From contig NZ_LDJM01000012.1 in assembly GCF_001431485.1 (NCBI RefSeq), positions 62,001 to 126,000 on the forward strand: 64,000 nt of DNA. The letters run 5' to 3'. Below the pieces are notes generated by a model. The model searched no databases, was not told the origin of the DNA, and was given only the letters and a program-made list of their open reading frames with translations. Below, piece by piece: positions 1 to 64,000 of this stretch; positions within the stretch are counted from its first letter, which is position 1, and each line of letters opens with the position of its first letter. Source of the stretch: Stenotrophomonas ginsengisoli (GTDB lineage: Bacteria > Pseudomonadota > Gammaproteobacteria > Xanthomonadales > Xanthomonadaceae). A program made the position numbers and the translations under genes.

Positions 1-453
1 CACGGCGCCCACATCCAGCTCGACAAACGGCGGCCGCTTGATCGCCGCGGCAAGCCCCTGGCTGGTCATGGCTGGATACGATTCAGGGCCGCGCACCGGC
101 GGCGGCTGGGAAAAATCGTGCACCACCGCACTGGCCCGGGCCTGCGCAAACACCAGCGATACCCGTGCGGCCAGGCCATCCTCGCCGCTGACATCCACAG
201 CCACATGGCTGACCGATTTGCCCATCCGCAATGGCTGCACCTGGTAGCGCAGCTGGCCGCTGGCCGGGCCGATGAAGCTGACCTGGGCCGAGCGCAGCGG
301 CGGCAGGCCATCGGCAGTCAATGCGTGGGCTGCCGCCAAGGCGGTGGCGGTGGTGATCCCGCCATACGCGGTGCGCCCCTGCAGCCATTGCGGCGGCAGG
401 CGCAGGCCTTGCACGGGGTCAAAATCCAGCAACAGCTCTCGTAGGGTCGGCAT
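1..453 (-). CDS. Acyl-CoA thioesterase-like hotdog protein (C-terminus cut by window edge)
   Basis: The 151 visible codons begin MPTLRELLLDFDP and include the Gln-Gly-Arg-Thr-Ala-Tyr-Gly-Gly stretch (about residues 26-33) and a Gly-Pro-Ala-Ser-Gly segment near residue 60. Both are typical of the first hotdog fold of double-hotdog acyl-CoA thioesterases (TesB/4HBT_3-like). The family hydrolyses acyl-CoA to free acid and CoA in the cytoplasm. The second half, with the usual Asp/Gln/Thr catalytic residues, lies beyond base 1, so substrate class and activity cannot be judged. It is followed upstream by apt on the same strand. The family call is fairly secure; the specific function is not. Confidence 0.72.
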   Translation of the reverse strand, partial: MPTLRELLLDFDPVQGLRLPPQWLQGRTAYGGITTATALAAAHALTADGLPPLRSAQVSFIGPASGQLRYQVQPLRMGKSVSHVAVDVSGEDGLAARVSLVFAQARASAVVHDFSQPPPVRGPESYPAMTSQGLAAAIKRPPFVELDVGAV

Positions 454-507
454 CACGGCACCGGGTAGATGGCGGCAGGCCTGCCAGACTAACCAATGGC
501 GCCGGGC

Positions 508-1044
508 TTACACCACCAGGCTGGCGTGCAAGGGCACGCCCACCGGCCAGCGTGCACGCCCACCCAGGCCATCCAGTTCGATCAGGACCGCACCGCCGAC
601 CACTTCCAGCTGCAACTGGCGGGCCAGCGCCACGGTTGCGGCCAGGGTGCCGCCGGTGGCCAGGACATCGTCCACGATCAGCACGCGGGTGCCCGCCGGC
701 AGCGCATCGGCCTGGATCTGGATGCAATCGCTGCCGTATTCCAGCGCATAGTGCTGGCTGACCACCGCACCGGGCAGCTTGCCCGGCTTGCGTACCGGCA
801 CGAACGGCAGGGCCATCTGCATGGCCATCGCGGTGCCCAGGATGAAACCACGCGCTTCCACGCCCAGTACCGCACCGATGCCGACGCGCTGCCACGGCGC
901 CACCATCGAGGTCAGCGCCTGTGCGCGTGCCTGCGGATGGGCCAGCAAGGGGTTGATGTCCTTGAAGACAATACCGGGTCTGGGGAAATCAGCGACATCA
1001 CGCAACTGCGCCGCCCAGGCGGGCATGTCCTGCATCGTCTTCAT
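508..1044 (-). CDS. apt: Adenine phosphoribosyltransferase
   Basis: Apt salvages adenine by transferring phosphoribose from PRPP to give AMP and pyrophosphate in the cytosol. The 178-residue protein has the Asp-Phe-Pro-Arg-Pro-Gly-Ile start of the Apt fold (residues 19-25). It also has the PRPP-binding loop [12 protein letters not shown] at residues 121-132, and a Gly-Val-Glu-Ala-Arg-Gly-Phe segment at 61-67 that is diagnostic of adenine-specific enzymes. Length matches the family (about 175-185). ATG 1044 is used; a second in-frame ATG lies three codons later and no clear Shine-Dalgarno separates them. Confidence 0.96.
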
Positions 1045-1105
1045 CGGTCGTGGTCACAGGGAATGAAGCGGCAGTGTACCCAGCCCTGGATGTATGCAGG
1101 CCCAG

Positions 1106-2665
1106 TCAGGAACTGCAGGACAACAGGCTGCATCCGGGCTGCTGGCGCAGGCCTGGCGGACAGATTGCGACCAGATCCGCCAGCGCGGGATCTTCCTGGT
1201 AAGGCTGCTGCAGGGCCTGCTGCAACCGCTGCAATGGCCCAAGATCACCACGGCCTGCCGCCTGGGCGGCGCGGTGCAGCAACCAGTTGCGCGGCAGCAA
1301 CCACGGATTGACGGCATTCATGCCGGCGGCCCGCTGCGCCGGCTCCATCGCCTGGGCGGCAATGGCATCGCGGTAATCGGCCAACCAGGCCGACAGGGCC
1401 TGTTGGCTGTCGGCCAGTGCGGCCGGCGCCGCGGTGGCACTGGCCAGCAGCAGTGACGGGGTACTGGCCAGGGCATTGTCGCCACGCACCCGCGCCAGTG
1501 CCCGGTAGGCCATGCTCATGTCCAGCTCCGCCTGCGCCATCAATACCTCCCAACGCCGCTGCAGCTGCAGGGCGGCCGCATCCGGGGGCAAGCCCAGCTT
1601 GGCGCCGGCATCGCGCAGGCGGCAGCTGGCCAGGTGGCGGTCATAGGCCTGCAGGCCATCGGCCAGGGCCTGGCCATCGGTGCACAGCAGCGACAGGGCC
1701 TGGGCCAGTGCAGCCAGGTTCCAGCGCACCATCGCCGGTTGCGCGGCATAGCAATAGCGGCTGCCCGCATCGCTGGTGTTGGGGGTGTACAGCGGGTCGA
1801 AGCTTTCCATCCAGCCGAACGGGCCGTAATCGATGGTCAGCCCGGCCAGATGCATGTTGTCGGTGTTGAGCACACCGTGGACGAAGCCGACCCGCTGCCA
1901 ATGCGCAACCAGCTCGGCACTGGCCACCGCCACCTCGGCCAGCAGCGCGGCAGCCGGCTCGGCATTGCCGGCCAGATGCGGGTAATGGCGGGCAATGCAG
2001 AAATCCAGCAGGCTCTGCAACAGGGCGCGGTCGCCGCGCGAGGCAGGCAGCTGCAGGCTGCCAAAGCGCAGGAAACTGCGCGCCACCCGGCAAACGATGG
2101 CGCCCGGCTCAGGGCGCGGATGGCCGTCATACAGCACATCACGCACCACCGGGGCACCAGTGCCCAGGAGGCACAGGGCATCGGTGGTGGGCACGCCCAG
2201 GCCGGCCATGGCCAGGCTGCACAGATATTCGCGCAGTGATGAGCGCAGCACGGCACGGCCGTCACCGGCACGCGAGAACGGTGTCGCACCGGCTCCCTTG
2301 AGCTGGATCTCCCAGCCCTGCCCCTGTGCATCAGCCAGTTCCCCCAGACTCAGGGCCCGCCCGTCACCGAGCTGACCGGCCCAGTGGCCGAACTGATGGC
2401 CACCGTAGTTGGCCGCCCACGGAGTCATGCCTTCATACAGGGCACTGCCGCCCATGACCTGGACAAACCCGGGTTCGCGCAACAGCGCCGGCTCAAGGCC
2501 CAGACGCGCTGCCACGGCAGGATCAAAGGCAAGCAGGCGCGCAGACGGCACCGGTGTCGGCCAGACAGCCGCCCAGGCAGCGCCATGCACCTGGCGTACG
2601 CCAGGCAGACGGTCCTGCTGCCCGTTCACCTGATCAATGAAACGGCCCTGTTGTTGCCACTGCAT
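1106..2665 (-). CDS. selO: Protein adenylyltransferase SelO (YdiU family)
   Basis: SelO is a pseudokinase-fold enzyme that transfers AMP from ATP to Ser/Thr/Tyr of target proteins and is linked to redox control. The 519-residue protein has the family signatures: Asn-Tyr-Gly-Gly-His-Gln-Phe-Gly-His near residue 86, Gln-Leu-Lys-Gly-Ala-Gly near 120, Asn-Thr-Asp-Asn-Met near 245 and Asp-Tyr-Gly-Pro-Phe-Gly near 256. It ends Cys-Ser-Ser, so Cys517 occupies the position held by selenocysteine in animal SelO and by cysteine in E. coli. The gene is monocistronic or leads into apt after a 61-base gap. A GGAGGG Shine-Dalgarno lies just before ATG 2665. Confidence 0.95.
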   Translation of the reverse strand: MQWQQQGRFIDQVNGQQDRLPGVRQVHGAAWAAVWPTPVPSARLLAFDPAVAARLGLEPALLREPGFVQVMGGSALYEGMTPWAANYGGHQFGHWAGQLGDGRALSLGELADAQGQGWEIQLKGAGATPFSRAGDGRAVLRSSLREYLCSLAMAGLGVPTTDALCLLGTGAPVVRDVLYDGHPRPEPGAIVCRVARSFLRFGSLQLPASRGDRALLQSLLDFCIARHYPHLAGNAEPAAALLAEVAVASAELVAHWQRVGFVHGVLNTDNMHLAGLTIDYGPFGWMESFDPLYTPNTSDAGSRYCYAAQPAMVRWNLAALAQALSLLCTDGQALADGLQAYDRHLASCRLRDAGAKLGLPPDAAALQLQRRWEVLMAQAELDMSMAYRALARVRGDNALASTPSLLLASATAAPAALADSQQALSAWLADYRDAIAAQAMEPAQRAAGMNAVNPWLLPRNWLLHRAAQAAGRGDLGPLQRLQQALQQPYQEDPALADLVAICPPGLRQQPGCSLLSCSS

Positions 2666-2699
2666 GGGCCCTCCGGCACTGCCTGCTACTTGTGTATTA

Positions 2700-2722
2700 C
2701 GTATTTCATAAAGTGAATTACG
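2700..2722. promoter_or_regulatory. Dyad upstream of selO overlapping a candidate -10
   Basis: CGTATTTCA (2700-2708) and TGAATTACG (2714-2722) form 9-base arms with one mismatch around a 5-base spacer, 35-57 bases before the selO start. On the minus strand a TTGCGC...TATGAA pair with a 16-base spacer overlaps the dyad, so a bound protein would block or modulate selO transcription. The DNA pattern is seen; function is inferred. Confidence 0.35.
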
Positions 2723-2746
2723 CTACGCGCAAATCTGCCATAAAAG

Positions 2747-2770
2747 AACGCCGGCGCAAGCGCCGGCGTT
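2747..2770 (-). terminator. Rho-independent terminator after the cold-shock gene
   Basis: AACGCCGGCG and CGCCGGCGTT form a perfect 10-base stem with a 4-base loop. On the minus strand it is followed by CTTTTA. It lies 26 bases past the stop codon of the cold-shock gene. Confidence 0.75.
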
Positions 2771-2796
2771 CCGAACATTGCAGATGAACTGCAATA

Positions 2797-3006
2797 TTAC
2801 TGCGGCTGAACCTGGTCAGCCTGCATGCCCTTCTGGCCCTGCACGGCGACGAAGGTCACCTTCTGGCCTTCCTGCAGCGACTTGAAGCCGTTGCCCATGA
2901 TGGCGCGGAAGTGCACGAACAGGTCCGGGCCGCTTTCCGGGGTGATGAAGCCGAAGCCCTTGGCGTCGTTGAACCACTTGACGGTGCCGGTCTGACGATC
3001 AGACAT
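2797..3006 (-). CDS. CspA-family cold-shock / RNA-chaperone protein
   Basis: A 69-residue single cold-shock domain that binds single-stranded RNA and DNA and melts mRNA secondary structure. Both nucleic-acid-binding motifs are present: Lys-Gly-Phe-Gly-Phe-Ile (RNP1, residues 15-20) and Leu-Phe-Val-His-Phe (RNP2, 28-32). In RNP2 the usual Val-Phe-Val-His is Leu-Phe-Val-His. ATG 3006 is chosen for the CAGGAG Shine-Dalgarno 8 bases upstream and the canonical start [12 protein letters not shown]; a longer frame to 3048 has no support. A long leader (about 165 nt) from a candidate promoter near 3176-3204 fits cold-shock mRNAs, which are controlled through leader structure. Confidence 0.95.
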
Positions 3007-3175
3007 TTGCAAACTCCTGAAACTTGGTTGAAAAAAAATCGCAGCCATCGACAGATGGCCGAGACTGAGTTGCAGGTTGGCAAAGCGGATCGATGTTCAG
3101 CCGCGTGAGCGGTGCGACACCAGGCCACGATTTACGGTGACCCTGACAAACACAGTAAGTGCACCATACGCGGCT

Positions 3176-3204
3176 TTTATCGAAAAAGCGACAACCGGGG
3201 GCAA
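3176..3204 (-). promoter_or_regulatory. Candidate sigma-70 promoter of the cold-shock gene
   Basis: On the minus strand TTGCCC (3204-3199) and GATAAA (3181-3176) are separated by exactly 17 bases. Each matches its consensus at four of six positions. Transcription from here would give a leader of about 165 bases, typical for cold-shock genes. Confidence 0.4.
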
Positions 3205-3296
3205 AGAATTTGGTTTGTTCAGCCAATATCACGCTGCACCGGCTTTCGCCGGGCCTGCCCGGTACACTTGGCACCTGTCATCTGGATCCACCTTTC

Positions 3297-3851
3297 ATGG
3301 CCCTGACCGCCACCGTGCGCCGAGTTGCGCTGAACATCAGCGACATTGACCGCGGCTACTACAACGAGCACCAGCTCACCTACGCCCAGCACCCTTCCGA
3401 GACCGATGAGCGCCTGATGGTGCGCATTGCCGCCTTCGCCCTGCTCGCCGACGAGCGCCTGCTGGCCGGCGCCGGCCTGAGCAACGAGGACGAGCCGGAC
3501 CTGTGGAAGCACGACTACAGCGGCCAGATCGATACCTGGCTGGACCTGGGCCAGCCGGACCCGACCCGCGTACGCAAGGCCTGCAACCGCGCCACCCATG
3601 TGGTGGTGGTCAATTACGGTGACCAGGGTGCACAGGTGTGGTGGGACAAGAACCACAATGCCCTGTCGCGGCATGACAACCTGACCGTGGTCGGTTTCGA
3701 CGGCGCCACGGTCCAGGCCCTGGGCCAGCGCATCGCCCGCAGCATGCGCTTTGACGTGCTGATCCAGGACGGCGAGATGCAGCTGATCGGTGGCGACGAA
3801 CAGTTCGAGCCGCTGACCATCATTCCCCACTGGCGCAAGCGCGAGGCCTGA
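3297..3851 (+). CDS. yaeQ: YaeQ family protein
   Basis: A 184-residue protein beginning MALTATVRRVALNISDIDRG, with Tyr-Ala-Gln-His-Pro-Ser-Glu-Thr-Asp-Glu-Arg and Trp-Leu-Asp-Leu-Gly-Gln-Pro segments characteristic of YaeQ. E. coli YaeQ has 181 residues. The family adopts a PD-(D/E)XK nuclease-like fold; no biochemical activity is established as far as I know. ATG 3297 is chosen because the longer frame to 3159 encodes sequence unlike the family. The stop is followed after one base by the next gene's GTG, so the two are co-transcribed. The order yaeQ, flavoprotein, fimX matches what I recall from Xanthomonas citri. Confidence 0.9.
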   Translation: MALTATVRRVALNISDIDRGYYNEHQLTYAQHPSETDERLMVRIAAFALLADERLLAGAGLSNEDEPDLWKHDYSGQIDTWLDLGQPDPTRVRKACNRATHVVVVNYGDQGAQVWWDKNHNALSRHDNLTVVGFDGATVQALGQRIARSMRFDVLIQDGEMQLIGGDEQFEPLTIIPHWRKREA

Positions 3852-3852
3852 A

Positions 3853-5037
3853 GTGGCGGTCATTGACAGTGATGTGCTGGTCATCGGCGCCGGCGCCGCC
3901 GGCCTGTTCGCGGCCCTGACCGCCGGCCAGCGTGGCCGCCGGGTGCAGGTGATCGACCACGCCAACAAGGTAGGCAAGAAGATCCTGATGTCCGGCGGTG
4001 GGCGCTGCAACTTCACCAATACCGGCACCACCGCGGCCAACTACCTGTCGGCCAACCCGCACTTCTGCAAGTCGGCGCTGGCCCGCTACACCCCGGCCGA
4101 CTTCATCGCCCTGGTGGAAAAGCACCGCATCGCCTACCACGAGAAGGAACTGGGCCAGCTGTTCTGCGACACCTCGTCCAAGGCGATCGTGCGCCTGTTG
4201 CTGGACGAGTGCGCCCAGGCCGGGGTGCAGGTACGCACCGACACCGCCGTGGAGGCAATCGAAACCATTGCCGATGGCTGGCAGCTGCGCACCAGCAACG
4301 GCGTGTACACCGCCCGCTCGCTGATCGTGGCCACCGGCGGTTTGTCGGTGCCGACCATGGGCGCCACCGGTTTCGGCTACGAGATCGCCAAGCGCTACGG
4401 CCACAGCGTGCTGCCCACCCGTGCCGGGCTGGTGCCGCTGACGTTGTCCGGCAAGCCACTGGAACGCTTCGACGGCCTGTCCGGCGTGGCCCTTGAGGTG
4501 GAGGCGCAATGCGGCAAGGCCAGTTTCCGCAACCAGCTGTTGATCACCCACCGAGGCATCTCCGGCCCGGCCATCCTGCAGATATCCAACTACTGGCAGC
4601 CGGGCAAGGAACTGCGTCTGGACCTGCTGCCCGGAACCGATGCATTGACCTGGCTGCAGCAGATGAAGGCCGAGCGCGGCGCCAGCGAGCTGCGCACGGT
4701 ACTGGGCGAGATCCTGCCCAAGCGCCTGGCCCAGCGCCTGTGCGAACAGTGGCTGGGCGACAAGCCGGTGCGCCAGTTCGACGAACGCCAGCTGCAAACG
4801 GCAGCCAGCCTGCTCAATGACTTCCCACTCACCGCTTCCGGCACCGAGGGCTACCGCACCGCCGAAGTCACCCTGGGCGGGGTGGATACGGCCAAGGTCT
4901 CCTCGGCCAGCATGGAATCGAAACTGCAGCCGGGCCTGTTCCTGGTCGGCGAGGTGCTCGATGTCACCGGCTGGCTGGGCGGCTACAACTTCCAGTGGGC
5001 CTGGGCTTCGGGACATGCCGCCGGCCAGGCGGCGTGA
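3853..5037 (+). CDS. NAD(P)/FAD-dependent oxidoreductase (HI0933/YhiN/BaiN family)
   Basis: A 394-residue flavoprotein. Gly-Ala-Gly-Ala-Ala-Gly (residues 12-17) is the FAD dinucleotide-binding loop. Lys-Ile-Leu-Met-Ser-Gly-Gly-Gly-Arg-Cys-Asn-Phe-Thr-Asn (about 43-56) is the hallmark of the HI0933/YhiN family, and the C-terminal Gly-Glu-Val-Leu-Asp-Val-Thr-Gly-Trp-Leu-Gly-Gly-Tyr-Asn-Phe-Gln closes the FAD site. Known relatives include BaiN-type flavin reductases, but the physiological substrate of proteobacterial members is unsettled. It starts at GTG 3853, one base after the yaeQ stop, which suggests translational coupling. Confidence 0.9.
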   Translation: MAVIDSDVLVIGAGAAGLFAALTAGQRGRRVQVIDHANKVGKKILMSGGGRCNFTNTGTTAANYLSANPHFCKSALARYTPADFIALVEKHRIAYHEKELGQLFCDTSSKAIVRLLLDECAQAGVQVRTDTAVEAIETIADGWQLRTSNGVYTARSLIVATGGLSVPTMGATGFGYEIAKRYGHSVLPTRAGLVPLTLSGKPLERFDGLSGVALEVEAQCGKASFRNQLLITHRGISGPAILQISNYWQPGKELRLDLLPGTDALTWLQQMKAERGASELRTVLGEILPKRLAQRLCEQWLGDKPVRQFDERQLQTAASLLNDFPLTASGTEGYRTAEVTLGGVDTAKVSSASMESKLQPGLFLVGEVLDVTGWLGGYNFQWAWASGHAAGQAA

Positions 5038-5116
5038 CGCAACCGGTCAGTTCTTGATGCTGAACATGGACGCCCTGCGTCGCTTCGTGTATTAAAACCC
5101 CTCCGAGGGAGCCTGC

Positions 5117-7192
5117 ATGCACACCGCCAACGAAATCACCCTGCGCCTGGCCATCATAGATGACAGCGCCGAGAACGCAGAGGCCCTGGTCAGCCTGTTG
5201 CGCAACAGCGGCATTGCCGTGCGTCCGCAGCGCCCCACCTCCACCGCCGAACTGGCACAGCTGCTGGCCGGGCAGCCGATCGACCTGGTGCTGATGGCCG
5301 AAGGCCAGGGCCTGGACCCGGTCTCGGCGGCCGGGGTGATCGCCGCCAGCGGCAAGGATGTGCCGCTGATCCTGCTGGCGGACGCACTGGATGAAACCCG
5401 CCTGGTCGCGGCAATGAGCAACGGCGTGCGCGGCGTCGCCCTGCGCAAGCATCCCGAGCACACCCTGTCGGTGATCCGCCGCGAGTTCACCGACCTGCAG
5501 GCCCGCCGCGGCATGCGTCGGATCGAAAGCCAGATGCGCGAGACCGAGCGCCGCTGCGATGCCCTGATCGCCTCCTCGCGCGAGCCGATTGCCTATGTGC
5601 ATGAAGGCATGCACATCCGCGCCAACGATGCCTACCTGGAAATGTTCGGCTACGACGGCTTCGAGGACATCGAAGGCATCTCCCTGCTGGACATGGTCGC
5701 CCCGCAATATGTGGATGACTTCAAGGCCCTGCTCAAGTCCCTGTCCAAGGGCGAGGCACCGCCGCCGCAGTACCAGCTCGATGCCTGCAATGTGGATGGC
5801 GAGCTGTTCCCGGCCACCATGGAGTTCACCGGCGCCACCTACGAGGGCGAGCAGTGCCTGCAGGTGATCTTCCGCCGCCGCAGTGACATCGTCGACCCGG
5901 ACCTGGCCCGCGAGGTCGAGGCCCTGCGCCAGCGCGACCAGGTCACCGGCCTGCTCAACCGCCCCACCTTCATGCTGCAGCTGGAACAGGCCCTGGCCGA
6001 GGTCAGCCGCAGCGACCACCAGTACGGCTTTTTGCTGGTGCAGCCGGACCACTACGCCCGCCTGCTGCCCGAGTTCGGTCTGGACGAGGCCGATGCCTTG
6101 ATTGCCGCACTGGCCGATGTACTCAGCGCCACCGTTGGTGACCAGGCCCAGCTCGGCCGTCTGGGCGAAAACAACTTCGCCGTCCTGGCCCGTGGCAACT
6201 GGGAGCAGACCAATGCCCTGGCCCGCCGCATCACCGGTGCCTTCGCCAGCCAGGTGGTCGGGGTGGGCAGCCGTTCGGCCAGCGTCACCGTTTCCATCGG
6301 TGGTGTGCAGATCGGCGAGAAGATCAGCGGCATCCCGCAGGTGCTCAGCCGCGCCACCGAATGCCTGGGCTCGGCCACGGCTCTGGGCGGCAATGACATC
6401 CAGCTGTTCGACCCGGCCGCGGTGGACCGCGCCGAGGTCGAGCGCGTGCAGCGCTGGCTGTTGCTGCTGGAGCAGGCCATCAGCGGCGACGGCTTCGTGC
6501 TGCATTACCAGCCGGTGCTCAGCCTTATGGGCGAACCGACCGAGCGCTACGATGCCTTCCTGCGCCTGGACAACAACGGCGAACTGGTGCCACCGGCCAA
6601 CTTCATCGGCCTGGCCGAGGAGCACGGCCTGCTGGCCCGGATCAACTGCTGGGTGGTACGCCAGGCGATCCGGGTGATGGGCCAGCGCAAGCGGGCCGGC
6701 CACGATACCCACATCACCGTGCGTGTCGGCCCGGAATCGTTCAACGACCCGCAATACCTGCTCACCATCAGCCAGGAGCTGGCCCAGCAGGGCGTGGAAG
6801 GCCGCCAGCTGAGCCTGCAGGTCTCCGAAGCCAAGGTCTATACCAGCCTGCGCGCAGCCCAGCAGTTCCTGGCCGATGTCAGCCAGTACGGTTGCCAGGT
6901 GGTCATGGACCAGTTCGGCTCCGGCCTGGACTCGGCCCAGCTGCTCAGCCACTTCCACCCGGCCTTCATCAAGCTCGATCGCAGCTTCACTGCCGAGTAC
7001 AGCCAGGTACGCGAACAACAGGAAAAGATCGAGGCCATCGCCAGCCGCGCCACCGAGCTGGGCATCCATACCGTGGCCGAGTTCGTTGCCGATGCACAGT
7101 CGATGAGCCAGCTGTTCACTGCCGGCGTGCACTACGTGCAGGGCGACTTTGTCGGCCCGGTGCAGGCGCAGATGGACTTCGAGTTCGGCTGA
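5117..7192 (+). CDS. fimX: FimX-like type IV pilus regulator with degenerate REC-PAS-GGDEF-EAL
   Basis: The protein has 691 residues, the same as Pseudomonas FimX as I recall it. Order: receiver-like domain (1-130) lacking the phospho-acceptor aspartate (Asp-Leu-Val-Leu-Met-Ala-Glu occupies that strand), PAS (about 150-255), GGDEF-like (270-430) and EAL-like (440-690). The GGDEF signature is Gly350-Glu-Asn-Asn-Phe354, so no cyclase activity is expected. EAL is Asp479-Ala-Phe481, so no phosphodiesterase activity is expected. A Gln-Gly-Asp-Phe near residue 675 matches the FimX c-di-GMP pocket. By homology it binds c-di-GMP and, through a PilZ protein, regulates PilB-driven pilus extension. A GAGGGAG ribosome site precedes ATG 5117. 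Confidence 0.92.
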   Translation: MHTANEITLRLAIIDDSAENAEALVSLLRNSGIAVRPQRPTSTAELAQLLAGQPIDLVLMAEGQGLDPVSAAGVIAASGKDVPLILLADALDETRLVAAMSNGVRGVALRKHPEHTLSVIRREFTDLQARRGMRRIESQMRETERRCDALIASSREPIAYVHEGMHIRANDAYLEMFGYDGFEDIEGISLLDMVAPQYVDDFKALLKSLSKGEAPPPQYQLDACNVDGELFPATMEFTGATYEGEQCLQVIFRRRSDIVDPDLAREVEALRQRDQVTGLLNRPTFMLQLEQALAEVSRSDHQYGFLLVQPDHYARLLPEFGLDEADALIAALADVLSATVGDQAQLGRLGENNFAVLARGNWEQTNALARRITGAFASQVVGVGSRSASVTVSIGGVQIGEKISGIPQVLSRATECLGSATALGGNDIQLFDPAAVDRAEVERVQRWLLLLEQAISGDGFVLHYQPVLSLMGEPTERYDAFLRLDNNGELVPPANFIGLAEEHGLLARINCWVVRQAIRVMGQRKRAGHDTHITVRVGPESFNDPQYLLTISQELAQQGVEGRQLSLQVSEAKVYTSLRAAQQFLADVSQYGCQVVMDQFGSGLDSAQLLSHFHPAFIKLDRSFTAEYSQVREQQEKIEAIASRATELGIHTVAEFVADAQSMSQLFTAGVHYVQGDFVGPVQAQMDFEFG

Positions 7193-7223
7193 CCGCCGCC
7201 CTGCCCGGCCAGCCCCGCGTACA

Positions 7224-7260
7224 AACAAGACAGGCCGCCCGGTGGGCGGCCTGTCTTGTT
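7224..7260. terminator. Bidirectional terminator between fimX and fabV
   Basis: A perfect 17-base stem (AACAAGACAGGCCGCCC with its complement) closes on a 3-base loop GGT. The flanks are A-rich on one side and T-rich on the other. It lies between convergent stops at 7192 and 7280 and can serve both genes. Confidence 0.85.
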
Positions 7261-7279
7261 GTGCAACCGTCGCTGGGAC

Positions 7280-8539
7280 TTACAGCGCGTCCAGCGGGCT
7301 GATCGCCACCTCGGTGGCCACATCGGCGTCGTAATCCACCCCGGCAATGCCGAAGCCGAACAGGCGCAGGAACTCGCTCTTGTAGGCATCCAGGTCAGCC
7401 AGCTCGGTCAGGTTGGCATCGGTGACCTGCGGCCACAGGGCCACCACGGCCTGCTGCACTTCGGCGGCCATTTCCTTGTAATCGGCACGCAGGCGGCCTT
7501 CGCCATCCAGCAGCGCCACCGCACGGCCCTTGCCGTCGACCAGCTCGCGACGCAGGTGGCTGGCCGCACCGGCACCACCGGCCGGGCCGCCGTACAGGAT
7601 GTCGTACAGGGTATCGAGCTGCTCGATGCAGCCCTCGTGGGTGCCTTCGGCCTTCATCACCTTGAACAGCAACGACAGGTACAGCGGCATGGTCGGAATG
7701 GCCGCACTGGCCTGGGTCACCACGGCCTTGAGCACGGCCACGCGCGCGTCGCCTCCAATACCGGCCAGCTGCTCGCGGATGCTCAGCACGCGCTTGTCCA
7801 GGTCCTTCTTGGCCGCACCGATGGAGCCGTTCCAGTAGATGGCCTGGGTGATTTCCTCGCCGACATAGGTGAAGGCCTGGGTGGTGGCACCGTCGGCCAG
7901 CACGCCGGCCTGCAGCAGGGCCTCGATCCACATCTGCCAGTCTTCGCCACCCATCACCGCCACGGTGCCGTCGATTTCTTCCTGGCTGGCCGGCTGCAGG
8001 GTGGTTTCGGTGAGCACGCCCTTGTCGGTGTCCAGGCCCTTGAGGGTAATCGGCGCACCGATCGGCTTGAGGGTGGAACTGATCACCTCACCGGTCCTGG
8101 GGTGCTTGCGGCGCGGCGCGGCCAGGCTGTAAACGACCTGGTCGACCTGGCCCAGATCGGCCTTGATGATCTCGATGACCCGTGCCTTGACCTCGTCGGA
8201 GAAGGCATCGCCATTGACGCTGCGGGCGTACAGGCCTTGAGCTTGCGCAAACTCATGGAAGGCGGCGCTGTTGTACCAGCCGGCGGTGCCGGGCTTGCTG
8301 TCGGTACCCTCGCGTTCGAAGAACACGCCCAGGGTGGCAGCGCCACTGCCGAAGGCGGCGGTGATGCGGGCAGCCAGGCCATACCCGGTGGAGGCGCCGA
8401 GCACCAGCACACGCTTGGGCCCCTGCGGACGCGCCGGCTGGGCCTTGATGTAATCAATCTGCTCCTTGACCGCGGCGCGGCAGCCGGCCGGATGGGTGGT
8501 GACGCAGATGAAGCCGCGTACACGCGGTTTGATGACCAT
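7280..8539 (-). CDS. fabV: Enoyl-ACP / trans-2-enoyl-CoA reductase FabV
   Basis: FabV reduces enoyl-ACP with NADH in the last step of fatty-acid elongation. It is the triclosan-tolerant enoyl reductase common in Xanthomonas. The 419-residue protein begins [20 protein letters not shown], the classic FabV start. It has the nucleotide loop Gly-Ala-Ser-Thr-Gly-Tyr-Gly and the catalytic Tyr-X8-Lys as Tyr235 and Lys244. ATG 8539 is used because the frame upstream to 8683 is unlike the family. It is about 20 residues longer than the usual 397-402, mostly at the C-terminus. It appears monocistronic, with its own promoter and terminator. Confidence 0.96.
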
Positions 8540-8606
8540 GCTTACCTCGAAACGACGCTTGGAATGAAAGCCGGCGCAGACCCTGCAGTCGCGCGGCGGT
8601 GCGACG

Positions 8607-8635
8607 ATGCTAGTGATCTGCGTGCCGTACGGCAA
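8607..8635 (-). promoter_or_regulatory. Candidate sigma-70 promoter of fabV
   Basis: On the minus strand TTGCCG (8635-8630) and TAGCAT (8612-8607) are 17 bases apart, each matching consensus at four or more positions. This predicts a leader of about 60 bases before the fabV ATG. Confidence 0.45.
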
Positions 8636-8669
8636 CCGACGCCGGCGTAGGGTTTTGCCACTGACAAAG

Positions 8670-8699
8670 GACAAGGGCCGCAATCGAGCGGCCCTTGTC
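8670..8699 (-). terminator. Hairpin after secF, probable sec operon terminator
   Basis: GACAAGGGCCGC and its complement form a perfect 12-base stem with a 6-base loop, 34 bases past the secF stop. The minus-strand tail CCTTTGTCAG is only moderately T-rich. Confidence 0.6.
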
Positions 8700-8733
8700 G
8701 GTTACAGCCTGCAATGTGCGGGCAACGCCAGCC

Positions 8734-9708
8734 TTACGGGCGACGCTCCAGCTCTTCCAGATCACGCGCCTTGGGCAGCAGGTCGGCCTTGGTCACCGCC
8801 AGCATGCCCATGGTCAGCAGCGGGCAGGCAATGAAGATCGAGGACAGCGTACCGATCACCGCGCCCAGCATCTGGCTCAGGGCCAGGCCTTCCAGCGAAC
8901 CGCCACCGTACAGGTACAGGGCCAGCACCGACAGGAAGAACACCACCGAGGTGATGATGGTGCGCGACAGGGTCTGGTTGAGCGAACGGTTCATGATCTC
9001 CATCGGCTCTTCGCGCAGCGAGCGGAAGTTCTCGCGCACGCGGTCGAAGACCACGATGGTGTCGTTGATCGAGAAGCCCATCACCGACAGCAGGCCGGCC
9101 AGCACGGTCAGATCGAACTCACGGCCAGTCAGCGAGAAGAACGCGGTGACCACCAGCACGTCGAACAGGGTGGTCAGGATCGCGACGATGGCGAACTTGG
9201 TCTCGAAGCGGAAGCCGATGTAGATCAGGAAGCCGATCATCACAAACAGCGCCGCGTAGACGCCGTTCATGGCCAGCTCCTTGCCCACCTGCGGGCCAAC
9301 GAACTCGGTGCTCATCACCGTGGCCGCATTGCCTTCCATCGACACCGCACGCAGCACGTCGGCCGCGGTCCGGTTGTTGGCATCACCGGCACTCTCGCCC
9401 TCGCCGGCTTGCTGCGGCTGCAGGCGGATCAGCACGTCCGAACCGGAACCGAAGCTCTGCACCTGGGCACCGGCATAGCCGGCTGCCTCCAGGTGCTCGC
9501 GCACGCCATCGATGTCGGCGGGTTTGTCAAAACGCACTTCCACCACGGTACCGCCGGTGAAATCCAGTGCGTAATTGAAGCCCTTGGTCGCAATCAGGCC
9601 GATGGAGGCAATGAACACCAGGGCCGCCAGGATCACCGCCGGCCAGCGCAGGCGCATGAAGTTGAAGTTGGTGCCGACCGGGATCAGGTGCAACGGGAAA
9701 ATGGTCAT
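8734..9708 (-). CDS. secF: Protein translocase accessory subunit SecF
   Basis: SecF pairs with SecD in the inner membrane and uses the proton motive force to finish protein export through SecYEG. The 324-residue protein has six hydrophobic segments. The first is followed by Ala-Leu-Asp-Phe-Thr-Gly-Gly-Thr near residue 50, the conserved periplasmic entry motif. Asn-Asp-Thr-Ile-Val-Val-Phe-Asp-Arg-Val-Arg-Glu-Asn lies near 215 and matches SecF motif 4. ATG 9708 is used, with GGGAGC upstream; it lies 13 bases past the secD stop, so the two are co-transcribed. A longer frame running into secD is rejected. Confidence 0.96.
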   Translation of the reverse strand: MTIFPLHLIPVGTNFNFMRLRWPAVILAALVFIASIGLIATKGFNYALDFTGGTVVEVRFDKPADIDGVREHLEAAGYAGAQVQSFGSGSDVLIRLQPQQAGEGESAGDANNRTAADVLRAVSMEGNAATVMSTEFVGPQVGKELAMNGVYAALFVMIGFLIYIGFRFETKFAIVAILTTLFDVLVVTAFFSLTGREFDLTVLAGLLSVMGFSINDTIVVFDRVRENFRSLREEPMEIMNRSLNQTLSRTIITSVVFFLSVLALYLYGGGSLEGLALSQMLGAVIGTLSSIFIACPLLTMGMLAVTKADLLPKARDLEELERRP

Positions 9709-9721
9709 GTCGGTGCTCCCG

Positions 9722-11572
9722 TCAGATGGCCAGGCTCTTGAGCTTCTTGCGACGGCTGTACCACAGCACGGCAAGGGCTCGCGAAACGGTGATTGCAGTG
9801 AACATCGAGGCGAAGATACCCACCACCATGGTCACGGCGAAGCCCTTCAGCGGGCCGGTACCGAAGGCGTACAGGGCAACGCCGGCCAGGATGCCGGTGA
9901 CGTTGGCGTCCAGGATGGTGCCCGAAGCCTTCTCATAACCTTCCACGATGGCCTTCTTGGCCGGCATGCCGGCACGCAGCTCCTCGCGGATACGCTCGTT
10001 GATCAGCACGTTGGCATCCACCGACAGACCGATGGACAAGGCCAGACCGGCAAAGCCCGGCAGGGTCATGGTGGCCCCGAACAGGGACATCACCGCCACC
10101 ACGATCAGCAGATTGAACAGCAGTGCGATCGAGGTGAAGATGCCGAACATGCGGTAGTAGATCAGGAAGAACAGCAGGGTGAACAGGAAGGCGTACAGCA
10201 CGGCGGTGACGCCCCGCTCCACGTTCTCCGCACCCAGCGACGGACCGACGATCTTTTCTTCGACAAAGTCCATCGGCGCGGCCAGCGAGCCGGAACGCAG
10301 CAGACGGGCCAGGCCTTCGGCCTCGGCCTTTTCCAGGCCGGTGGTCTGGAAGTTCTTGCCGAACACACCGTTGATGTTGGCCACCGAGATGACCTCTTCC
10401 TTGACCCGGAAGCTGCGCACTTCCTTGCCGTCGACCACGCTGACCTGCGGCACGCGCTCGGTGTAGACCACCGCCATCGGCTTGCCGACGTTGGCGCTGG
10501 TGAAGTCGAACATGCGCTGGCCACCGGCCGAGTTCAGGGTCACGCTGACGGCCGGCTGGCCGTTCTGGTCCTGCATGCTCTGCGCGGCCACCATCTGGTC
10601 ACCGGTGACGATCACGCGCTTGTTGAGCAGGATCGGGCCACGGCCGTCGCGCTGCTGGTAGATCTTCGCTTCCGGCGGCACCCGGCCGGTGGCCAGGGCG
10701 TCGGCGGCATTGCCGTCGACCACGGCGCGGTATTCCAGGGTGGCGGTCGCGCCGATCATGCGCTTGGCTTCGGCGGTGTCCTGCACGCCGGGCAGCTGCA
10801 CCACGACGCGGTTCTCGCCCTGACGCTGGATGATCGGTTCGGCCACGCCCAGCTCGTTGACGCGGTTGCGCAGGGTCAGGATGTTCTGTTCGATCGCACC
10901 GGCAGTAATGGTGGCGATTTCCGCATCCGGCACCTGCATGGTCAGGCGGTTGTCCTGCAGGTCATAGCTGAAGGTCGGCTGCGACTTGAACAAGGCCTGG
11001 CGGCCACGGTCTCCGGCATCGGCGGCGGCCGACGGGCTCAGGGTGGCCACGATGCTGTGCTCCACCCGCTCCACCGACTGGTACGGCACCCGGGCCTCAC
11101 GCAGGGCCACGCGCACGTCTTCGGCATAGGCCTCCATGCGCTTTTCCAGGGCGGCCTTCTGGTCCACTTCCAACACGAAGTGCACACCGCCCTGCAGGTC
11201 AAGGCCCAGCACCATCGGCTTGGCGCCGAGGTTGGCCAGCCAGTCCGGCACGGTGGAGGCCAGGTTCAGGGCGACCATGTACTGCTCGCCCAGCGGCTGG
11301 CGCAGGGCTTCATTGGCAGCGGTCTGCGCCTTCAGGTCCGGCAGGCGCACCAGCAGGCTCTGGCCTTCCACGGCCACCGACTTGGCGCTGACGCCAGCGC
11401 CGTCAAGCAGGCCTTCCACACGGGTGACCAGGGCCTGGTCCAAGGTGGCGCCGCGGTTGGCGGTGATCTGTACCGAGGGGTCTTTCTGATAGATGTTGGG
11501 CAGCGCGTAGATCGCGCTGATGGCCAGCACCAGCAGGATGACAAAGTACTTCCAGCGGGGAAATTCAAGCAT
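9722..11572 (-). CDS. secD: Protein translocase accessory subunit SecD
   Basis: The 616-residue inner-membrane partner of SecF has an N-terminal membrane segment (residues 7-25) and a large periplasmic domain. Gly-Leu-Asp-Leu-Gln-Gly-Gly-Val-His, near residue 122, is the SecD signature. A block of five membrane segments near the C-terminus contains Gly-Leu-Ser-Val-Asp-Ala-Asn-Val-Leu-Ile-Asn-Glu-Arg-Ile. Length matches E. coli SecD (615). It follows yajC and precedes secF, the universal gammaproteobacterial order. Confidence 0.97.
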   Translation of the reverse strand: MLEFPRWKYFVILLVLAISAIYALPNIYQKDPSVQITANRGATLDQALVTRVEGLLDGAGVSAKSVAVEGQSLLVRLPDLKAQTAANEALRQPLGEQYMVALNLASTVPDWLANLGAKPMVLGLDLQGGVHFVLEVDQKAALEKRMEAYAEDVRVALREARVPYQSVERVEHSIVATLSPSAAADAGDRGRQALFKSQPTFSYDLQDNRLTMQVPDAEIATITAGAIEQNILTLRNRVNELGVAEPIIQRQGENRVVVQLPGVQDTAEAKRMIGATATLEYRAVVDGNAADALATGRVPPEAKIYQQRDGRGPILLNKRVIVTGDQMVAAQSMQDQNGQPAVSVTLNSAGGQRMFDFTSANVGKPMAVVYTERVPQVSVVDGKEVRSFRVKEEVISVANINGVFGKNFQTTGLEKAEAEGLARLLRSGSLAAPMDFVEEKIVGPSLGAENVERGVTAVLYAFLFTLLFFLIYYRMFGIFTSIALLFNLLIVVAVMSLFGATMTLPGFAGLALSIGLSVDANVLINERIREELRAGMPAKKAIVEGYEKASGTILDANVTGILAGVALYAFGTGPLKGFAVTMVVGIFASMFTAITVSRALAVLWYSRRKKLKSLAI

Positions 11573-11633
11573 TGCTTTGGTCCCGTGCGGCCCCAGCCGC
11601 GCCGGGACCGCGTCCAGTAAGGAGGTATGACGC

Positions 11634-11969
11634 TTAGACAGCCGACTTCAGGGTGCCCTTGGGCAGGACATTGCCGATGGAGGCCTTCTGCACGCGGATG
11701 CGCACGCCATCGGCCACTTCGACGGAGACGAAGTTGTCGCCGATGTCGGTGACCACACCGGCGATGCCGCCGGCGGTGAGCACTTCATCACCCTTGCTGA
11801 TCTTCTCCAGCATCGCCTTGTGTTCCTTCTGGCGCTTCATCTGCGGGCGGATCATCAGGAAGTACATGATCGCGATCAGCACGATCGGGAACAGCAGGGT
11901 GCCGAAGCCGGCGCCAGCCGGAGCCGGAGCAGCGGCGACGACAGGAATCAGGGAAGCGGTCAGGGTCAT
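11634..11969 (-). CDS. yajC: Sec translocon accessory protein YajC
   Basis: YajC is a single-pass inner-membrane protein that associates with SecDF. The 111-residue product has one hydrophobic span at about residues 20-42, containing Pro-Ile-Val-Leu-Ile-Ala-Ile-Met-Tyr-Phe-Leu-Met-Ile-Arg-Pro-Gln. A cytoplasmic domain with Gly-Asp-Glu-Val-Leu-Thr-Ala-Gly-Gly-Ile follows. Length equals the E. coli protein (110). ATG 11969 gives the normal short N-terminus; the frame extends 13 codons upstream without support. It sits 61 bases ahead of secD. Confidence 0.95.
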   Translation of the reverse strand: MTLTASLIPVVAAAPAPAGAGFGTLLFPIVLIAIMYFLMIRPQMKRQKEHKAMLEKISKGDEVLTAGGIAGVVTDIGDNFVSVEVADGVRIRVQKASIGNVLPKGTLKSAV

Positions 11970-12093
11970 TGGGTATTTCCTTGGGTTGGGCCGTCGGCAC
12001 TCAGGCACCGGCGGTCACGAAAAATTTACAGCCACTGAGTATGCCACGCCGATATAGCGGCGTGGCCGCAGCCTTTCAAGGGGTGGCATGCAT

Positions 12094-13236
<1,143 letters not shown>

Positions 13237-13300
13237 TCACTTCTAATGCCGCCATTGTCGCCCAGCGCGCCGGCTACGCCCAGCCTGCCGCTGTCCCGGT

Positions 13301-14293
13301 TCAGTCAAAAAAGACCGGTGACGGGTCCTCCCAGGCCAGGCGCACGGTGCTGCCCGGTGCCGGCGGCTGCAGCCCGAGCAGTGCCTCGACCCGGTTGCCA
13401 TCGGCCAGACGCAGCATGCCGACATGGTCCGGGCCGCGGAAATGCACGGTTTCCACCATCGCCACCAGCAGACCGTCATCTGCCAGGCGCAGGTGCTCCG
13501 GGCGCACCAGCACCCGGTCGTTGCCCTGCCCCAGCAAGGCGGCCGGCAGCAGGCTGCCGCGGCCGATGAAACCGGCCACCTCGGCCGTGGCCGGACGCCG
13601 GTACAGCTGCTGCGGGGAATCGAACTGCAGCAGCGCCCCGTCGGCCATCACCCCGATGCGGTCGGCCATGGCAAACGCCTCGGCCTGGTCATGGGTGACC
13701 ATCAGCACCGTGGTGCCGGCGGCCTTGAGCATCTGCTGCAGCTCGCCGGCCAGGCGCTGGCGGGTGTCCACATCCAGGTTGGAGAACGGCTCGTCCAGCA
13801 ACAGCAGCTCCGGCGCCGGCGCCAGCGCACGGGCCAGGGCCACGCGCTGCTGCTGGCCACCGGACAGTTCATGCGGGTAGCGCCGGCCATGGTCTTCCAG
13901 GCCCACCTGCAGCAACAGCTCATGCACCCGTTGCCGGCGCACGGCGGGCGCTTGCCGGCGCAGGCCGAAACCGACATTGGCCGCCACATCCAGATGCGGG
14001 AACAGGGCGTAATCCTGGAACATCAGGCCGACCTGGCGCTGTTCGGGCGGCTGCTGGCCGGCGGTATCGGCCACAACCCGCCCGGCAATGTGGATGCGCC
14101 CGCCACGCACCGGCTCAAAGCCGCTGATCGCACGCAGCACCGTGGTCTTGCCGCAACCCGAAGGCCCCAGCAGGCAGCCGATCTGGCCGCGCTCCAGGGC
14201 CAGGCTGACCCCGCTGACCACGGGCCGGTAACCGCGCCCGCTGCCATACCCCAGTTCCAGATCCTGCAACTGCAGTTGTGCCTGTGCGTTCAT
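13301..14293 (-). CDS. fbpC: Ferric iron ABC transporter ATPase (FbpC type)
   Basis: The cytoplasmic ATPase that powers ferric-ion import. The 330-residue protein has Walker A GPSGCGKTT (about 43-51), a Q-loop Phe-Gln-Asp-Tyr-Ala-Leu-Phe-Pro-His, the ABC signature Leu-Ser-Gly-Gly-Gln-Gln-Gln-Arg, and Walker B Leu-Leu-Leu-Leu-Asp-Glu-Pro-Phe-Ser-Asn-Leu-Asp. The switch histidine is in Val-Thr-His-Asp. A C-terminal TOBE-like extension (about 240-330) places it in the polyamine/iron/sulfate importer group. Its ATG overlaps the permease stop as ATGA (14290-14293). Iron specificity rests on the neighbouring binding protein. Confidence 0.9.
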   Translation of the reverse strand: MNAQAQLQLQDLELGYGSGRGYRPVVSGVSLALERGQIGCLLGPSGCGKTTVLRAISGFEPVRGGRIHIAGRVVADTAGQQPPEQRQVGLMFQDYALFPHLDVAANVGFGLRRQAPAVRRQRVHELLLQVGLEDHGRRYPHELSGGQQQRVALARALAPAPELLLLDEPFSNLDVDTRQRLAGELQQMLKAAGTTVLMVTHDQAEAFAMADRIGVMADGALLQFDSPQQLYRRPATAEVAGFIGRGSLLPAALLGQGNDRVLVRPEHLRLADDGLLVAMVETVHFRGPDHVGMLRLADGNRVEALLGLQPPAPGSTVRLAWEDPSPVFFD

Positions 14294-15963
14294 TGTCCTG
14301 CCCTCGGCGGCGCCGGCACCTGCCCTGCTGCCGGCTGGCCACCGGCACGGGCCAGGGCAATCACCGGCAACAGGCCGGCCAGCACGATCAGCAGCGCCGC
14401 CAGCGCGCCTTCCTCATAGGTTCCCCGCGCCGCCTCGGCATACAGCCAGGTGGCCAGGGTCTCGAAATTCATCGGCCGCAACACCAGGGTGGCCGGCAGT
14501 TCCTTCATCGTATCGACAAACACCAGCAAGGCAGCGGCGGCCAGCGAGGGGCGCAGCAGCGGCAGGTGGACCCGGCCCAGGGTAGCCAGCGGCCCCTCGC
14601 CCAATGCCGCCGATGCCGCATCCAGCGACGGCGGGATCCGGCTCATCCCCGCCTCGATGCTGCCGATGGCCACGGCCAGAAAACGCAGGGTGCAGGCCAG
14701 CACCAGCACCCACAGCGTGCCCATCAGCACCAAGCGCGCCTGGCCGCCGAAGCTGATCAGCAGATCGGACAGCATCCGGTCCAGGCCGCCCAGCGGCAGC
14801 AACAGGCCAATGGCCATCACCGTGCCCGGGATGGCATAGCCCAGGCTGGCGCTGCGGTTGGCAATGCCGGCCAGCAGCTCGCTGCGGCTGCGGGCATTGC
14901 GGCGTACCGCCCAGCACACCACCACGGCCAGCAGCAGCGCCGCTGCCGTGGTGAGCAGCGCAATCATCAGCGTGTTGCCCAGCGCGTGCAGCAACTGCGC
15001 CGAGGCCCCGTCACTGCGCAGGCGCTGCCACGCTTCCCACATCAGGTAGCCGGCCGGCGCGGCGAAACCGGCCAGTACCGGCACGCTGCCCAGCCCCAGG
15101 GCCAGTACGGCGCGCCCTCCGCGCAGGCGTTGCGCCTGCATCGGCCGCGGCCGCAGGGTGGTTTCATAGCGCTGGCGGCGCCGGGCGAAACGTTCCAGCG
15201 CGACCAGGGCCAGCACGATGACCAGCATCGACAGCGCGATCTGCGCTGCACCGGCCAGGTCCGAACGGGTCACCCAGGTGGTGTAGATGGCCACGGTCAG
15301 GGTCTGCACGCCGAGAAATTCCGACGCGCCGATGTCATTGAGGGTTTCCAGCAGCACCAGCACCACGCCCACGGCAATGGCCGGGCGTGCCAGCGGCAAG
15401 GCCACCCGGAAAAACACCGCTACCGGCCCGGCACCGAGGCTGCGCCCAGCCTCCAGCAGGCTGGCGGCCTGGGTCGCAAACAGCGCGCGGGTGGTCAGGT
15501 AGACATAGGGGTACAGCACCAGGGCCAGCAGCACGATGCAGCCGGCCAGGTGGCGGATGTCGGGCAGGCGCCAGTCACGCGGACTGTCATGACCCAGCAC
15601 CCAGCGCAGGGCACCCTGCACCGGGCCCAGCGGGTGCAGCAGGTCCAGGTAGGCGTAGGCCACGATATAGGTAGGCACTGCCAGTGGCAGCAGCAAGGCC
15701 CAGGACAGCAGCCGACGGCCGGGAAAGTCATAGGCGGTGACCAGCCAGGCACAACCGGTACCGATGACCGCCACCAGCGCCCCGACCCCGCCCAGCACAA
15801 GCAGGGTATTGGTGGCAGCCCGTGGCAGCACGCTGGCCAACAGGTGCTGCCACAGATCGGTGCGCACCTGCGCCCCGGCCCAGGCCAGGGACAGCACCGG
15901 GGCCAGGGCCACGGCGGCAATGATCAGGGCGGCCAGAAGCCAACGGGTACGCGAAGCAGGCAT
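14290..15963 (-). CDS. fbpB: Ferric iron ABC transporter permease, fused double permease (FbpB type)
   Basis: A 557-residue inner-membrane protein with about twelve hydrophobic segments in two repeats. Each repeat carries the importer EAA loop (for example Leu-Glu-Ala-Gly-Arg-Ser-Leu-Gly-Ala-Gly-Pro in the first half). FbpB-type iron permeases have this fused two-in-one architecture, so one chain could form the whole channel. ATG 15963 (MPASRTRWLL) is used; the frame upstream to 16017 is unlike a membrane-protein start. It lies 58 bases after fbpA and overlaps fbpC by four bases. Confidence 0.88.
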   Translation of the reverse strand: MPASRTRWLLAALIIAAVALAPVLSLAWAGAQVRTDLWQHLLASVLPRAATNTLLVLGGVGALVAVIGTGCAWLVTAYDFPGRRLLSWALLLPLAVPTYIVAYAYLDLLHPLGPVQGALRWVLGHDSPRDWRLPDIRHLAGCIVLLALVLYPYVYLTTRALFATQAASLLEAGRSLGAGPVAVFFRVALPLARPAIAVGVVLVLLETLNDIGASEFLGVQTLTVAIYTTWVTRSDLAGAAQIALSMLVIVLALVALERFARRRQRYETTLRPRPMQAQRLRGGRAVLALGLGSVPVLAGFAAPAGYLMWEAWQRLRSDGASAQLLHALGNTLMIALLTTAAALLLAVVVCWAVRRNARSRSELLAGIANRSASLGYAIPGTVMAIGLLLPLGGLDRMLSDLLISFGGQARLVLMGTLWVLVLACTLRFLAVAIGSIEAGMSRIPPSLDAASAALGEGPLATLGRVHLPLLRPSLAAAALLVFVDTMKELPATLVLRPMNFETLATWLYAEAARGTYEEGALAALLIVLAGLLPVIALARAGGQPAAGQVPAPPRAGQ

Positions 15964-16021
15964 GCACATCCACCGGTGACGGTGCTGCCCGGGTGGACAG
16001 CACCGACGTTGCATCAAGCCA

Positions 16022-17098
16022 TCAGTTGTCGAAACCGACCTTGTCCACCAGCTCGCTGGCCAGCTTGCGGTTGGCCACCACCTCGGCCAAGGGCAACGGG
16101 TCGATGTTCATCGCACCGAAGCTGGCCACCACCGGGTCCAGCTCGACCCCGGCACGCACCGGGTATTCGTAGTTGGCCCGGGCATACAGGCTCTGCGCCT
16201 GCTCGCCGACCAGGTATTCCAGCAGCTTGACCGCGTTGTCGCGGTTGGGCGCATGCCGGGCCACGGCCGCACCGGAGATATTGACGTGGGTACCGCCGTT
16301 GTCGGCGGCAAACACCGGGCGCACGACCTGGATCGCATCGCCCCAGGCACGCTGCTCGCTGCCTTCCTCGGCATTTTTCATGCGGCCCACGTAATAGGCG
16401 TTGGCAATGCCGATGTCGCAGATGCCGGCCAGGATGTCGCGGGCCACATCGCGGTCACCGCCTGCCGCCTTGCGGGCCAGGTTGCCCTTGACCGCGCTCA
16501 GCCAGCTCTCGGTGGCCTGGGCGCCGTTGTGGGCGATCATCGCCGCGAACAGGCTGGTGTTGTACGGGTGCTGGCCCGAGCGGATGCACACCCGGCCCTT
16601 CCATTTTTCATCGGCCAGGTCTTCGTAGGTGAAACCGCTCAGGTCCAGGTCCTTGTCGGCATACACCACGCGGTCGCGCAGTGACAGGGCGAACCACTGG
16701 CCGTCGGCGCTGCGCAGATGGGCCGGAATGGCGGCAGTGAGCACGGCCGAATCGATGGCCTGGGTGTGGCCGGCTTCGACCACGTCGAGCAGGCGGCCGG
16801 TGTCCGCGGTCATCAGCACGTCGGCCGGTGAGCGCTCACCTTCGGCGGCCAGGCGCTCGGTCAGGCCATCACGCAACATCACGGTATTGACCTTGATCCC
16901 GGTTTCGGCAGTAAAGGCGTCCAGCAGCGGCTGGACCAGGCCCGGCTCGCGGGTGGTGTACAGGTTCAACTCGCCCTTGCCCGCCGTGGCGGCCGGGGCC
17001 GCGGCACTGTCGGCCGGGGCCTTGTCGCCACAGGCGCTGAGCAGCAAGGCGGTGGTAATGGCAGCCATCAGGCCGGCGGCGCGCTTCGGATGCAGCAT
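16022..17098 (-). CDS. fbpA: Ferric iron ABC transporter substrate-binding lipoprotein (FbpA type)
   Basis: A 358-residue periplasmic receptor that should bind Fe(III) and deliver it to FbpB. The N-terminus has a lipoprotein signal ending Leu-Leu-Ser-Ala-Cys (Cys near 23), so it is probably membrane-anchored, whereas classical FbpA is soluble. The mature protein starts Glu-Leu-Asn-Leu-Tyr-Thr-Thr-Arg. It has the iron-ligand Tyr-Tyr pair in Ile-Ala-Asn-Ala-Tyr-Tyr-Val-Gly and a Gly-Gln-His-Pro-Tyr-Asn segment typical of family-1 iron-binding proteins. ATG 17098 has a GGAGAT Shine-Dalgarno. A Fur-like dyad lies about 55 bases upstream. Confidence 0.9.
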   Translation of the reverse strand: MLHPKRAAGLMAAITTALLLSACGDKAPADSAAAPAATAGKGELNLYTTREPGLVQPLLDAFTAETGIKVNTVMLRDGLTERLAAEGERSPADVLMTADTGRLLDVVEAGHTQAIDSAVLTAAIPAHLRSADGQWFALSLRDRVVYADKDLDLSGFTYEDLADEKWKGRVCIRSGQHPYNTSLFAAMIAHNGAQATESWLSAVKGNLARKAAGGDRDVARDILAGICDIGIANAYYVGRMKNAEEGSEQRAWGDAIQVVRPVFAADNGGTHVNISGAAVARHAPNRDNAVKLLEYLVGEQAQSLYARANYEYPVRAGVELDPVVASFGAMNIDPLPLAEVVANRKLASELVDKVGFDN

Positions 17099-17152
17099 GG
17101 ACTTATCTCCGGAAGTGGTCGTCGGCCCGGCCACCTTGGCCGGACCTGCAGA

Positions 17153-17167
17153 TGAGAACTTATATCA
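17153..17167. promoter_or_regulatory. Fur-box-like 7-1-7 dyad upstream of fbpA
   Basis: TGAGAAC-T-TATATCA matches the Fur 7-1-7 consensus TGATAAT-n-ATTATCA at 10 of 14 positions. It lies between queA and fbpA, 55-69 bases before the fbpA start, where iron repression of fbpABC would be expected. The match is moderate. Confidence 0.4.
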
Positions 17168-17193
17168 TTTCCAGGCCATCAACCCTGACCGGA

Positions 17194-18249
17194 TCAGGCG
17201 TCTTGTGCATCCTGCGGGCCGGGGAACAACAGCATCGCATCGCCGTAGCTGAAGAAGCGATAGCGCTGCTCGATCGCGTGCGCGTAGGCGGCAAACACCC
17301 GGCTGCGTCCGGCAAACGCGCTGATCATCATCAGCAGGGTGCTCTCGGGCAGGTGGAAGTTGGTCACCATCGCATCGACGCTGGTGATGCGGTAACCGGG
17401 GGTGATGAAGATCCGGGTCTCGCCCTGCCACGCTGACAGCACACCGTCGCTGGTGGCACTTTCCAGCGCGCGCACCACCGTGGTGCCCACACCGATGACG
17501 CGCCCACCGGCCGCACGCGTGGCCTTGATCCGGTCCACCAGCTCCTGGCTGACCCAGGCCCGCTCGCTGTGCATCTGGTGCTGGGCCAGGTCATCCACGC
17601 GCACCGGCTGGAAGGTACCCGCGCCCACATGCAGGGTGATGTGGCCGACCTGCACCCCGCGTACGCGCAGACGTTCGAGCAGAGCCTGATCAAAATGCAG
17701 GCCGGCCGTGGGTGCAGCCACCGCACCGGCCTCCTTGGCAAACACGGTCTGGTAGCGCTGCTTGTCGGCGTTTTCCACATCACGGGTGATGTAGGGCGGC
17801 AGCGGCAGGCGGCCGGCCTGCTCCAGCCAATCCTGCAGGTCGCCAGGCACATGCAGGCGCAGCAGGTAAAACTCGCCATCGCGGCCCAGTACCTCGGCTT
17901 GGCCGCCGGCATCCAGGTCGATGAAGCTGCCGGGCTTGGGCGACTTGCTCACCCCCACCTGGGCACGTACATCGTGCTCGCCAAGCAGGCGTTCGATCAG
18001 GATCTCGACCCGGCCGCCGGTGGCCTTGGCCCCGAACAGGCGCGCCGGGATCACCCGGGTGTTGTTGAACACCAGCAGGTCACCGGGCTGCAGCAGCTGG
18101 TCCAGATCGCGCACATGCCGGTCATCAAAGGCCTGCGGCGCTGGCGGCACCAGCAGCAGGCGACTGGCCGAGCGCTCGGCCAACGGGGCCTGGGCGATCA
18201 GTTCGGAGGGCAGGTGGTAATCGAAATCGGACTTCTTCAACGCCGGCAA
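17194..18249 (-). CDS. queA: tRNA preQ1(34) S-adenosylmethionine ribosyltransferase-isomerase
   Basis: QueA adds the epoxycyclopentane ring to preQ1 in tRNA using the ribose of SAM, after Tgt. The 351-residue protein has Phe-Asp-Tyr-His-Leu-Pro-Ser-Glu-Leu-Ile-Ala-Gln near the start, Val-Phe-Asn-Asn-Thr-Arg-Val-Ile-Pro-Ala-Arg near 60, and Ala-Ala-Pro-Thr-Ala-Gly-Leu-His-Phe near 185. Further hallmarks are His-Val-Gly-Ala-Gly-Thr-Phe and Met-Val-Thr-Asn-Phe-His-Leu-Pro-Glu-Ser-Thr-Leu. No ATG or GTG is available at the N-terminus, so the start is TTG at 18249 or 18240; an in-frame stop lies just upstream. Confidence 0.95.
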   Translation of the reverse strand: MPALKKSDFDYHLPSELIAQAPLAERSASRLLLVPPAPQAFDDRHVRDLDQLLQPGDLLVFNNTRVIPARLFGAKATGGRVEILIERLLGEHDVRAQVGVSKSPKPGSFIDLDAGGQAEVLGRDGEFYLLRLHVPGDLQDWLEQAGRLPLPPYITRDVENADKQRYQTVFAKEAGAVAAPTAGLHFDQALLERLRVRGVQVGHITLHVGAGTFQPVRVDDLAQHQMHSERAWVSQELVDRIKATRAAGGRVIGVGTTVVRALESATSDGVLSAWQGETRIFITPGYRITSVDAMVTNFHLPESTLLMMISAFAGRSRVFAAYAHAIEQRYRFFSYGDAMLLFPGPQDAQDA

Positions 18250-18298
18250 CTCAGGACAACAGGGGGCATCAGTTTACGCCCCTGCGCCGCTGCCGCCT

Positions 18299-18730
18299 TC
18301 AGCGCTCGAACTTGGTGCCCAGGATTACCGCCGTGGTGGTGCGCTCTACCCCGTCAATGGCACCGATCGCGTCAGTCAGTTCATCCATCGCCGCCACCCC
18401 GTCCACCGCCGCCATCGCCACCAGGTCATGCACACCGCTGACCGAATGCAGACTGTGCACCGCGGCGATGGCCTGCAGCGCGCGCACCACGGCCGGCATC
18501 TTCTTGGGCAGCACAGTGATGGAGATATGCGCACGCACCTGGCCGCGCTCGTGGGCCTGGCCCAGACGGACGGTGTAACCGGCAATCACCCCGGCCTGCT
18601 CAAGGCGCTCGATCCGGCTCTGCACCGTGGTGCGCGAAACGCCCAGCCGCCGGGCCAGCGAAGCGGTGGAAGCACGTGCATCGGCACGCAGCAGGTCGAG
18701 CAATTGAATGTCTGCGCTGGAAATCGTCAC
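18299..18730 (-). CDS. Lrp/AsnC family transcriptional regulator
   Basis: A 143-residue regulator. An N-terminal winged helix-turn-helix (about 5-55) contains Ala-Arg-Arg-Leu-Gly-Val-Ser-Arg-Thr-Thr-Val-Gln-Ser-Arg-Ile. A RAM ligand-binding/oligomerisation domain (about 65-143) follows, with Gly-Val-His-Asp-Leu-Val-Ala. Lrp/AsnC proteins form octamers that sense amino acids. The gene is divergent from a class III aminotransferase across a 121-base gap, an arrangement that commonly means it controls that neighbour and itself. The likely ligand is the amine or amino acid used by the aminotransferase; which one cannot be told. Confidence 0.92.
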   Translation of the reverse strand: MTISSADIQLLDLLRADARASTASLARRLGVSRTTVQSRIERLEQAGVIAGYTVRLGQAHERGQVRAHISITVLPKKMPAVVRALQAIAAVHSLHSVSGVHDLVAMAAVDGVAAMDELTDAIGAIDGVERTTTAVILGTKFER

Positions 18731-18796
18731 TTTGCCAGATTCCTTTCGTCACTTTGCCGAAACATGCCGGTGATTTGAGCAGAATAGCTCTGCCAT

Positions 18797-18826
18797 TTGT
18801 AGTGTCTGAACGGTTACAACTATCTA
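18797..18826 (+). promoter_or_regulatory. Candidate promoter and dyad in the Lrp/aminotransferase divergent region
   Basis: TTGTAG (18797-18802) and TATCTA (18821-18826), 18 bases apart, could form the aminotransferase promoter. TTGTA (18797-18801) and TACAA (18815-18819) make an inverted repeat inside it. Lrp/AsnC sites are often AT-rich dyads of this kind, so it is also a candidate operator. Both roles are inferred. Confidence 0.35.
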
Positions 18827-18851
18827 CAGACAAAATAATGATGGATTCAGC

Positions 18852-20333
18852 ATGTCCGTTCTTGCCCCGCTCGCCCCGCTTCGCGCCCATGCCGGCACCC
18901 GCCTGACCCAGGGTCTGACCGATGACCAGGTGCTGGCCCTGGCCGTCAACCATCCGGATCTGGGCGCGGCCATCACAGCCGCTGCCAGCGAGTACGCCCG
19001 GATCAAGGACAGCGCCGCAGCCCTGCTGGACCTGGACGAAAGCGCGCAGATCGCCGCGATGCAGGATGGCTTCGTCAACTTCTACGCCGACGATGCGGTG
19101 GTGCCCTACATCGCCCTGGCCGCCTGCGGCCCGTGGGTGGTCAGCCTGAAGGGGGCGGTGCTGTATGACGCCGGCGGCTACGGCATGCTCGGCTTCGGCC
19201 ATACCCCGGCCGACATCCTTGCCGCTGCCGGCAAGCCGCAGGTGATGGCCAACATCATGACCCCCTCGCTGTCCCAGGGCCGCTTCATCGCCGCCCTGCG
19301 CAAGGAAATCGGCCACAGCCGTGGCGGCAGCCCGTTCTCGCACTTCATGTGCCTGAACTCCGGTTCCGAAGCAGTTGGCCTGGCCGCGCGCATCGCCGAC
19401 ATCAACGCCAAGCTGATGACCGACCCGGGTGCCCGCCATGCCGGGGCCACGATCAAGCGCGTGGTGATCAAGGGCAGCTTCCACGGCCGTACCGACCGTC
19501 CGGCGCTGTATTCGGACTCCACCCGCAAGGCCTATGACACCCATCTGGCCAGCTACCGCGGCGAGAACAGCGTCATTGCGATCGAGCCTTACGACCAGGC
19601 CGCGCTGCGCCAGGTGTTTGCCGATGCCGCCAGCAACCACTGGTTCATCGAGGCAGTGTTCCTGGAGCCGGTGATGGGCGAAGGCGACCCGGGCCGCGCC
19701 GTGCCGGCCGATTTCTACAAGCTGGCCCGCGAACTGACCCGCGAGCACGGTGCCCTGCTGCTGATCGACTCCATCCAGGCCGCCCTGCGCGTGCACGGCA
19801 CCCTGTCCTTTGTCGACTACCCGGGCCACCAGGAGCTGGATGCCCCGGACATGGAGACCTACTCCAAGGCCCTCAATGGCGCCCAGTTCCCGCTCTCGGT
19901 GCTGGCCGTGACCGACCACGCCGCCGCGCTGTACCGCAAGGGCGTATACGGCAACACCATGACCACCAACCCGCGTGCGCTGGATGTGGCCTGCGCCACC
20001 CTGGCCCACCTGGACGAGGGCGTGCGCGCCAACATCCGCCTGCGCGGGCAGCAGGCCGTGGCCAAGCTGGAAGCGCTCAAGGACAAACTGGGCGGGGCGA
20101 TCACCAAGGTCCAGGGCACCGGCCTGCTGTTCTCCTGTGAGCTGGCCCCGCAGTACAAGTGCTACGGCGCCGGCTCCACCGAGGAGTGGCTGCGCATGCA
20201 CGGGGTCAACGTGATCCACGGCGGCGAGAACTCGCTGCGCTTCACCCCGCACTTCGGCATCGACGAGGCCGAACTGGACCTGCTGGTGGAGATGGTCGGC
20301 CGCGCCCTGCTCGAAGGCCCGCGCCGCAGCTGA
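18852..20333 (+). CDS. PLP-dependent class III aminotransferase, substrate unknown
   Basis: A 493-residue fold-type I enzyme. Lys339 in Tyr-Ser-Lys-Ala-Leu-Asn-Gly is the PLP Schiff-base lysine, and Asp306 in Leu-Leu-Ile-Asp-Ser-Ile-Gln pairs with the pyridine nitrogen. The motif after that aspartate is Ser-Ile-Gln where most class III enzymes have Glu-Val/Ile-Gln. Asn-Ser-Gly-Ser-Glu-Ala-Val near 175 binds PLP phosphate. About 85 N-terminal residues precede the core, longer than in ornithine or acetylornithine aminotransferases (about 400-450). The divergent Lrp/AsnC gene suggests amino-acid-responsive expression. A lysine or other omega-amino acid is possible but unproven. Confidence 0.82.
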   Translation: MSVLAPLAPLRAHAGTRLTQGLTDDQVLALAVNHPDLGAAITAAASEYARIKDSAAALLDLDESAQIAAMQDGFVNFYADDAVVPYIALAACGPWVVSLKGAVLYDAGGYGMLGFGHTPADILAAAGKPQVMANIMTPSLSQGRFIAALRKEIGHSRGGSPFSHFMCLNSGSEAVGLAARIADINAKLMTDPGARHAGATIKRVVIKGSFHGRTDRPALYSDSTRKAYDTHLASYRGENSVIAIEPYDQAALRQVFADAASNHWFIEAVFLEPVMGEGDPGRAVPADFYKLARELTREHGALLLIDSIQAALRVHGTLSFVDYPGHQELDAPDMETYSKALNGAQFPLSVLAVTDHAAALYRKGVYGNTMTTNPRALDVACATLAHLDEGVRANIRLRGQQAVAKLEALKDKLGGAITKVQGTGLLFSCELAPQYKCYGAGSTEEWLRMHGVNVIHGGENSLRFTPHFGIDEAELDLLVEMVGRALLEGPRRS

Positions 20334-20368
20334 GCGGCGGGCACGTACGTGCCGCTGCACAATGCACC

Positions 20369-20396
20369 GAACCCGCTGTGAAGCGGGTTCTTTTTT
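20369..20396 (+). terminator. Rho-independent terminator of the aminotransferase gene
   Basis: GAACCCGC and GCGGGTTC form an 8-base perfect stem with a 6-base loop followed by six T, 36 bases after the stop. Confidence 0.88.
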
Positions 20397-20441
20397 GCCC
20401 TACGCTGTGGCAGGACCCTGCCCTTGCCTCTGGAGCCTGAC

Positions 20442-20864
20442 ATGCGCGCCGTATTGCGTCTGATTGCCGCCTGCCTGGCAGGCGTGGTTGCCGGCAGCCT
20501 GGTCAATGGCGGCATCCTCAAACTCGTTGCCTGGCTGTTGCCTGCGCCCACCGGGGTGGACATGCACAGCATGGCCGGGCTGCAGGCTGCCCTGCCCGCC
20601 CTGCCGGCCGGACAGTTTCTGGGACCCTGGCTGGCCCATGCCGGCGGCACCCTGGCCGGCGCCTGGCTGGCCAGCCGCCTGCTGCCACCGCGGCAATGGG
20701 CCGGTGCCCTGGTGGTGGGCCTGCTGTTCCTGGCTGGCGGGACGATGATGGCCTGGCAGCTGCCGGCACCCCGCTGGTTCGAGCTGGCCGATCTGCTGCT
20801 GGCCTACCTGCCGATGGCCGCCCTGGGCTACTGGCTGGCCCGACAACGACGCGCGCCGGGCTGA
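20442..20864 (+). CDS. Small integral membrane protein of unknown function
   Basis: A 140-residue protein with about four hydrophobic segments: residues 4-30, a Gly/Ala-rich span near 65-80, one near 85-105 and one near 112-132. Short Arg-rich ends suggest a cytoplasmic C-terminus (Arg-Gln-Arg-Arg-Ala-Pro-Gly). I recognise no family motif. ATG 20442 is chosen because TGGAGC lies 7 bases upstream; an in-frame TTG at 20424 is less likely. It stands alone between a terminator and the convergent exported-protein genes. Composition is like its neighbours. Confidence 0.75.
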   Translation: MRAVLRLIAACLAGVVAGSLVNGGILKLVAWLLPAPTGVDMHSMAGLQAALPALPAGQFLGPWLAHAGGTLAGAWLASRLLPPRQWAGALVVGLLFLAGGTMMAWQLPAPRWFELADLLLAYLPMAALGYWLARQRRAPG

Positions 20865-20895
20865 GCGGCCCCGTCTTGCGGGACCTCAAAATACA

Positions 20896-20918
20896 GACAG
20901 CCGCACTAGGCGGCTGTC
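20896..20918 (-). terminator. Hairpin after the first small exported protein gene
   Basis: GACAGCCGC and GCGGCTGTC form a 9-base stem with a 5-base loop. On the minus strand it is followed by TGTATTTTG. It lies 29 bases past the stop at 20947. Confidence 0.6.
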
Positions 20919-20946
20919 CGGGGATTGCACGGGAAGGCCCCGACAA

Positions 20947-21291
20947 TCAGACGTCGATGTCATCCAGACGGAACACCACGTCCGACTCGCGCACGTTGAT
21001 GTTCATACGGGTGTAGGAATCACCATCGCTGTCGACAGCGCGCACGTCAAAACGCGGCGACTTGTAACCGGTCAGGGTGATGCGCTTGGTGCGGCCGTTT
21101 TCCAGCACTTCGCTCTCGCCCAGCAGGTCCTCTTCCCAATCCGAGGCCGATGCCGGGCTGACATACAGGTGCCAGATCGGGAACCCGGTGTTGTTGGTCA
21201 CATCCACATACATCTGCTGGGCCATGGCCATCGGGCTCATCACAGCCAGCATTGCCACCAGCGCCAAACGGCCCATCCACTTGCGTACCAT
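20947..21291 (-). CDS. Small exported protein with Asn-Asn-Thr-Gly and Asp-rich motifs (copy 1)
   Basis: A 114-residue protein with a cleavable signal peptide (Lys-Trp-Met-Gly-Arg then a hydrophobic core ending Met-Ala-Met-Ala-Gln, about residues 1-24). The mature part has Val-Thr-Asn-Asn-Thr-Gly-Phe, Asp-Trp-Glu-Glu-Asp-Leu-Leu-Gly, and Asp-Ser-Asp-Gly-Asp-Ser-Tyr-Thr-Arg. The last resembles a calcium-type acidic loop. It is a clear paralogue of the gene at 21585-21923. I know of similar small periplasmic proteins in proteobacteria but no assigned function. AAGGAG lies 6 bases before ATG 21291; ATG 21294 is the alternative. Confidence 0.82.
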   Translation of the reverse strand: MVRKWMGRLALVAMLAVMSPMAMAQQMYVDVTNNTGFPIWHLYVSPASASDWEEDLLGESEVLENGRTKRITLTGYKSPRFDVRAVDSDGDSYTRMNINVRESDVVFRLDDIDV

Positions 21292-21486
21292 CATTCTCTC
21301 CTTAACCATTTCGGCCAGACGTCCATGTGCAGCCGGCAGCTGCGTCATGGCGCCGGTGTTTTCATGCCTCCACCGAAGCTGCGACACAGGTCACAGGGCG
21401 GCAAAAGGGCCGGATTATTGTACAGCCGCCAGATTGTGAACACGATCACCCGTTGTGTCATCAAGCCAGCCGCCGGCTGATGCAAG

Positions 21487-21508
21487 ACGGGCCGCACTGG
21501 CGGCCCGT
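21487..21508. terminator. GC-rich hairpin between the two exported-protein paralogues
   Basis: ACGGGCCGC and GCGGCCCGT pair over 9 bases around ACTG, 77 bases past the stop at 21585. No T-run follows on either strand, so it may act as a 3'-end or processing structure and not as a classical terminator. The rest of the 293-base gap (21292-21584) shows no gene. Confidence 0.4.
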
Positions 21509-21584
21509 TGCATGTTTGCCGGTCATCAGCTTTAGCGGAAAGACTGCCGGTTTCTTTAGCCTTTCCACCGATGCACAGGCTTGA

Positions 21585-21923
21585 TCAATGGGACAGGTCG
21601 CCCAGGGTCAGGGTGACATCCTCGGTGAGCACATTGACCCCCATGCGGTAGTACGTATCACCATCCTCGTCCACCGCCTTGATGTCATACACCGGCGAGC
21701 CCTTGCCGGAGAAGTTGACCTGGTGGGTCTGCCCATTGCGCAGGATGCGCGTACCCAGCACATCCTCTTCCCAGTCACCGGTGGAACTGCTGCTGACATT
21801 CAGGGTGATGATGTCGAACCCGGTGTTGTTGGTGACCCGCAGGTACCGCTGCTGGGCGTGGGCCGCAACGCTGACCAGCAACAGCAGTGCAGCCAGGACG
21901 ATGATCTGAGCAGACTTGAACAT
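21585..21923 (-). CDS. Small exported protein with Asn-Asn-Thr-Gly and Asp-rich motifs (copy 2)
   Basis: A 112-residue protein with a signal peptide ending Ala-Ala-His-Ala-Gln near residue 23. The mature region is colinear with the protein at 20947-21291: Val-Thr-Asn-Asn-Thr-Gly-Phe, Asp-Trp-Glu-Glu-Asp-Val-Leu-Gly, Asn-Gly-(Arg/Gln)-Thr, and Asp-Glu-Asp-Gly-Asp-Thr-Tyr-Tyr-Arg all align. By eye a little under half the mature residues are identical. Such proteins are probably periplasmic beta-sandwiches with a cation-binding loop, but this is inference. ATG 21923 follows an AGGGGG Shine-Dalgarno. A CCCCC-GTTT-GGGGG dyad lies about 85 bases upstream. Confidence 0.82.
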   Translation of the reverse strand: MFKSAQIIVLAALLLLVSVAAHAQQRYLRVTNNTGFDIITLNVSSSSTGDWEEDVLGTRILRNGQTHQVNFSGKGSPVYDIKAVDEDGDTYYRMGVNVLTEDVTLTLGDLSH

Positions 21924-22006
21924 GTAACCCCCTGTTGAAAGAACAAGCGGCGCATCCGGCGCCGCGCAGAGGCCACACACTAGGCAATGGCCCGCCTGCC
22001 CAGTAG

Positions 22007-22021
22007 CCCCCCGTTTGGGGG
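22007..22021. promoter_or_regulatory. CCCCC-GTTT-GGGGG dyad upstream of exported-protein copy 2
   Basis: A run of six C, then GTTT, then five G forms a perfect 5-base-arm dyad (22008-22012 and 22017-22021). It sits 84-98 bases before the start at 21923 and 32 bases past the pyrophosphatase stop. Neither strand shows a T-run after it, so an operator is at least as likely as a terminator. Confidence 0.3.
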
Positions 22022-22052
22022 AGGTGCCTCGCCCGCACCGGCCCGGTAGAGA

Positions 22053-22670
22053 TCACTGCCCGGCCCGTTGCTGCACCTGCCGGAACAGTTGCATCGCCTC
22101 GGCCGCACCGCCCCACCCGCGCAGCTGGACCGGATTGACGGTGCCGGCTGCCACCCCACACTCAGCAGTGCAGGTGGTGCTCTTGTAACCGGCGAAGAAG
22201 GCTTTGATGCGCAGTCGCAGCCCAGGTGGCAGGTCCGCCAGATCCTGCCACTGGGCGTAATCAGCATCCACGCCGGCCGCCGGCACCGCAATCAGCTTGT
22301 CGTCGGCCTGGCCGCCATCGCGCATACGCAGCAGTCCGATCGGGCGGACAGCAATGCGCACACCGGCCGGCAGCGGCTCACGGGTAACCAGCAGCGCATC
22401 CAGTGGATCACCATCGCCCGCCACAGTACCGGGCAGGCCGCCGTAGTTGGCCGGATAGCTTTCCGCACCGGGCAGGAAACGATCCACGAACAGCCGCCCC
22501 TGGGCATCGATCTCGTACTTGATGCGGCTTCCGGCCGGGATCTCCACCTGCATCCAGATCCCCGGATCTGCCTGTGCGGCATCTGTCTGTGCAGTTCCGG
22601 TGCCGGCCACGGCCGTGCCTGCCGACCCGGCCAGCAGAATTGCCGGCCACAAAACTCTCTGGCGTGTCAT
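22053..22670 (-). CDS. Exported family I inorganic pyrophosphatase
   Basis: The product should hydrolyse pyrophosphate to two phosphates, but in the periplasm. Residues 1-25 form a signal peptide (Arg-Gln-Arg, hydrophobic core, Ala-Val-Ala-Gly). Mature protein features are Glu-Ile-Pro-Ala-Gly-Ser-Arg-Ile-Lys-Tyr-Glu-Ile-Asp, Tyr-Pro-Ala-Asn-Tyr-Gly, and the family I signature Asp-Gly-Asp-Pro-Leu-Asp-Ala-Leu. A Lys-Ala-Phe-Phe-Ala-Gly-Tyr-Lys segment replaces the usual Phe-Glu-His-Tyr-Lys region, and two nearby cysteines (Cys-Thr-Ala-Glu-Cys) may form a disulfide. ATG 22670 overlaps the phosphatase stop as ATGA. It is the last gene of the phosphate-scavenging operon. Confidence 0.88.
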   Translation of the reverse strand: MTRQRVLWPAILLAGSAGTAVAGTGTAQTDAAQADPGIWMQVEIPAGSRIKYEIDAQGRLFVDRFLPGAESYPANYGGLPGTVAGDGDPLDALLVTREPLPAGVRIAVRPIGLLRMRDGGQADDKLIAVPAAGVDADYAQWQDLADLPPGLRLRIKAFFAGYKSTTCTAECGVAAGTVNPVQLRGWGGAAEAMQLFRQVQQRAGQ

Positions 22671-24049
22671 TCCCAGCACCGGTCCGTACGCCCGGTGGCC
22701 GTCGCTGCGCGGTGGTCACAGGTACGAGGGGCGATGCGCCCGTCCATCTGCTCGATCAGGCGCTTGCTGCCATCCGCATCACGCGCGATGCGCCATTGGT
22801 CATACAGCCGGCCGCTGGCCGTATAGGAGGCATAGTTCAAACCGTCATTGGCAATACGCAATACCTGGTAGTACTGGGTGTCCTCGCCCACCGGCGCCAT
22901 GCTTGCCCTGGCCTGTTCGGACAGGCGGTATTGCTTGGGCCCGGCCACCGAAGAGACCAGTACCGTGCTGCCGGCCCCGTCAAGCAGCCGCCGCCCGTAA
23001 GCGTGATCATGCCCCTGCAGGACCAGGTCCACGCGGTGCCGGCGCAGCACCGGAGCCAGATGGGTGACCAGCGCGCGGTTGTCGCGGCCGGTACGCAGGG
23101 CGTACAGCGGCTGGTGCACGACCACGATGGTCCATGGCCGCGTATTGGCGGCCAGCACACCGTCCAACCAACGCGCCTGCTCGGCGCCACTGTCATGTTC
23201 CAGCGCCGAGGTGCCATCGAGCACGGCAATCCGCACGCCTTGGTGGTCAAACCAGTAACTGGTATGCGGCACCACCGCCGCACCGTTGTCCGGCAAGGCA
23301 AAGGACCGTGGCCAGTGGACGCCCAGCACCTTGATCTGCTGCGGGGTGTCCTCGTGCAGCTCGGCATATTCGTGGTTGCCCACAGCCGGCGCTGTGGCCA
23401 CCTCTTCGAGCAAGGGCGCCGCGGCGGCGTGCCACTCGCCCCATTCGATGTCGTCCTGGCCATCGCCGCCACTGACCAGATCGCCGGCAAACAGGGCCAG
23501 GCGTGCCTGCGGTGCCTGGCGCATGGCCTGACGGATCACCCGGGTGACATGGGAGACGTTCTTGTTCTGGGTGTCGCCGAAGTACAGCAGGGTCAGCGGT
23601 GCATCCACGCCGGCGGCGGTGACCACCCGGTTCCAGCTGCTCCAGCGTCCATTGCCCTGCACCCGGTACAGCCAGGCCGTATCGGCCGCCAGGCCATCCA
23701 CCACTACCTGATGGTAGTGGGCCACACCGGTCTCGGCAGTCAAGGCTGTGGTGGTGGCGGTGAGGCGGCGTGTTGCGGCAAAGGCTGGTGAATCGTCCTG
23801 CGCGGCCAGCTCCAGCACCGGCGCCTGCACATTGGCATCGGTGCGCCAGGACACGGCAAAGCCGTTGGATGCATCGGCCAGCGGACTGACCACGAGGCGA
23901 TCCGGCGCCGGCCCCGGCTGGTAGGCCAGTTGCCCCATCGGCACCTGGGTATTGGCTTCGGGCGGCTGCGCAGCACCGCCGGGCGTGGCAAGTGCCATGC
24001 CCGGCACCAGCACGGCGGCCAGCAGCCGATGACGCCATTGCGCACTCAC
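22667..24049 (-). CDS. Exported metallophosphoesterase, purple-acid-phosphatase-like
   Basis: A 460-residue protein with an N-terminal signal peptide (about 1-28) and a fibronectin-like domain (about 50-145). A calcineurin-like domain follows, carrying all five metal-binding blocks: Gly-Asp-Thr-Gln, Gly-Asp-Leu-Val, Gly-Asn-His-Glu-Tyr, Val-Val-His-Gln-Pro-Leu-Tyr and Gly-His-Asp-His-Ala-Tyr. This layout is that of purple acid phosphatases. It should release phosphate from monoesters in the envelope or outside. GTG 24049 is chosen because it overlaps the upstream stop as GTGA; GTG 24058 is possible. It is translationally coupled on both sides. Confidence 0.87.
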   Translation of the reverse strand: MSAQWRHRLLAAVLVPGMALATPGGAAQPPEANTQVPMGQLAYQPGPAPDRLVVSPLADASNGFAVSWRTDANVQAPVLELAAQDDSPAFAATRRLTATTTALTAETGVAHYHQVVVDGLAADTAWLYRVQGNGRWSSWNRVVTAAGVDAPLTLLYFGDTQNKNVSHVTRVIRQAMRQAPQARLALFAGDLVSGGDGQDDIEWGEWHAAAAPLLEEVATAPAVGNHEYAELHEDTPQQIKVLGVHWPRSFALPDNGAAVVPHTSYWFDHQGVRIAVLDGTSALEHDSGAEQARWLDGVLAANTRPWTIVVVHQPLYALRTGRDNRALVTHLAPVLRRHRVDLVLQGHDHAYGRRLLDGAGSTVLVSSVAGPKQYRLSEQARASMAPVGEDTQYYQVLRIANDGLNYASYTASGRLYDQWRIARDADGSKRLIEQMDGRIAPRTCDHRAATATGRTDRCWE

Positions 24050-25164
24050 AGCCCGCACTCCGGCAGCGACAGCGCCCTGGCGATGTCATTCCAGTCGAAG
24101 GCCACCACGCCCTGGTCATCATGCACGGCATACAGCGCGCCATTGGGGAAACGCGCACTGGCCTGCTGGCTGTTCCAGATGCCATCGGTGTTGGCCACCA
24201 CCTTGCCCTCGAAGGCGCCGACATGGGCCAGGGTGTGGCGGTCAAACAGATGGAAGGTGCTGCGCGCCTTGCCCTGCTCGGTGGTGATCCACCAGCCGGC
24301 CTCGCCACAGGTGCGCAGCATGATGCCTTCGGCCTGGGCGGCCAGCTTCTCGCCACCAAAGACCTGGCCGGTGAACTTCCCGTCCAGGTTGTAGACCTTG
24401 AACTCATTGGCCCAGGTTTCATCCTCTTCGGCAATCAGCAGACGGTCATTGGCCGGATCCCCCCACAGCGATTCCACCACCCGCAGGGCACCCCGTTCGC
24501 TGGTGTCGCCGATGTTGGCGGCAAGCTGTGCCCGGGCCTTGCCATCGATGATGCTCAGCGCATAACGGCGCACGCGCCGGTCCAGTTCGGTCAGGGGCGG
24601 CAGGATGTCATTGCCCTGCGCATCCTCGCCGTTGTCCCAGGAGTCGGTGACATACAGATCGTATGTGTCCTGCCGGGTCTTGTTGACCCACAGGCCATAC
24701 GGCTTGCGCAGTTCCTGCTGGCCGAAATGGCCGACCGGAGTGAAATCGGGCAGGGTCAGCACCTGCACCCGGCGGTTGTCACGCTCCACCACCAGCAGCA
24801 GGTCATCGACCACGGCAATGCCGTTGGGGCGATCGAACTGACCGTCACCGGTGCCGGCACTGCCGACATCGCGCAGATGGACACCGCTCTGGCCGTCGTA
24901 AACGACCAGCTTGTCGCTGGCCTTGGCCGTGGCAATCAACCAGACCTTGCCATCGGCGGCAACCCAGGACGCCGGGGAATCGATGTTGTCCTCCGGGGTC
25001 ATCGGGGTCAGGAAGGCCTCGCCGATGCGGGCCACCGGCGCGGCCGTGACCTCATGGCTGCCAGCTGCCGGCGGTGTGGCGGTGGTATCGGCAACCGGTG
25101 CGCTGCAGCCGGCCAGCAGCGCGATGCCGGCCAGGCCCAGGAACGGGCGGATCGGCGCGCACAT
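24046..25164 (-). CDS. Phytase-like beta-propeller lipoprotein
   Basis: A 372-residue lipoprotein (signal ending Leu-Leu-Ala-Gly-Cys, Cys near 20) with repeated beta-propeller blades. Blade motifs include Asp-Ser-Pro-Ala-Ser-Trp-Val, Arg-Pro-Asn-Gly-Ile-Ala-Val, Val-Val-Glu-Arg-Asp-Asn-Arg-Arg-Val-Gln-Val and Ala-Glu-Gly-Ile-Met. These correspond to conserved blocks of beta-propeller (3-)phytases, which remove phosphate from inositol hexakisphosphate with calcium. ATG 25164 overlaps the receptor stop by one base (TGATG). Flanking receptor, phosphatase and pyrophosphatase support a role in organic phosphate use. Calcium-ligand conservation was not fully verified. Confidence 0.82.
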   Translation of the reverse strand: MCAPIRPFLGLAGIALLAGCSAPVADTTATPPAAGSHEVTAAPVARIGEAFLTPMTPEDNIDSPASWVAADGKVWLIATAKASDKLVVYDGQSGVHLRDVGSAGTGDGQFDRPNGIAVVDDLLLVVERDNRRVQVLTLPDFTPVGHFGQQELRKPYGLWVNKTRQDTYDLYVTDSWDNGEDAQGNDILPPLTELDRRVRRYALSIIDGKARAQLAANIGDTSERGALRVVESLWGDPANDRLLIAEEDETWANEFKVYNLDGKFTGQVFGGEKLAAQAEGIMLRTCGEAGWWITTEQGKARSTFHLFDRHTLAHVGAFEGKVVANTDGIWNSQQASARFPNGALYAVHDDQGVVAFDWNDIARALSLPECGL

Positions 25165-27695
25165 CACAGGGCCACCTTCACGCCGACGGCGAAGCTGCGA
25201 CCGTACTCCTCCTGCTGCAGCTTGCGGCTGCGGTTGCCCTGGTACAGCTGCAGTGGCTCGTCGAGCAGGTTGGAGGCCTCCAGGTACAGGCTGACCGCAC
25301 TGCTGAGCTTGAAGTCCAGGCTGAAATCCAGCTGGGTATGCGGGGCTACGTAGACATCGAAGTCGCGGCTGTCGCCGATGCTGTCCAGATATGCGGAGCG
25401 GTACACGGCGGCCAGACGGGTGCTGACCGGGCCGTATTCGTACCCGATGTGGCCGCTGTACACCTGCCGGGACGCGCGCGGCAGCATGAAGCCCTCGCCC
25501 TGCCGGCCGGCAATGCCGGCATCAAATTCGGTATCCAGCCAGGTGGCACTGGCACCGATCAGCAAGCCCGACCAGGCATTCGGCAGCATGGCCAGCTGCT
25601 GCTGCCAGTTCACCTCCGCCCCGCGCACGGTTGCCTTGTCACCGTTGATCGCCGTGGTCACCTCAAAGCCCGGAAAACCGGCATGGCTGTCGGTCACGGT
25701 CTCCACGATGTAGCCATCGATGACCTTGTGGAACACCCCCACCGAGACCAGTCCGGTGTCGCCCAGGTAACGTTCTAGGCTCAGGTCCAGATTGGTGGAT
25801 TCATACGGGTCCAGCTGCGGGTTGCCCACGCGCACCTCGCCCTCGTCGCGGTTCATGCCCAGGCGCGGGGAGATGTCGGCAAAGGACGGCCGGGCCAGTG
25901 TCTGGTTGGCCGAGCCACGCAGCACCCAGCCGTTGTCGGTGTCGTAACGGGCATGCAGGCCCGGCAGCACGTTGGTGTAACGGCTGGCCACGCGCCGCCC
26001 GCTGACCTGGGCCACACCATCCTGGTCGATGTCCACCTGGTAGCCATCGGCAGCGAACTTTGTATTCTCCACCCGCACGCCGGCAATCAGGCGCAGCTTG
26101 TCGATGTCCCAGGTGCCCATGGCATAGGCAGCGAAGATGTCCTCGTTGGCACGGTAATCCTCCTCCAGCATCAACGCGGTGTTCCCGACCACATCCTGCG
26201 GGCGGGCGCTGTAATCGCCCTTGTTGGCGGCCCACCAGCGGTTCATGCGCGCCGAATCCAGCCATTGGCCGAGGTCGGCATGCCGGTGCTCCAGCGCCTT
26301 GCCGGCCCAGCCGGCCAGGTCCACGTCCGGGCCGCGGCGCAACTCCGACTCGTTGACATCGGCGCTGCGCTCGCGACAGCGCCCGAGCAGGCCGAACTTG
26401 TAGCTGGCATTGTCCGCATCAAAGCGCAGGTTCACCTGGGCTGAGTGCTCCTTGTCATCCACCACGGTGGGAGCCACCACCATGCGGTCGAAGGCGTAAT
26501 TGGCCAGGTCCTTCCAGCCATCGTCGCTGATCCGGTAGGTCGGCAGCGCAGTGCGCTGGTCGATCAGCGCGGTCAGGTCATCGGCATCGTAGTCAAAGCG
26601 CGCCTCGATCTCGTCCAGCACACGCTCGCGGGTCTTGGTCCAGCCCAGCCGGTAGTCCACCACGGCCGCGCTCAGGCTGTGTTCGCCACCGAAGCTGGCG
26701 GCGATGGTGTCCTCTTGCTTGGTGCGGTAGCGCAGGCGCTTGGCAATGGCGTCGGCAGGCAGTCCGTCCACCTGGTAGCGGCCATCGCGCAGGGCGGTGA
26801 TGTCGCCATCGCCGAAGCCGAAGATGGTGCGCTGGCGGGTCTCGGCATCATTGAAGCGGCTGTACAGGGTGCGCAGGAAGTAGCGGTTGTCCGCATCCGG
26901 GCGCCAGTCCAGGTTGAGGTTGGCCCCGCTGCGCTCGCGCTCGATGCTGTATTTGCGGTGCTGCACGTCGATGGCCGCAAGATCGGCGTTGCTGCCGCCG
27001 TCAAAGGTGTCGTATTCGACCTCGGTGTTGTCCGATTCAAACTCGCGCTGCTGGTGGTTGATGCCCACCGCCACACCGAAGGTGTCATTGAACACCTCGC
27101 TGTAGTTGAAGGCGGCCTTCGGGCTGGTCTTGCCCGACAGCGCCTGGTGGCTGGCTTCCAGCTTGCCGCGCAGGCTGCGCCCATCACGGTCGAAGGCCGA
27201 GGCCGATTCCACGATCACGCTGCCGCCGATGGCGTCGCCGGGCATGTCCGGCGTGGCCGACTTGACCACGCGCAGGCGTTCGGTGGAATCGGAAGGAATC
27301 ACATCCAGTGGCGCGGCGCGGCTGTCCGCTTCGGGCGTGCCGATGGCGATGCCGTCGACCGAGACAGTGTTCAATGCCGCATCCAGGCCACGCACCACGA
27401 CATAACGCCCTTCGCCCTGGTCACGGGTGACACTGACGCCGGGCAGGCGCTGCAGCGACTCGGCCACGTTCATGTCCGGGTAGTTGCCGATGGCATCGGC
27501 CGAGACCACGTCCTGGATGGCATCACTGCTGCGCTTGAGGTCCACCGCACGGACCTGTGCCTCGCGTTGGGCACGCACTTCGACCCGATCCAGGGCCACG
27601 GCCGCCTCCAGCGCCCCGCCGCTGGCCAGCACCGGTCCACTGGCCCAGCCCAGCAACGCCATCGACACCGACTTGCACAACACCTGCTTCCGCAC
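25164..27695 (-). CDS. TonB-dependent outer-membrane receptor of the phytase operon
   Basis: An 843-residue receptor of the Xanthomonas/Caulobacter type. A signal peptide (1-25) is followed by a TonB-box-like region and a plug domain: Ala-Glu-Ser-Leu-Gln-Arg-Leu-Pro-Gly-Val-Ser-Val near 78-89, Val-Arg-Gly-Leu, Val-Asp-Gly-Ile, and Gly-Asp-Ala-Ile-Gly-Gly near 152. A 22-strand barrel ends in Phe-Ala-Val-Gly-Val-Lys-Val-Ala-Leu. It should import a substrate across the outer membrane using TonB energy; the genes behind it point to inositol phosphates. No ATG is suitable; GTG 27695 has AGGGGA upstream. The gene heads the operon under Pho-box-like repeats. Confidence 0.92.
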   Translation of the reverse strand: MRKQVLCKSVSMALLGWASGPVLASGGALEAAVALDRVEVRAQREAQVRAVDLKRSSDAIQDVVSADAIGNYPDMNVAESLQRLPGVSVTRDQGEGRYVVVRGLDAALNTVSVDGIAIGTPEADSRAAPLDVIPSDSTERLRVVKSATPDMPGDAIGGSVIVESASAFDRDGRSLRGKLEASHQALSGKTSPKAAFNYSEVFNDTFGVAVGINHQQREFESDNTEVEYDTFDGGSNADLAAIDVQHRKYSIERERSGANLNLDWRPDADNRYFLRTLYSRFNDAETRQRTIFGFGDGDITALRDGRYQVDGLPADAIAKRLRYRTKQEDTIAASFGGEHSLSAAVVDYRLGWTKTRERVLDEIEARFDYDADDLTALIDQRTALPTYRISDDGWKDLANYAFDRMVVAPTVVDDKEHSAQVNLRFDADNASYKFGLLGRCRERSADVNESELRRGPDVDLAGWAGKALEHRHADLGQWLDSARMNRWWAANKGDYSARPQDVVGNTALMLEEDYRANEDIFAAYAMGTWDIDKLRLIAGVRVENTKFAADGYQVDIDQDGVAQVSGRRVASRYTNVLPGLHARYDTDNGWVLRGSANQTLARPSFADISPRLGMNRDEGEVRVGNPQLDPYESTNLDLSLERYLGDTGLVSVGVFHKVIDGYIVETVTDSHAGFPGFEVTTAINGDKATVRGAEVNWQQQLAMLPNAWSGLLIGASATWLDTEFDAGIAGRQGEGFMLPRASRQVYSGHIGYEYGPVSTRLAAVYRSAYLDSIGDSRDFDVYVAPHTQLDFSLDFKLSSAVSLYLEASNLLDEPLQLYQGNRSRKLQQEEYGRSFAVGVKVAL

Positions 27696-27724
27696 GGGCC
27701 ATCCCCTGATTGATGAATGGCTGC

Positions 27725-27780
27725 ACGATATTTCTGTGCCTTTTCAGCCCGATGACAGCCACATAGCGTGCAGATGACAG
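27725..27780 (-). promoter_or_regulatory. Pho-box-like direct repeats and promoter of the phytase operon
   Basis: Minus-strand 7-mers spaced 11 bases apart are CTGTCAT (27780), ACGCTAT (27769), CTGTCAT (27758) and CTGAAAA (27747). The first and third are exact PhoB half-sites, the fourth matches four of seven, and the second is weak. A TATCGT hexamer (27730-27725) begins 10 bases after the last repeat, the same spacing as in the E. coli phoA promoter. It lies 30 bases before the receptor start. Confidence 0.65.
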
Positions 27781-27854
27781 CTCGGGCGGTGCACGCAGCA
27801 CCCCGTCATTGCCACTGCACGATCACCGGCAAGACGGGCAAGACCGTGGCGGCC

Positions 27855-27860
27855 TACAAT
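27855..27860 (+). promoter_or_regulatory. Candidate -10 element of upp
   Basis: TACAAT lies 28 bases before the upp ATG. No good -35 is visible 16-18 bases upstream. Confidence 0.3.
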
Positions 27861-27887
27861 CGTCCAACTCAAACGGACCCCGCCCCC

Positions 27888-28520
27888 ATGAAGATCGTTG
27901 AAGCCCGCCACCCGCTGGTACGCCACAAAATCGGCCTGCTGCGCAACCCGGAGCTGAGCACGCGCGAGTTCCGCGAGCTGACCAATGAGATCGGCACCCT
28001 GCTGGCCTACGAGGCCACCGCCGACCTGCCCACCGAAACGGTCACCGTGCCCGGCTGGGCCGGCCCCGTCGCGGTGGAACGCCTGGCCGGGGCCAAGATC
28101 ACCCTGGTGCCGATCCTGCGCGCCGGCCTGGGCATGCTGACCGGCGTGCTGGACCTGCTGCCCTCGGCCCGGGTCAGCGTGGTCGGCCTGCAGCGCGATG
28201 AGGAAACCCTGCAGCCGGTGCCCTACTTCGAGCGCCTGACCGGCCGCCTGGAAGAACGTGACACCCTGATCCTGGACCCGATGCTGGCCACCGGCGGCAC
28301 CCTGATCGCCACCATCGACATGCTCAAGCGTGCCGGGGCCAAGCGCATCAAGGGCATCTTCCTGGTCGCCGCACCGGAAGGCCTGAAGGCCCTGGAGGCC
28401 GTGCACCCGGATGTGGAGATCTTCACCGCCGCCATCGACGAGCGCCTGAACGAGAAGGGCTACATCCTGCCCGGCCTGGGCGATGCCGGCGACCGCATCT
28501 TCGGCACCCGCGCCGGCTGA
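27888..28520 (+). CDS. upp: Uracil phosphoribosyltransferase
   Basis: Upp makes UMP from uracil and PRPP in pyrimidine salvage. The 210-residue protein has the UPRT uracil-binding segment and the PRPP loop [11 protein letters not shown] (about 126-136). Pro-Ile-Leu-Arg-Ala-Gly-Leu-Gly-Met lies near 77. The C-terminal [13 protein letters not shown] uracil motif is intact. Length matches E. coli Upp (208). It is divergent from the phytase operon and ends at a strong bidirectional terminator. Confidence 0.97.
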
Positions 28521-28534
28521 CAGCACGCATACGT

Positions 28535-28578
28535 CAGACAACAAAAAACCCAGCATGCGCTGGGTTTTTTGTTGTCTG
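28535..28578. terminator. Perfect 20-base-stem bidirectional terminator between upp and ggt
   Basis: The arms at 28535-28554 and 28559-28578 are perfectly complementary over 20 bases around an ATGC loop, and each contains a run of six A or T. It lies 14 bases after the upp stop and 12 bases after the ggt stop, so it can end both convergent transcripts. Confidence 0.92.
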
Positions 28579-28590
28579 AAGCGATGACCT

Positions 28591-30363
28591 TCAGGGCGGG
28601 CTGACAGGCTCACCTGCCTTGACCACCTGGCCCGAGCCGACCGGGTTGCGCGGGTCGCTGCCGGCACTCAGGGTGTTGCTGGCCCGGTCCCAATGCACGG
28701 TCTGCAGGTTGCCCCACACATGCGAGGAACCACGACCACCGGCAGCCTCGTCACCGGGCAGCTTCAGGGCATGGCCCATCGCCTGCAGGGCGCTGACGGT
28801 GGCCGCATCGAAGGTGCCGGCCTCGGCCTCGATCACGTCCGGGTACCACTGGTGGTGATAACGCGGCAGCGCAGCCACGGCCTGCGCGTCCAGCCCGGCG
28901 TCATAGCCCAGGATGCCCAGCAGCACCATGGTGATGATGCGGCTGCCGCCCGGGGTGCCGATCACCACCACCTCGTGGCCGTTGTCCATGAAGGTGGGCG
29001 TCATCGAGGACAGCATGCGCTTGCCCGGGGCCGGCGCATTGGCCTCGTAGCCCATCACCCCGAAGGCATTGGGGGTGCCCGGCTTGAGGGCGAAATCGTC
29101 CATCTCGTTGTTGAGCAGCACCCCGGTGCCCTTGGGCACCAGGCCCGAACCGTACAGCAGGTTCACCGTCTGCGTGCCACCGACGCGGTTGCCATCGGCA
29201 TCGATGATCGAGAAATGGGTGGTTTCCTCATCCTCCAGCGGGGTCGGGTTGCCGCTCAGGCTGTCGCTGGGCGTGGCCTTGTCCGGATGGATGGTGGCGC
29301 GCAGGCCCTGGGCGTAATCGTGGCTGGTCAGGGTACGCTGCGGGATCTGCACAAAATCCGGGTCACCCAGGAAGAAGGTGCGGTCGCGGTAGGCACGGCG
29401 CATGGCTTCCACCACCAGGTGGGTGCGCTGGGCCGGGCTCAGCGCCTGCAGGTCCCAGCCTTCCAGGATCTGCAGCATCGAGGCCAGGGCGATACCGCCG
29501 GAGGACGGCGGCGCGGCGGTGGTGATCTGCCAGTCGCGGTAGCCAAAACGCACCGGCTCGCGCTCGACCACCGTGTAGCCGGCCAGATCGGCGGCCGTCC
29601 ACACGCCACCGGCGTCCTTGACCCCGGCCAGCAGCAGGCGCCCGGTGCGGCCCTTGTAGAAGCCGTCAAAGCCATCACTAGCCAGGCGTTCCAGGGTGCC
29701 GGCCAGTTCGGGCTGGATGAAGTTGTCGCCTTCGGCAATGGCGCGGCCGTTGCGCAGGAACACCTCGCGCGTGCCGGGGTAGCGCTCCATCACTTCGGCG
29801 CGGCTGGCATAGCCACGCGCCATCCGCCCGTATACCGGGAAACCGTCACGGGCGATACGGATGGCCGGGGCCAGCGAGCGCGCCAGCGGCAGCTTGCCGT
29901 AGTTGCGCGACAGGTGGACCAGCGCTGCCGGCAGGCCGGGAATGCCCGCCGCCCACGGCCCGTTGACCGAACGGTCGCGGTCCAGGTTGCCGTCCTTGTC
30001 CAGATAGGCCGTCGGCACGCCGGAAGCCGGCGCGGTCTCGCGCGCATCGACCAGGGTCTGCTTGCCGCTGGCAGCATCGTGCAGCAGGAAGAAGCCGCCG
30101 CCGCCCAGGCCCGAGCTGATCGGCTCGACCACCGACAGCACCGAGGACACGGCAACCGCCGCATCGAAGGCGTTGCCGCCGGCGGCGAGGATTTCATGCC
30201 CTGCTTCGGTGGCCAGGTGGTGGGCACTGGCAATCACCGCGCCCTCCGGCTTTGCGGCCAGGGCGGTGGCGACAGGTGTGGTGACGGCAGCCGGGCTGTC
30301 GGCCCAGACCGTCGGGGTGAATGCAAGGGCACACAACAGCAACGGGCTGGCAAACAGCTTCAT
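28591..30363 (-). CDS. ggt: Gamma-glutamyltransferase precursor
   Basis: A periplasmic enzyme that cleaves or transfers the gamma-glutamyl group of glutathione. The 590-residue precursor has a signal peptide (1-21). It self-cleaves before Thr381 in Glu-Glu-Thr-Thr-His-Phe-Ser, the new N-terminal nucleophile of the small subunit. Gly-Leu-Gly-Gly-Gly-Gly-Phe-Phe-Leu (near 85) and Pro-Gly-Lys-Arg-Met-Leu-Ser-Ser-Met-Thr-Pro (near 440) are conserved active-site blocks. ATG 30363 lies 4 bases beyond the ferredoxin stop, so the two are co-transcribed. Confidence 0.95.
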   Translation of the reverse strand: MKLFASPLLLCALAFTPTVWADSPAAVTTPVATALAAKPEGAVIASAHHLATEAGHEILAAGGNAFDAAVAVSSVLSVVEPISSGLGGGGFFLLHDAASGKQTLVDARETAPASGVPTAYLDKDGNLDRDRSVNGPWAAGIPGLPAALVHLSRNYGKLPLARSLAPAIRIARDGFPVYGRMARGYASRAEVMERYPGTREVFLRNGRAIAEGDNFIQPELAGTLERLASDGFDGFYKGRTGRLLLAGVKDAGGVWTAADLAGYTVVEREPVRFGYRDWQITTAAPPSSGGIALASMLQILEGWDLQALSPAQRTHLVVEAMRRAYRDRTFFLGDPDFVQIPQRTLTSHDYAQGLRATIHPDKATPSDSLSGNPTPLEDEETTHFSIIDADGNRVGGTQTVNLLYGSGLVPKGTGVLLNNEMDDFALKPGTPNAFGVMGYEANAPAPGKRMLSSMTPTFMDNGHEVVVIGTPGGSRIITMVLLGILGYDAGLDAQAVAALPRYHHQWYPDVIEAEAGTFDAATVSALQAMGHALKLPGDEAAGGRGSSHVWGNLQTVHWDRASNTLSAGSDPRNPVGSGQVVKAGEPVSPP

Positions 30364-30367
30364 GGCC

Positions 30368-30643
30368 TCAACTCTCCGGGGTGTACAGCTCGGGATGCGC
30401 CAGCTGCAGGGCGGCCAGTTTGGCCAGCAGCTGTTGTTCGGATTCAACGATGTCGGGGTCCGGGTCGATGCATTCGACCGGACAGACGACCACGCACTGT
30501 GGTTCGTCATGGTGACCGACGCATTCGGTGCAGCGCGCCGGGTCGATCACATAGATGGTTTCGCCCATGGCGATGGCCGCATTCGGGCAGGCCGGCTCAC
30601 ACACGTCGCAATTGACACACAGATCGTTGATTTTCAGCGACAT
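30368..30643 (-). CDS. Alvin-type 2[4Fe-4S] ferredoxin (YfhL-like)
   Basis: A 91-residue electron carrier with nine cysteines. Cys9, 12, 15 and 19 form a CxxCxxCxxxCP motif. Cys38, 41, 50 and 54 form CxxC-x8-CxxxCP, the long insertion typical of Allochromatium-type ferredoxins. Cys58 is an additional cysteine. A C-terminal helix of about 30 residues follows, also typical. ATG 30643 is used; the upstream extension is unlike the family. The gene lies downstream of coaD and rsmD, a frequent gammaproteobacterial neighbourhood. Its redox partner is unknown. Confidence 0.94.
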   Translation of the reverse strand: MSLKINDLCVNCDVCEPACPNAAIAMGETIYVIDPARCTECVGHHDEPQCVVVCPVECIDPDPDIVESEQQLLAKLAALQLAHPELYTPES

Positions 30644-30700
30644 GGCAGGCTCCGCGTCGGACTTCGACGCCGCGGCGCAGACGCCGCACAACAAAAACGC

Positions 30701-30729
30701 GGCCGGGATGGGCAGTGCCCGTCCCGGCC
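30701..30729 (-). terminator. Terminator of the lipoprotein gene
   Basis: GGCCGGGATGGGC and GCCCGTCCCGGCC form a 13-base stem with one wobble and a 3-base loop. On the minus strand it is followed by CGTTTTTG, so it separates the lipoprotein gene from the ferredoxin gene. Confidence 0.75.
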
Positions 30730-30737
30730 GGCGTGAC

Positions 30738-31229
30738 TTACTTGGCTTCGACGAAGATGTACTCGGCGCCGGTGGCCTGCACGATCGACATCACGCGGGC
30801 GTTGTCGGCGGCATCGCCGATGAACAGCACGCGCACACCCTTCAGGGTGTCGGCATCAACCGGCTTGAACGCCGCTTCGATCAGGTCGGCCATCTTGGTC
30901 GAGGCCGACGAACCGAAGGCCAGCATGTTGCCCGGCTGCACGCCACGGCTCATCGCGGTGGTGGCCGATTCAACCTGACGCTCGTACTTGTCGGCGAATT
31001 CCGGATCGGTTTCCGGCGGCAGGTAGTACAGGAACGGCGGGTTGGAGATGGTGCCCAGGTTCTCGCGGACCACGGCCTGCAGGTACTGGCGCCAGCCGGC
31101 ATCGTCTTCCTTGGCCGGAGCGACCAGGGCCACCGCGGCTTCTTCGACAACCGGGGTTTCTTCCTTCGAGCAGGCGGTCAGGGCGACGGCCAGGGTAGCG
31201 GCAGCGAGCACGCTCTTGAGGGTGTTCAT
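30738..31229 (-). CDS. Conserved lipoprotein of unknown function
   Basis: A 163-residue protein with a lipoprotein signal ending Leu-Thr-Ala-Cys (Cys20), then an Ala/Glu/Val linker and a globular region from about residue 45. The C-terminus has Val-Arg-Val-Leu-Phe-Ile-Gly-Asp-Ala-Ala-Asp and ends Phe-Val-Glu-Ala-Lys, with an alternating beta/alpha look. I recognise no named family. ATG 31229 has GGAGA upstream and gives a proper signal peptide; the longer frame to 31352 does not. It lies between coaD and the ferredoxin gene, with a terminator after it. Confidence 0.8.
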   Translation of the reverse strand: MNTLKSVLAAATLAVALTACSKEETPVVEEAAVALVAPAKEDDAGWRQYLQAVVRENLGTISNPPFLYYLPPETDPEFADKYERQVESATTAMSRGVQPGNMLAFGSSASTKMADLIEAAFKPVDADTLKGVRVLFIGDAADNARVMSIVQATGAEYIFVEAK

Positions 31230-31278
31230 GAGAATGGATTCTCCATTACCAAAGCTGTGACGGGGATGGTGGAACCGT

Positions 31279-32422
<1,144 letters not shown>

Positions 32423-32497
32423 CAGGCAGACCAGGGGCAGTGGATCGGGCCGACATGGTAGCAAGCCCGCCGGGCCCGACGATGTGCGCGGGCAGGC

Positions 32498-32525
32498 CTT
32501 GAAAACCGCGCCGGCCAACCACAAC
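32498..32525 (+). promoter_or_regulatory. Candidate heat-shock (sigma-32) promoter of htpG
   Basis: CTTGAAA (32498-32504) is an exact sigma-32 -35 element. After 14 bases comes CCACAAC (32519-32525), a poor match to the CCCATNT -10. It lies 54 bases before the htpG start, as expected for a heat-shock gene. Confidence 0.4.
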
Positions 32526-32578
32526 TGTTGTGCCAGCGCCGCAGTGACGCGGCATCTGCAACATGGAGCACTTCGACG

Positions 32579-34492
32579 ATGACCAACGAATCGAGCACGC
32601 AGACCCTTGGCTTCCAGACCGAGGTCAAGCAGCTGCTGCAGCTGATGATCCATTCGCTGTATTCCAACAAGGAAATTTTCCTGCGCGAGCTGGTGTCCAA
32701 CGCCGCCGACGCCGCCGACAAGCTGCGCTTTGAAGCGCTGACCGATGCCGCCCTGCTGGAAGGCGATGGCGAGCTGGCCGTGCGCGTGTACTTCGACAAG
32801 GACGCCCGCACCGTCACCATCGAGGACAACGGCATCGGCATGAGCCGCGAGGAGGCCATTGCCCACCTCGGCACCATCGCCAAGTCCGGCACCGGCGAGT
32901 TCCTGGGCAAGCTCAGCGGCGATGCGCGCAAGGATTCCAACCTGATCGGCCAGTTCGGCGTGGGCTTCTATTCGGCCTTTATCGTCGCCGACCAGGTCGA
33001 TGTGTACAGCCGCCGCGCCAGCCTGCCCGCCGACCAGGGTGTGCGCTGGTCCAGCCGGGGCGAAGGCGAGTTCGAGATCGCCACGGTTGAAAAGCCGGCC
33101 CGCGGCACCCGCATCGTGCTGCACCTGAAGGACGGCGAGGAAAGCTTTGCCGACAGCTGGACCCTGCGCTCGATCATCAAGAAGTATTCCGACCACATCG
33201 GCCTGCCGATCCAGATGCCGGTGGAAAAGCACACCGCCGAGGGCGAAAGCGAAGCCGCCGACGCTGCCCCGCAATGGGAAACGGTGAACAAGGCCAACGC
33301 CTTGTGGACCCGCGCCAAGGGCGACATCTCGGCCGAGGACTACAACGAGTTCTACAAGCACATCGCCCACGATTACAGCGACCCGCTGGCCCACAGCCAC
33401 AACAAGGTCGAGGGCAAGCTGGAATACACCTCCCTGCTCTACGTGCCGGGCCGGGCCCCGTATGACCTGTACCAGCGCGAGGCCCCCAAGGGCCTGAAGC
33501 TGTACGTGCAGCGCGTCTTCATCATGGACCAGGCCGAGCAGTTCCTGCCGCTGTACCTGCGTTTCATCAAGGGCGTGGTCGATTCCAACGACCTGGCGCT
33601 GAACGTCTCGCGCGAAATCCTGCAGACCGGCCCGGTGATCGACTCGATGAAGTCGGCCCTGACCAAGCGCAGCCTGGACATGCTGGACAAGCTGGCCGCC
33701 GACAAGCCCGACGACTACGCCACCTTCTGGAAGGAATTTGGCCAGGTGCTCAAGGAAGGCCCGGCCGAAGACTACGGCAACCGCGAGAAGATCGCCGGCC
33801 TGCTGCGCTTTGCCTCGACCAAGGGTGAAGGCGATACCCAGAACGTGTCGCTGGCCGACTACATCGGCCGCATGGCCGAAGGCCAGGACAAGATCTATTA
33901 CCTGACCGGCGAGACCCACCTGCAGGCGGCCAACAGCCCGCATCTGGAAGTGTTCGCCAAGAAGGGCATCGAAGTGCTGCTGCTCACCGACCGCATCGAT
34001 GAGTGGCTGATGGGCTACCTGACCGAGTTCGACGGCAAGTCCTTTGTCGACATCGCCCGTGGCGACCTGGACCTGGGCAAGCTGGAAAGCGAAGAGGACA
34101 AGAAGGCCGCCGAAGAAGCAGCCAAGGACAAGCAAGGCCTGGCCAAGCGTCTGGGCGAGGCCCTGGGCCAGAACGTGTCCGAAGTGCGCGTTTCCCACCG
34201 CTTGACCGATTCACCGGCCATCCTCGCCCTGGGCGCGGGTGACCTGGGCCTGCAGATGCGCCAGATCATGGAGGCATCCGGCCAGAAGGTGCCGGAGACC
34301 AAGCCGGTGTTCGAGTTCAACCCGGCCCACCCGCTGATCAGCAAGCTGGACCATGAAGCCGACACCGACCGCTTCGCCGAACTGGCCCATGTCCTGTTCG
34401 ACCAGGCAGCCCTGGCTGCCGGCGAAAGCCTGAAGGACCCGGCCGCCTACGTGCGTCGCCTGAACAAGCTGCTGCTCGAGCTGTCTGCCTGA
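32579..34492 (+). CDS. htpG: Chaperone HtpG (Hsp90)
   Basis: A 637-residue dimeric ATP-dependent chaperone. The N-terminal GHKL ATPase has [15 protein letters not shown] near 25 with the catalytic Glu and Mg-binding Asn. Asp-Asn-Gly-Ile-Gly-Met is near 83, and Gly-Gln-Phe-Gly-Val-Gly-Phe-Tyr-Ser near 123. Middle and C-terminal dimerisation domains follow at normal length (E. coli 624). ATG 32579 opens [12 protein letters not shown], which matches homologues; the frame upstream to 32528 is unlikely. Confidence 0.97.
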
Positions 34493-34510
34493 GTGCAGCC
34501 ACGTTTGCAG

Positions 34511-34537
34511 GCAAGGCCGGCCCCGCGCCGGCCTTGC
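34511..34537 (+). terminator. Terminator after htpG
   Basis: GCAAGGCCGG and CCGGCCTTGC form a perfect 10-base stem with a 7-base loop followed by TTGTGTT, 18 bases after the stop. Confidence 0.7.
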
Positions 34538-34621
34538 TTGTGTTCAGCCCCGGCCGCCACCGGCAATCGGCCAAAAGCCGGTCAGTGGTAGCATATCCAC
34601 CTGATTACAGCGCCAGTATCC

Positions 34622-35965
34622 ATGTTCAATATCTTCCGCCGCAAAAAGACCGAAACCGCACAGGACGCCGCCAAGCCACGCCTGAGCGCGGAAGAGATTG
34701 CTGCCGCCTTCCAGCAGCCGGCCCGCGTCGAAGCGTCCGACAACGCCCCCGCCCAAGCGCCTGCTGCCAGCACAACGCCGACGGCTCCGGTTGCCCAGGC
34801 TCCGGCTGCGTCCATTGATGTGCCGGTTGTTGAACCTGCTGCGCCGGTACAGGCCGTCATCGAAGCGTCGGCAGCCAGCGCAGTTGCCGATTCAAGCCAG
34901 GCCCCGGCCAGCGTCGAGCCGGCCGCAACGGCGGCGGCAATCGACGTCGTTGCCAGCCAGGCCGTGACCACGCCCGATGCCGGGCGTAGCGATGACAGCC
35001 AGGCCGACCTGATTTCCGCCAACGCCGCACCGGCTGCAGCCGAAGGCAAGCTGGGCTGGCGCGAGCGCCTGCGCAACAGCGTGTTCGCCAAGTCGGTGAG
35101 CAGCCTGTTTGCCCGCAACCCCAAGCTCGATGACGACCTGCTGGACGAAATCGAGACGGCCCTGATCACCGCCGACGTCGGCGTGCCGGCCACCACCGCC
35201 CTGATCGAAGGCCTGCGCAAGCGCATGAAGGCGCGCGAGTTCGCCGATGCCAATGCCTTGCTGGCCGCCCTGCGTGCCGAGCTGATCGCCCTGCTCGAGC
35301 CGGTGGCCAAGCCGCTGGTGATCGACCGCACTGCCGCGCCGTTCGTGCTGCTCACCGTCGGCGTCAACGGCGTTGGCAAGACCACCACCATCGGCAAGCT
35401 GGCCAAGCGCTTCAAGGACGAAGGCCACAGCCTGATGCTGGCTGCCGGCGACACCTTCCGTGCTGCCGCCGTGGCCCAGCTGCAGGCCTGGGGCCAGCGC
35501 AACGGTGTCACCGTGATCGCCCAGGGCCAGAACGCCGACGCCGCTTCGGTGGCCTTCGATGCCCTGCAGGCCGCCAAGGCCCGCGGCACCGACATCCTGA
35601 TTGCCGACACCGCCGGCCGCCTGCACACCCAGACCGGGCTGATGAACGAGCTGGGCAAGATCGGCCGCGTGCTGGGCAAGGTCGATCCCACTGCCCCGCA
35701 CGAGGTGTTGATGGTGATCGACGGCACCACCGGCCAGAACGCGATCAACCAGGTGCGCCAGTTCCATGCCGTGGCCAAGGTCACCGGTCTGGTCGTGACC
35801 AAGCTGGACGGCACCGCCAAGGGTGGCGTGGTGTTCGCCCTGGCCCGCGAATTCGGCATTCCGATCCGCTTTGCCGGCATCGGCGAGCGCCCGGAAGACC
35901 TGCGCGTGTTCGAGCCGGAAGCCTTCGTCGATGCCCTGCTGCCCGAGGCCCTGGGCAGCCATTGA
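34622..35965 (+). CDS. ftsY: Signal recognition particle receptor FtsY
   Basis: FtsY docks SRP-ribosome complexes at the inner membrane through paired GTPases. The 447-residue protein has a short amphipathic start (MFNIFRRKK). An Ala/Pro/Val-rich acidic linker spans about 20-140, and the four-helix N domain about 145-225. The G domain follows, with Gly-Val-Asn-Gly-Val-Gly-Lys-Thr-Thr-Thr (G1, near 247), Asp-Thr-Phe-Arg-Ala-Ala-Ala, Asp-Thr-Ala-Gly-Arg (G3) and Thr-Lys-Leu-Asp-Gly-Thr-Ala-Lys-Gly-Gly (G4). The linker is low complexity and likely poorly conserved; the NG core is intact. Confidence 0.97.
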   Translation: MFNIFRRKKTETAQDAAKPRLSAEEIAAAFQQPARVEASDNAPAQAPAASTTPTAPVAQAPAASIDVPVVEPAAPVQAVIEASAASAVADSSQAPASVEPAATAAAIDVVASQAVTTPDAGRSDDSQADLISANAAPAAAEGKLGWRERLRNSVFAKSVSSLFARNPKLDDDLLDEIETALITADVGVPATTALIEGLRKRMKAREFADANALLAALRAELIALLEPVAKPLVIDRTAAPFVLLTVGVNGVGKTTTIGKLAKRFKDEGHSLMLAAGDTFRAAAVAQLQAWGQRNGVTVIAQGQNADAASVAFDALQAAKARGTDILIADTAGRLHTQTGLMNELGKIGRVLGKVDPTAPHEVLMVIDGTTGQNAINQVRQFHAVAKVTGLVVTKLDGTAKGGVVFALAREFGIPIRFAGIGERPEDLRVFEPEAFVDALLPEALGSH

Positions 35966-36078
35966 ACCTGGCGTTATTGTCGCAATCCCCGAGGTGCCGG
36001 CCGGCTCTGCCCACCGGCACCTTTTGTTTGTCCGCCCCATCACCGCGCTGCCCGGCAGCCACATGAGCCTGCCTTAGC

Positions 36079-37137
36079 ATGTCCAGCCCTGCCCTGCTTC
36101 CGAGCAAACTGCTGCCCTGGTTTGACCAGCACGGCCGCCATGACCTGCCCTGGCAGCACCCGCGCACGCCCTATCGGGTATGGCTGTCGGAGGTGATGCT
36201 GCAGCAGACCCAGGTGGCCACGGTGGTGCCGTACTTCCTGCGTTTTGTTGCCCGCTTCCCGGATATCGGCGCACTGGCCGCCGCGGACGCCGACACCCTG
36301 ATGGCACACTGGGCCGGGCTGGGCTACTACGCCCGTGCACGCAACCTGCAGGCCGCCGCCCGGCGCTGCGTGGAACAGCACGAGGGCCAGCTGCCACGCG
36401 ACCTGGACGCCCTGGTTGCGCTGCCCGGGATCGGCCGCAGCACCGCCGCGGCCATTCTTTCCCAGGCCTGGGGCGACACCCACGCCATCCTGGATGGCAA
36501 CGTCAAACGGGTGTTGACCCGGGTCTACGGCATCGACGGCCACCCCGGCCAGCCGGCGGTGGAGAAACAGCTCTGGGCCATCGCCGGCCAGCAACTGGCC
36601 GCGGTGCCGGCCGGGCGCATGACCGACTGGACCCAGGCGCAGATGGATTTCGGCGCCACCCTGTGCAGCCGGGCCAAGCCGGCCTGTGCCCTGTGTCCGC
36701 TGCAGGGCCAGTGCATCGCCCTGCGCGATGGCCGGGTGGCCGAGCTGCCCACGCGCAAGGCCAGCAAGACCCTGCCCGAACGCGAGGCCCATGCCCTGCT
36801 CATTGATGACGGCCGGGGCCGTTACGCCCTGCTGCGGCGCCCGGAGCAAGGCATCTGGGCCGGGCTGTGGACCCTGCCCCAGGCCGATACCCATGCCGCA
36901 CTGGCCCAGTGGACAGCACAGCAGCTGGGCGCGGACCTTGAAAGTGCCGATGCCCTGCCTGATATCGTGCATACCTTCAGCCATTACCGGCTGCACCTGC
37001 ACCTGCATCGCCTGCGCCTGCCCGCCGCTGGCCGCAACGCAGCGATCGGCGAAAACGCACCGGGCTGGTTCGGCCTGGCCGAGCTGGCCGAACTGGGCCT
37101 GCCGGCCCCCATCCGCAAATTGATCGATACGCTCTGA
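36079..37137 (+). CDS. mutY: A/G-specific adenine DNA glycosylase
   Basis: MutY removes adenine mispaired with 8-oxoguanine. The 352-residue protein has the catalytic Glu in Ser-Glu-Val-Met-Leu-Gln-Gln-Thr-Gln (near 37). The helix-hairpin-helix is Leu-Pro-Gly-Ile-Gly-Arg-Ser-Thr-Ala, and the catalytic Asp is in Ile-Leu-Asp-Gly-Asn-Val-Lys-Arg. A [4Fe-4S] cluster motif C-x6-C-x2-C-x5-C lies near 195-211. A C-terminal Nudix-like domain (about 235-350) recognises 8-oxoG. It is followed after 40 bases by yggX, the conserved mutY-yggX pair. Confidence 0.97.
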
Positions 37138-37177
37138 GCCTCACCGCAGGCCGGGCAGCCACCCAAGGAGTTCTCGC

Positions 37178-37456
37178 ATGTCCCGCACCATCCACTGCGA
37201 CCACAGCAATGCACCGGCCGAAGGGCTGGATTTCGTGCCCTGGCCCGGCGAGCTGGGCCAGCGCATCTTCAACCACATCGGCAAGCCTGCCTGGCAGGCC
37301 TGGCTGGCCCACCAGACCATGCTGATCAACGAAAACCGGCTTTCCCCGCGCGACCCCAAGCACCGCGCCTACCTGCAGGAACAGATGGTCAAGTACCTGT
37401 TCAACGAAGGCGCCGCCGACAACGTCGCCGGCTACCAGGCACCGGAGAACGGATAA
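37178..37456 (+). CDS. yggX: Fe(2+)-trafficking / oxidative-protection protein YggX
   Basis: A 92-residue cytoplasmic protein linked to iron handling and protection of Fe-S enzymes. It has the family core [18 protein letters not shown] and Ile-Asn-Glu-Asn-Arg-Leu. Cys7 matches the conserved cysteine of E. coli YggX. An AAGGAG Shine-Dalgarno precedes ATG 37178. Co-transcription with mutY is likely. Confidence 0.95.
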
Positions 37457-37458
37457 AC

Positions 37459-37485
37459 AAAAGGCCGCCCCAAGGGCGGCCTTTT
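37459..37485. terminator. Bidirectional terminator after yggX
   Basis: AAAAGGCCGCCC and GGGCGGCCTTTT form a perfect 12-base stem with a CAA loop. It lies between convergent stops at 37456 and 37505. Confidence 0.88.
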
Positions 37486-37504
37486 GCCATCAGCGGCTGC
37501 CGGA

Positions 37505-37966
37505 TCAGCCTGCCGGTTGCTCGCCGTCGGCCTGCTCGGCCTGGCGCTGCTCGATCTTGGCCTGGCGCAGCTGCGCCTGCCCGGCCTTGATCGCCTTGCT
37601 GTCCAGCGGACGGATGCTGGAGATACGGCAACTGGAAGGAATGGTGTCGCGCACATAGACCCGGTCAAAACGCGCATACACCCGGTCGAACTGGCTGCTC
37701 AGGCCGATCGTGGTGGCATGGGTCAGGCCCGGACAGGTCGCATCGAACTGCAACAACCACGATTCATTGGGCCGGGTATGCACCACCATGGCCCGGTCAC
37801 CCAGCTCGTTCCAGCCGTGCAGGCTGCCGAAGAAACGGAAACTGGGTACCGGCTCCCCGGCGTGGGCCAGATGCAGCTGCAGCTGCTCCTGGCTGGTCAG
37901 ACGCGTGGTCGTGGCACAACCGGCCAGAACCAGTATCGCCAGCAACGCACTGCTCATCCACTTCAT
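37505..37966 (-). CDS. Lipoprotein of the DUF6491-like group
   Basis: A 153-residue protein with a lipoprotein signal ending Val-Leu-Ala-Gly-Cys (Cys17). The middle has Ser-Phe-Arg-Phe-Phe-Gly-Ser-Leu-His-Gly-Trp-Asn-Glu-Leu-Gly-Asp and two further cysteines (Asp-Ala-Thr-Cys-Pro and Ser-Ser-Cys-Arg-Ile-Ser) that may form a disulfide. The C-terminus is Lys/Gln/Glu-rich and likely helical. The pattern resembles a family of proteobacterial lipoproteins annotated only by a domain number, and the assignment is from memory. An exceptionally strong Shine-Dalgarno (AAAGGAGGA) fixes ATG 37966. Confidence 0.8.
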   Translation of the reverse strand: MKWMSSALLAILVLAGCATTTRLTSQEQLQLHLAHAGEPVPSFRFFGSLHGWNELGDRAMVVHTRPNESWLLQFDATCPGLTHATTIGLSSQFDRVYARFDRVYVRDTIPSSCRISSIRPLDSKAIKAGQAQLRQAKIEQRQAEQADGEQPAG

Positions 37967-38025
37967 TGCATCCTCCTTTACGGGAAACGACCCAACGATC
38001 ATTAAAGCAAGGCGGTGTACCGGCA

Positions 38026-38733
38026 TTAAACCTGGCTGGACGCCATCGCATGCAGGCGCCCCTCGCGCAGTTCCAGCACACGGTCCAGCTTGCGTGCCAG
38101 GCTGCGGTCATGGGTGACCAGCACCAGCGAGGTGCCATGGGCCCGGTTGAGCTCGAGCATCTGGCCGAATACGTTGGCCGCGGTACGGTCATCCAGGTTG
38201 CCGGTCGGCTCGTCACCGAGCACACAGCCAGGCTGGTTGACCAGTGCCCGCGCCACGGCCGCACGCTGGCGCTCGCCACCACTCATTTCGCCGGGCTTGT
38301 GGGCCAGACGATGACCCAGGCCGACCGACTCCAACAAGTCCATCGCCCGCTTGCGGGCGGCATCCAGCTCACCGCCCCCCAGCAGTACCGGCATCATCAC
38401 GTTTTCCAGCGCGGTGAATTCTGGCAACAGGTGGTGGAACTGGTAGATGAAGCCCAGCTCGCGGTTGCGCAATGCGCCGCGTGCGGTGTCCGACAGGCCA
38501 CTCATCTTCTGCCCGGCAACAAACACCTCACCGGCGGTGGGCACATCCAGGCCGCCGAGCAGGTGCAGCAAGGTGCTCTTGCCGGCACCGGACGCGCCAA
38601 TGATGGCCACCGTTTCACCACGGCTCACCGACAGCTCCAGGCCATCGAACACCGGGGTGTGCATCTTGCCCTCGGCATAGGTCTTGCCCAGGCCTTCGGC
38701 ACGGATCACTTCTTGGTTCATCGCATCACTCAT
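38026..38733 (-). CDS. lolD: Lipoprotein-releasing ABC transporter ATPase LolD
   Basis: LolD powers extraction of outer-membrane lipoproteins from the inner membrane with LolC/E. The 235-residue protein has Walker [10 protein letters not shown], a Q-loop [12 protein letters not shown] (a LolD hallmark), the signature Met-Ser-Gly-Gly-Glu-Arg-Gln-Arg, and Walker B Gly-Asp-Glu-Pro-Thr-Gly-Asn-Leu-Asp. ATG 38733 overlaps the lolC end by 8 bases. ATG 38721, 4 bases past the lolC stop, is an equally good alternative. Confidence 0.95.
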
Positions 38734-39967
38734 AACGCAGAGCCTCGGCCGGATGGGTGCGCGCCGCACGCCAGGCCGGATACAGGGTGGCCAGGAAGGC
38801 CATCAGCAGGGCCACCACCACCGTCCAGGCCACATCGGCCGGCTGCATGTCGGTGGGCAGGCCGGTGATGTAGTACACGTCCGGCGGCAGCAGCACGACA
38901 TTGAAGGTGCCTTCGATGAAGCGCAGCAGGCGCTCCAGGTTCAGGGTCAGGGTGATGCCCCCGAGCAGGCCGAGCAAGGTGCCGACCACGCCGATCAGGG
39001 TGCCCTGGACCATGAACACCTGCATCACCCCGGCCGGGCTCAGACCCAGGGTACGCAGGATGGCGATGTCGGCCTGCTTGTCGGTGACCAGCATCACCTG
39101 GGAGTTCACCAGGGTGAAGGCGCCCATCATGATGATCAGCGACAGCAGGATGCCCATCACCGTCTTTTCCATCTTCAGCGAGTGGTACAGGTTGGCGTTC
39201 TGCTGGGTCCAGTCGCTGACCCGGTACAGGCCATCCAGTGACAGGGCCAGATCACTGGCCACGTTGAAGGCCTGGTCCATGTCATGCAGCTTCAGGCGCA
39301 CACCGGTGACGCCCTCACTGCGCAATACCCGCTCCAGGTCATACAGGTTGACGAAGGCCACGCCACGGTCGACCTCGTTGTAGCCGGCCTCGAAGATGCC
39401 GCTGACGTGGAAACGCTTGGTCCGCGCCATCGCCCCCAACGGGGTGCCCTGCACTTCGGCCAGCGTAGCCACCACGTTGTCGCCCACACCCACGCCCAGC
39501 CACAGCGCCAGCTCCTTGCCCAGGATGATGTTGAACTCGCCCTGGGCCAGCGAATCCAGGCTACCGGTGGTCATCTTCTCGGCAATCACCGAGACCTTGG
39601 ACTCCAGCGCAGGGTCCACGCCCTGCACCACCGCCCCCTGCACCCGCGGGCCGGACAACATGCCCTGGATCTCGATGTACGGCGCGGCGCCGATGATGCG
39701 CGGATCCTTGCTGGCCGTATCCACGGCCTGCTGCCAGTCCCGCATCGGCTCGCCTTCGGCGGTGACCGTGGCGTGGGCGGTCATCTGCAGCAGACGATCG
39801 CGGATTTCCTTCTGGAAGCCGCTCATCACCGCCATCGTGGTGATCAGCACCATCACCCCGAGGGCAATGCCGATGATCGAGGCCATGGAAATGAAGGAGA
39901 TGAAACCGTTGCGGCGCTTGGCACGCAGGTAACGCAGGCCGATGGCCACGGGTACTGGTTTGAACAT
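38726..39967 (-). CDS. lolC: Lipoprotein-releasing ABC transporter permease LolC/LolE type
   Basis: A 413-residue inner-membrane permease with four transmembrane segments (near 25-50, 265-290, 315-345 and 375-400) and a large periplasmic domain between the first two. The N-terminus Gly-Leu-Arg-Tyr-Leu-Arg-Ala-Lys-Arg-Arg-Asn-Gly-Phe-Ile-Ser-Phe-Ile-Ser is typical. Asp-Lys-Gln-Ala-Asp-Ile-Ala-Ile-Leu-Arg-Thr-Leu-Gly is the coupling region contacting LolD. Only one permease gene is present here, so the complex may use a homodimer (LolF-like) or a partner elsewhere. Confidence 0.94.
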   Translation of the reverse strand: MFKPVPVAIGLRYLRAKRRNGFISFISMASIIGIALGVMVLITTMAVMSGFQKEIRDRLLQMTAHATVTAEGEPMRDWQQAVDTASKDPRIIGAAPYIEIQGMLSGPRVQGAVVQGVDPALESKVSVIAEKMTTGSLDSLAQGEFNIILGKELALWLGVGVGDNVVATLAEVQGTPLGAMARTKRFHVSGIFEAGYNEVDRGVAFVNLYDLERVLRSEGVTGVRLKLHDMDQAFNVASDLALSLDGLYRVSDWTQQNANLYHSLKMEKTVMGILLSLIIMMGAFTLVNSQVMLVTDKQADIAILRTLGLSPAGVMQVFMVQGTLIGVVGTLLGLLGGITLTLNLERLLRFIEGTFNVVLLPPDVYYITGLPTDMQPADVAWTVVVALLMAFLATLYPAWRAARTHPAEALRYE

Positions 39968-39986
39968 GAGGCCTTGCCCGGTCAGA

Positions 39987-40418
39987 TCAGGCTATGGTGC
40001 CACTGCGCCCGCGCTTGTGGAATGGCGAAACTGACTGGGGCCACTGGCGCAGTTCACTCAGGACCGGCCCGGGCAGCCAGGCCGGCAACAACACGCACTG
40101 CAGCCAGCCCCGCCCCGTCGGCCGGCGCCAGTGCAGCACCAGCAGGCCGCAGCGCTGGCTGATCCGCAGCCGCTGCTGCCATTGGCCATCAATGCAGGCC
40201 CGGCCATTGCTGCGGTCAAAGATGAAATGGCGCGCGGGCTGGCGCTGCCAGCGCAAGGCCTGCAGCACGGCCAGCAGGCCCGGCAGGCACACGGCCCGGT
40301 TCAACCAGGGCCGCGGCAAATCACTGAGCACCAGCGACAGCATGGCCAACAGGCCAAGCAGCAACAGCGCCGCGCTAACTGCCGGCTGCGGCCGCCATTC
40401 AAGCCGGCATGGCGGCAA
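39987..40418 (-). CDS. ygfX: YgfX-like (CptA) inner-membrane protein paired with SdhE
   Basis: A 143-residue protein with Cys-Arg-Leu-Glu-Trp-Arg-Pro near the start, two adjacent membrane segments (about 15-35 and 40-55), and a soluble part with [10 protein letters not shown]. Layout and position directly after sdhE match E. coli YgfX, once described as a toxin to SdhE's antitoxin and now mainly linked to SdhE. No ATG fits; TTG 40418 overlaps the sdhE end by 20 bases. The start is uncertain, the frame much less so. Confidence 0.68.
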
Positions 40419-40647
40419 TCTTGTGGATGAGCGCGATGAGCTCGGCATCCGGGCACTCCTCATAACCCATCGACCAGCGCCACAACTTATCGTCCTCGCA
40501 ATCGAGCATGCGCAGGAAAACCGCGCGCTCGGCCATCGGCGCAGTGGCCCAGGCATTGTCCAGATAACGGTCAAACAGGCGGTCCAGCTCGCGCATGCCA
40601 CGCCGGCTGCGCCAGCGGATCCGCTTCAGTTCGGTTGCCTCGTCCAT
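40399..40647 (-). CDS. sdhE: FAD assembly factor SdhE
   Basis: SdhE (YgfY) promotes covalent attachment of FAD to SdhA. The 82-residue protein has the essential Arg-Gly-Met-Arg-Glu-Leu-Asp (RGxxE) motif near residue 16 and [11 protein letters not shown]. ATG 40647 has a GGAGAAGG Shine-Dalgarno; the frame upstream to 40701 is not used. It lies downstream of the sdh operon and its hairpin, and upstream of ygfX. Confidence 0.94.
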
Positions 40648-40695
40648 TTCCCTTCTCCTGATGCCACGCGCTCGCGCAGCAGGCAAAAACAACAA

Positions 40696-40722
40696 CGGCA
40701 CCGGCCATCAGGCGCGGTGCCG
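40696..40722 (-). terminator. Terminator after sdhB
   Basis: CGGCACCG and CGGTGCCG form an 8-base stem with an 11-base loop. On the minus strand it is followed by TTGTTGTTTTTG. It separates the sdh operon from sdhE. Confidence 0.65.
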
Positions 40723-40786
40723 CGGTGTGCAGACCGGCATCACTGCCGGCCTGCAGGCCACCTCATGGCCGGATCAAACCACTGGA

Positions 40787-41572
40787 TCAGGCGCGGCGCG
40801 CCATCATCAGCTTCTTGATCTCGGCAATGGCCAGCGCCGGGTTCAAGCCCTTCGGGCAGGTACGGGCGCAGTTCATGATGGTGTGGCAGCGGTACAGCTT
40901 GAACGGATCTTCCAGGTCATCCAGACGCGAACCGGTGTCCTCATCGCGCGAGTCGATGATCCAGCGGTAGGCCTGCAGCAGGATGGCCGGGCCCAGGTAA
41001 CGCTCGCCATTCCACCAGTAGCTCGGGCAGCTGGTCGAGCAGCAGGCGCACAGGATGCACTCGTACAGGCCGTCCAGCTTCTTGCGGTCTTCCGGCGACT
41101 GCAGGCGCTCGCGGTCGGACGGGGCCGGGGTCTGGGTACGGATCCACGGCTTGATCGAGGCGTACTGCGCATAGAAGTGGGTCAGGTCCGGAACCAGGTC
41201 CTTGACCACGTCCATGTGCGGCAGCGGGTAGATCGGCACTTCCTTCTTTTCGCAGTCTTCGATGGCGCGGGTGCAGGCCAGCGTGTTGGTGCCGTCGATG
41301 TTCATCGCGCACGAACCGCAGATGCCCTCACGGCACGAGCGACGGAAGGTCAGGGTCGGGTCGATCTCGTTCTTGATCTTGATCAGGGCGTCCAGGACCA
41401 TCGGGCCACAGCTGTCCAGATCAACGTCGTAGGTATCGGTACGCGGGTTTTCGCCGCTGTCCGGGCTCCAACGATAGACCTTGAAGGTACGTACGTTCTT
41501 GGCACCAGCCGGGGCAGCGAAGTGCTTGCCCTTGGTGACCCGGGAGTTCTTCGGAAGAGAGAATTCAGCCAT
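40787..41572 (-). CDS. sdhB: Succinate dehydrogenase iron-sulfur subunit
   Basis: A 261-residue subunit carrying three Fe-S clusters that pass electrons from FAD to quinone. The [2Fe-2S] motif Cys-Arg-Glu-Gly-Ile-Cys-Gly-Ser-Cys is near 85-93, with a fourth Cys after it. The [4Fe-4S] motif [12 protein letters not shown] is near 175. The third cluster ligands are [12 protein letters not shown]. It lies 18 bases after sdhA and is the last gene of the operon. Confidence 0.97.
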
Positions 41573-41590
41573 TTTAATAAGTTCCCCGGA

Positions 41591-43381
41591 TCAGTAGACG
41601 CGCGGCTTCGGCGGCACAACGGACACGTCGTCAGACAGCGTGTACATGTGGACCGGGCGGAAATCGAAGCTGCACTTGCCCTTCTCATCCACGCTGACCA
41701 GGGTGTGCTTGTGCCAGTTGACGTCGTCGCGGTCCGGGAAGTCTTCGTGGGCATGTGCACCACGGCTTTCCTTGCGCTGTTCGGCCGAGTTGATGGTGGC
41801 CACTGCGTTGAGCAGCAGGTTGTTCAGCTCGTAGGTTTCGATCAGGTCGGAGTTCCAGACCAGCGAGCGGTCGGAAACCTTGACGTCCTGGAACGAATCA
41901 AACACTTCGGCCATCTTCTTGCAGCCGGCTTCCAGCTTCTCGCTGGTGCGGAACACGGCGGCATCGGCCTGCATGGTGCGCTGCATGCGATCGCGGATGA
42001 CCGCGGTCGGGGTGTCGCCATTGGCGTGACGCAGCTTGTCCAGCAGACCCAGGGCCTTGTCACAGGCGTCCGACGGCAGCTGCTTGTGCGGCGCGCCCGG
42101 CTTGATGGTCTCGGCGCAGCGGTTGGCCACGGCGCGACCGAACACGACCAGGTCCAGCAGCGAGTTGGAGCCCAGACGGTTGGCACCGTGGACCGAGACG
42201 CAGGCCGCTTCGCCGATGGCGTACAGGCCCGGGACGACGGCGTCCGGGTTGTCGCCGACCTTGCGCACGACTTCGCCGTGGTAGTTGGTCGGGATGCCGC
42301 CCATGTTGTAGTGGACGGTCGGGATCACCGGGATCGGCTGCTTGTGCACGTCCACGCCGGCGAAGATGCGGGCGCTTTCGGCAATACCCGGCAGCTTCTC
42401 GTCGATCGCGCCCGGCGGCAGGTGGGTCAGGTCGAGCAGGATGTGATCCTTGTGCTCGCCCACGCCACGGCCTTCGCTGATTTCCACGGTCATCGAACGC
42501 GACACCACGTCACGCGAAGCCAGGTCCTTGTAATGCGGTGCGTAGCGCTCCATGAAGCGCTCGCCATTGGAATTGCGCAGGATGCCACCTTCGCCGCGAA
42601 CACCTTCGGTGATCAGGCAGCCGGCGCCATAGATGCCGGTCGGGTGGAACTGCACGAACTCCATGTCCTGCAGCGGCAGGCCGGCACGGGCCACCATACC
42701 GCCACCGTCGCCGGTGCAGGTGTGGGCCGAGGTGGCCGAGAAATACGCGCGGCCGTAACCACCGGTGGCCAGCACCACGCCATGGGCGCGGAACAGGTGC
42801 AGGGTGCCTTCTGCCATGTCCAGGGCGAGCACGCCGCGGCACACGCCTTCCTCGTCCATGATCAGGTCGAGTGCGAAGTACTCGATCATGAAACGGGCGT
42901 TATGGGCCAGCGACTGCTGGTACAGGGTGTGCAGGATCGCGTGGCCGGTACGGTCAGCGGCCGCGCAGGTACGCTGGGCCGGAGCACCTTCGCCGTACTT
43001 GGTGGTCATGCCACCGAACGGACGCTGGTAGATCTTGCCCTCTTCGGTACGCGAGAACGGAACACCGTAATGCTCCAGCTCGATGATCGCCGGGATGGCC
43101 TCGCGGCACATGTACTCGATGGCGTCCTGGTCGCCCAGCCAGTCCGACCCCTTGATGGTGTCGTAGAAGTGGTAGCGCCAGTCGTCCTCACCCATGTTGG
43201 CCAGCGCGGCGGAAATACCACCCTGGGCTGCCACGGTGTGCGAACGGGTCGGGAAGACCTTGGTGATGCAGACGGTCTGCAGGCCCTTCTGGGCCAGGCC
43301 GAAGGTCGCACGCAGGCCGGCGCCGCCGGCGCCGACAACGACCATGTCGACCTTGTGTTCAGTAATCTTGTAAGCGGACAT
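41591..43381 (-). CDS. sdhA: Succinate dehydrogenase flavoprotein subunit
   Basis: The 596-residue catalytic subunit oxidises succinate to fumarate. Val-Val-Gly-Ala-Gly-Gly-Ala-Gly-Leu (near 15-23) binds FAD. His-Thr-Val-Ala-Ala-Gln-Gly-Gly-Ile (near 50) contains the histidine for covalent FAD attachment. His-Pro-Thr-Gly-Ile, Gly-Arg-Gly-Val and the His-Tyr-Asn-Met-Gly-Gly-Ile-Pro-Thr region complete the active site. ATG 43381 matches homologues; the frame continues upstream to 43582 through sdhD without support. It lies 5 bases after sdhD. Confidence 0.97.
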
Positions 43382-43386
43382 GGATA

Positions 43387-43770
43387 TCAGTTCCCAAGCA
43401 CGATGCGGGCAACCGCGAAAATGCTGACGATTGCGCCGAGCACGGCGACGAACTTCACGATGACCTGGAGGGCCAGCGCCAGCAGCGAGTTGTGGATGTA
43501 GTCTTCCAGCACGACCTGCAGGCCGAGCTGGGCGTGCCAGAACATGGCCACCAGCAGGCCGACCAGCAGCACGGCATTCCACGGCTTGGAGACAGTCTCC
43601 ACCGCGGTGACGTAATCAGCGCCGACCAGGCTCACCAGCAGGCACAAAAACCAGATGCCCAGGAAGACCAGTGCGGTGGCGGTCAGGCGCTGGTGGATGA
43701 AATGCTCGGTACCGGACTTGGCACTGCCCAGGCCGCGGACATTCTTCAACGGAGTACGGAACTTGCTCAT
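43387..43770 (-). CDS. sdhD: Succinate dehydrogenase membrane anchor subunit SdhD
   Basis: A 127-residue membrane anchor with three transmembrane helices (about 30-50, 60-85 and 98-122). [15 protein letters not shown] contains the expected heme ligand and quinone-site residues. ATG 43770 is used; it lies 2 bases after the sdhC stop. Confidence 0.94.
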
Positions 43771-43772
43771 CT

Positions 43773-44159
43773 TCAGCCCCCCAGGCAGACAGCGGCCCAA
43801 ACCAGGGCGGTGAGGACCAGCGAAGCAATCACCGACATCCACGAACTGCGGATGAAGGTCGGCTTGGCATAACCCACGGCGAAATCCTGCACGATGTGGC
43901 GGATGCCGTTGCACAGGTGGTAGGCAAATACCCAGGTCCATGCAAACAGGAAGGCCTTGCCATACCAGGCACCGGCGTGGTCAGTGAAGCAGGTCCAGGA
44001 TTCCGGCCCCATCATCAGGGCGAGCAGGCCGCCGGCAATGATGAGGGCACCGACAGACAGAATGATGCCGGTGGCTCGATGCAGGATCGAGGTGGCCATC
44101 TGGATCTGCCAGCGATACACCTGCAGATGCGGAGAGAGGGGGCGTGATCGGTTCGCCAT
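43773..44159 (-). CDS. sdhC: Succinate dehydrogenase cytochrome b556 subunit SdhC
   Basis: A 128-residue membrane anchor. Arg-Pro-Leu-Ser-Pro-His-Leu-Gln-Val-Tyr is the conserved start. Ser-Ile-Leu-His-Arg-Ala-Thr-Gly contributes to the quinone pocket, and the heme-ligand region is His-Leu-Cys-Asn-Gly-Ile-Arg-His near residue 81. Three helices are visible. It is the first subunit gene of the operon, 66 bases after the assembly-factor gene. Confidence 0.96.
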   Translation of the reverse strand: MANRSRPLSPHLQVYRWQIQMATSILHRATGIILSVGALIIAGGLLALMMGPESWTCFTDHAGAWYGKAFLFAWTWVFAYHLCNGIRHIVQDFAVGYAKPTFIRSSWMSVIASLVLTALVWAAVCLGG

Positions 44160-44225
44160 TTCGCTGGGCTCGTTGTCTCGGCTGGGCGGCGGAATTGCCG
44201 CATTGGCTAGTCACTGCAACTTCGT

Positions 44226-44399
44226 TCAGAAGTCGATGCAGCGTCCGTTTTTTTCCCAGTCCCCGTAGCGCACCGGATCAAGCCCGCCGCGCCCACCAAC
44301 CTCGGTCGCAACCTCGGGCTTGGGCACGGTGGAATCCTGCTGGTCGTTGACCGCAGTATCCGGAGTAGTTTCAGGAGTGGGGGTTGTTTGGCCTATCAT
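44226..44399 (-). CDS. SdhAF4-type succinate dehydrogenase assembly factor (DUF1674)
   Basis: A 57-residue protein: a polar, Thr/Pro-rich N-terminus of about 35 residues, then the near-invariant C-terminal block Gly-Gly-Arg-Gly-Gly-Leu-Asp-Pro-Val-Arg-Tyr-Gly-Asp-Trp-Glu-Lys-Asn-Gly-Arg ending Cys-Ile-Asp-Phe. This is the DUF1674/SdhAF4 signature; the eukaryotic member protects FAD-loaded SdhA during assembly. Its position directly upstream of sdhC supports the same role. ATG 44399 lies about 15 bases after a predicted transcription start, with no obvious Shine-Dalgarno. It is short enough to be missed by ORF callers. Confidence 0.9.
   Translation of the reverse strand: MIGQTTPTPETTPDTAVNDQQDSTVPKPEVATEVGGRGGLDPVRYGDWEKNGRCIDF
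44394..44399 (+). promoter_or_regulatory. Candidate -10 of ygfZ
   Basis: TATCAT matches the -10 consensus at five of six positions and overlaps the start codon of the divergent SdhAF4-type gene. A weak TTCAGG lies 18 bases upstream. The transcript would begin about 10 bases before ATG 44415. Confidence 0.35.
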
Positions 44400-44414
44400 T
44401 TTTGGTCTCGCAAC

Positions 44415-45290
44415 ATGCTGATTTTAGACCTGCCGACCGTGACTGACAACCTTCCGAACCATTTCACTCTCCCCGACACCGGCCTGCTGCGCCTGCAGGG
44501 CGCCGATGCGGAGACCTTCGCCCAGTCCCAGTTCGCCAACGACGTGGCCGCCCTGGCACCGGGCCAATGGCAGTGGAGCTGCTGGCTCAACGCCAAGGGA
44601 CGGGTGCTGGATGTGTTCGCCCTGGCCCGTCTGGCCGAAGGGGATCTGCTGCTGATCCTGCCCGACGGCGGCGCCCAGGCCCTGGGCCAGGCCCTGCAGC
44701 GCTTTGTGTTCCGGCGCAAGGTCCGCCTGGCACTGGACCTGCGCCCGGTCAGTGGCCATTTCGGCGCAGCGACCGGCGCGGCCGGCAACCAGCTGGCCAT
44801 AAGTGATGACGAAGTGATTGAACTGGACTGGGGCAGCAGCACCCTGCCGCGCACCCTGCGCATCGGTGCAGGTGCCGACCTTGCCGCCGATGACCCGGCG
44901 GCCTGCCGCAGCTGGCAGCAGGCCGACCTGCGCCTTGGCCTGCCGCGCCTGACAGCGCAGCAGCGTGAGACCTGGACCGCCCAGCAACTGGGCCTGGACC
45001 GCCTGCAGGGCTATTCGGTGCGCAAGGGCTGCTATCCCGGCCAGGAGATCGTGGCCCGCACCCACTTCCTGGGCAAGGCCAAACGCGCCACCGTATTGCT
45101 GCACGGCGTCGCACCAGACATCACGGCCGGCAGCGCGGTCCTGGCCGGGGAGCGCGAGATCGGCCAGCTGGCCTGTGTGGCCCCACCGTATGCCCTGGCC
45201 GTGCTGCCACTGGAGCGCGACGAGCAGACGCTGCTGGTGGCCGGCAGCGCCGTACAGGCACAGCCGCTGGTGGAGGGATTGCTGCGCTGA
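44415..45290 (+). CDS. ygfZ: Folate-binding tRNA-modifying / Fe-S maintenance protein YgfZ
   Basis: YgfZ is a tetrahydrofolate-dependent protein needed for some Fe-S enzymes such as MiaB. The 291-residue protein has the hallmark Lys-Gly-Cys-Tyr-Pro-Gly-Gln-Glu-Ile-Val-Ala-Arg near 205-216 and the GcvT-like folate-binding fold. Gln-Gly-Ala-Asp-Ala-Glu-Thr-Phe lies near the start. ATG 44415 and GTG 44439 are both possible; neither has a clear Shine-Dalgarno. It is divergent from the sdh operon with only 15 bases between start codons. Confidence 0.92.
   Translation: MLILDLPTVTDNLPNHFTLPDTGLLRLQGADAETFAQSQFANDVAALAPGQWQWSCWLNAKGRVLDVFALARLAEGDLLLILPDGGAQALGQALQRFVFRRKVRLALDLRPVSGHFGAATGAAGNQLAISDDEVIELDWGSSTLPRTLRIGAGADLAADDPAACRSWQQADLRLGLPRLTAQQRETWTAQQLGLDRLQGYSVRKGCYPGQEIVARTHFLGKAKRATVLLHGVAPDITAGSAVLAGEREIGQLACVAPPYALAVLPLERDEQTLLVAGSAVQAQPLVEGLLR
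44421..44449 (-). promoter_or_regulatory. Near-consensus promoter of the sdh operon, inside the 5' end of ygfZ
   Basis: On the minus strand TTGTCA (44449-44444) and TAAAAT (44426-44421) are separated by 17 bases; each hexamer matches sigma-70 consensus at five of six positions. Transcription would start about 15 bases before the SdhAF4-type gene. The element lies within the first codons of divergent ygfZ. Confidence 0.65.
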
Positions 45291-45371
45291 ACCGGCAGTG
45301 TGAGAAAAGCGCCACTGTGCATCATCAACGTTAGGATGAGGGCAGATACCCTTGTATGTGCCCTGCCCCTG

Positions 45372-46820
45372 ATGACTGACGCGCCTGCCAGCTCCCCGAC
45401 CATCCTGCTGCTGTTTGGCGCCACCGGCGACCTGGCCCAGCGTTACCTGTTCCCTTCCCTGTTGCGCCTGCATGCCGACTGCCTGCTGCCGGCCGGCCTG
45501 CGCATCCGCGGCCTGGCCCTGAGTGCGCACGACGACGCCGGCTTTGCCGGCTTGCTGCGCGAAAAACTGGCCCAGGCGGCACCGGATGCACAGGCCGCCG
45601 CCATCGACGGCCTGCTGCAACGCATTGACTACCGCAGCGTGGACCTGTCCGATCCGGCGGCGGTGGCCGCATCCGTGGCCGATGTGGCCGACCAGGCCTG
45701 CCTGAGTTACCTGTCCATCCCGCCCGGCCTTTACCCCAGCACCGCCCAGGGCCTGGCCCAGGCCGGCGCGCTGGCCGCCCCCTCGCGCCTGATGCTGGAA
45801 AAGCCGATCGGCAGCGACGGCGCCAGCGCCGATGCCCTGCTGACGCAGATCGCCACACTGATCGAAGAACAGCGCACCTACCGTATCGACCATTACCTGG
45901 GCAAGGCGGCGGTGCAGAACCTGATGGCCCTGCGCTTCGGCAACACCCTGCTGGAGGCAGTGTGGAACCGCAACTACATCGAATCGGTGCACATCCTGGT
46001 GGCCGAAAGTGGCGGCGTGGATGGGCGCAGCGCCTATTACGCCCGCGCCGGCGCCCTGCGCGACATGATCCAGAGCCACATCCTGCAGTTGCTGGCCCTG
46101 GTGGCGATGGAGCCGCCGACCTCGCTGGAGGCTGACCGCATCCGCGATGAAAAGGTCAAGGTATTGCGCAGCCTGCGTCCGCTGGATCCACGCAACGCCG
46201 CACCGCTGACCCTGCGTGCGCGCTATGCCGCCGGCCACATCGACGGCCAGCCGGTACCGGGCTACCAGCCGCCGGAAGGTACCGAGCCGGAAACCTTCGC
46301 CGCGATCACCGCCCACATCGACAACTGGCGCTGGGCCGGGGTGCCCTTCCACCTGGTCACCGGCAAACGCCTGCCGCGGCGCAGTACCCAGGTGGTGATC
46401 ACCCTCAAGCCGGTCAGCCACTGGCTGTTTGACAGCCCGGCCCGCGGCCAGGCCCAGCCCAACCACATCACCCTGCAACTGCAGCCACAGGAAAACATCG
46501 AACTGGGCCTGCTCAGCTCGCTGGCCGGCCCGGAATGGGGCGCCCTGCAGCTGGAGCCATTGCAACTGGAACTGTCGGTGCCCACCGGCCAGCAGCGCCG
46601 CATCGCCTACGAGCGCCTGCTGCTGGATGCGCTGGCCGGCAACAACGCCCTGTTCGTGCGCGCCGATGAAGTGCGCGCCGCCTGGGCCTGGACCGACAGC
46701 GTGCTGGCGGCCTGGCAGCAGGCCGGCCTGGTCATGGGCAGCTACCCGGCCGGCAGCTGGGGCCCGGCACGCGCCGCGCAGTTCCTGCCGCCACTGCTGG
46801 CCGCGCAGGCACGCCCATGA
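45372..46820 (+). CDS. zwf: Glucose-6-phosphate 1-dehydrogenase
   Basis: Zwf oxidises glucose-6-phosphate to 6-phosphogluconolactone with NADP+ or NAD+. The 482-residue protein has the nucleotide loop Phe-Gly-Ala-Thr-Gly-Asp-Leu-Ala near 15 and Glu-Lys-Pro-Ile-Gly near 140. The active site is Arg171-Ile-Asp-His174-Tyr-Leu-Gly-Lys178. Length fits the family (about 480-490). ATG 45372 is chosen; an upstream in-frame GTG at 45300 would add 24 atypical residues. The last four bases are shared with pgl. Confidence 0.96.
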   Translation: MTDAPASSPTILLLFGATGDLAQRYLFPSLLRLHADCLLPAGLRIRGLALSAHDDAGFAGLLREKLAQAAPDAQAAAIDGLLQRIDYRSVDLSDPAAVAASVADVADQACLSYLSIPPGLYPSTAQGLAQAGALAAPSRLMLEKPIGSDGASADALLTQIATLIEEQRTYRIDHYLGKAAVQNLMALRFGNTLLEAVWNRNYIESVHILVAESGGVDGRSAYYARAGALRDMIQSHILQLLALVAMEPPTSLEADRIRDEKVKVLRSLRPLDPRNAAPLTLRARYAAGHIDGQPVPGYQPPEGTEPETFAAITAHIDNWRWAGVPFHLVTGKRLPRRSTQVVITLKPVSHWLFDSPARGQAQPNHITLQLQPQENIELGLLSSLAGPEWGALQLEPLQLELSVPTGQQRRIAYERLLLDALAGNNALFVRADEVRAAWAWTDSVLAAWQQAGLVMGSYPAGSWGPARAAQFLPPLLAAQARP

Positions 46821-47509
46821 ACGGGCAGGTACAGATCCATCTCCATGCGCAGGAAGACGACTGGGTCCAGGCCGCCTGCGCAGCCATTGCCGGCGCCGTG
46901 GACGGACCCGGGCCACAACGCCTGCTGTTGTCCGGCGGCAGCACCCCGGCGCCGGTGTACCGCCAACTGGCCGGCATGCCCCTGCCCTGGGAGCGGCTGC
47001 AACTGGGCCTGGCCGACGAACGCTGGCTGCCCGACGGCGATGCCCAACGCAACGACCTGCTGGTAAGCCAGCACCTGCTGCAGCAACAACCGCTGGCGCG
47101 GCTGCAGCCACTGGCCCGCTTTGACCACGGACTGGCCACCTGCGTGGCCGCGGCCAATGCGCGCTGGCAGGCTCATCCGGCCACCAGCGTGGCCGTGCTG
47201 GGCATGGGCAACGATGGCCATACCGCCTCCCTGTTCCCCGGTGCCGGCAACCTGCAGGCCGCCATCGACAGCCCCCTGCCCTATGCCGTCATCGACGCCA
47301 GCGATTGCCCGGGCGCCCAGCAATTCCCGCTGCGCATCAGCCTGACCCCCACCGGCCTGGCCGCCTGCCAGACCCGCATCCTGCTGCTGCGCGGCCAGGA
47401 CAAGCTGAACACCCTGCATGCTGCCCTGGCCAGCGACGATGCCCAGCGTTATCCGATCCTGTATGCCCTGCACCCGCAGCAAGCGCTGCAGGTGCTGTGC
47501 TGCGCCTGA
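46817..47509 (+). CDS. pgl: 6-phosphogluconolactonase
   Basis: Pgl hydrolyses the lactone product of Zwf to 6-phosphogluconate. The 230-residue DevB-type protein has Leu-Leu-Leu-Ser-Gly-Gly-Ser-Thr-Pro near 35-43, Ala-Asp-Glu-Arg-Trp-Leu-Pro near 73, and Leu-Gly-Met-Gly-Asn-Asp-Gly-His-Thr-Ala-Ser-Leu-Phe-Pro near 130. ATGA overlap with zwf (46817-46820) shows translational coupling. Confidence 0.95.
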   Translation: MNGQVQIHLHAQEDDWVQAACAAIAGAVDGPGPQRLLLSGGSTPAPVYRQLAGMPLPWERLQLGLADERWLPDGDAQRNDLLVSQHLLQQQPLARLQPLARFDHGLATCVAAANARWQAHPATSVAVLGMGNDGHTASLFPGAGNLQAAIDSPLPYAVIDASDCPGAQQFPLRISLTPTGLAACQTRILLLRGQDKLNTLHAALASDDAQRYPILYALHPQQALQVLCCA

Positions 47510-47566
47510 CCTTGCCGCCGGCAGCGCCGTCCCGCGCTTCCGGCCGGTTGTAACCGGAGATTTGCC

Positions 47567-49447
47567 ATGACTGCCCTGCACCCGACCATTGCCGCGGTCA
47601 CTGCCCGCATCATTGCCCGCAGCACCCACAGCCGCGCCGCCTACCTGGCCCAGATCCGCGCCGCGCGCAGCGCGCCGCCGGCACGCGCCCACCTGAGCTG
47701 CGGCAACCTGGCCCACGGCTTTGCCGCCTGCGGCTTCCAGGACAAGGCCACCCTCAAGGCCGCCCATGCCCCCAACCTGGGCATCATCACCGCCTACAAC
47801 GACATGCTCTCGGCGCACCAGCCATTCGAGCACTACCCCGAGCTGATCCGGGACGCGGCGCGGGCCATGGGCGCCACCGCCCAGGTTGCCGGCGGCGTGC
47901 CGGCCATGTGTGATGGCGTCACCCAGGGCCGGGCCGGGATGGAACTGTCGCTGTTCTCGCGCGATGTGATCGCCCAGGCTACCGCGGTGGGTCTGAGCCA
48001 CGACATGTTCGATGCGGCCGTGTATCTGGGCGTGTGCGACAAGATCGTGCCCGGCCTGCTGATCGGCGCACTGTCCTTCGGCCACCTGCCGGCCGTGTTC
48101 ATTCCCGCCGGGCCGATGCCCAGCGGCATCCCCAACAAGGAAAAGGCCGCGGTGCGCGAACGCTACGCCGCCGGCAGTGCCAGTCGCGCCGAACTGCTGG
48201 CCGCCGAAGCGGCCAGCTACCACTCACCCGGCACCTGCACCTTCTACGGCACCGCCAATTCCAACCAGGTCCTGCTCGAAGCCATGGGCCTGCAGTTGCC
48301 CGGCACCAGCTTCATCGCCCCGGGCACCGAACTGCGCGCCGCGCTGACCGGTGCCAGTACCCAGCGCGCCCTGCAGCTGGTGGCCGCCGGCGAGGATTAC
48401 CGGCCGATCGGCGAGCTGGTTAACGAACATGCCATCGTCAACGCCATCGTTGCCCTGATGGCCACCGGCGGCTCGACCAACCACACCATCCACTGGATCG
48501 CGGTGGCCCGCGCCGCCGGCATCGTGCTGGACTGGCAGGACATGGACGCGATCTCGGCGGTGGTGCCGACCCTGGCCCATGTCTATCCCAATGGCCAGGC
48601 CGATGTGAACCACTTTGCTGCCGCCGGCGGCACCCAGCTGGTGTTCGGCGAGCTGCTGCGCGCCGGGCTGATGCATGCCGACATCACCACCATTGCCCCC
48701 GGTGGCATGGGCGATTACACCCGCGAGCCGCGCCTGGACGGGCAGCGCCTGCACTGGGTGGAGGGCGCGGTAACCAGCGCCGATACCAGTGTGGTGCGCC
48801 CAGTGGCCGCCCCCTTCGAGCCCCAGGGCGGGCTGCGCCTGCTCGATGGCAACCTCGGCCAGGCCCTGATCAAGCTGTCGGCAGTCAAACCCGAACACCG
48901 CAGCGTCACCGCGCCGGCCGTGGTGGTGGACAACCCGGCCGCACTGGGTGCCCTGCATGCGGCCGGCGCCCTGCCGCAGGACTTCATCGCCGTGGTCCGC
49001 TTCCAGGGGCCACAGGCCAACGGCATGCCCGAACTGCATTCATTGGCGCCCCTGTTGGGCATGCTGCAGAACCAGGGGCGCAAGGTGGCCCTGGTCACCG
49101 ACGGCCGCCTGTCCGGCGCCTCGGGCAAGATTCCGGCCGCCATCCATGTCACCCCGGAGGCGGCACGCGGCGGCGCCCTGGCCCGCCTGCACGATGGCGA
49201 TGTGATCAGCGTGGATGGCAACAACGGCCAGCTGCACGTGCATGTGGACCCGGCCGAGCTGGACGCCCGCCCGCTGGCGCGTGACACCACGCCGGCAGGC
49301 CAGAGCCTGGGACGCAACCTGTTCGCACTGAACCGGGCCGTGGTCGGACGTGCCGACCAGGGCGCGCTGTCCATCCATGCCGGCCCCCTGCTGGCCGACG
49401 GTGCGCCGTGGCCGTTCGGCGAGGTTTATCCGGCCAGCGCCGGCTGA
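47567..49447 (+). CDS. edd: Phosphogluconate dehydratase
   Basis: Edd dehydrates 6-phosphogluconate to 2-keto-3-deoxy-6-phosphogluconate, the first step of the Entner-Doudoroff branch. The 626-residue protein belongs to the IlvD/Edd family. Fe-S cluster cysteines are visible in Met-Cys-Asp-Gly-Val-Thr-Gln-Gly and Gly-Val-Cys-Asp-Lys-Ile-Val-Pro-Gly. Phe-Tyr-Gly-Thr-Ala-Asn-Ser-Asn-Gln and Gly-Arg-Leu-Ser-Gly-Ala-Ser-Gly-Lys are further family blocks. It lies 57 bases after pgl in the same direction. The usual downstream eda is absent; the next gene is convergent. Confidence 0.96.
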
Positions 49448-49456
49448 GTACCGCGA

Positions 49457-49484
49457 CCTGCCGGCATCTCAGTGTGCCGGCAGG
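49457..49484. terminator. Hairpin between convergent edd and the discoidin-domain gene
   Basis: CCTGCCGGCA and TGCCGGCAGG form a perfect 10-base stem with an 8-base loop. It starts 10 bases after the edd stop and covers the last codons of the convergent gene. No T-run follows on either strand. Confidence 0.5.
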
Positions 49485-52228
49485 TGCAGGCGCAGTTCGG
49501 CCGGCAGCGTGGCCAGATGCAGGCGGCCAGCCTGCCATGCCACCGCTTGGCCATCAGCCATGGCCGGCGTCGGCGGGGTGTTGAACGGCCAGTCCAGCAC
49601 CAGCCCTGCCGGCGGTGCCTGCAGGCCCGGGGCAAACTGCAGCACCCAGTCATCACCCTCACGCCGCCCCTGCACGCCCAGCCGTCCCCAGCGGGTCAGC
49701 AGGCCGGGCACCTGCAGCCGGCCATCGCGCCAGGCCGTGGCCGGCAAACCGGGCAGCAGGCGCAGGTGGTCGTCCTGTTCTTCGGCCACGATGGCGGCGA
49801 TGGCCTGCACCTGGGCCGCGGCCTGGCGGGCATCGAGCAGGCCGCGTGACTGCCCGCGCACCCAGCGCTGCCAGCCTGCCGGCAATTGGTCATCGAGCTG
49901 GGCCAGGGCCCCTTCCCAGATCTGCTGGCGCTGGACCAGCGACACCGGTTCGCCCGGCACCATCACGGCCAGCGCGGTGGCTGCCGGCGTGACAGTGACC
50001 GGAGCCGGCACCGCTTCTTTCCCGGTATCGCTGACGGCAGCCAGTACAGGCGGCTCATCGGCGACGGCCTCCACGGCCGGTTCGGCCGCCGGCAACAATC
50101 GTCCCAGAGCCACCGCCGCGGCAGGCGCCTGCGCCTGCGCCGCACACGCGCCGGCCGGCTGGTAGCGGGCCAGCGAGTCGTGCAGCCAGGGCTGCAGCGC
50201 TGCCTGCTGGTCAATCGTCCAGCCGTGCGCAGCCTGGACCCGGGCCGCGGCCTGCGCCCAATGCGCCAGCAGGTCGCAATTGCCGGTACTGCCCGAGCCG
50301 ATACGGGCCAGCAACCACGGCACCACCGCATCGACCTGGTCGGCCTGCAGCAGCGCATCGGCAATGGCCATGGCATCGCGGTTGCCGGCACCGATCGCGC
50401 GCCGGCTGTCACGCCGCAACCACGGCCCGGCGCGCTCGGCGCGCATCCGCCCCACGGCGGCCTGCCATGCCATCACCAGGGCCTGGCCCTGGCTGCCGGG
50501 CAGCACCCAGCCTTCACCGGCCAGCGTGCTGGCCTGGAACTGCCCGGGCACCTTGTCCGACACCTGACCCGCTGCTGCCATCGGCAGCCACACCTCCCAT
50601 TCCTGGTTGCCATTGGCCGCCAGCTCCTTGCGCCAGATCAGGGCAGCCGAGGCCAGCCCCTGCTCGTCCTCGGCCTGTCGGGTGGCAGGCAGTTGCGCGC
50701 CACGCAGCAGGTTCATCGCCAGCCCGGCATCAAAGTGGCTGGCAAACTGCGCATCGGCCGGGGTGATCGCCAGCAGCGCGGTGCGGCCATTGACCTCCAC
50801 CCGGCCCGGGGCAGCATCAATGGAGGCAATCCAGCCGGCACCACCGGCCAGATCGCCCAGACGCCCGGCCGGATGCAGCTGGAACGGACGCAGCGCCAGT
50901 GCCAATGCGTAGCGATGGCTGGCCCGGTCCGGGTTGGACAGGCGGTAGCGCAGGCGCAGCCACGGCCGGCCGTGGCCATCATTGCCGCTGCTGGCGGCGA
51001 TCTCCAGCCGCGCCTGGCCATGCAGCCAGTGGCTGCGCGCCGCACCGGCCTGCCACTGCGGGCTCAGCTCCATCTGGCTGGCCGACAGCCACTGCCCGTC
51101 GATCTGCAGCAGCGGCTCCAGCGAGAAACTGCCCGGCAGGGTCTCCACACTGCCCTGGGCACTGAACCAGGCCGGGGCAACCGCCCCTTGCGCCCCCAGC
51201 ACGGTCCATTCCAGCGGGCCACCGGACAGGCTCGGTGGCAGGATGCCGGCCGGCCACTGCTTGCCGACCTCGGCCAGGAAGACCTCGGTGGAACGTCCAA
51301 AGGCCGCCGGCTGCGGCAGCAGGTCGACAATGCCGTAGCGCCAGTTCGGCCCGTCCTCCAGGTCCAGGCGCAGGTAGCGTGCCTGCAACGGCCCCAGGCG
51401 CAGGCGGTCGGTATTGCCCGAGGCCCCCTCGATGCGCCGCAGCTGCTGCCAGCGCCGGCCATCGCTGGAAGCCTGCACCCGGTAACGGTCCGCACGCAGG
51501 CCGGCCGCCCACTGCACCAGCAGGCCACCCACATCACGCTCACGGCCCAGGTCCAGGCTCACCGTCTGCTGCTTGACCCCGCTGCTGACCCACAGGGTGT
51601 CACTGCGACCATCCACCATGCGCTGCTGCAGGGCGGTGGCTGTATCGGCCAGGGCCACCGGCTTGAACGGCTCGTCCGCATCATCATCCCCGGCCTGCAC
51701 GGCCAGGTTGTCCAGGCACCACTGCGCCTTGCCACCGGCAGGTGCGGCCAGATGCAGCTCGACACGGCTGATGGCCTGCGGCAGCACCGCGACATTGCCG
51801 GCCGCATCACTGAAATCGGCCAGTGCCCAGTACTGCGGTTGCCAGCGCGAGCCCAGCTCGCGGCCATGACGATGACCACCGATGCGCCGGCCCTGGCCAT
51901 CGACCAGTTGCAACGAAAGCTGCGCCTGGGCGGCCTCGCCGCGGCTGGAGCTGATCAGGCGTGCACCTGCGGCAAGGCTCAGCGGCAGCGGCGCACTGAA
52001 CCGGGCACTGCCCGGCAGGTCGCCAAAGTCGGCCTGCAGGCACAAGGCCCGGCCACCGTCAGCACCGCCGACCCGGTTCAAACGGGCCTGGGCACCTTCG
52101 GACACCTGCAGGCGCCAGCGGCCCGGATCATCAAAGCCCTCCACCACCCGCACTGCCGATTGCGCGGCCGCTCCGGCCGCCACACCCAACAGTGCGCTGC
52201 CCAGCAACATCACCAGCACTGACCTCAC
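49469..52228 (-). CDS. Large exported protein with a discoidin (F5/8C-like) domain, possible glycan-active enzyme
   Basis: A 919-residue protein with a signal peptide (about 1-22). Around 25-175 is a beta-rich jelly-roll-like region with Trp-Cys-Leu-Asp-Asn-Leu near 170. At about 190-305 is an F5/8 type C (discoidin) domain: Ser-Leu-Asp-Leu-Gly-Arg, Tyr-Arg-Val-Gln-Ala-Ser-Ser-Asp-Gly-Arg-Arg-Trp and Arg-Tyr-Leu-Arg-Leu-Asp-Leu. A long middle follows, then an Ala/Gln/Trp-rich helical region (about 600-720). The tail is beta-rich and resembles C-terminal domains of six-hairpin glycosidases. Carbohydrate binding is likely; catalysis is only suspected. GTG 52228 has GGAG upstream. It follows the TonB receptor by about 100 bases. 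Confidence 0.75.
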   Translation of the reverse strand: MRSVLVMLLGSALLGVAAGAAAQSAVRVVEGFDDPGRWRLQVSEGAQARLNRVGGADGGRALCLQADFGDLPGSARFSAPLPLSLAAGARLISSSRGEAAQAQLSLQLVDGQGRRIGGHRHGRELGSRWQPQYWALADFSDAAGNVAVLPQAISRVELHLAAPAGGKAQWCLDNLAVQAGDDDADEPFKPVALADTATALQQRMVDGRSDTLWVSSGVKQQTVSLDLGRERDVGGLLVQWAAGLRADRYRVQASSDGRRWQQLRRIEGASGNTDRLRLGPLQARYLRLDLEDGPNWRYGIVDLLPQPAAFGRSTEVFLAEVGKQWPAGILPPSLSGGPLEWTVLGAQGAVAPAWFSAQGSVETLPGSFSLEPLLQIDGQWLSASQMELSPQWQAGAARSHWLHGQARLEIAASSGNDGHGRPWLRLRYRLSNPDRASHRYALALALRPFQLHPAGRLGDLAGGAGWIASIDAAPGRVEVNGRTALLAITPADAQFASHFDAGLAMNLLRGAQLPATRQAEDEQGLASAALIWRKELAANGNQEWEVWLPMAAAGQVSDKVPGQFQASTLAGEGWVLPGSQGQALVMAWQAAVGRMRAERAGPWLRRDSRRAIGAGNRDAMAIADALLQADQVDAVVPWLLARIGSGSTGNCDLLAHWAQAAARVQAAHGWTIDQQAALQPWLHDSLARYQPAGACAAQAQAPAAAVALGRLLPAAEPAVEAVADEPPVLAAVSDTGKEAVPAPVTVTPAATALAVMVPGEPVSLVQRQQIWEGALAQLDDQLPAGWQRWVRGQSRGLLDARQAAAQVQAIAAIVAEEQDDHLRLLPGLPATAWRDGRLQVPGLLTRWGRLGVQGRREGDDWVLQFAPGLQAPPAGLVLDWPFNTPPTPAMADGQAVAWQAGRLHLATLPAELRLHLPAH

Positions 52229-52294
52229 AAGCCTTGCTCCAGCGCAATCACATCCATGGAACCCATCCTGCCCGATTGCCGGCAGGCAAGGCCA

Positions 52295-52316
52295 GCACCG
52301 TCATCGACGACGGTGC
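52295..52316 (-). terminator. Hairpin between the TonB receptor and the discoidin-domain gene
   Basis: GCACCGTC and GACGGTGC form an 8-base stem with a 6-base loop, 14 bases past the receptor stop. There is no T-run, so it more likely tunes expression of the downstream gene than ends transcription. Confidence 0.4.
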
Positions 52317-52329
52317 CGGCGCATGCGCC

Positions 52330-55287
52330 TTACCAATCCAGGCCGAAAGACAGCTTGAAGGTGCGGGTGGCGTACTGGTCCCAGGAATTGATGGCCCCGG
52401 TCTCCCAGTTCATGCCGTAGCCGCCCCAGTTCTGCCAGTCGAATACGTTGAGCACATCGGCACGCACCTTCAGCTTGACGTCGCTGCCGGTGTCCCAGGT
52501 CTTGGCCAGCGACAGGTCGAACTGCTTGAAGCCGATGTTGCCGTCAGGCTGATAGCTGCGGATGGTTTCATAGCCACCGGTGCCGTCCACACCCCAGCGG
52601 CGCAGGTGGCTGGCCAGGGTCAACTTGCCCGACAGGCTCATGCCATAGCCGATGTCACCAAAGCCACTGAGCACCAGGCGGTGACGCGGCGTATAGGCCC
52701 CACCGAAGCTGCCGCCGGCCGGGAAATACCAGCCATATTCCGGGTCCTGCTCATGCACATTCTGCTCGGCGGCCGTATAGGTATAGGCCAGGTTGAGGCT
52801 CCACGGGCTGGTCTCACTGTAGGGCTTGTCGGCACCGAGCAGCAGCGAGTGGCTGCGGCTTTCCAGGTTGTTGCTGGCCAGGATCAGGTTGCCCATCCCC
52901 GGCACGCCACCACCACCCCACGGGCTGCCGCTGGCACTGAAATAGCTGCCATCCGCGCGTCGGTTGCCCAGCTGCATCAGCAGGCCATCGTTGTAGTCGA
53001 TGAACTGGTAGGCCAGCGAGGTGTTCCAGGCCTGCCCGGCCAGATCGAAACTGTTGCGGATGCCCAGGCTGAACTGGTCCGAATACGGCACCTTCAGGTC
53101 GTTGGCAAACATCCACACCTCGCGCCCGGCCTGGCCACTGCTGACCAGGCTCATCAGGTAGTCGCGGTCGAGCAGCTGTTCGCTCCAGTCCACGCAGCTG
53201 GGCTGGCTGGTATCGCAGGCATGGCCGGGCGAGTTGATCGCCAGCTGGCGGTTGGGGAACGTCGCCTTGGTCCGCTCCAGCTGCTGGTAATCGAACAGGT
53301 TGCGGTCATAGGCGCGGCCGATGCCGCCAAACAGCACGTGGCGCTCGTCACCGCTCAGGTCATAGGAAAAGCCGATGCGCGGCTGCCAGGCATTCTTGAA
53401 GGCCTTGCGGTTGGAACCGGTGCTGATGAAGTCGGCCACGTTGATGCCACCGGCGGCCAAGGTCTGGGCATAGCTCTGCCCGGCCGGCACACCGGCCTGC
53501 GGGTCCTGCGCTGCCAGCGCGGCCAGCACGTCGTCACCGGTCACAAAGTCCGACCAGGCCGGGGTCTTTTCGTAGTCCCAACGCAGGCCCAGGTTCAGGG
53601 TCAGGCGGTCGGTCACGTCCCAGTCGTCCTGGACATAGATACCGAACTGCTTGTTGGACGAACGGGCGATGCCGCCGCCTGTGCCGGCGGCCGGGCTGCC
53701 GAAGGACACGTAATACGGCACCTGCCCGCCCTGATTGATGTCGTAGTAGAACTGCGGGTTGTAGGGCTGCTGCTCGGTGGTGTTCAGGTCCACCTGCTTG
53801 TACTTCACACCGAACTTGAGGGTGTGGCCGGCAAAACCGAAGTAAGTGGTGTCATTCTGGAAGGACCAGCCTTCCTGGCCCTTGTCCTGCAGGCCGCCAC
53901 TGCCGGCACCGGTACGGAACAAGGTCCTGCCATTGTTGCGGCTGCCATCGGTGAGCTGGTAGCCATTGCCGTAGTTGACCGGCGCCATCGACCAGTAGGC
54001 CTCTTCGCGGGTCAGATGGGCATCGTTGAGCCAGTCCATGCTGCTGTACTGCCAACGCAGGTCATAGCGGTCCTCGTCCACCCCGGTATCGGTGCCGAAG
54101 CTGGCTGCGCTCTGGGCGCCGACATTGCCCACGCCCAGCTCTTCGCGGCGCTTGAAGGTCAGCTCGACCAGGTTGGACTCATCCACCGTCCAGCTGAGCT
54201 TGCCGAAGTACAGGTCTTCCTTGAACGGCACGCTGACCGAGCCGAACTGGTCGGCCAGCCAGGCCGGCATGTCGGCCACGCTCAGGCCCTCGCCCGGAAC
54301 CAGGTCCTTGGGCGAGTTGTATTCCTTGGCCTCGTAGCTGGTGAAAAAGTGCAGGCGGTCGCGGATGAGCGGCCCGCCCAGGCTCATGCCGTACTGGGTT
54401 TCGTTGGAGCGGGTCTTGTCCCCGCCGCGCTCGTCCTGCCGCTGCGTGCGCCAATCCTGGTTGGTGTAATCCCAGAAGAAGGAGCCGGAAAAATCATTGG
54501 TGCCCGACTTGGTCACCGCAGTCACTGCCGCCGAGCTGATCTGGTCGTACTCGGCCTTGTAGTTGGAGGTGATGACCTTGTACTCGCCAATGGCCAGCTG
54601 CGGGAACGGGTTGCCGCGACTGGAGTCCTGGCCGGTGATGCCGCCCTTGATGACGTAGTTCTTCTGCCCCACGCCATCGATGTAGACATTGATGTTGTTG
54701 GCGCTCTGCGCGCCGGCGCGCAGCTTGGTGGCGCCATTGCCCGGGTTCTGCTCAAAGATCATGCCCGGCACGGTGTCGGCAAAGGCCAGGAAGTTGCGCG
54801 TACCCTGCGGCAGCGCCTCGATCTGGCGGTTGCTGACATAGGTGGCCATTTCCGAGGTCTTGGTCTCCACCATCGCGGTGGCGGTGACCTGCACAGCATC
54901 CAGCTCCTGCGCCGGGCCGGCGACCGCAGTTTCGCGCTCGCCACCCACGCCCAGGTCCAGGGTGGCGACCTGGCCGACCGCCACACTGACCAGCCGCTCC
55001 TGGGTCTGGCCATTGGCCTGCACGCTGACCCGGTACTGCCCGGGCACCAGGCCCGGCAGCACATAACTGCCGTTGGCACCGACCTGGGCGGTGCGCACCG
55101 CACCGGTGGCCACGTTGGTGGCAGTGACCTGACTGCCGGCGGCCGGCGCCGAATCGGCATGCACCTGGCCACGCAGGGTGGCCGCGGTGCTCTGGGCCAT
55201 GGCCGGCGCAGCCACACTCAAACCGGCAGCCAGTGCCAGCACCAACAAACGACGGGAAGGCAATCGGGTAAGGCTACGCTGCGACAT
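52330..55287 (-). CDS. Oar-like TonB-dependent outer-membrane receptor
   Basis: A 985-residue receptor. A signal peptide (1-32, ending Ala-Pro-Ala-Met-Ala-Gln) is followed by a carboxypeptidase-regulatory-like Ig domain (about 35-115: Leu-Arg-Gly-Gln-Val, Gly-Ser-Tyr-Val-Leu-Pro-Gly-Leu-Val-Pro-Gly-Gln-Tyr-Arg-Val). A plug (about 135-260) and a long barrel ending Phe-Lys-Leu-Ser-Phe-Gly-Leu-Asp-Trp follow. The extra N-terminal domain and length match Oar/SusC-like receptors, which import large or complex substrates. ATG 55287 has GATGGAG upstream; starts at 55299 and 55308 are possible. It heads a locus with the discoidin-domain protein. Confidence 0.92.
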   Translation of the reverse strand: MSQRSLTRLPSRRLLVLALAAGLSVAAPAMAQSTAATLRGQVHADSAPAAGSQVTATNVATGAVRTAQVGANGSYVLPGLVPGQYRVSVQANGQTQERLVSVAVGQVATLDLGVGGERETAVAGPAQELDAVQVTATAMVETKTSEMATYVSNRQIEALPQGTRNFLAFADTVPGMIFEQNPGNGATKLRAGAQSANNINVYIDGVGQKNYVIKGGITGQDSSRGNPFPQLAIGEYKVITSNYKAEYDQISSAAVTAVTKSGTNDFSGSFFWDYTNQDWRTQRQDERGGDKTRSNETQYGMSLGGPLIRDRLHFFTSYEAKEYNSPKDLVPGEGLSVADMPAWLADQFGSVSVPFKEDLYFGKLSWTVDESNLVELTFKRREELGVGNVGAQSAASFGTDTGVDEDRYDLRWQYSSMDWLNDAHLTREEAYWSMAPVNYGNGYQLTDGSRNNGRTLFRTGAGSGGLQDKGQEGWSFQNDTTYFGFAGHTLKFGVKYKQVDLNTTEQQPYNPQFYYDINQGGQVPYYVSFGSPAAGTGGGIARSSNKQFGIYVQDDWDVTDRLTLNLGLRWDYEKTPAWSDFVTGDDVLAALAAQDPQAGVPAGQSYAQTLAAGGINVADFISTGSNRKAFKNAWQPRIGFSYDLSGDERHVLFGGIGRAYDRNLFDYQQLERTKATFPNRQLAINSPGHACDTSQPSCVDWSEQLLDRDYLMSLVSSGQAGREVWMFANDLKVPYSDQFSLGIRNSFDLAGQAWNTSLAYQFIDYNDGLLMQLGNRRADGSYFSASGSPWGGGGVPGMGNLILASNNLESRSHSLLLGADKPYSETSPWSLNLAYTYTAAEQNVHEQDPEYGWYFPAGGSFGGAYTPRHRLVLSGFGDIGYGMSLSGKLTLASHLRRWGVDGTGGYETIRSYQPDGNIGFKQFDLSLAKTWDTGSDVKLKVRADVLNVFDWQNWGGYGMNWETGAINSWDQYATRTFKLSFGLDW

Positions 55288-55322
55288 CGGCCGCTCCATC
55301 AAGGTCATGAAAGAAAGAAGCA

Positions 55323-55340
55323 CGGGGGCGCAGGCCCCCG
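55323..55340 (-). repeat. GC hairpin in the leader of the Oar-like receptor
   Basis: CGGGGGC and GCCCCCG pair over 7 bases around GCAG, 36 bases before the receptor ATG. It lies between the dyads at 55341-55385 and the gene and could affect translation or transcript stability. Confidence 0.35.
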
Positions 55341-55385
55341 GTACGCTGCGCATTGTTCGCAAACAAACGTGAACAGATTGCGTAC
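55341..55385. promoter_or_regulatory. Nested inverted repeats upstream of the Oar-like receptor
   Basis: GTACGC (55341-55346) and GCGTAC (55380-55385) bracket a second dyad, TGTTC (55354-55358) and GAACA (55371-55375). The extended arms 55350-55360 and 55369-55381 are imperfect inverted repeats. They lie 54-98 bases before the start, a good place for a transcription-factor operator. No regulator gene is adjacent. Confidence 0.45.
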
Positions 55386-55440
55386 CCAATCACAGCCTGT
55401 GACAGAAACCTTGCCGATCAGGGCACCTGGTCAGCCCGAA

Positions 55441-55722
55441 TTAAGCCAATCCGGCCTCTTCCGGGGTCTGCGCCTGCACGCCCAGGGCATGGATGTCGGT
55501 CTGCATCATGTCCCCCAGCGCCGCGTACACCGCCCGGTGCCGGGCCAACGGGCGCAGACCGGCAAAGGCGGTACTGACAATGCGCACATTGAAATGACCG
55601 CGGCCATCGCGGGCACCGGCATGGCCGGCATGGCGCGCGCTGTCATCGACCACCTCCAGCTGCACCGGCGACAACGCTGCCTGCAGCAACTGCTCCATCC
55701 TCGCCACCCGTGCCGCGTTCAT
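55441..55722 (-). CDS. bolA: BolA family protein
   Basis: BolA proteins bind monothiol glutaredoxins and [2Fe-2S] clusters and affect morphology and stress responses. The 93-residue protein has the class II KH-like fold with Gly-His-Phe-Asn-Val-Arg-Ile-Val near 42 and [12 protein letters not shown] near 58. His-Ala-Leu near the C-terminus is the conserved metal/cluster ligand region. ATG 55722 overlaps the yciI stop as ATGA, so the two are coupled. Confidence 0.93.
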
Positions 55723-56018
55723 GGCAGCACCTTCTTGAACGGACGCACCAGCACGCGCTGGTAGACACCGGCAGCCACATACGGGTCAGCCTCGGCCCAG
55801 ACCTGGGCCTGTTCCAGCGCATCGAACTGCGCAATCACCACCGAGCCACTGAAACCGGCCGGACCCGGGTCCTCGCCATCGATGGCCGGGCAAGGTCCGG
55901 CCAGCAGCAGACGCCCCGCATCAGCCAGTGCCTGCAAGCGCGCCAGATGCGCGCTGCGTGCCTGCAGCCGTGCGGCCAGCACATCGGCCCCGTCAAAGCC
56001 CTCGATCACATACCACAC
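55719..56018 (-). CDS. yciI: YciI-like protein
   Basis: A 99-residue protein of the dimeric alpha/beta-barrel (ferredoxin-like) YciI family. Alignment to E. coli YciI from memory is end to end: Arg-Ser-Ala-His-Leu-Ala-Arg-Leu-Gln, Gly-Arg-Leu-Leu-Leu-Ala-Gly-Pro, Ala-Gly-Phe-Ser-Gly-Ser, and the tail [10 protein letters not shown] with Val-Arg-Pro-Phe-Lys-Lys-Val. A His/Asp pair in the family suggests an enzyme, but no reaction is established. The start is GTG 56018. The frame runs far upstream, antisense to scpA, and that part is not coding. The 318-base gap to scpA (56019-56336) shows no gene. Confidence 0.9.
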
Positions 56019-56336
56019 GGCCAACCCCACACAAACGTTGAACAGGCGGCCAGTGTAGCCCGCCAGTACTGGACACGGGCCACGCCACAGCGTTAGTCTT
56101 GGCACCTGCACGCGTTGGTGACCTGCCACCCGGCCGCCCACAGGCCTGCCCCGGGACGCACCGCGCAACGCCGTGATGACCACCTTCCCTTGCTCCACCA
56201 TGCACCGCCCGGCGCATGGCCTTGATGTTTGATGTGTGGCGGCACCGCAACGGCGGTGCAAACCGTGTGTACCCGACGTCGCAACGCTGCCTGCCAGCGC
56301 CGCGAACCAGGGGCGCAGCCTCCGTATCTGGAACTG

Positions 56337-57191
56337 ATGACAGCCCAAGCCGCGCCTGACGCGAACCTGCACCACCTGCCCGAATCCGGGCAGCAGCCGC
56401 CATTGGCGATGCTGCATGGTCAGCCGCTGCTGCAACTGCCCAGTGACCTGTACATCCCGCCGGATGCACTGGAAGTCATCCTGGAGGCGTTCGAGGGGCC
56501 GCTGGACCTGCTGCTGTACCTGATCCGGCGCCAGAACCTGGATGTGATGGACATCCCGGTGGCCGAGATCACCCGTCAATACATGCATTACATCGATCTG
56601 ATGCAGCAACTGCGCCTGGGCCTGGCCGCCGATTACCTGGTCATGGGCGCGATGCTGGCGCAGATCAAATCGCAGATGTTGCTGCCCCCGCCGCCGGGTG
56701 ATGAACCCTTCGACGGCCAGGACACCTTCAACGATGATCCGCGTGCCGAGCTGGTGCGCCGGCTGCAGGAATACGAACGCTACCGTCAGGCAGCGGGCGA
56801 TCTGGATGCGCTGCCCCGGCTCGAACGCGACACCGACCTGGCCCATGCCGATGCGGCACTGGGCGAACTGGTGCAGGCACCGCCACAGGTGGAGCTGGCC
56901 CAGATGCTGCAGGCCCTGCAGCAGGTCATGCAACGGGCGCAGCTGCAGTCCAGCCACCTGGTCAGCCGCGAGGCCCTGAGCGTGCGCCAGCGCATGAGCC
57001 AGGTACTGGCCACCATCGGCGACGGCCAGGTACATGACTTTGTGGCCCTGTTCGATCCTGCCGAAGGCCGCCAGGGCATTCTGGTGACCCTGCTGGCAGT
57101 GCTGGAACTGGCCAAGGAACAGCTGCTGGAAATCAATCAGCCCGTGCCACTGGGCCCGATTGACGTGTCTGCCGCCGGCAGGCTGCACTGA
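56337..57191 (+). CDS. scpA: Segregation and condensation protein A
   Basis: ScpA is the kleisin that links SMC heads and recruits ScpB for chromosome segregation. The 284-residue protein has the N-terminal SMC-neck-binding region [14 protein letters not shown] (near 50) and Val-Ala-Glu-Ile-Thr-Arg-Gln-Tyr. An acidic linker and a C-terminal winged helix ending near the stop follow. ATG 56337 (MTAQAAP) is chosen; an upstream ATG at 56229 would add 36 unlikely residues. It lies 2 bases before scpB. Confidence 0.94.
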
Positions 57192-57193
57192 GC

Positions 57194-57937
57194 ATGTCGA
57201 TGGCCCCGGAGCAGCTGCGCAGCATTGTCCAGGCAGCCATCATGGCCGCACCGCAGCCGCTGTCACTGCGCCAGTTGCTGGAGCTGTTCGGCGATCAAGA
57301 GCCGGTCAGCCGGCAGCAGCTGCAGCAGGCACTGCAGGAGCTGCAGAAAAGCTGCGCCGATGGCGGCGTGGACCTGGTGGAAGTGGCCAGTGGCTGGCGC
57401 TACCAGGTCAAACCGGCCTTCCATCCGTGGGTGGCCAAGCTGTTCAACGAACGACGCACGCGCTATTCGCGGGCCACCCTGGAAACGCTGGCCTTGATTG
57501 CCTACCGGCAACCAATCACCCGCGGCGAGATCGAGCAGATACGCGGCGTGGCCGTGTCCAGCCAGATCATCCAGACCCTGGAAGAGCGTGGCTGGGTGGA
57601 AGTGGTCGGCCATCGCGAGATTGCCGGACGCCCCGCCCTGCTGGGAACGACCAAGGCGTTCCTGGACCATTTCGGCCTGAGGGCACTGGAGCAACTGCCA
57701 GCGCTGCAGACCCTGCAACAAAGTGCCCAGGCCCTGGCCGAGGCAGATGCGTCACCGCTTTACCCCCGAACAACGCCTGTCCAGCAGGCACCCGAGGCTG
57801 CGCCGGGAACCCGTGCGGCAGAGCAAGACCCCAATCCATTCAACGCCGTCGAGATGACGTCCGTGGCGGTTGATCAAACCGATTCCGAATCAGAAGGCCA
57901 CCCCATACAGGTCGGCCGGAGCCAAATAGATGAGTGA
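57194..57937 (+). CDS. scpB: Segregation and condensation protein B
   Basis: ScpB dimers bind ScpA and complete the condensin. The 247-residue protein has two winged-helix domains. The second contains [20 protein letters not shown], the family hallmark, near 92, then Glu-Ile-Glu-Gln-Ile-Arg-Gly-Val. A disordered tail of about 70 residues is longer than usual. The end overlaps rluB by 8 bases, a common scpB-rluB arrangement. Confidence 0.95.
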
Positions 57938-59564
57938 CACCAAAACCAAGATGTCGTTGAACAAGCTTTCGCTCAACCGCGAAGCCGGCGATGCCAGCAA
58001 GACCGAAGAACGCCTGCACAAGGTTCTGGCCCAGGCCGGGCTGGGCTCGCGCCGCGCGCTGGAACAGCGCATTGCCGACGGCCTGGTCAAGGTCAACGGC
58101 GAAGTGGCCAAGACCGGCCAGTCCATCCGCAGCGGCGACAAGGTCGAGCTGGACGGCCGCCAGTTCGTGGCCAGCGCCCTGACCGAACCGGCCCGCGTGC
58201 TGGTCTACAACAAGCCGGAAGGCGAAGTGACCACCCGCGAGGATCCGGAAGGCCGTCCGACCGTGTTCGAAGCGCTGCCGCCGCTCAAGGGCGCGCGCTG
58301 GATCAGCATCGGCCGCCTGGACATCAACACCACCGGCCTGCTGCTGCTGACCACCGACGGTGAACTGGCCAACGCCATGATGCACCCGTCCTTCGAGGTC
58401 GAGCGCGAGTACGTGGTGCGCGTGCGCGCCCCGGAAGGCGAAGAGAAGGTGCCGGACAACATCGTTGACCGTCTCGCCCGTGGCGTGGCCCTGGAAGACG
58501 GCCCGGCCAAGTTCGACGAGATCGAGCGCATCGGCGGCACCGACTCCCACGACTGGTTCCGCGTCGTGGTCAAGGAAGGCCGCAACCGCGAAGTGCGCCG
58601 CCTGTGGGAATCCCAGGGCTGCCAGGTCTCGCGCCTGAAGCGCGCCCGCTACGGCAAGATCACCCTGCCGCGCGAACTGGCCCGTGGCCAGAGCAGCGAA
58701 CTGGCTTCGGCCCAGGTCGACGCCCTGCGCAAGGAACTGAAGCTGGAAGACGGCGCCACCCCGGCGTTGACCCTGCAGCCGGTGATCGGCCAGCGTCGCG
58801 CCCTGAAGGCCCCGGTCCGTGTGGGCCGCGATGGCCAGCCGCGCAATGCCTACATCAACGGCAACACCACCGCCGACGAAGGCCGTGAACTGCGCCGCTT
58901 CGACAACCCGCGCGAAGATCGTGGTCGTGGCCGCGGCGGCAAGCCGGGCGGCTTCAAGGGTGGCCTGACCGTCACCGGTGATGCCGCTGCCAAGCAGATC
59001 AACAAGCCGCTCAAGGCCCGCGCCCCGCGCAATGACCGTGCCCTGCCGGAAGGCAACCCGGCCGCGTTCCGCTCCTGGTATGTGCCGGACGGCGTGAGCA
59101 CCGGCCCGAGCGGCCACCGCAACGCCGGCCCGGGTACTGGTCGTGGTCCAGGTGCCCGTGGCCCGGGTGGTCCGGGTGCACGCGGTCCGGGTGGCCCGGG
59201 CGCACGTGGTCCGGGCGGCGCCGGCAAGCCGGGTGGCAACCGTGGCGGCAAGCCGGGCGGTTACGCCGGTGGCAAGCCGGCCTACGGTGAGTCGCGTGGT
59301 GGCGGCGAAGGCCGGCCGGCCGCGCCGCGTCACCCGTACGGCCATCCGGGCAATGCCCCGAGCTTCCCGTCCGACCATGCCAACCCGGGTTACAGCCCGT
59401 ACGGCGCGGCCCGTCCGGCCCGTGGCGGCAATGACCGCCCGGCCGGCAACCGTGGCCCGCGTCCGGGCGGTGACCGTCCGGGTGGCAACCGTGGTCCGGG
59501 TCGTCCGGGTGGCGGCGGTCGCGGCCCGGGTGGCGGCAACCGCGGCCCGCGCGGCGGCTTCTGA
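57930..59564 (+). CDS. rluB: 23S rRNA pseudouridine(2605) synthase with long Arg/Gly/Pro tail
   Basis: RluB makes pseudouridine 2605 of 23S rRNA. Residues about 28-75 form an S4 RNA-binding domain. The catalytic domain (about 85-260) has Gly-Arg-Leu-Asp-Ile-Asn-Thr-Thr-Gly-Leu-Leu-Leu-Leu-Thr with the catalytic Asp. From about 275 to 544 the protein is a low-complexity tail rich in Gly, Arg and Pro, with RGG-like repeats. Three perfect copies of Gly-Pro-Gly-Ala-Arg-Gly-Pro-Gly are encoded at 59145-59216. E. coli RluB is about 290 residues, so the tail nearly doubles it. It is translationally coupled to scpB. Confidence 0.94.
   Translation: MSDTKTKMSLNKLSLNREAGDASKTEERLHKVLAQAGLGSRRALEQRIADGLVKVNGEVAKTGQSIRSGDKVELDGRQFVASALTEPARVLVYNKPEGEVTTREDPEGRPTVFEALPPLKGARWISIGRLDINTTGLLLLTTDGELANAMMHPSFEVEREYVVRVRAPEGEEKVPDNIVDRLARGVALEDGPAKFDEIERIGGTDSHDWFRVVVKEGRNREVRRLWESQGCQVSRLKRARYGKITLPRELARGQSSELASAQVDALRKELKLEDGATPALTLQPVIGQRRALKAPVRVGRDGQPRNAYINGNTTADEGRELRRFDNPREDRGRGRGGKPGGFKGGLTVTGDAAAKQINKPLKARAPRNDRALPEGNPAAFRSWYVPDGVSTGPSGHRNAGPGTGRGPGARGPGGPGARGPGGPGARGPGGAGKPGGNRGGKPGGYAGGKPAYGESRGGGEGRPAAPRHPYGHPGNAPSFPSDHANPGYSPYGAARPARGGNDRPAGNRGPRPGGDRPGGNRGPGRPGGGGRGPGGGNRGPRGGF
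59145..59216 (+). repeat. Three 24-base tandem repeats in the rluB tail
   Basis: Each unit encodes Gly-Pro-Gly-Ala-Arg-Gly-Pro-Gly. The DNA copies differ at several third positions, so the peptide and not the DNA is conserved. Confidence 0.85.
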
Positions 59565-59597
59565 GCCAGCCAGCGCTGACTGCATGACGCGCTGACA

Positions 59598-59628
59598 AAA
59601 AAACGCCCCGCATTGCGGGGCGTTTTTT
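59598..59628. terminator. Bidirectional terminator after rluB
   Basis: AAAAAACGCCCCGC and GCGGGGCGTTTTTT form a perfect 14-base stem with an ATT loop. It lies 33 bases after the rluB stop and 45 bases beyond the convergent stop at 59674. Confidence 0.9.
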
Positions 59629-59673
59629 GTATCTGCCAGCGCCGGGCGCAGCGTGCAGCAGACTCCAGCCAGA

Positions 59674-60114
59674 TCAGTTGCGGGTCAGCACGAACTTGCC
59701 AAACCCCACCCCCAGGCTCCAGCCCTCGCCCGATCCGGCCAGGGCCAGCGACACATTGCCCTTGGTCAGCACCTGGGCATTGCCGGCACGGCCGGCACCG
59801 GCATGGGCTTCGGCGGCGGCATAGGTACCGGTGATGGCCGAGGCCGAGGTGGCACCGCTGAAACGGCCGCGGCCATCGGTAATACGGGTGCGGCCGAAGG
59901 TCAGCCCGCCGCCCTTGGCCTGGATGCTCACGCCAAAGCGGCTGCCGTCATCGCAACTGACCGTGCCACTGCCGCTGGCCGTCTTGTAGAACGCCGACCA
60001 GCCCGACAACTGGTAGTGCAGCTCGCAGTCCACATTGCCGGCGGCCTGTGCCGGTGCCGCGAAGGCTGCGGCCATCAACACCGCCGACAGGTACATCGCA
60101 TGCGTGTTGCGCAT
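59674..60114 (-). CDS. Small exported protein with two cysteines, function unknown
   Basis: A 146-residue protein with a signal peptide ending Ala-Pro-Ala-Gln-Ala-Ala (about 1-24). The mature part starts Gly-Asn-Val-Asp-Cys-Glu-Leu-His-Tyr-Gln-Leu-Ser-Gly-Trp-Ser and has a second cysteine in Val-Ser-Cys-Asp-Asp-Gly; the pair probably forms a disulfide. The rest is Gly/Ala/Ser-rich with alternating beta-like segments, ending Phe-Gly-Lys-Phe-Val-Leu-Thr-Arg-Asn. It looks like a small periplasmic beta protein. GGAG lies before ATG 60114. It is 12 bases downstream of the omega-amidase gene and may be co-transcribed. Confidence 0.8.
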   Translation of the reverse strand: MRNTHAMYLSAVLMAAAFAAPAQAAGNVDCELHYQLSGWSAFYKTASGSGTVSCDDGSRFGVSIQAKGGGLTFGRTRITDGRGRFSGATSASAITGTYAAAEAHAGAGRAGNAQVLTKGNVSLALAGSGEGWSLGVGFGKFVLTRN

Positions 60115-60126
60115 GTCAGTTCTCCT

Positions 60127-60951
60127 TCAAAGCGCGTCCATACCGTCCACAGTGAACGGATCGGCATCCAGCATGGCCGGAAAACGTGCCCGGTGCGCGG
60201 CCAGTGCGGCCGCGCTGATCGTGCTGGTGGCGACCTGTTCAGTACCGTGCAGGGACAGCTGCGGCTGGCCGAGGAAGTCGATCAGCGCACTGTCGCCGGC
60301 ATAGCTGAGCTTGTTGCCATCGGTGCCGACGCGGTTGACCACGGCCACGTAGCACAGGTTTTCGATCGCCCGTGCACGGGCCAGGGTGTTCCAGGCGTAG
60401 GCGCGCTGCTGCGGCCAGTTGGCCACGAAGATCTGCAGGTCAAAGTCCAGCGCATCGGCACGCTCGACGTTGTAACGGTTGCGGCAAAACACCGGGAAGC
60501 GCAGGTCGTAGCAGACCTGCGGATTGATCCGCCAGCCCTTCCACTCCACGCTCAGGCGGGTGCCGCCGGCGGCATAGCGCTCGTGCTCGCCGCCGTAACG
60601 GAACAGGTGACGCTTGTCGTAATGGGCGATGCGCCCATCCGGGTAGACCCAGAGCAGGCGGTTGAACACCTTGCCGTCCACGCGCAGCTGCAGCGAGCCG
60701 GTGAGCACCGCATCCAGGGCCGCGGCCTGCTGCCGCATCCAGGCCACCGACGGCCCGTCCATGCCTTCGGCGCCGTCACCGGCCTCGTTGGAAAAGCCGC
60801 TGGTGAAGGTTTCCGGCAGGATCACCACATCGGTGCGCCCGGCCAGCGGCGCGATCAGCGCCGCGTAGTGCTCACGGTTGCCGGCCGGGTCATGCCAGCG
60901 GGTATCGCCCTGGACCAGGGAGATGCGCAGGTCGTGTTGCGGTTGGCTCAT
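60127..60951 (-). CDS. yafV: Omega-amidase / carbon-nitrogen hydrolase (YafV/Nit2 type)
   Basis: A 274-residue cytoplasmic nitrilase-fold enzyme. The catalytic triad is Glu47 (Leu-Pro-Glu-Thr-Phe), Lys113 (Tyr-Asp-Lys-Arg-His-Leu-Phe) and Cys147 (Gln-Val-Cys-Tyr-Asp-Leu-Arg-Phe-Pro). The Cys-Tyr-Asp-Leu-Arg-Phe block and overall length match YafV and Nit2 omega-amidases, which hydrolyse alpha-ketoglutaramate to 2-oxoglutarate and ammonia. ATG 60951 lies 10 bases past the transaminase stop, so the enzymes are co-transcribed and likely act in sequence. Confidence 0.92.
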   Translation of the reverse strand: MSQPQHDLRISLVQGDTRWHDPAGNREHYAALIAPLAGRTDVVILPETFTSGFSNEAGDGAEGMDGPSVAWMRQQAAALDAVLTGSLQLRVDGKVFNRLLWVYPDGRIAHYDKRHLFRYGGEHERYAAGGTRLSVEWKGWRINPQVCYDLRFPVFCRNRYNVERADALDFDLQIFVANWPQQRAYAWNTLARARAIENLCYVAVVNRVGTDGNKLSYAGDSALIDFLGQPQLSLHGTEQVATSTISAAALAAHRARFPAMLDADPFTVDGMDAL

Positions 60952-60961
60952 TGCAGGCTCC

Positions 60962-62110
60962 TTACAGCGCACGCAGGCGTTGCATCGCCGCATCCACGGT
61001 GGCATCGCTCTTGGCAAAGCACAGGCGGATCAGGCGCTGGCCGGCCGGCGGGTTGGCATACAGCGGCGACAGCGGAATGGCGGTCACGCCCTTCTCCACG
61101 GTCAACCAGCGGCAGAAGTCCATGTCGTTCATGTCGCTGATGGCCGAGTAGTCGGCCAGCTGGAAATAACCGCCCGGCACAGCCAGCGGCTTGAAGCGGG
61201 TCTGCGCCAGCTTGGCGCGGAAGGCATCACGCTTGGCCTGGTAGAACGCCCCGAGTTGCCGGTGATGCTCCGGCTCGTCATTGATCATCGCCGCAAACCC
61301 GTACTGGGCCGGGCCGAAGCTGGTGAAGGTGTTGTACTGGTGGACCTTGCGGAACTCGGCGGTCAGCGCCGGCGGGGCAATCGCATAGCCCAGCTTCCAG
61401 CCGGTGCAGTGGTAGGTCTTGCCGAAGCTGGACACCACGAAGGCGCGTTCGCGCAGGGCCGGCCAGCGCAGGGCCGATTCATGCCGGGCCCCGTCATAGA
61501 TGATGTGCTCGTAGACCTCATCGGCCAGCAGGTAGATGTCGGTGCCGTCCAGGATGTCCGACAGCGTCTGCATGTCGGCCGCACTCATCATTGCCCCGGA
61601 CGGGTTGTGCGGGGTGTTGACGATGATCATCCGGGTGGCCGGGGTGATTGCCGCACGCACCGCATCCCACGGCACCGAGAAATCCACCGGGTCCAGGGCC
61701 ACATGCACCGAGCGCGCACCGGCCAGGTCGATGGCCGGCACGTAGCAGTCATAGGCAGGGTCGAGCACGATCACTTCCTCGCCCGGGCGCACCACCGCAT
61801 GGATCGCATTGAAGATGGCCTCGGTGCCGCCACTGGTCACGGTGATTTCGGTTTCCGCATCCACCACCGCGTCGTAGCACTCGGCGGCCTTGGCCGCGAT
61901 GGCCTGGCGCAGGATGGCCGCACCCTGCATCGGCGCGTACTGGTTGTGGCCGGCGGCCATTGCCGCGGCGGTGGCATCGAGCAGACGCTGCGGGGCCGGG
62001 AAGTCCGGGAAACCCTGGCCCAGATTGACCGCCTTGTGCTCGGCGGCCAGTTGCGACATCACGGTAAAGATGGTGGTGCCCACCTTGGGCAGCTTGGTCT
62101 GCGGCTGCAT
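60962..62110 (-). CDS. ybdL: Methionine/glutamine aminotransferase (YbdL type)
   Basis: A 382-residue PLP fold-type I aminotransferase beginning with a Lys-Leu-Pro-Lys-Val-Gly-Thr-Thr-Ile-Phe stretch typical of YbdL. It has Asn-Leu-Gly-Gln-Gly-Phe-Pro-Asp-Phe near 33-41, Asn-Thr-Pro-His-Asn-Pro-Ser-Gly near 165, Asp-Glu-Val-Tyr-Glu-His near 200, and the Schiff-base lysine in Ser-Ser-Phe-Gly-Lys-Thr-Tyr near 230. YbdL prefers methionine, and related enzymes use glutamine as amino donor. ATG 62110 is used. Linkage to an omega-amidase supports glutamine as donor. Confidence 0.92.
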   Translation of the reverse strand: MQPQTKLPKVGTTIFTVMSQLAAEHKAVNLGQGFPDFPAPQRLLDATAAAMAAGHNQYAPMQGAAILRQAIAAKAAECYDAVVDAETEITVTSGGTEAIFNAIHAVVRPGEEVIVLDPAYDCYVPAIDLAGARSVHVALDPVDFSVPWDAVRAAITPATRMIIVNTPHNPSGAMMSAADMQTLSDILDGTDIYLLADEVYEHIIYDGARHESALRWPALRERAFVVSSFGKTYHCTGWKLGYAIAPPALTAEFRKVHQYNTFTSFGPAQYGFAAMINDEPEHHRQLGAFYQAKRDAFRAKLAQTRFKPLAVPGGYFQLADYSAISDMNDMDFCRWLTVEKGVTAIPLSPLYANPPAGQRLIRLCFAKSDATVDAAMQRLRAL

Positions 62111-62162
62111 GGCCGGCTCCAAAATCGACAAAGGCTGGCAGTGTACGCAATCACAACCGCCG

Positions 62163-62191
62163 CTGGCACACCGCCAACGGCAGGCTACAAT
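62163..62191 (+). promoter_or_regulatory. Candidate sigma-70 promoter of the ccm operon
   Basis: CTGGCA (62163-62168) and TACAAT (62186-62191) are 17 bases apart; the -10 matches at five of six positions. Transcription would start about 20 bases before the ccmA TTG. Confidence 0.45.
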
Positions 62192-62220
62192 CAGCCACCT
62201 TTTCCTGCGCCACTGCCGCC

Positions 62221-62874
62221 TTGAACCTGACCCCGTTGCTGGCTGCCGATGCCCTGTGTTTCCAACGCCAGGGGCAGACGGTGTTCGGGCCGCTGAGTTT
62301 TTCCCTCACTGCCGGCGGCCTGATCCAGGCCAGCGGCAGCAATGGCGCCGGCAAGACCAGCCTGCTGCGGGTACTGGCCGGCCTGGCCCGGGCCAGCAGC
62401 GGCCAGCTGCAGTTTGATGGGCAGCCGGCCAGCAATGATGCGCGCAGCCGCTATGTGGCCTACCTCGGCCACCTGGGCGCGATCAAGGCCGAACTGGGCT
62501 GCCTGCACAACCTGCAGGCCGCCTGCGGCCTGCTCGGCCGCCGCGCCCGCCAGACCCCGCACGGGGCGCTGGGCATCGTCGGCCTTGCCGGCTACGAGGA
62601 CGTGGCCGCCGGCCGCCTCAGTGCCGGCCAGCGCCGGCGTCTGGCCCTGGCCCGTTTGTGGCTGTCGCCGGCACCGGTGTGGCTGCTGGACGAGCCTTAC
62701 GCCAACCTGGATGGCGAAGGCATGGACCTGGTCGACCGCATGCTGGCCGCCCACCTGCGCAGCGGTGGCGCGGCGATGCTGACCTGCCACGGTGATTTCA
62801 ACCGTTGCCGCCTGCCGCACCAGCTGCTCGCGCTGGACAGCGACATGGCGGTGGTCGACGGAGAGCACGCATGA
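62221..62874 (+). CDS. ccmA: Heme exporter ATPase CcmA
   Basis: CcmA is the ATPase of the CcmABCD complex that releases heme-loaded CcmE in cytochrome c maturation. The 217-residue protein has Walker A GSNGAGKTS near 39, the signature Leu-Ser-Ala-Gly-Gln-Arg-Arg-Arg near 138, Walker B Val-Trp-Leu-Leu-Asp-Glu-Pro-Tyr-Ala-Asn-Leu-Asp, and the switch His in Thr-Cys-His-Gly-Asp. All are CcmA-like. The start is TTG 62221, with no better ATG. The end overlaps ccmB as ATGA. Confidence 0.93.
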   Translation: MNLTPLLAADALCFQRQGQTVFGPLSFSLTAGGLIQASGSNGAGKTSLLRVLAGLARASSGQLQFDGQPASNDARSRYVAYLGHLGAIKAELGCLHNLQAACGLLGRRARQTPHGALGIVGLAGYEDVAAGRLSAGQRRRLALARLWLSPAPVWLLDEPYANLDGEGMDLVDRMLAAHLRSGGAAMLTCHGDFNRCRLPHQLLALDSDMAVVDGEHA

Positions 62875-63566
62875 GCCCGGCCGACATCCGCCCCACGCCC
62901 CTGCAGGCGGCGCAGGCCCTGTTGCTGCGTGACCTGCGCCTGGCCTGGCGCCGGCGCAGCGATGCGCTCCAGCCGATGCTGTTTGCCCTGCTGGTGGTGA
63001 CCCTGTTTGCCCTGGCCCAAGGCCGTGAACCACAGGCCCTGGCCGGTGTTGCCGGCGCGGTACTGTGGCTGGCGGTGCTGCTGTCCGGGCAGCTGTCCAT
63101 CGAAGGCCTGTTCCGCGCCGATGCCGAGGACGGCAGCCTGGAGCAGTGGCTGCTGGCACCGGTGCCACTGGCCTGGCTGTGCCTGGTACGGGTGGCAGGG
63201 CACTGGCTGGTGACCTGCCTGCCCTTGCTGCTGCTGTCCCCGCTGCTGGCCCTCATGCTGCATCTGCCGCATGACCGCATCGGCCTGTTGCTGGCATCGT
63301 TGGCACTGGGGACCCCGTTGCTGAGCCTGATCGGTGGCGTGGTGGCCGCGCTGACCGTGCGTCTGGGTCGGGCCGGCATCCTGGTGGCGCTGTTGTCGCT
63401 GCCGTTGTACGTTCCAGTGCTGGTGTTCGGCGCCGGGGTATTGGTGGCGGCCGGCAACGGCAGCGATACCGGTGGCGCCCTGCTGATGCTGGCAGCGATG
63501 CTGGTCGGCGGCCTGGTGCTGGCACCGCTGGCCACCGCCGCCGCCTTGCGCATCAGCCTGGAATGA
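62871..63566 (+). CDS. ccmB: Heme exporter permease CcmB
   Basis: A 231-residue inner-membrane protein with six hydrophobic segments. Leu-Leu-Leu-Arg-Asp-Leu-Arg-Leu-Ala-Trp-Arg-Arg-Arg-Ser-Asp is the usual cytoplasmic start (about 16-30). Phe-Arg-Ala-Asp-Ala-Glu-Asp-Gly-Ser-Leu-Glu-Gln follows the second helix and is the CcmB signature. It partners CcmA and CcmC. Confidence 0.95.
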   Translation: MSPADIRPTPLQAAQALLLRDLRLAWRRRSDALQPMLFALLVVTLFALAQGREPQALAGVAGAVLWLAVLLSGQLSIEGLFRADAEDGSLEQWLLAPVPLAWLCLVRVAGHWLVTCLPLLLLSPLLALMLHLPHDRIGLLLASLALGTPLLSLIGGVVAALTVRLGRAGILVALLSLPLYVPVLVFGAGVLVAAGNGSDTGGALLMLAAMLVGGLVLAPLATAAALRISLE

Positions 63567-63635
63567 GCGCCCTGGCAGTGAGTTTCAACGCACGAGCACG
63601 CCGACAAGCAAGCCAACGATGAGCATCCAACCCTG

Positions 63636-64000
63636 ATGAATCCCCTGCTGCGCTGGTTCCACCAATTGGGTTCACCGCCGAGTTTTGACCGCTTCGCCGC
63701 CCGTTGGGCACCGCTGTGCTGGCTCATCGCCCTGCCCCTGCTGGGCATCGGCATCTGGCAGGCCCTGTTCGTGGTGCCGGCCGATTACCAGCAGGGCGAC
63801 AGCTTCCGCATCCTCTACATCCATGTGCCCAGTGCCTGGATGAGCCTGCTGGTGTTTGCCCTGATGGCCCTGTACGCGGCCATTGCCCATGTCTGGCGGA
63901 TCAAGCTGTGCGAGATCCTGGCCATGGCCTGCGCCCCGATCGGTGCGGCCTTCACCCTGATCACCCTGCTCACCGGTTCGATCTGGGGCAAGCCGATGTG
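63636..64000 (+). CDS. ccmC: Heme lyase CcmC, N-terminal part
   Basis: CcmC handles heme on the periplasmic face and passes it to CcmE. The visible 121 codons begin MNPLLRWFHQLGSPP and contain Arg-Ile-Leu-Tyr-Ile-His-Val-Pro-Ser-Ala-Trp near 65, which includes the first heme-ligand histidine. At the window edge Ser-Ile-Trp-Gly-Lys-Pro-Met begins the tryptophan-rich WWD motif. Three membrane segments are seen; the rest lies outside. It starts 69 bases after ccmB in the ccmABC order. Confidence 0.93.
   Translation, partial: MNPLLRWFHQLGSPPSFDRFAARWAPLCWLIALPLLGIGIWQALFVVPADYQQGDSFRILYIHVPSAWMSLLVFALMALYAAIAHVWRIKLCEILAMACAPIGAAFTLITLLTGSIWGKPM

Follow-up and report, generated by a model that had tools for sequence, protein, structure and literature searches.

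A probable phosphate-starvation operon of Stenotrophomonas ginsengisoli with a TonB-dependent receptor, a phytase-like lipoprotein, a phosphoesterase and a predicted exported family I pyrophosphatase

The window, i.e., the whole stretch of 64,000 nucleotides of Stenotrophomonas ginsengisoli DNA analyzed here, contains four leftward open reading frames that span positions 22053..27695 (Table 1). Neighboring frames are joined by stop/start overlaps: TGATG between the receptor and phytase-like genes, GTGA between the phytase-like and metallophosphatase genes, and ATGA between the metallophosphatase and pyrophosphatase genes. An earlier note on this DNA had described this arrangement, and the frames and overlaps were located exactly where it had placed them. 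Its claim that all four products carry export signals agrees with the N-termini, which were read by eye and, for the pyrophosphatase, additionally evaluated by a simple hydropathy test; all four are thus predicted to be exported. Such overlaps appear to be more than chance: in relatives, a start codon that shares 1 or 4 nt with the stop of the gene before it was available in 16 of 21 receptor/phytase pairs, 22 of 28 phytase/phosphatase pairs and 8 of 21 phosphatase/pyrophosphatase pairs; these counts are upper estimates because the nearest possible start was used and because they cover only same-strand pairs that have a start and lie at most 600 nt apart. A consensus scan upstream of the operon yielded no sigma-70-type promoter, and terminator-like sites at the operon, one of them ~90 nt past its end, were no more frequent than in shuffled sequences. 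Directly downstream of the operon lie the genes of two similar small exported proteins (VTNNTGF...DWEED...DGD), for which no Pfam match was found.

Table 1. Features of the operon and its surroundings in the window
Feature	Coordinates	Strand	Start; length	Assignment
TonB-dependent receptor	25164..27695	-	GTG 27695; 843 aa	TonB receptor barrel (PF00593), plug (PF07715), TIGR01782
Phytase-like lipoprotein	24046..25164	-	ATG 25164; 372 aa	PF02333 (25 bits), six-bladed-propeller model
Purple-acid-phosphatase-like metallophosphoesterase	22667..24049	-	GTG 24049; 460 aa	Metallophos (PF00149), Pur_ac_phosph_N (PF16656)
Family I inorganic pyrophosphatase, predicted exported	22053..22670	-	ATG 22670; 205 aa	PF00719, exported clade
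Pho-box-like tandem repeat	27730..27780	-		11-nt period
Exact CTGTCAT pair within the repeat	27752-27780			two copies, 22 nt apart
Small exported protein	20947-21387	-
Small exported protein	21585-21980	-
Uracil phosphoribosyltransferase, as listed	27768-28520	+		conserved start ATG at 27888

The receptor scores 669.8 bits against TIGR01782 (cut-off 310). By sequence, its nearest solved chain is the colicin I receptor Cir, with an alignment confined to the plug. Among 40 chosen larger regions, the receptor was co-directional and 56–85% identical in 21, divergently transcribed and only 23–37% identical in 16 (L172, L188, L189, L192-L196, L200-L204, L206, L207, L180), and undetected in 3. In these 16 regions, the second, divergent receptor type accompanies the same enzymes in place of the co-directional receptor.

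The phytase assignment of the second product combines a weak Pfam score, a predicted fold and sequence motifs, and is accordingly worded here as phytase-like. The PF02333 match lies just above the hmmscan cut-off of 21 bits and is accompanied by one NHL repeat, while a six-frame search of the S. ginsengisoli genome with PF02333 gave no match. Only 10 of 39 homologues match PF02333 at E 0.01 or better, and a PDB search with the sequence profile of the family retrieved NHL proteins and no phytase. The predicted model (pLDDT 89.7) adopts a six-bladed-propeller fold whose top structural match is the Bacillus phytase 1poo, with an NHL domain ranked almost level by Foldseek. The Bacillus beta-propeller phytases (1poo, 1qlg, 3amr) share ~20% identity with the protein and are missed by the sequence profile. 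Residues E247, E248, D249, E280, Q298, and D328 are invariant in the 39 homologues, as are the EEDE, EG, QG, and TDG motifs, which align with canonical phytase and whose residues we take to be calcium- and phosphate-binding. For the Lys-Glu pair of the central region, no counterpart could be assigned in the protein. The N-terminus carries a lipobox, LLAGC, with a cysteine that is nearly invariant among the 39 aligned homologues.

The metal-ligand motifs GD, GNHE, H, and GHDH are present in the phosphoesterase, and its PDB matches are plant purple acid phosphatases. Its GDLVSGG segment aligns with the plant GDLSYAD, and the Fe(III)-binding tyrosine is therefore absent; this residue gives purple acid phosphatases their color.

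Family I pyrophosphatases are normally cytosolic enzymes, and the earlier note had singled out an exported one as unusual. The protein matches PF00719 with 135.6 bits. Fourteen active-site positions were assigned according to the E. coli enzyme numbering; 13 of them are invariant in 30 chosen sequences and the 14th is nearly so. In the same alignment, conservation is lacking at the position equivalent to E. coli Glu98. A quick tree of 61 rows, rooted at midpoint, separated 42 leader-bearing from 19 cytosolic pyrophosphatases (SH-aLRT 100), with the window's row on a long branch (0.83). With groups taken from this tree, the hydropathy test detected a hydrophobic leader at 41/41 exported-clade loci versus 0/19 cytosolic ones. 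A further pyrophosphatase, this one leaderless, is encoded on a different contig of the S. ginsengisoli genome. PF00719 and the active-site residues are common to the window's enzyme and the cytosolic E. coli type, whereas the export leader, the separate clade and the location within phosphate-scavenging loci set the former apart. These features and the conserved clustering described below support the view of the earlier note. An additional loop of the window's pyrophosphatase contains two cysteines (CTAEC) and recurs in the closest homologue (P0122), but is absent from the other aligned relatives; a disulphide in this loop would fit an exported protein.

Within the genus (61 genomes, S. ginsengisoli included), 59 genomes have the phytase-like gene, 57 the phosphatase and 52 the exported-type pyrophosphatase, leaving 9 without the latter. 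The exported type was defined by E 1.8e-38 or better, the next rows being cytosolic-type at 5.6e-30. Across 247 genomes of the family, the phytase-like gene occurs in at least 192, the phosphatase in 65 and the exported pyrophosphatase (E 1e-33 or better) in 52. In 50 of these 52 genomes the pyrophosphatase gene stands beside the phytase-like and/or the phosphatase gene. Both partners lie on the same strand within 5 kb in 39 genomes, the phytase-like gene only in 6, the phosphatase only in 5 and neither in 2; absence of the phytase-like gene is of lower confidence in these counts because its 65 rows were chosen among the matches listed, from genomes holding another cluster gene. Similarly, 64 of the 65 phosphatase genes adjoin at least one of the other two. 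The earlier note had called for a comparison of gene order across Stenotrophomonas and Xanthomonas, and in the 247 genomes the cluster was kept with an occasionally different order: 37 PHY-PAP-PPA, 1 PHY-PPA-PAP, 1 PAP-PHY-PPA, 6 PHY-PPA, and 5 PAP-PPA. Two genomes thus retained the cluster with a changed gene order. The upp gene adjoins the cluster in 36 of the 40 chosen larger regions. A passenger role of the pyrophosphatase was considered and ruled out because 50/52 adjoin partner genes in several orders and the clade bears export leaders.

Loci outside the family were taken from a genome scan, which gave at least 80 loci among the matches listed. A Sphingorhabdus MAG (L252) holds a receptor end, the pyrophosphatase, the phosphatase and a canonical phytase (PF02333, 199 bits; PDB match 3-phytase). 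Of 298 genomes from the family of Sphingorhabdus that were searched for relatives of this pyrophosphatase, 136 exceeded the threshold, in most cases probably with a cytosolic enzyme; four that reached E 1e-50 or better, among them the L252 MAG, were examined further. Receptor, pyrophosphatase, phosphatase and phytase occur together in L341, while L340 has three of the four functions (receptor, pyrophosphatase and phytase) and no phytase cluster was found around the pyrophosphatase of L342. L252 and L341 therefore hold all four functions, in an order unlike that of the window and with a canonical phytase. Chance clustering was rejected because of the 50/52 co-location count, in several orders, and these alphaproteobacterial clusters with other gene orders.

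In Pseudomonas-type loci, a gene for an OprP/OprO-type (phosphate-selective) porin was located within ~6 kb of the exported pyrophosphatase in 11 of 12 cases among the matches listed (L259, L260, L261, L264, L266, L268, L271, L272, L274, L280, L281); the porin identity was confirmed by Pfam PF07396 in two of the loci. An exported ParBc_2 protein is often encoded between pyrophosphatase and porin. Additionally, in an alphaproteobacterial MAG (L301), the exported pyrophosphatase neighbors a remote match to an OprP-like porin (28% identity).

Upstream of the receptor gene, a repeat with an 11-nt period, CTGTCAT-N4-ACGCTAT-N4-CTGTCAT-N4-CTGAAAA-N4-CAGAAAT, extends down to position 27730. Allowing up to 2 mismatches, 0.25 sites would be expected for its CTGTCAT pair; one was found with none. 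For comparison, a Pho-box-like motif was derived from the pstS promoters of seven genomes, where it reaches 12/12 in 7 of 13 pstS loci. The window's repeat scores 10/12 against this motif, a value attained by 2% of shuffles. Scores of at least 10/12 occurred in 16 of 21 upstream regions (the window and 20 relatives with a co-directional receptor, 15 of which have the motif), with a sum score of 213 versus a shuffled mean of 159.0 (sd 3.45, maximum 170, 200 shuffles); the motif was picked by eye after inspection of the pstS promoters, and the 21 regions are mutually related. At the divergent-receptor loci, 14 of 18 regions lacked a site of at least 10 on either strand and 16 of 18 lacked one on the forward strand. 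The scoring excluded L203 (divergent-receptor type) and L208 (co-directional type). Upstream regions of the Pseudomonas pyrophosphatases showed no Pho-box-like signal above chance (motif sum 110 versus 108.1, sd 2.67), and of the two alphaproteobacterial regions scored, L341 lay above shuffles and L340 did not. The listed start of the uracil phosphoribosyltransferase gene falls inside the repeat; the conserved start of that gene lies further into it and leaves room for a divergent promoter region. Judged from these sequences, the operon is probably under Pho control.

Pairs of a receptor and a phytase have precedents in print, as the earlier note had mentioned (PMC8115612, PMC3400609), and so has their induction at low phosphate (PMC8115612, in the passages available). 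In Flavobacterium johnsoniae, the receptor and the PF02333 phytase encoded by Fjoh_1368/Fjoh_1367 are co-located and both induced by phosphate depletion (PMC8115612). This pair resembles the window's operon in its receptor and phytase neighborhood, but it belongs to another phylum, has a canonical phytase, and comes without mention of a pyrophosphatase in the main text as far as available (PMC8115612). A receptor gene beside a phytase gene was also noted for Citromicrobium, with phytate proposed as the substrate in a purely genomic remark; unlike the operon described here, that passage names neither a phosphoesterase nor a pyrophosphatase (PMC3400609). The secreted putative phytase PhyA of Xanthomonas oryzae (Chatterjee 2003) is reported, in the excerpts at hand, to allow growth when phytate is the only source of phosphate (PMC9403785, PMC5735085). 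It comes from the same bacterial family as the window's gene. The PhoB regulon of Caulobacter includes receptors, a phytase and a nucleotide pyrophosphatase (PMC11208175, in the part available). Among 213 Stenotrophomonas genomes, phyA was listed in 212 and ppa in 213, with an exported copy unmentioned in the portion of the article consulted (PMC11138164). No paper on a periplasmic or exported bacterial inorganic pyrophosphatase was found in searches of open-access papers.

Gene content, clustering, export signals, conserved active-site positions and the upstream repeat are observed features of the locus. Our preferred explanation, with a probability of roughly 0.65, is a phosphate-starvation (Pho-type) operon for the use of organic phosphate, whose products would convert phytate-like esters and pyrophosphate to phosphate outside the cytoplasm. 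The organic-phosphate role proposed by the earlier note gains support from the clustering, the canonical-phytase clusters in alphaproteobacteria, the Pho-box-like repeat and the exported pyrophosphatase clade. For regulation, transport, substrates and division of labor, we infer the following. When phosphate is scarce, binding of a PhoB-like activator to the repeat would turn on the whole operon. Phytate or a similar multi-phosphate ester would cross the outer membrane through the receptor, probably as a metal complex. The propeller protein, as an outer-membrane lipoprotein and divergent calcium-type beta-propeller phytase, would strip phosphates, and the remaining lower esters would be left to the phosphoesterase. 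Pyrophosphate, whether imported or formed outside the cytoplasm, would be cleaved by the exported pyrophosphatase into two phosphates, and the Pst system would take up the phosphate released. Import of pyrophosphate as such fits the porin neighbors in Pseudomonas; its formation on site is possible, and inositol pyrophosphates as substrate are a guess.

A Pho-type operon of the same kind could instead act on esters other than phytate, such as nucleotides or sugar phosphates; the pyrophosphatase would then remove pyrophosphate that is set free as nucleoside triphosphates are cut outside the cytoplasm. The propeller protein is only a distant phytase relative, the phosphoesterase family is broad, and phosphatase, pyrophosphatase and receptor occur without a phytase-like gene at some loci (5/52 genomes; L201, L202). 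We nevertheless consider a substrate other than phytate rather unlikely: canonical phytase takes the propeller's place in the alphaproteobacterial clusters, the 39 homologues all keep the phytase motifs unchanged, and the Pfam search detected no nucleotide pyrophosphatase family in the cluster.

Uptake of metal, in which the receptor would import phytate or pyrophosphate complexes of iron or some other metal and the enzymes would break down the chelator to release it, appears very improbable given the phosphate type of the upstream repeat, the three phosphatase genes in the operon and the phosphate-selective porins near exported pyrophosphatases elsewhere, even though iron chelates are the best-known ligands of the receptor superfamily and the plug aligns with Cir. 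Likewise, the propeller protein is hardly to be expected to be a non-catalytic binding lipoprotein that acts as the receptor's surface partner and leaves catalysis to the phosphoesterase and the pyrophosphatase. Its weak phytase score and strong NHL resemblance would suit such a role, but the six invariant acidic and glutamine residues named above line up with canonical phytase, and a phytase is the best structural match.

Receptor and phytase together are already known; what is new is the constant association with a clade of exported pyrophosphatases, observed in three lineages whose importers differ. A wider proposal, which we put forward tentatively and at rather less than even odds, is that the exported pyrophosphatases form one old family I subfamily and define a so far unrecognized route by which Proteobacteria acquire phosphate from pyrophosphate in the periplasm. 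The pyrophosphate, whether free, metal-bound or freed from larger molecules, would enter via the importer of the respective lineage (TonB-dependent receptor or OprP/OprO-type porin) and be split outside the cytoplasm, and the use of phytate and pyrophosphate would have become one unit in Stenotrophomonas and relatives.

Phytate is a large soil phosphorus store, and its uptake across the outer membrane of Gram-negative bacteria has been poorly tested. Receptor, phytase, phosphatase and pyrophosphatase form a compact set whose order varies but which stays together in several lineages; it offers a defined system for the gene-by-gene study of import and complete dephosphorylation. Annotation that counts a single 'ppa' would hide the exported pyrophosphatase. 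If the assignment is true, a family I enzyme usually seen as a cytosolic housekeeper would, in its exported form, take part in nutrient acquisition.
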